DNA of 7,480 bases, from the NCBI GenBank assembly GCA_021817625.1, contig JAKASY010000081.1:1-7480 (forward strand), written 5' to 3'. Below, one piece after another: positions 1-7,480 of this stretch (within the stretch, counting starts at the first letter, position 1; each line of letters opens with the position of its first letter). Source of the stretch: Bacillota bacterium (GTDB lineage Bacteria > Bacillota_E > JAJZYS01 > JAILZS01). The notes under the pieces are model-generated. The model did not search any database. It saw only the letters and a program-made list of their open reading frames with translations, and had not been told where the DNA came from. Made by a program: the position numbers and the translations under genes.

Positions 1-849
1 ATGTGCTACCGGCCGATGCCGGACTTCGTCCACCCGCTCACGGGGCGGGTCCACGCGGAGTACTGGCAGATGGCGGCGGCGAGCGGCCGGACGGCGAGCT
101 CGAACCCGAACATGCAGCAGGTGCCGAGGGAGAAGGAGATCCGGGCGTGCTTCGGCGTCGCGCCCGGAAACGCGCTCGTCGTGGCCGACTACAGCCAGAT
201 CGAGCTTCGGATCGTGGCCGAGGAGAGCGGAGACCCCCGGATGATCGACGCCTTTAGGCGCAGTGTGGACATCCACCGCCAGACGGCGGCGCTCGTCACG
301 GGTAAGGAGCCCGACAGCGTGAGCAAGGAAGAGCGGCAGATGGCGAAGGCTGTCAATTTCGGCCTCGTGTACGGCATGGGCGCGGCGGGCCTCGTGGCCT
401 ACGCCCACGACGCCTACGGCGTGACGCTCGACCAGGCGGAGGCCGAGACCTTCAGGAGGCGCTACTTCGAGGCGTACCCCAAGGTGCAGGAGTGGCATCA
501 CCACCAGCTTTACCGGGCGAAGAAGCGGGGCGGGGTGCGCACGCTCGGCGGCCGGTGGCGACCGCTCCCCGAGCCAAGCGTGACCAAGGCGACCAACAGC
601 CCGACGCAGGGGACGGGAGCCGACATCCTCAAGGCGGCGCTCGGCGCCGTGGCGCCCGTGGCGTTCTCTCATGGCTGGAGCCTCGTGTCCGAGGTCCACG
701 ACGAGATCAGCCTGGAGGTACCCGAAGGGCGGGCGGGCGAAGCGCGGGCGCATTTGACCCAGGTGATGGTCGCGGCGGGAGAGCGGTATCTGCACCGAGT
801 CCCGGTGGAGGCGGAGGCTGCGGTGGGCCGGACGTGGGCGGAGAAGTGA
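1..849 (+). CDS. polA: Family A DNA polymerase, C-terminal polymerase domain (5' end outside window)
   Basis: Template-directed DNA synthesis by a Pol I-type enzyme, probably the replicative polymerase of a phage or prophage. The 282 visible residues hold the palm and fingers. A T/SSNPNMQQVP segment lies near residues 31-41. Motif A, DYSQIELRI, is at 63-71 with catalytic D63. Motif B (O helix) is at 112-125 with R112, K116, F120 and Y124. NSPTQGTGADIL is at 199-210. Motif C, VHDEI, is at 232-236 with D234 and E235. All key catalytic residues are present. The thumb and any 3'-5' exonuclease domain would lie upstream, so the ATG at base 1 is probably internal. The stop is followed 18 bases later by a mazG-like gene, a common partner in phage replication operons. 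F120 rather than Tyr at the O-helix position is the usual residue of cellular Pol I. Phage rather than host origin is inferred from the neighbours. Confidence 0.93.
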   Translation: MCYRPMPDFVHPLTGRVHAEYWQMAAASGRTASSNPNMQQVPREKEIRACFGVAPGNALVVADYSQIELRIVAEESGDPRMIDAFRRSVDIHRQTAALVTGKEPDSVSKEERQMAKAVNFGLVYGMGAAGLVAYAHDAYGVTLDQAEAETFRRRYFEAYPKVQEWHHHQLYRAKKRGGVRTLGGRWRPLPEPSVTKATNSPTQGTGADILKAALGAVAPVAFSHGWSLVSEVHDEISLEVPEGRAGEARAHLTQVMVAAGERYLHRVPVEAEAAVGRTWAEK

Positions 850-867
850 CGCGGCGGAGGAACGCCT

Positions 868-1209
868 TTGGCCGTGGATTTGGCGCTGCGCGTCCGGGGG
901 GCGGGCCGCCTCGCCGACCTTCAGGCCGTCGCCTGCGAGACGGCTGTCGCCAAGGACTGGCACGAGGGAGAAAGCCGCGACCCCGCCTTCCCGCGCTGGC
1001 GCATGATGGCCGTCGCCGAGATCGCGGAGGCGGTTCAGGCGCACCCCAAAGGGGAAGACACGGCGGTGGTCGGCGTGGAGCTCGCCGATGTCGTGATCCG
1101 TCTTCTCGACATGGCGGCGGCCATGGGAATCGACCTGGGGGACGCCATCCGGCGGAAGATGCCGCGCAATCTCGGTCGCGAGCGACGCCACGGCGGGTTG
1201 CCATACTGA
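868..1209 (+). CDS. MazG-like nucleotide pyrophosphohydrolase
   Basis: A small (113 aa) all-alpha NTP pyrophosphohydrolase of the MazG/dUTPase-like superfamily. These enzymes hydrolyse (d)NTPs to NMP and pyrophosphate using bound Mg2+. The family's metal motif ExxE...ExxD is visible: E51-I-A-E54, then 16 residues, then E71-L-A-D74. The C-terminal part, KMPRN...R..HGG (97-110), matches the usual phage and bacterial single-domain MazG-like ending. The start is TTG at 868, chosen because a GGCGGAGGA ribosome binding site (852-860) lies at good spacing and the N-terminus then reads as a helix. It lies 18 bases after the polymerase and is probably co-transcribed with it, adjusting nucleotide pools during phage replication. 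Substrate specificity cannot be read from the sequence. It is much shorter than E. coli MazG, as is normal for this subgroup. Confidence 0.85.
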   Translation: MAVDLALRVRGAGRLADLQAVACETAVAKDWHEGESRDPAFPRWRMMAVAEIAEAVQAHPKGEDTAVVGVELADVVIRLLDMAAAMGIDLGDAIRRKMPRNLGRERRHGGLPY

Positions 1210-1226
1210 CGAGACGACGAAACGGG

Positions 1227-1263
1227 GGTGAGGGCGTGCTGGCGCTATGCGATCACCGGCGAG
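1227..1263 (+). repeat. Copy 1 of a 37-base imperfect direct repeat (helicase start region)
   Basis: Compared base by base with 5601-5637, 31 of 37 positions agree without gaps. Mismatches are at 1234, 1247, 1248, 1253, 1254 and 1258. The repeat spans the ribosome binding site, the GTG start and about nine codons of the helicase gene in copy 2. Similarity falls away on both sides. It may be a remnant of a second helicase start or a scar of rearrangement. Confidence 0.7.
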
Positions 1264-1331
1264 CCGTCGTCGTCCAAAGTTCAGGCGGCTACACGGGCGT
1301 CGCGCGTCAGACGTACGCGGCTGACGGATAG
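1236..1331 (+). pseudogene. Stub of a helicase-like gene start, 31 codons
   Basis: A short open frame begins with GTG at 1236 behind GGGGGTGAGG. Its first residues, VLALCDHRRAVV, parallel VLALRDYQREAI at the start of the broken helicase at 5610, and the DNA is 31/37 identical across this point. After about ten codons the resemblance ends and the frame runs to a stop at 1329-1331 with no recognisable domain. The stub follows the mazG-like gene by only 27 bases, where a phage replication operon could continue into a helicase. I read it as a truncated 5' end of a helicase gene. It could instead be a decayed leader that kept only translation signals. Confidence 0.4.
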
Positions 1332-1401
1332 GCGGCGGCGGACTTTACGACTCGAGCGCCGGACCTCGCCGTGCCTCGGCGCGCTTCAGGTGAGCCCCGG
1401 C

Positions 1402-2751
1402 TTAGGCCTCGACCCGGGCCTGCTTGCTTCCGGGACCGGCGGCCGGCGCCGAAGGTGCGACGACCGCCCGGCCGCTACTGGCCAGGAGGGCGGCGATCGT
1501 CCAGACCACCCCGGCGACCAAAGCGGCGAAGCCGACGGCCGTGAGCCAGAACGGGAGGCTCGTGCGCGTCGGCGTCCAGAACACGTAGGAGAGACCACCG
1601 AGGAAGGCGAGACCGCCGCCGCCGGTCAGGAGGGTGGCGATGCGGGTGCGCGTGGCGGCGTCGGCGACCATACGGTGAAGGATCTGCAGGACGACCATGA
1701 CGGCCGGGATGATGAAGAACGCGAAGTCCTGGTGCCAGAACGTGAACACCGCGTCGGATGTGGCGCCCTTGGCCTGGAATACGGTCTCCGAGAGCTCGAT
1801 GTAGTAGCCTGCGATCACGACCGTGGCGAGGATCATCAGGCTGAAGGCCGCGCTCGCCCAATGAAGCAGGTTGTCTTCGAGGCGTTCCAGGCTGACGCCC
1901 ACTAGGGCGATCGTGGCGCCCAGCATGACCCCGAGGCCGGTGACCAGATCGTCGCCGGCGATACCGTTCACGCCATGCGGTCCGAAGGCGAAGAACGTGG
2001 GGGGCTGGGCCTGGGTGAAGCCAGCGACAACGTAGATCAAGGTCATCAGAACGGTACCGACCACGATGTCCCAGAGACCGATCTTGACCCACCGGTTTAG
2101 CCCGTCGGCGCGCTCCTGCGCGAAGGCGGCGACCGCCGTCGCGGCCAGAAGCCCGAGCACCGCAACCACCATTTCATGCGAGTGGGACGTGATCAGGTTG
2201 GCCTCCCAGGCCGCTGGCGAGAGGCCAATGAAGTGCGCGTAGGACGCCAGGACGGGCGGCCATGGGCCGAAGTCCAGGATCCAGCCGGCGACGTGGCCCA
2301 TCACGGCGGCAAAGAAGCCACTCACGGCCGAGACCGTGGCCACCCACGCCACAAGGCGGCCGGTGGCGCGGGCGCGACCGTACAAGCCGAGCGCGAGGGT
2401 GATGAGGATCTCGTCCAGGAAGAAGAAGGAGACGATCTGCATCCACAGAGGCACGGTGTCGGCGATGCTGCGGTCGAAGATGCCGCCCACGCCGCTGAGC
2501 ACGGTGGCGCCAAGCGTCCCCCACAGCATGAGGGCGCGCAAGCCCTTGTGCTCGCATTCGAAGACGTCGAAGGCCACAAGCCCGATGAGGCCGACCATAC
2601 CGATGAGCAGGCCGTGCAGGTACATGGTGTGGGCGTAGTTGATGTTGGCGGCAGCCGCCGGTTCGGTGAAGAACGGCAGCGAGACGAAGGCACTGGCCAA
2701 GCTGAGAGCGCCCAGCCAGATCAGGATGCCGATGATCACCCGGTACTCCAC
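1402..2751 (-). CDS. Polytopic membrane protein (~12 TM), histidine-rich, distantly heme-copper-oxidase-like
   Basis: An integral membrane protein of about 449 residues with roughly 12 hydrophobic helices. From the GTG at 2751, helices fall near residues 3-25, 38-62, 72-90, 102-123, 132-160, 185-210, 223-248, 265-287, 298-320, 338-360, 370-392 and 398-425. A Pro/Ala-rich tail follows. Histidines lie in or at the ends of helices: H41 and H46 (AHTMYLHG) in helix 2, H153 in helix 5, H173 after it, H190 and H192 (SHSHE) at the start of helix 6, and H340 (FWHQDF) in helix 10. Twelve helices with His in 2, 6 and 10 recall heme-copper oxidase subunit I or NO reductase. The His-His of helix 7 and the second His of helix 10 are absent, so catalysis is not claimed. 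GTG 2751 is preferred because GAGGA precedes it by 6 bases; an upstream GTG at 2811 would add 20 Pro/Arg/Gly-rich residues. It stands alone on this strand and its family is not recognised with certainty. Confidence 0.72.
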   Translation of the reverse strand: MEYRVIIGILIWLGALSLASAFVSLPFFTEPAAAANINYAHTMYLHGLLIGMVGLIGLVAFDVFECEHKGLRALMLWGTLGATVLSGVGGIFDRSIADTVPLWMQIVSFFFLDEILITLALGLYGRARATGRLVAWVATVSAVSGFFAAVMGHVAGWILDFGPWPPVLASYAHFIGLSPAAWEANLITSHSHEMVVAVLGLLAATAVAAFAQERADGLNRWVKIGLWDIVVGTVLMTLIYVVAGFTQAQPPTFFAFGPHGVNGIAGDDLVTGLGVMLGATIALVGVSLERLEDNLLHWASAAFSLMILATVVIAGYYIELSETVFQAKGATSDAVFTFWHQDFAFFIIPAVMVVLQILHRMVADAATRTRIATLLTGGGGLAFLGGLSYVFWTPTRTSLPFWLTAVGFAALVAGVVWTIAALLASSGRAVVAPSAPAAGPGSKQARVEA

Positions 2752-3050
2752 ACTAATTCCTCGCGGGTTCAGGAACCCCGGGCGGGGCGTGCCTCCGATC
2801 ACCCGAATCACGTCCTCGGTTCCTTGTATGTTTCATGGCGACCGGTAGGGGCGCCGGTGGGGGTTGGTAAGCGGGGGCGGCCGAGGCGAGTCCTCGAGCA
2901 CTCGACCGGCCGAACCCGCCCCCCTTGGGCCCCCAGGAGGGGCCACGCGGCCCTGTCCGGTCGGCGTTGCTCGCTGGGCCGGGGTTCCCGTACACCCTGT
3001 GGATAACCGACTGCGCGACGCGCCACCCGAACGCAGGTGGAGTGAGCGTG
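2752..3050. other. Divergent intergenic region with GC-rich hairpin and one DnaA-box-like 9-mer
   Basis: About 300 bases separate the leftward membrane-protein gene from the rightward ORF at 3051, so promoters for both should lie here; I see no convincing -35/-10 pair. A strong GC hairpin can form at 2918-2943 (GCCCC pairing with GGGGC, plus an inner CC/GG and GGG/CCC with small bulges). TGTGGATAA at 2998-3006 is the exact complement of the DnaA-box consensus, but it is a single copy. Confidence 0.4.
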
Positions 3051-3455
3051 ATGGCGTTTGTGCGGATACGCAAAGACTGCGCCGAGCTTCTGACCACGCG
3101 GTATCTGGGTGGCGGCCGCTCCCAACAGGTGCTGTTGGCGAGCCTGCCTGCCTACTACGTATCTGCGGCGGAGCAGCGGGCGATCGAGGCGAAGTTTCCC
3201 GATCTGCACTTCGATTGGCTGGCGATCAATCGAGCGCTCGCCCGCGGCGACAGGCGGGCGCCGCCCCCGCCCGGCCCGTATATGGCGTGGGCCGACGTCG
3301 AACACCTGCTGCGCGCCCTGGCCCGCAGAGAGCGTGAGCACGACGGCTTGCCGTCCGATATCCACACCTTGGAGGCGGCAGCCGAGGTACTCACCGGCAT
3401 GCGTTTGCGCGGTGAACCATGGCCCCTCGAGGACGACCGATCCGAGCCAATATGA
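3051..3455 (+). CDS. Hypothetical protein, 134 aa, unknown function
   Basis: I do not recognise this protein by name. The ATG at 3051 is preceded by AGGTGGAG about 8 bases upstream; the frame is open further upstream but loses protein-like composition there. The N-terminus, MAFVRIRKDCAELLTTRYLG, followed by GGRSQQVLLASL, resembles the short beta-rich opening seen on many mobile-element-associated hypothetical proteins (Fxxxx..Y.L...YR.GGK..Q..L..LG type); this comparison is from memory. Next come a helix with FPDLHFDWLAI (about 47-57), a proline-rich linker (about 69-76) and two charged helices. No signal peptide or membrane segment is visible. It ends only a few bases before the presumed IS110 left region, so it may be host DNA beside the insertion or a passenger. 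A long reverse frame over the same DNA looks like a shadow. Confidence 0.6.
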   Translation: MAFVRIRKDCAELLTTRYLGGGRSQQVLLASLPAYYVSAAEQRAIEAKFPDLHFDWLAINRALARGDRRAPPPPGPYMAWADVEHLLRALARREREHDGLPSDIHTLEAAAEVLTGMRLRGEPWPLEDDRSEPI

Positions 3456-3558
3456 CATCAGATGACCACGGTCGCCGGGTTCTGGACCCGCCCCGTCATC
3501 CGATGGCAGGCACGCACAGATTCACGACCCCGTTTCGCCACCGATCAGGAAGTTGGGG

Positions 3559-3775
3559 GTCTCCAGTCGAACCGGTCCGCGAGGTCCGGTGGAGGTAAGG
3601 CCGCGGTTCCTTGCGCTACGACGCTTACAAAGAGTGCCGCCTCCGCGCCAAGCGACTGAACTCTAACTCCCACGGTGCACCCGTCGTCGGACCCCCTAGG
3701 CAGCAGTCGGGGGCATGTTGCACCGTCGAACGACCAAGTGCTGATCCTGGCAAGGCTGCCCACGTCGCTTGGTCG
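3559..3775 (+). ncRNA. Candidate IS110 bridge RNA
   Basis: In the 360 bases before the transposase I find three ordered structures. (1) A 5' hairpin at 3571-3590: ACCGG pairs with CCGGT, then a T-T mismatch, CC/GG and a GCGA (GNRA) tetraloop. CTCC (3561-3564) and GGAG (3591-3594) extend the stem beyond a one-sided bulge. (2) An outer stem ACGGTGCA (3672-3679) with TGCACCGT (3719-3726) and an inner stem CCCCC (3692-3696) with GGGGG (3709-3713). This leaves an internal loop of 3680-3691 opposite 3714-3718. (3) An outer stem CGACCAAG (3731-3738) with CTTGGTCG (3768-3775), lengthened by a wobble and a G-C pair, and an inner stem GGCA (3749-3752) with TGCC (3757-3760). This leaves an internal loop of 3741-3748 opposite 3761-3765. 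A 5' hairpin followed by two internal-loop hairpins is the known plan of IS110 bridge RNAs, with a target-binding then a donor-binding loop. Exact RNA ends are unknown. Confidence 0.6.
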
Positions 3776-3817
3776 GCTGGAGGCCCTCCATTTCGGACCA
3801 CCCCACGACGAAAGGGG

Positions 3818-5086
3818 GTGAGCATCATCCCTGAACTCCATATCGGAGTGGACGTTTCCCTCCGCAGCCACAGCGTGGCCTTTGTCCGCAGCGATGATCT
3901 GGCCGTCCTGCACCGCATGACCGTCCAAAACGACGCCGGCGGCAGCCTGGCCCTGGCCGAGCAGATCCAGCACCTGTGCGCCCAGCACGCGTTCGATCAG
4001 GTCAAGGTCGCGCTCGAGGCCACGGGCGTCTACGCCTGGCACCTGGCGGTGTTCCTGAGCGGTCTCGACGTCCCACACCCGCACAAGCCCCAGGTGTTCA
4101 TCCTCCAGCCGCGCGCCGTCAAGCACTATCGCGAGAGCTTCGGCTCCAAGAAGCCCAAGAGCGACGGCGCCGACCGCCTGCTCCTCGCCCGCATGCTCGG
4201 GCATCGAGAGCTCCTACCACGGCCGTTCGCCTTGGACGACCGCACCCTACCGCTACAGCGCCTCACACGCCACCGCTATCACTTGGTGCGCCAGCTCGTC
4301 CGCAACAAGAACTACGCGGCCAGCTACCTGTTCCTCAAGGCGAGTACGCTCGCCCAGACCCGCCCGCTGTCCGACCCCTTCGGCGCCAGCGCCTCGGAGA
4401 TCCTCCTCGAGTACTGTGCCGTGGAGGACATCGCCAAGGCATCGGTCGACGAACTGGCCGGCGTGCTGAACCGCGCGGCGAGGGGCACCATCGCCGATCC
4501 CGCCGCGATCGCCCTGGCGTACAAGCGCGCGGCCGAGGACGCCTACCGGCTGCCCGAACGCCTCAAGCAGCCCATCCACCAGATCCTGAGCCTGACCATC
4601 CAGGACATCCGCCACCTCGAGCACCAGATCGAGGCGGTGGATCGCCTGATCGACCGCGAACCGATGACCCGCAATAACCGCCTGCGCACGATCCCGGGCA
4701 TCGGCCCCGTGTTCAGCGCCGGTATCCTGGCGGAGATCGGCCGGATCGAGAACTTCCCCGACGACGACCACCTGGCGCAGTTCGCCGGCCTCACCTGGCC
4801 CGGGCACCAGAGCGGCGACTTCACGGCCGAGGACACGCCGATGGCCCGGACGGGCAACGTCTACCTCCGCCACTACGTCGTGGCCGCAGCCAACAGCGTC
4901 CGGCAACATGACGCCGGCTTTGCGGCCTACTACCACAAGAAGTACGACGAGGCGGCCGAGCACCAGCATAAGCGTGCCGAGGTGCTGACCGCCCGCAAGC
5001 TCCTGCGCCTGATCTTCGCCCTGCTGCGCGACGACCGGGCATACGATCCAACCCACATCCCGACCCGGCAACGGGTCGCCACCTGA
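3818..5086 (+). CDS. IS110-family transposase (DEDD/serine recombinase)
   Basis: This recombinase excises and inserts the element; in studied IS110 members it does so guided by a bridge RNA. From GTG 3818 it has 422 residues. The N-terminal RuvC-like domain carries the DEDD set: D12 (GVDVS), E67 (ALEATG), D116 and D119 (KSDGADR). A helical middle region (about 140-280) leads to the C-terminal Transposase_20 domain with an HhH-like segment TIPGIGPVFSAGILAEIG (291-308). QSGDF follows, with S332 a likely catalytic serine; this is inferred from its distance to the C-terminus in the family. The usual TARKLLRLIFALL helix is at 391-403. No frameshift or lost residue is seen, so it is probably active. 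The start is chosen just before the family's N-terminal strand, with AAAGGGG immediately upstream; that spacing is short and may keep translation low. The frame is open upstream to 3611, but that part overlaps the candidate RNA. Confidence 0.93.
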   Translation: MSIIPELHIGVDVSLRSHSVAFVRSDDLAVLHRMTVQNDAGGSLALAEQIQHLCAQHAFDQVKVALEATGVYAWHLAVFLSGLDVPHPHKPQVFILQPRAVKHYRESFGSKKPKSDGADRLLLARMLGHRELLPRPFALDDRTLPLQRLTRHRYHLVRQLVRNKNYAASYLFLKASTLAQTRPLSDPFGASASEILLEYCAVEDIAKASVDELAGVLNRAARGTIADPAAIALAYKRAAEDAYRLPERLKQPIHQILSLTIQDIRHLEHQIEAVDRLIDREPMTRNNRLRTIPGIGPVFSAGILAEIGRIENFPDDDHLAQFAGLTWPGHQSGDFTAEDTPMARTGNVYLRHYVVAAANSVRQHDAGFAAYYHKKYDEAAEHQHKRAEVLTARKLLRLIFALLRDDRAYDPTHIPTRQRVAT

Positions 5087-5202
5087 CTCCAGCTACTGCC
5101 TGGTGCGCTATTCCATATCGCCCTTCCAGGCTGGGGGTATGGTTCTTTGTGTTCATCTTCGTTTCCCCCCTTGACATTCACACCCCACGTCTTATTGATT
5201 AG
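5087..5202 (+). other. Presumed right end of the IS110 element
   Basis: The bases after the transposase stop are noticeably richer in A+T than the rest of the window, especially 5140-5205. They hold the promoter-like sequence at 5171-5198. No coding frame of note and no terminal inverted repeat were seen. The exact RE boundary is not determined. Confidence 0.45.
5171..5198 (+). promoter_or_regulatory. Outward-facing sigma70-like promoter or lone -35 box
   Basis: TTGACA at 5171-5176 is a perfect -35 hexamer. Sixteen bases later TATTGA (5193-5198) is a weak -10. It reads rightward out of the IS toward the zinc-ribbon gene. In IS110 elements a -35 near the right end can join a -10 at the left end when the excised circle closes, which raises expression of the RNA and transposase. 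The same box could serve either purpose; no experiment supports it here. Confidence 0.4.
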
Positions 5203-5288
5203 TCCCTTCGGCCATGCCGAGGGTAGCATCGCCGCGCAACGATCCCCAGTGGCGAAAGTAGCCGGCCGCGCCGGCCATAAGGCCCGGC
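5203..5288. other. GC-rich hairpin cluster
   Basis: Three hairpins lie close together. CCCTTCGGC-CAT-GCCGAGGG (about 5204-5223) has one bulged T. GCCGGC-CGC-GCCGGC (5261-5275) is perfect. CCGGCC-ATAA-GGCCCGG (about 5271-5287) overlaps the second and has a bulged C, so those two are alternatives. No T-tract follows any of them, so they are not ordinary intrinsic terminators. They may be REP-like sequence, a possible IS110 target context, or chance in GC-rich DNA. The rest of 5224-5389 holds no gene I can support. Confidence 0.35.
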
Positions 5289-5389
5289 CGCACCGTGTAC
5301 CGCTACCTGCTGGATACAGACTCCGGCGAGCAAGGCTACCCTTGTTCAGCGAACTTGTACGTCCAAAGGAATCACGGGAGGGACGGGAT

Positions 5390-5545
5390 TTGCGCTATCG
5401 GTCCGGGGTTGAGATCGTAAACTCGGACAGCCTTGTCGTGCGTTGCAAGTTGTGCGGACAAGTGTGGTCGCCGATGCTCGGCAAGGGAGGCCGAGTTCGG
5501 CGCGGGGGCTGGCAATGTCCGCGCTGTGGCGGAAAGGCCGCTTAG
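5390..5545 (+). CDS. Small zinc-ribbon protein, 51 aa
   Basis: A tiny soluble protein with two CxxC knuckles: C19-K-L-C22 and C43-P-R-C46, 20 residues apart, ending in GGKAA. This is a classic four-cysteine zinc ribbon (VRCKLCGQVW...WQCPRCGG). Such ribbons bind nucleic acid or proteins, and small ones are frequent among phage replication and regulatory genes; the partner here is unknown. The start is TTG at 5390, chosen because GGGAGG lies about 9 bases upstream (5376-5381) and the frame upstream loses protein character. It lies 64 bases before the helicase-like gene on the same strand, so the two are probably one transcript. The outward promoter-like sequence at 5171 could drive it. Function beyond metal binding is not claimed. 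Confidence 0.68.
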   Translation: MRYRSGVEIVNSDSLVVRCKLCGQVWSPMLGKGGRVRRGGWQCPRCGGKAA

Positions 5546-5600
5546 TTGCAAGGCCAGCAGCAGGCCGGTCCTGCGCCAAAGCCAAACGTGAGGTCTTGGA

Positions 5601-5637
5601 GGTGAGGACGTGCTGGCGCTGCGCGACTACCAGCGAG
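5601..5637 (+). repeat. Copy 2 of the 37-base imperfect direct repeat (helicase start)
   Basis: Matches 1227-1263 at 31 of 37 positions without gaps. It includes the end of the GGAGGTGAGG ribosome binding site, the GTG start at 5610 and the first codons (VLALRDYQR) of the broken helicase. The two copies bracket about 4.3 kb of unrelated genes. Confidence 0.7.
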
Positions 5638-6754
5638 AGGCGATCGGGGCCATTGTGCGCGAGGCGAACGCCGGCGTGCGGCGCCAGCTCGTCCAGCTTC
5701 CGACCGGAGCGGGCAAGACCGTCATCGCCGCCGCCCTCTCGCAGAAGGCGCGCGGGCGCGTGCTCATGCTCGTCCACCGCGACGAGCTCGTGCGGCAGAG
5801 CGTCGAGAAGTTCGGCTGGGTGTGGCCGGGAGAAGAGATCGGGGTTGTCAAGGCCGAGCGCGACGAGCACGACCGTCGCGTGGTCGTGGCGTCCATCCAG
5901 ACGCTCGCGCACGAGGGCCGCCTCGACCGGCTCGACGCGAGCGCCTTCACCCTGGTCATCGCCGACGAAGCGCATCACGTCACGGCGGACACGTGGCTTC
6001 ACGTCCTGGAAGGACTCGACCTTCTGCCGCAGACCGTGCCCGGCCGCCTGCTCCTGGGTATCACGGCGACGCCCGCGCGCGCCGACGGCGTGGGCCTCGG
6101 TAACGTGTTCGAGAAGATCGTCTACAGAAAGCCCCTCCTAGATCTCATCGAAGCGGGCTATCTCGCCGACGTGAAGGGTGTCCGGGTCGAGACGCACCTC
6201 GACCTCGCGCGCGTACGCATGACCGCCGGCGACTTCAACGCGCACGACCTCTCGCTCGCGGTCGACACGGAGAACCGCAACCGCCTCATCGCGGGCAGGA
6301 CGTCTACCTCATGCGCGGCGAAGGCGGCCTGTGGAACGTCGTGCTGCGCTCGCGCGATGGGCAGCGGGACCTCGCCGGCCAGGCGCTGCCGCTCGACTAC
6401 GCCCAGGGCGTCGCGGAGGAGCACGTCCGCCAGAACGGGCTCGGGTGGTTCGCGGGCAAGGACGCACAGTGGCGTTCGCGTCCCCCAAGCGAGAAGCAGG
6501 CAGAACTCCTGCGCTCGCTCGGCGTCCAGGCCCCGGCGGGGCTGACGCGGGAGGGCGCGCAGGATCTCATCCGCGAGGGACTGCGGGAGCGGGCTCTCAA
6601 GGACCCGGAGGCGCCCTGGCGGAGCGAACCCGCCAGCGACAAGCAGAAGGAGTGGATGGAGAAGCACCACTTCCGGGTGCGCGAGGGCATCACCAAGGGT
6701 GAGGTGGCCGACGTCATGTCGCGGCTGACGCGGCGCCCGAAGGCGATGCCGTAG
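5610..6754 (+). pseudogene. Phage-type DEAD/DEAH superfamily 2 helicase, disrupted
   Basis: ATP-dependent DNA helicase of the kind found in phage replication modules, now broken. From GTG 5610 (GGAGG 7 bases upstream) the first RecA domain is complete: RDYQ (5-8), Walker A PTGAGKT (31-37), motif Ia LVHRDEL (54-60), VASIQTL (93-99), DEAH (119-122) and TATP (152-155). At ENRNRLIAG (221-229, near base 6296) sensible protein stops in this frame. It resumes in another frame as DVYLMRGEGGLWNVVL from about 6299, running to 6754. The second RecA domain with motifs IV-VI is missing, so this is a deletion of several hundred bases with a frame change, not one indel. The tail holds two related modules (6470-6571, 6617-6718), each WRS..P.S[ED]KQ followed by a T+G..D[LV] helix. 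Left frame alone: 5610-6545, with a nonsense end. An assembly join is the main alternative. Confidence 0.8.
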
Positions 6755-6813
6755 TGGTGCGGAAAGCTCGACCAGCGCGGGCAGGAGTGGCCGTCAGGAC
6801 GGAGGCGGCATGA
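6754..6813 (+). CDS. Possible tiny ORF coupled to its neighbours, 19 aa
   Basis: GTG at 6754 overlaps the last base of the helicase stop (TAGTG). The frame ends in TGA at 6811-6813, overlapping the next ATG (ATGA). Overlaps on both sides are typical of translational coupling in phage operons, but the peptide is short, Arg/Ala-rich and without a recognisable motif. It could be chance. Confidence 0.2.
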   Translation: MVRKARPARAGVAVRTEAA

Positions 6814-6866
6814 CCAAGTGTGCCTATCGGTGGACGCGCAGGCCGCGACGCCGGGCGCTCACGTGA
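6810..6866 (+). pseudogene. Possible truncated start of the next phage operon gene, 18 codons
   Basis: ATG at 6810 has a good ribosome binding site (GGACGGAGG, 4 bases before it) and begins MTKCAYRWTRRP, then stops at 6864-6866. It runs into the opposite-strand PPOX gene, overlapping that gene's last codons. I read it as the first codons of a phage gene cut off at a phage-host junction near 6820-6830. A real micro-peptide or chance are alternatives. Confidence 0.25.
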
Positions 6867-7465
6867 AAGTAATCCCCGCCCTTCTGGCGCTGGTCGTCGG
6901 TGCCCCACGCTATGGCCTTGTCGAGTTTGGCGAGTAGCGGCACGTGTTTCGAGCAGTGGACGTAGGCCTCGTCGACCTCGACTAGCACCCAGCGCTCGGG
7001 ATGTCGGCCACCGTCGATGGCGACGTCCTCGGCGATTGCCGCGGGCAAGGCTTGGCGGTTGAGCAGGTCCTCGTTGGCGATCACGGTTGCGCGTCCGTTG
7101 ACGTGCAGGCCAATCGTGCTTCGGACGAAGTCGAACATGACGAGTCCGACGTGCGGGTTGTCGACGATGTTCCCAAGGCTGGCCATAACGCCGTTGCCGC
7201 GATACTCGGGATACGCGAGCGTTCGCTCATTCAAGACGCGCACGAAGCCGGGCGGGCCCGCGCGAAACGAGCAGTCGCACTTGCCGTCGGCGTCTGCGGT
7301 AGCGACGAACAACATCTCCATCTTACTCACGAATTGGCGCATCTCTTGGTTAAGGTGATCCAGCACCTGGGCGCGATAGAAGGCCTCGGCGCGCTGCCTC
7401 GTTCCGTAGCGAGCCTGGAGCAAGTGCTCGCCGCGCTCCGCGGCTGTTCCTTCGATCGTAGCCAT
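6824..7465 (-). CDS. Pyridoxamine 5'-phosphate oxidase-family flavin-binding protein
   Basis: A soluble PPOX-class split-barrel protein of about 213 residues, likely binding FMN or F420 and acting as a small-molecule oxidoreductase; the substrate is not known. From ATG 7465 the barrel opens with FVSKMEMLFVATADADGKCDCSFR (about 45-68). It continues with GPPGFVRVL, TLAYPEYRGNGVMASLGNIVDNPHVGLVMFD (about 83-112) and GLHVNGRATVI (about 119-129), the hallmark series of strands in this family. A second part contains WVLVEVDEAYVHCSKHVP. The usual length for this subgroup is about 200 residues, so it looks complete at its 3' end (TAG at 6824-6826). The start is uncertain: ATG 7465, ATG 7471 and GTG 7477 are in frame, none has a clear ribosome binding site, and the frame is open to the window edge. 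It converges on the helicase remnant and is probably chromosomal, not phage. Confidence 0.86.
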   Translation of the reverse strand: MATIEGTAAERGEHLLQARYGTRQRAEAFYRAQVLDHLNQEMRQFVSKMEMLFVATADADGKCDCSFRAGPPGFVRVLNERTLAYPEYRGNGVMASLGNIVDNPHVGLVMFDFVRSTIGLHVNGRATVIANEDLLNRQALPAAIAEDVAIDGGRHPERWVLVEVDEAYVHCSKHVPLLAKLDKAIAWGTDDQRQKGGDYFHVSARRRGLRVHR

Positions 7466-7480
7466 GACCATCCGCACAGA

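Follow-up and report, generated by a model that had tools for sequence, protein, structure and literature searches.

A bridge RNA candidate with readable guides in an IS110-group element of a Bacillota bacterium

The IS110-family element IS900 of Mycobacterium avium subsp. paratuberculosis reportedly targets translation initiation signals, and it splits the Shine-Dalgarno sequence from the start codon. The bridge RNA of IS621 is given as 177 nt long in excerpts of its description (PMC11208160), and positions 34-98 are laid out as a stem, the left target guide (LTG), a stem loop and the right target guide (RTG), followed at 110-177 by a stem, the left donor guide (LDG), a stem loop and the right donor guide (RDG; excerpts of PMC11208158). 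For ISEc21 and ISMch6, excerpts of PMC11187229 report a relative with changed guide bases lying in a correspondingly changed target, an instance of natural redirection.

We examined 7,480 nt of a contig from a Bacillota bacterium (hereafter the window, whose coordinates are used throughout), which very probably carries a complete-looking IS110-group element at 2823..5192 on the plus strand, from the left core CT (2823-2824) to the right core CT (5191-5192), with a left end holding the gene of a bridge RNA (3548-3792) that would serve the transposase at 3818-5086. At the level of sequence, comparison with relatives revealed the ends of the element, the structure of the RNA, the matches of its guides and a site preference; the preference of the clade for ribosome-binding sites, the changing target guides and a passenger gene are the unusual parts. 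The relatives comprised the best 80 of 272 from a scan of species genomes plus 7 from viral contigs, making 88 sources with the window.

Transposase, element ends and passenger gene

The plus-strand frame at 3818..5086 encodes an IS110-family RNA-guided transposase of 422 aa with a GTG start, confirming the transposase that a first-pass annotation of this DNA had placed downstream of its proposed RNA: both Pfam domains (PF01548 and PF02371) were found, and the NF033542 model 'IS110 family RNA-guided transposase' matched with 212 bits against a cut-off of 140. In alignment A1, E67, D116, D119 and S332 were invariant and D12 nearly so, and by order, spacing and motif rather than by structure, residues D12, E67, D116, D119 and S332 of the window protein correspond to D11, E60, D102, D105 and S241 of IS621. 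Membership in the IS110 group is supported by features that can be tested in sequence, namely a DEDD RuvC-like domain with a Tnp_20 domain carrying the catalytic serine, and a non-coding RNA in a left end that is longer (995 nt, passenger ORF included) than the right end (106 nt). The right end had no RNA model match, and the guide-RNA placement of the IS1111 type was thereby not seen; nor did the window element have the subterminal inverted repeats of 7-17 bp of the IS1111 group. The longest exact inverted repeat between the two 50-nt tips was 6 nt, a length equalled in 187 of 300 shuffles.

Homology to the closest relative among the best 80 of 272, L001 (a Bacillota MAG with an 89% identical transposase), formed one continuous match of 87% identity over 2822-5192 that stopped at both cores. 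Boundaries were set by flank divergence in seven of the nine multi-copy groups, such as those of H. coagulans 36D1 and Paenibacillus sp. 2.1, while the other two lacked clear ends. These groups start with CT-CGTATA at the left and finish with TTGACA...ACC....CT at the right, and TTGACA preceded the right boundary in all seven groups, which had been resolved without motifs. The right tip of the window element (5171..5192, plus strand) has the same motifs, reading TTGACATTCACACCCCACGT-CT, with TTGACA at 5171-5176 as a -35 half, ACACCCCACGT, and the core CT at 5191-5192; the right-end motif was located in 78 of the 88 sources. At the left tip (2823..2832, plus strand), the core CT is followed by TGTATG, where relatives start with CT(C/T)GTAT, and TATGTT at 2827-2832 resembles the -10 half of a circle-junction promoter. 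The ends of the window element were thus placed by homology to one element (L001) and by motif matches, and among relatives the left end was chosen by hand where several motifs occurred. A 19-base query for the empty site had no exact match in the viral contigs.

When the ends of the window element are joined, the junction reads TTGACA-18-TATGTT, which is promoter-like in sequence. Across the 31 elements with both ends, the -10-like hexamer lay 17 nt from TTGACA in 27, 18 nt in 3 (including the window) and 19 nt in 1, and 23 of the hexamers shared 5 or 6 bases with TATAAT, another 6 shared 4 and the last 2 shared 3; this agreement is partly built in, because elements were picked by motifs containing TTGACA and GTAT and the best spacing from 15 to 19 was taken, so that the informative parts of the tally are the spacing and the last bases of the -10 hexamer only. 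The multi-copy groups were not picked by motif.

Inside the left end and upstream of the bridge RNA lies a passenger ORF of 134 aa (MAFVR...; 3051..3455, plus strand) that is common to the window and L001, with 38 of 57 substitutions between them at third positions over 115 codons. It is very unlikely that the left end begins instead near 3532 and that this ORF belongs to a host site shared by the two, a reading suggested by the poor conservation of 3456-3531 (62.8%) against the identity of 3532-3547 with L001, and by the distance from left tip to RNA: 726 nt in the window and 727 nt in L001, compared with 47-469 nt for the 29 further elements whose two ends were located. Homology extends to 2822 and ends at a left-end motif shared with relatives, the flanks beyond being different; this motif, searched as CT(C/T)(G/A)TAT, occurs within 2301-3818 solely at 2823; and a core at that position yields both a target that matches the guide and a junction promoter. 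We therefore retain 2823 as the left end and treat the ORF as part of the element.

Protein relatives of the passenger (P0122-P0183) form a small uncharacterised family, and the ORF had no family match at E <= 0.01 in Pfam, NCBIfam or PHROGs; an AlphaFold2 model (bbb-aaaa, pLDDT 81) matched no solved fold at E <= 0.001. The tail of one relative, P0127, for which the protein sequence alone was at hand, equals a translation of RNA positions 3560-3595, so the P0127 gene is expected to lead directly into an RNA of this kind. Among 398 genomes of the phylum, L001 aside, one passenger homologue adjoins a serine recombinase (L115), a second adjoins a Mutator-type transposase, the stop and start of the two overlapping (L116), and a third on the same contig as the second has no transposase directly upstream (L117). 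Six other elements (L023, L012, L013, L011, L050 and L052) have long left ends too, with 738-845 nt to the transposase match, and carried no passenger ORF homologue at E < 1.

Phage-like replication genes flank the insertion at 1-1209 and 5610-6754, comprising a DNA polymerase A cut by the window edge, a MazG-like gene and a RadD-like helicase. Similarity to the helicase ends near 6297 and a separate frame occupies 6311-6754, so the region looks decayed.

Structure and conservation of the bridge RNA

The first-pass annotation had proposed a bridge RNA upstream of the transposase, and one is present at about the place it gave (3559-3775); the domains and guides that it assigned were mostly wrong. 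We built a covariance model, R1, from the window and seven relatives; its only match in the window covers 3548-3791 with 240 bits (the window being in the training set), and the RNA gene as modelled runs over 3548..3792 on the plus strand with predicted ends. A closing helix, P1 (3556-3568/3775-3787), encloses a 5′ hairpin, a target-binding loop and a donor-binding loop, all three conserved and all on the plus strand. The 5′ hairpin with a GNRA loop claimed from the single sequence was borne out at 3571..3590, where the loop is GCGA and the helix moderately conserved (pairing in 61.8% of cells of alignment A2 and 79.3% of A3). The target-binding loop (3591..3644) has an outer helix (3591-3596/3639-3644 plus 3599-3601/3636-3638) whose cells are 95.8% paired and in which 4 of 9 pairs changed on both sides, and an inner hairpin at 3613-3624. 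In the donor-binding loop (3648..3772), P3 (3648-3656/3764-3772) is followed inward by P4 (3677-3680/3738-3741), which closes P6 (3683-3687/3730-3734) and P5 (3692-3698/3707-3713, loop GGCAGCAG).

Alignment A2 was a structure-free MAFFT alignment of eight upstream regions (the window, L001-L006 and L008). In it, 76.8% of cells were paired; sliding the partners by 1-3 columns gave 36.5-49.5%, a control that is partly biased because the structure was drawn from the same sequences; two-sided changes occurred in 28 of 57 pairs, a count reached in none of 500 shuffles. P3 and P6 were paired in only 56.1% and 51.4% of A2 cells, where they look misregistered, and in 67.9-80.2% in A3. The model-fitted alignment A3 (47 distinct rows), which leans towards the model, had 83.9% of cells paired and two-sided changes in 55 of 56 pairs; for P1, such changes were found in 7 of 13 pairs in A2 and in all 13 in A3.

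The search with R1 covered the window together with 64 of 113 loci, 65 sources in all, with one or a few taken per multi-copy set. It gave 42 matches at E <= 0.01 in 41 of the 65 sources, including 33 of the 57 sources outside the training set; the matches precede the transposase, in most cases by no more than about 100 nt. For the guide comparisons below, 7 partial or duplicate rows (L026, L070 and L058, and second rows of L037, L109, L009 and L008) were removed from 49 model matches, which left 42. Three loci in other genomes (L109, L108 and L110) matched with E values of 3.4e-34, 1.4e-32 and 6.2e-22. The remaining 24 sources had no match at E <= 0.01, and some of them are fragments or have distant transposases. 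Seven (L012, L013, L023, L024, L051, L065 and L085) were unmatched despite typical left ends, so R1 does not cover the clade.

Two matches were unusually placed. That at L022 891-1152 lies about 1,000 nt upstream of the transposase, whose match is at 2196, and by eye a second bridge-RNA-like stretch sits beside the transposase, possibly from a nested or degenerate second element. A second match at L037 4986-5224 is downstream of the first element and has the same guides, possibly as a neighbouring copy in B. dakarensis. We also noted that loop bases GCAGCAG (3700-3706) could pair with GCTGC (3755-3759) after the right donor guide, a candidate pseudoknot that by eye is present in close relatives and absent from some wider relatives.

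The single sequence is far less informative than these alignments. Folding energy was ordinary for 3559-3776 (z -0.29, 78 of 200 shuffles as good) and for 3532-3817 (z -1.24, 20 of 200), a Rfam search returned no family up to E 1, and at least two perfect repeats of the kind first noticed arose in 23 of 1,000 dinucleotide shuffles of 3559-3775, which makes them mildly unusual; taken together, these results make a claim from the single sequence weak. The repeats in question are two 8-bp stems, 3672-3679/3719-3726 (ACGGTGCA/TGCACCGT) and 3731-3738/3768-3775 (CGACCAAG/CTTGGTCG), which are indeed perfect in the window and were taken to close the target and donor loops, with guides at 3680-3691/3714-3718 and 3741-3748/3761-3765. 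That arrangement now appears exceedingly improbable, even though two such stems are infrequent in shuffles and CACGT (3761-3765) occurs in the right end. The stems lacked covariation support in A2 (50.8% of cells paired against a shuffled mean of 48.1%, with 62 of 500 shuffles as high, and 48.4% for the best slid control), and they exclude or cross the covarying helices P3, P4 and P6. Over 33 elements, neither of the 5′ strands was related to its own targets, with 1,124 of 5,000 permutations as good for 3680-3691 and 2,333 of 5,000 for 3741-3748; strands 3714-3718 and 3761-3765 were compared with this element's junctions only, and CACGT at 3761-3765 matches both. The claimed order of target loop before donor loop holds, while the target loop itself (3591-3644) had been missed and both claimed hairpins fall inside the donor loop (3648-3772), the supposed target hairpin covering part of the left donor guide and P4-P6 and the supposed donor hairpin using the 3′ arm of P3. 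The first stem, kept in 59.4% of cells, may be a transient alternative pairing. Judged by the refutation criteria set out with the first-pass annotation, the original stems and guides would fall and the corrected RNA would stand, and its guides can be read from the sequence as had been claimed, at other strands than those proposed.

Guides and target sites

The left target guide, CGGTTC followed by the core CT, lies at 3604..3611 (plus strand); T3612 also matches, and the whole, CGGTTCCTT, is also found at the left junction and is identical at 9 of 9 positions to the insertion site CGGTTC-CT-T. For the comparison of left target guides with their own targets we retained 34 of the 42 elements, leaving out 6 without a usable left end, L035 (which repeats the RNA of L028) and L064 (no core in the guide). 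The mean match was 4.68 of 6 positions against 3.31 +/- 0.17 when permuted, with none of 20,000 permutations as high; the excess at own sites came mainly from positions -2 to -6, -1 being C in all. When permuted within 12 groups of close relatives (32 of the 34 elements), 38 of 20,000 reached the observed value, a weaker signal than in the global test, so kinship accounts for part of the latter. In eight of the 34 (L001, L004, L005, L036, L049, L053, L057 and L083), no more than 1-3 of the 6 positions agreed with the element's own left target. By eye, the targets of L004, L036, L057 and L025 look slipped by one base. The right target guide (3627..3632, plus strand) starts from the core-binding A3631 and G3632 and runs outward; over 33 elements, 2.15 of the first three positions paired against 1.62 when permuted (0 of 10,000 as high). 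In the window, the left target guide matches at 6 of 6 positions plus core, and the right one pairs at only 2 of 4.

Guides of the donor loop match the right and left ends of the element. The left donor guide, CCCACG (3669..3674, plus strand), is identical to the right end CCCACG-T-CT, a 6-nt match that does not extend to the core. Over the 31 elements with a readable right end, left donor guides had a mean longest match to their own right ends of 6.77 nt against 4.33 nt, and over 13 distinct right ends 7.62 against 4.43 nt, with 0 of 20,000 permutations as high in either case. The right donor guide, GCAAG (3750..3754, plus strand), pairs with CTTG(T) of the left end. Its discriminating base, with kinship uncontrolled, was A with CTT ends (9 elements) and G with CTC ends (25, plus 2 parsed at ATAGG instead of GCGAGG); the remainder were one A with a CTG end and five without a left end. 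Another apparent match, CCCACGTC at 3759-3766, equals the right end and was set aside as coincidence, since by eye it is not kept in the alignment of relatives.

These correspondences bear on whether the conserved stretch might act on the transposase as a structured leader or attenuator within its mRNA rather than as a guide, a reading to which we give almost no credence. The transposase start does follow closely on the stretch, and the frame of the transposase is free of stops from 3611 onward, yet agreement of guides with targets and with element ends in permutation tests would be unexpected for a leader. A guide RNA accounts for it far better, and its target guides appear to change faster than the rest of the molecule, as two pairs of sequences suggest: the RNAs of the window and L001 differ at 13 of 245 positions, 5 of them within the two target guides, and those of L004 and L005 have 11 differences, of which the target loop holds 10, including 6 within guides. 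L001 has one change relative to the left target guide of the window (3608, T to A) and its site also has A there, while it matches at only 3 of 6 positions overall. We also considered whether guides copy longer stretches of their sites; little excess was seen beyond -6 (0.18 against 0.26 at -7, and 0.44 against 0.33 at -8), so guide capture is not supported and the long match of the H. coagulans copy L028 was taken as chance.

It is a real, if lesser, possibility that a genuine RNA sits in an element that has lost its activity and survives as a relic within a decayed phage-like region, the guide matches being traces of past insertion. Adjoining phage-type genes look broken, and the right target and left donor guides match imperfectly. 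Against this, the transposase is open across 422 codons with its active-site residues conserved, changes relative to L001 favour third positions in the transposase (84 of 138) as in the passenger ORF, and all four guides are recognisable. We accordingly favour a complete-looking element over a relic.

The left target half (2809..2822) comprises, on the minus strand, the ribosome-binding site and GTG start of the gene at 1402-2811, reading AG-GAACCGAGGAC-GTG, and the insertion site before this gene is AGGAACCGAGGAC-GTG. The gene itself, whose ribosome-binding site the element occupies, encodes 469 aa and is membrane-protein-like by eye; it had no Pfam, NCBIfam, PHROG or PDB sequence match. Looking more broadly, we took the 88 sources (the best 80 of 272, the 7 from viral contigs and the window), of which 74 had a located left end, giving 71 unique flanks, and counted as a gene start that of any ORF of at least 50 codons, or 15 if running off the sequence. 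At 57 of the 71 sites, a gene directed away from the element started 3-15 nt from the core, the distance being 12-14 nt in 39 cases; with the test shifted by 25-500 nt, 11-24 of 66-70 passed. The 14 failing sites include that of L001. The flank often reads AGGAGG-N-ATG, so that the core borders the Shine-Dalgarno sequence on its 5′ side and the gene keeps that sequence. CTCCT occurs within 22 of the 34 left target guides and within 22 of the 34 targets, and guides of this kind look like an anti-Shine-Dalgarno. Insertion at a Shine-Dalgarno sequence beside a start codon, in one orientation, thus characterises 57 of 71 sites, with an exact cut that differs from that of IS900.

A literature search, with most subscription papers outside its reach, found none plainly linking a bridge RNA with Shine-Dalgarno sites. 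In the portions available, PMC3196728, PMC7288454 and PMC11616780 contain both 'IS110' and 'Shine-Dalgarno' in contexts unrelated to such targeting, the retrieved text of PMC7823733 draws no link of bridge RNA to Shine-Dalgarno sites, and the excerpts of PMC11208160 and PMC11187229 hold no passage on a bridge RNA directed to them.

Proposed mechanism and comparison with known systems

From the sequences we infer transcription of the RNA with ends near those modelled, its binding by the transposase, and activity. Once the element is excised as a circle, its right end would abut its left end and create the promoter TTGACA - 18 nt - TATGTT, from which the passenger gene, the bridge RNA and the transposase would be transcribed. 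The loop at 3591-3644 would present the left and right target guides and that at 3648-3772 the left and right donor guides, and the shared CT core would be where the recombinase exchanges strands, in the way demonstrated for IS621. Because the target guide of the clade is often like CCTCCT, the complement of the Shine-Dalgarno sequence, the element would land at the 5′ edge of ribosome-binding sites, and insertion would leave the gene's own Shine-Dalgarno sequence and start codon together. The window copy, with its changed guide CGGTTCCT, would have reached the ribosome-binding site of the minus-strand gene at 1402-2811 by the same route. More speculatively, and on balance doubtfully, the guide of the clade may imitate an anti-Shine-Dalgarno so that many gene starts become permitted, little-damaging sites with fast-changing target guides, and in the lineage of the window a transposon-associated passenger protein, encoded between promoter and bridge RNA, may act as an accessory or regulator of the recombinase.

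With the locus and its relatives, IS110 bridge RNAs can be read and aligned as a set, and sequence alone suffices to check each of the four guides. They also connect a short RNA guide with the targeting of ribosome-binding sites, which for IS900 is known from the title of Doran et al. 1997 in the reference list of PMC8141618. A single strand of six bases should determine whether insertion is directed to ribosome-binding sites generally or to one particular gene. For tool builders, the set contributes longer recombinases and RNAs with an added closing helix. There is also a lesson of method, in that two perfect stems in a single sequence gave the wrong guides, and comparison of relatives was needed.

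Among described systems, IS900 resembles the clade of the window as an IS110-family element that, by that title, targets translation initiation signals; at the window the Shine-Dalgarno sequence and start codon stay together on the left flank, unlike at IS900, for which the passages of the literature considered here mention no guide RNA basis. The likeness to IS621 is more extensive. In excerpts of PMC11208160 and PMC11208158, IS621 shares with the window the CT core, the order of 5′ hairpin, target loop and donor loop, the composition of each loop as a stem, left guide, stem loop and right guide, the placement of the RNA in a long left end, a circle-junction promoter, and a D/E/D/D plus Ser active site. 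It differs in that its transposase has 328 aa in the solved chain against 422 aa here, that the excerpts describe no helix closing the 5′ to the 3′ end as in the approximately 245-nt RNA of the window, that the targets here are ribosome-binding sites instead of the REP elements cited as an example for its family, and that, as excerpted, its left end carries no passenger gene. The seekRNA of ISEc21 and ISMch6 is likewise an IS110-type upstream guide RNA, although, going by the excerpts of PMC11187229, it is 74 nt long and targets the inside of IS3-family transposase genes, unlike the window. The ISCro4 bridge recombinase (PDB 9t56) belongs to the same family and gave the best profile match among solved chains (4.9e-21), with a shorter protein of 341 aa against the 422 aa encoded in the window.
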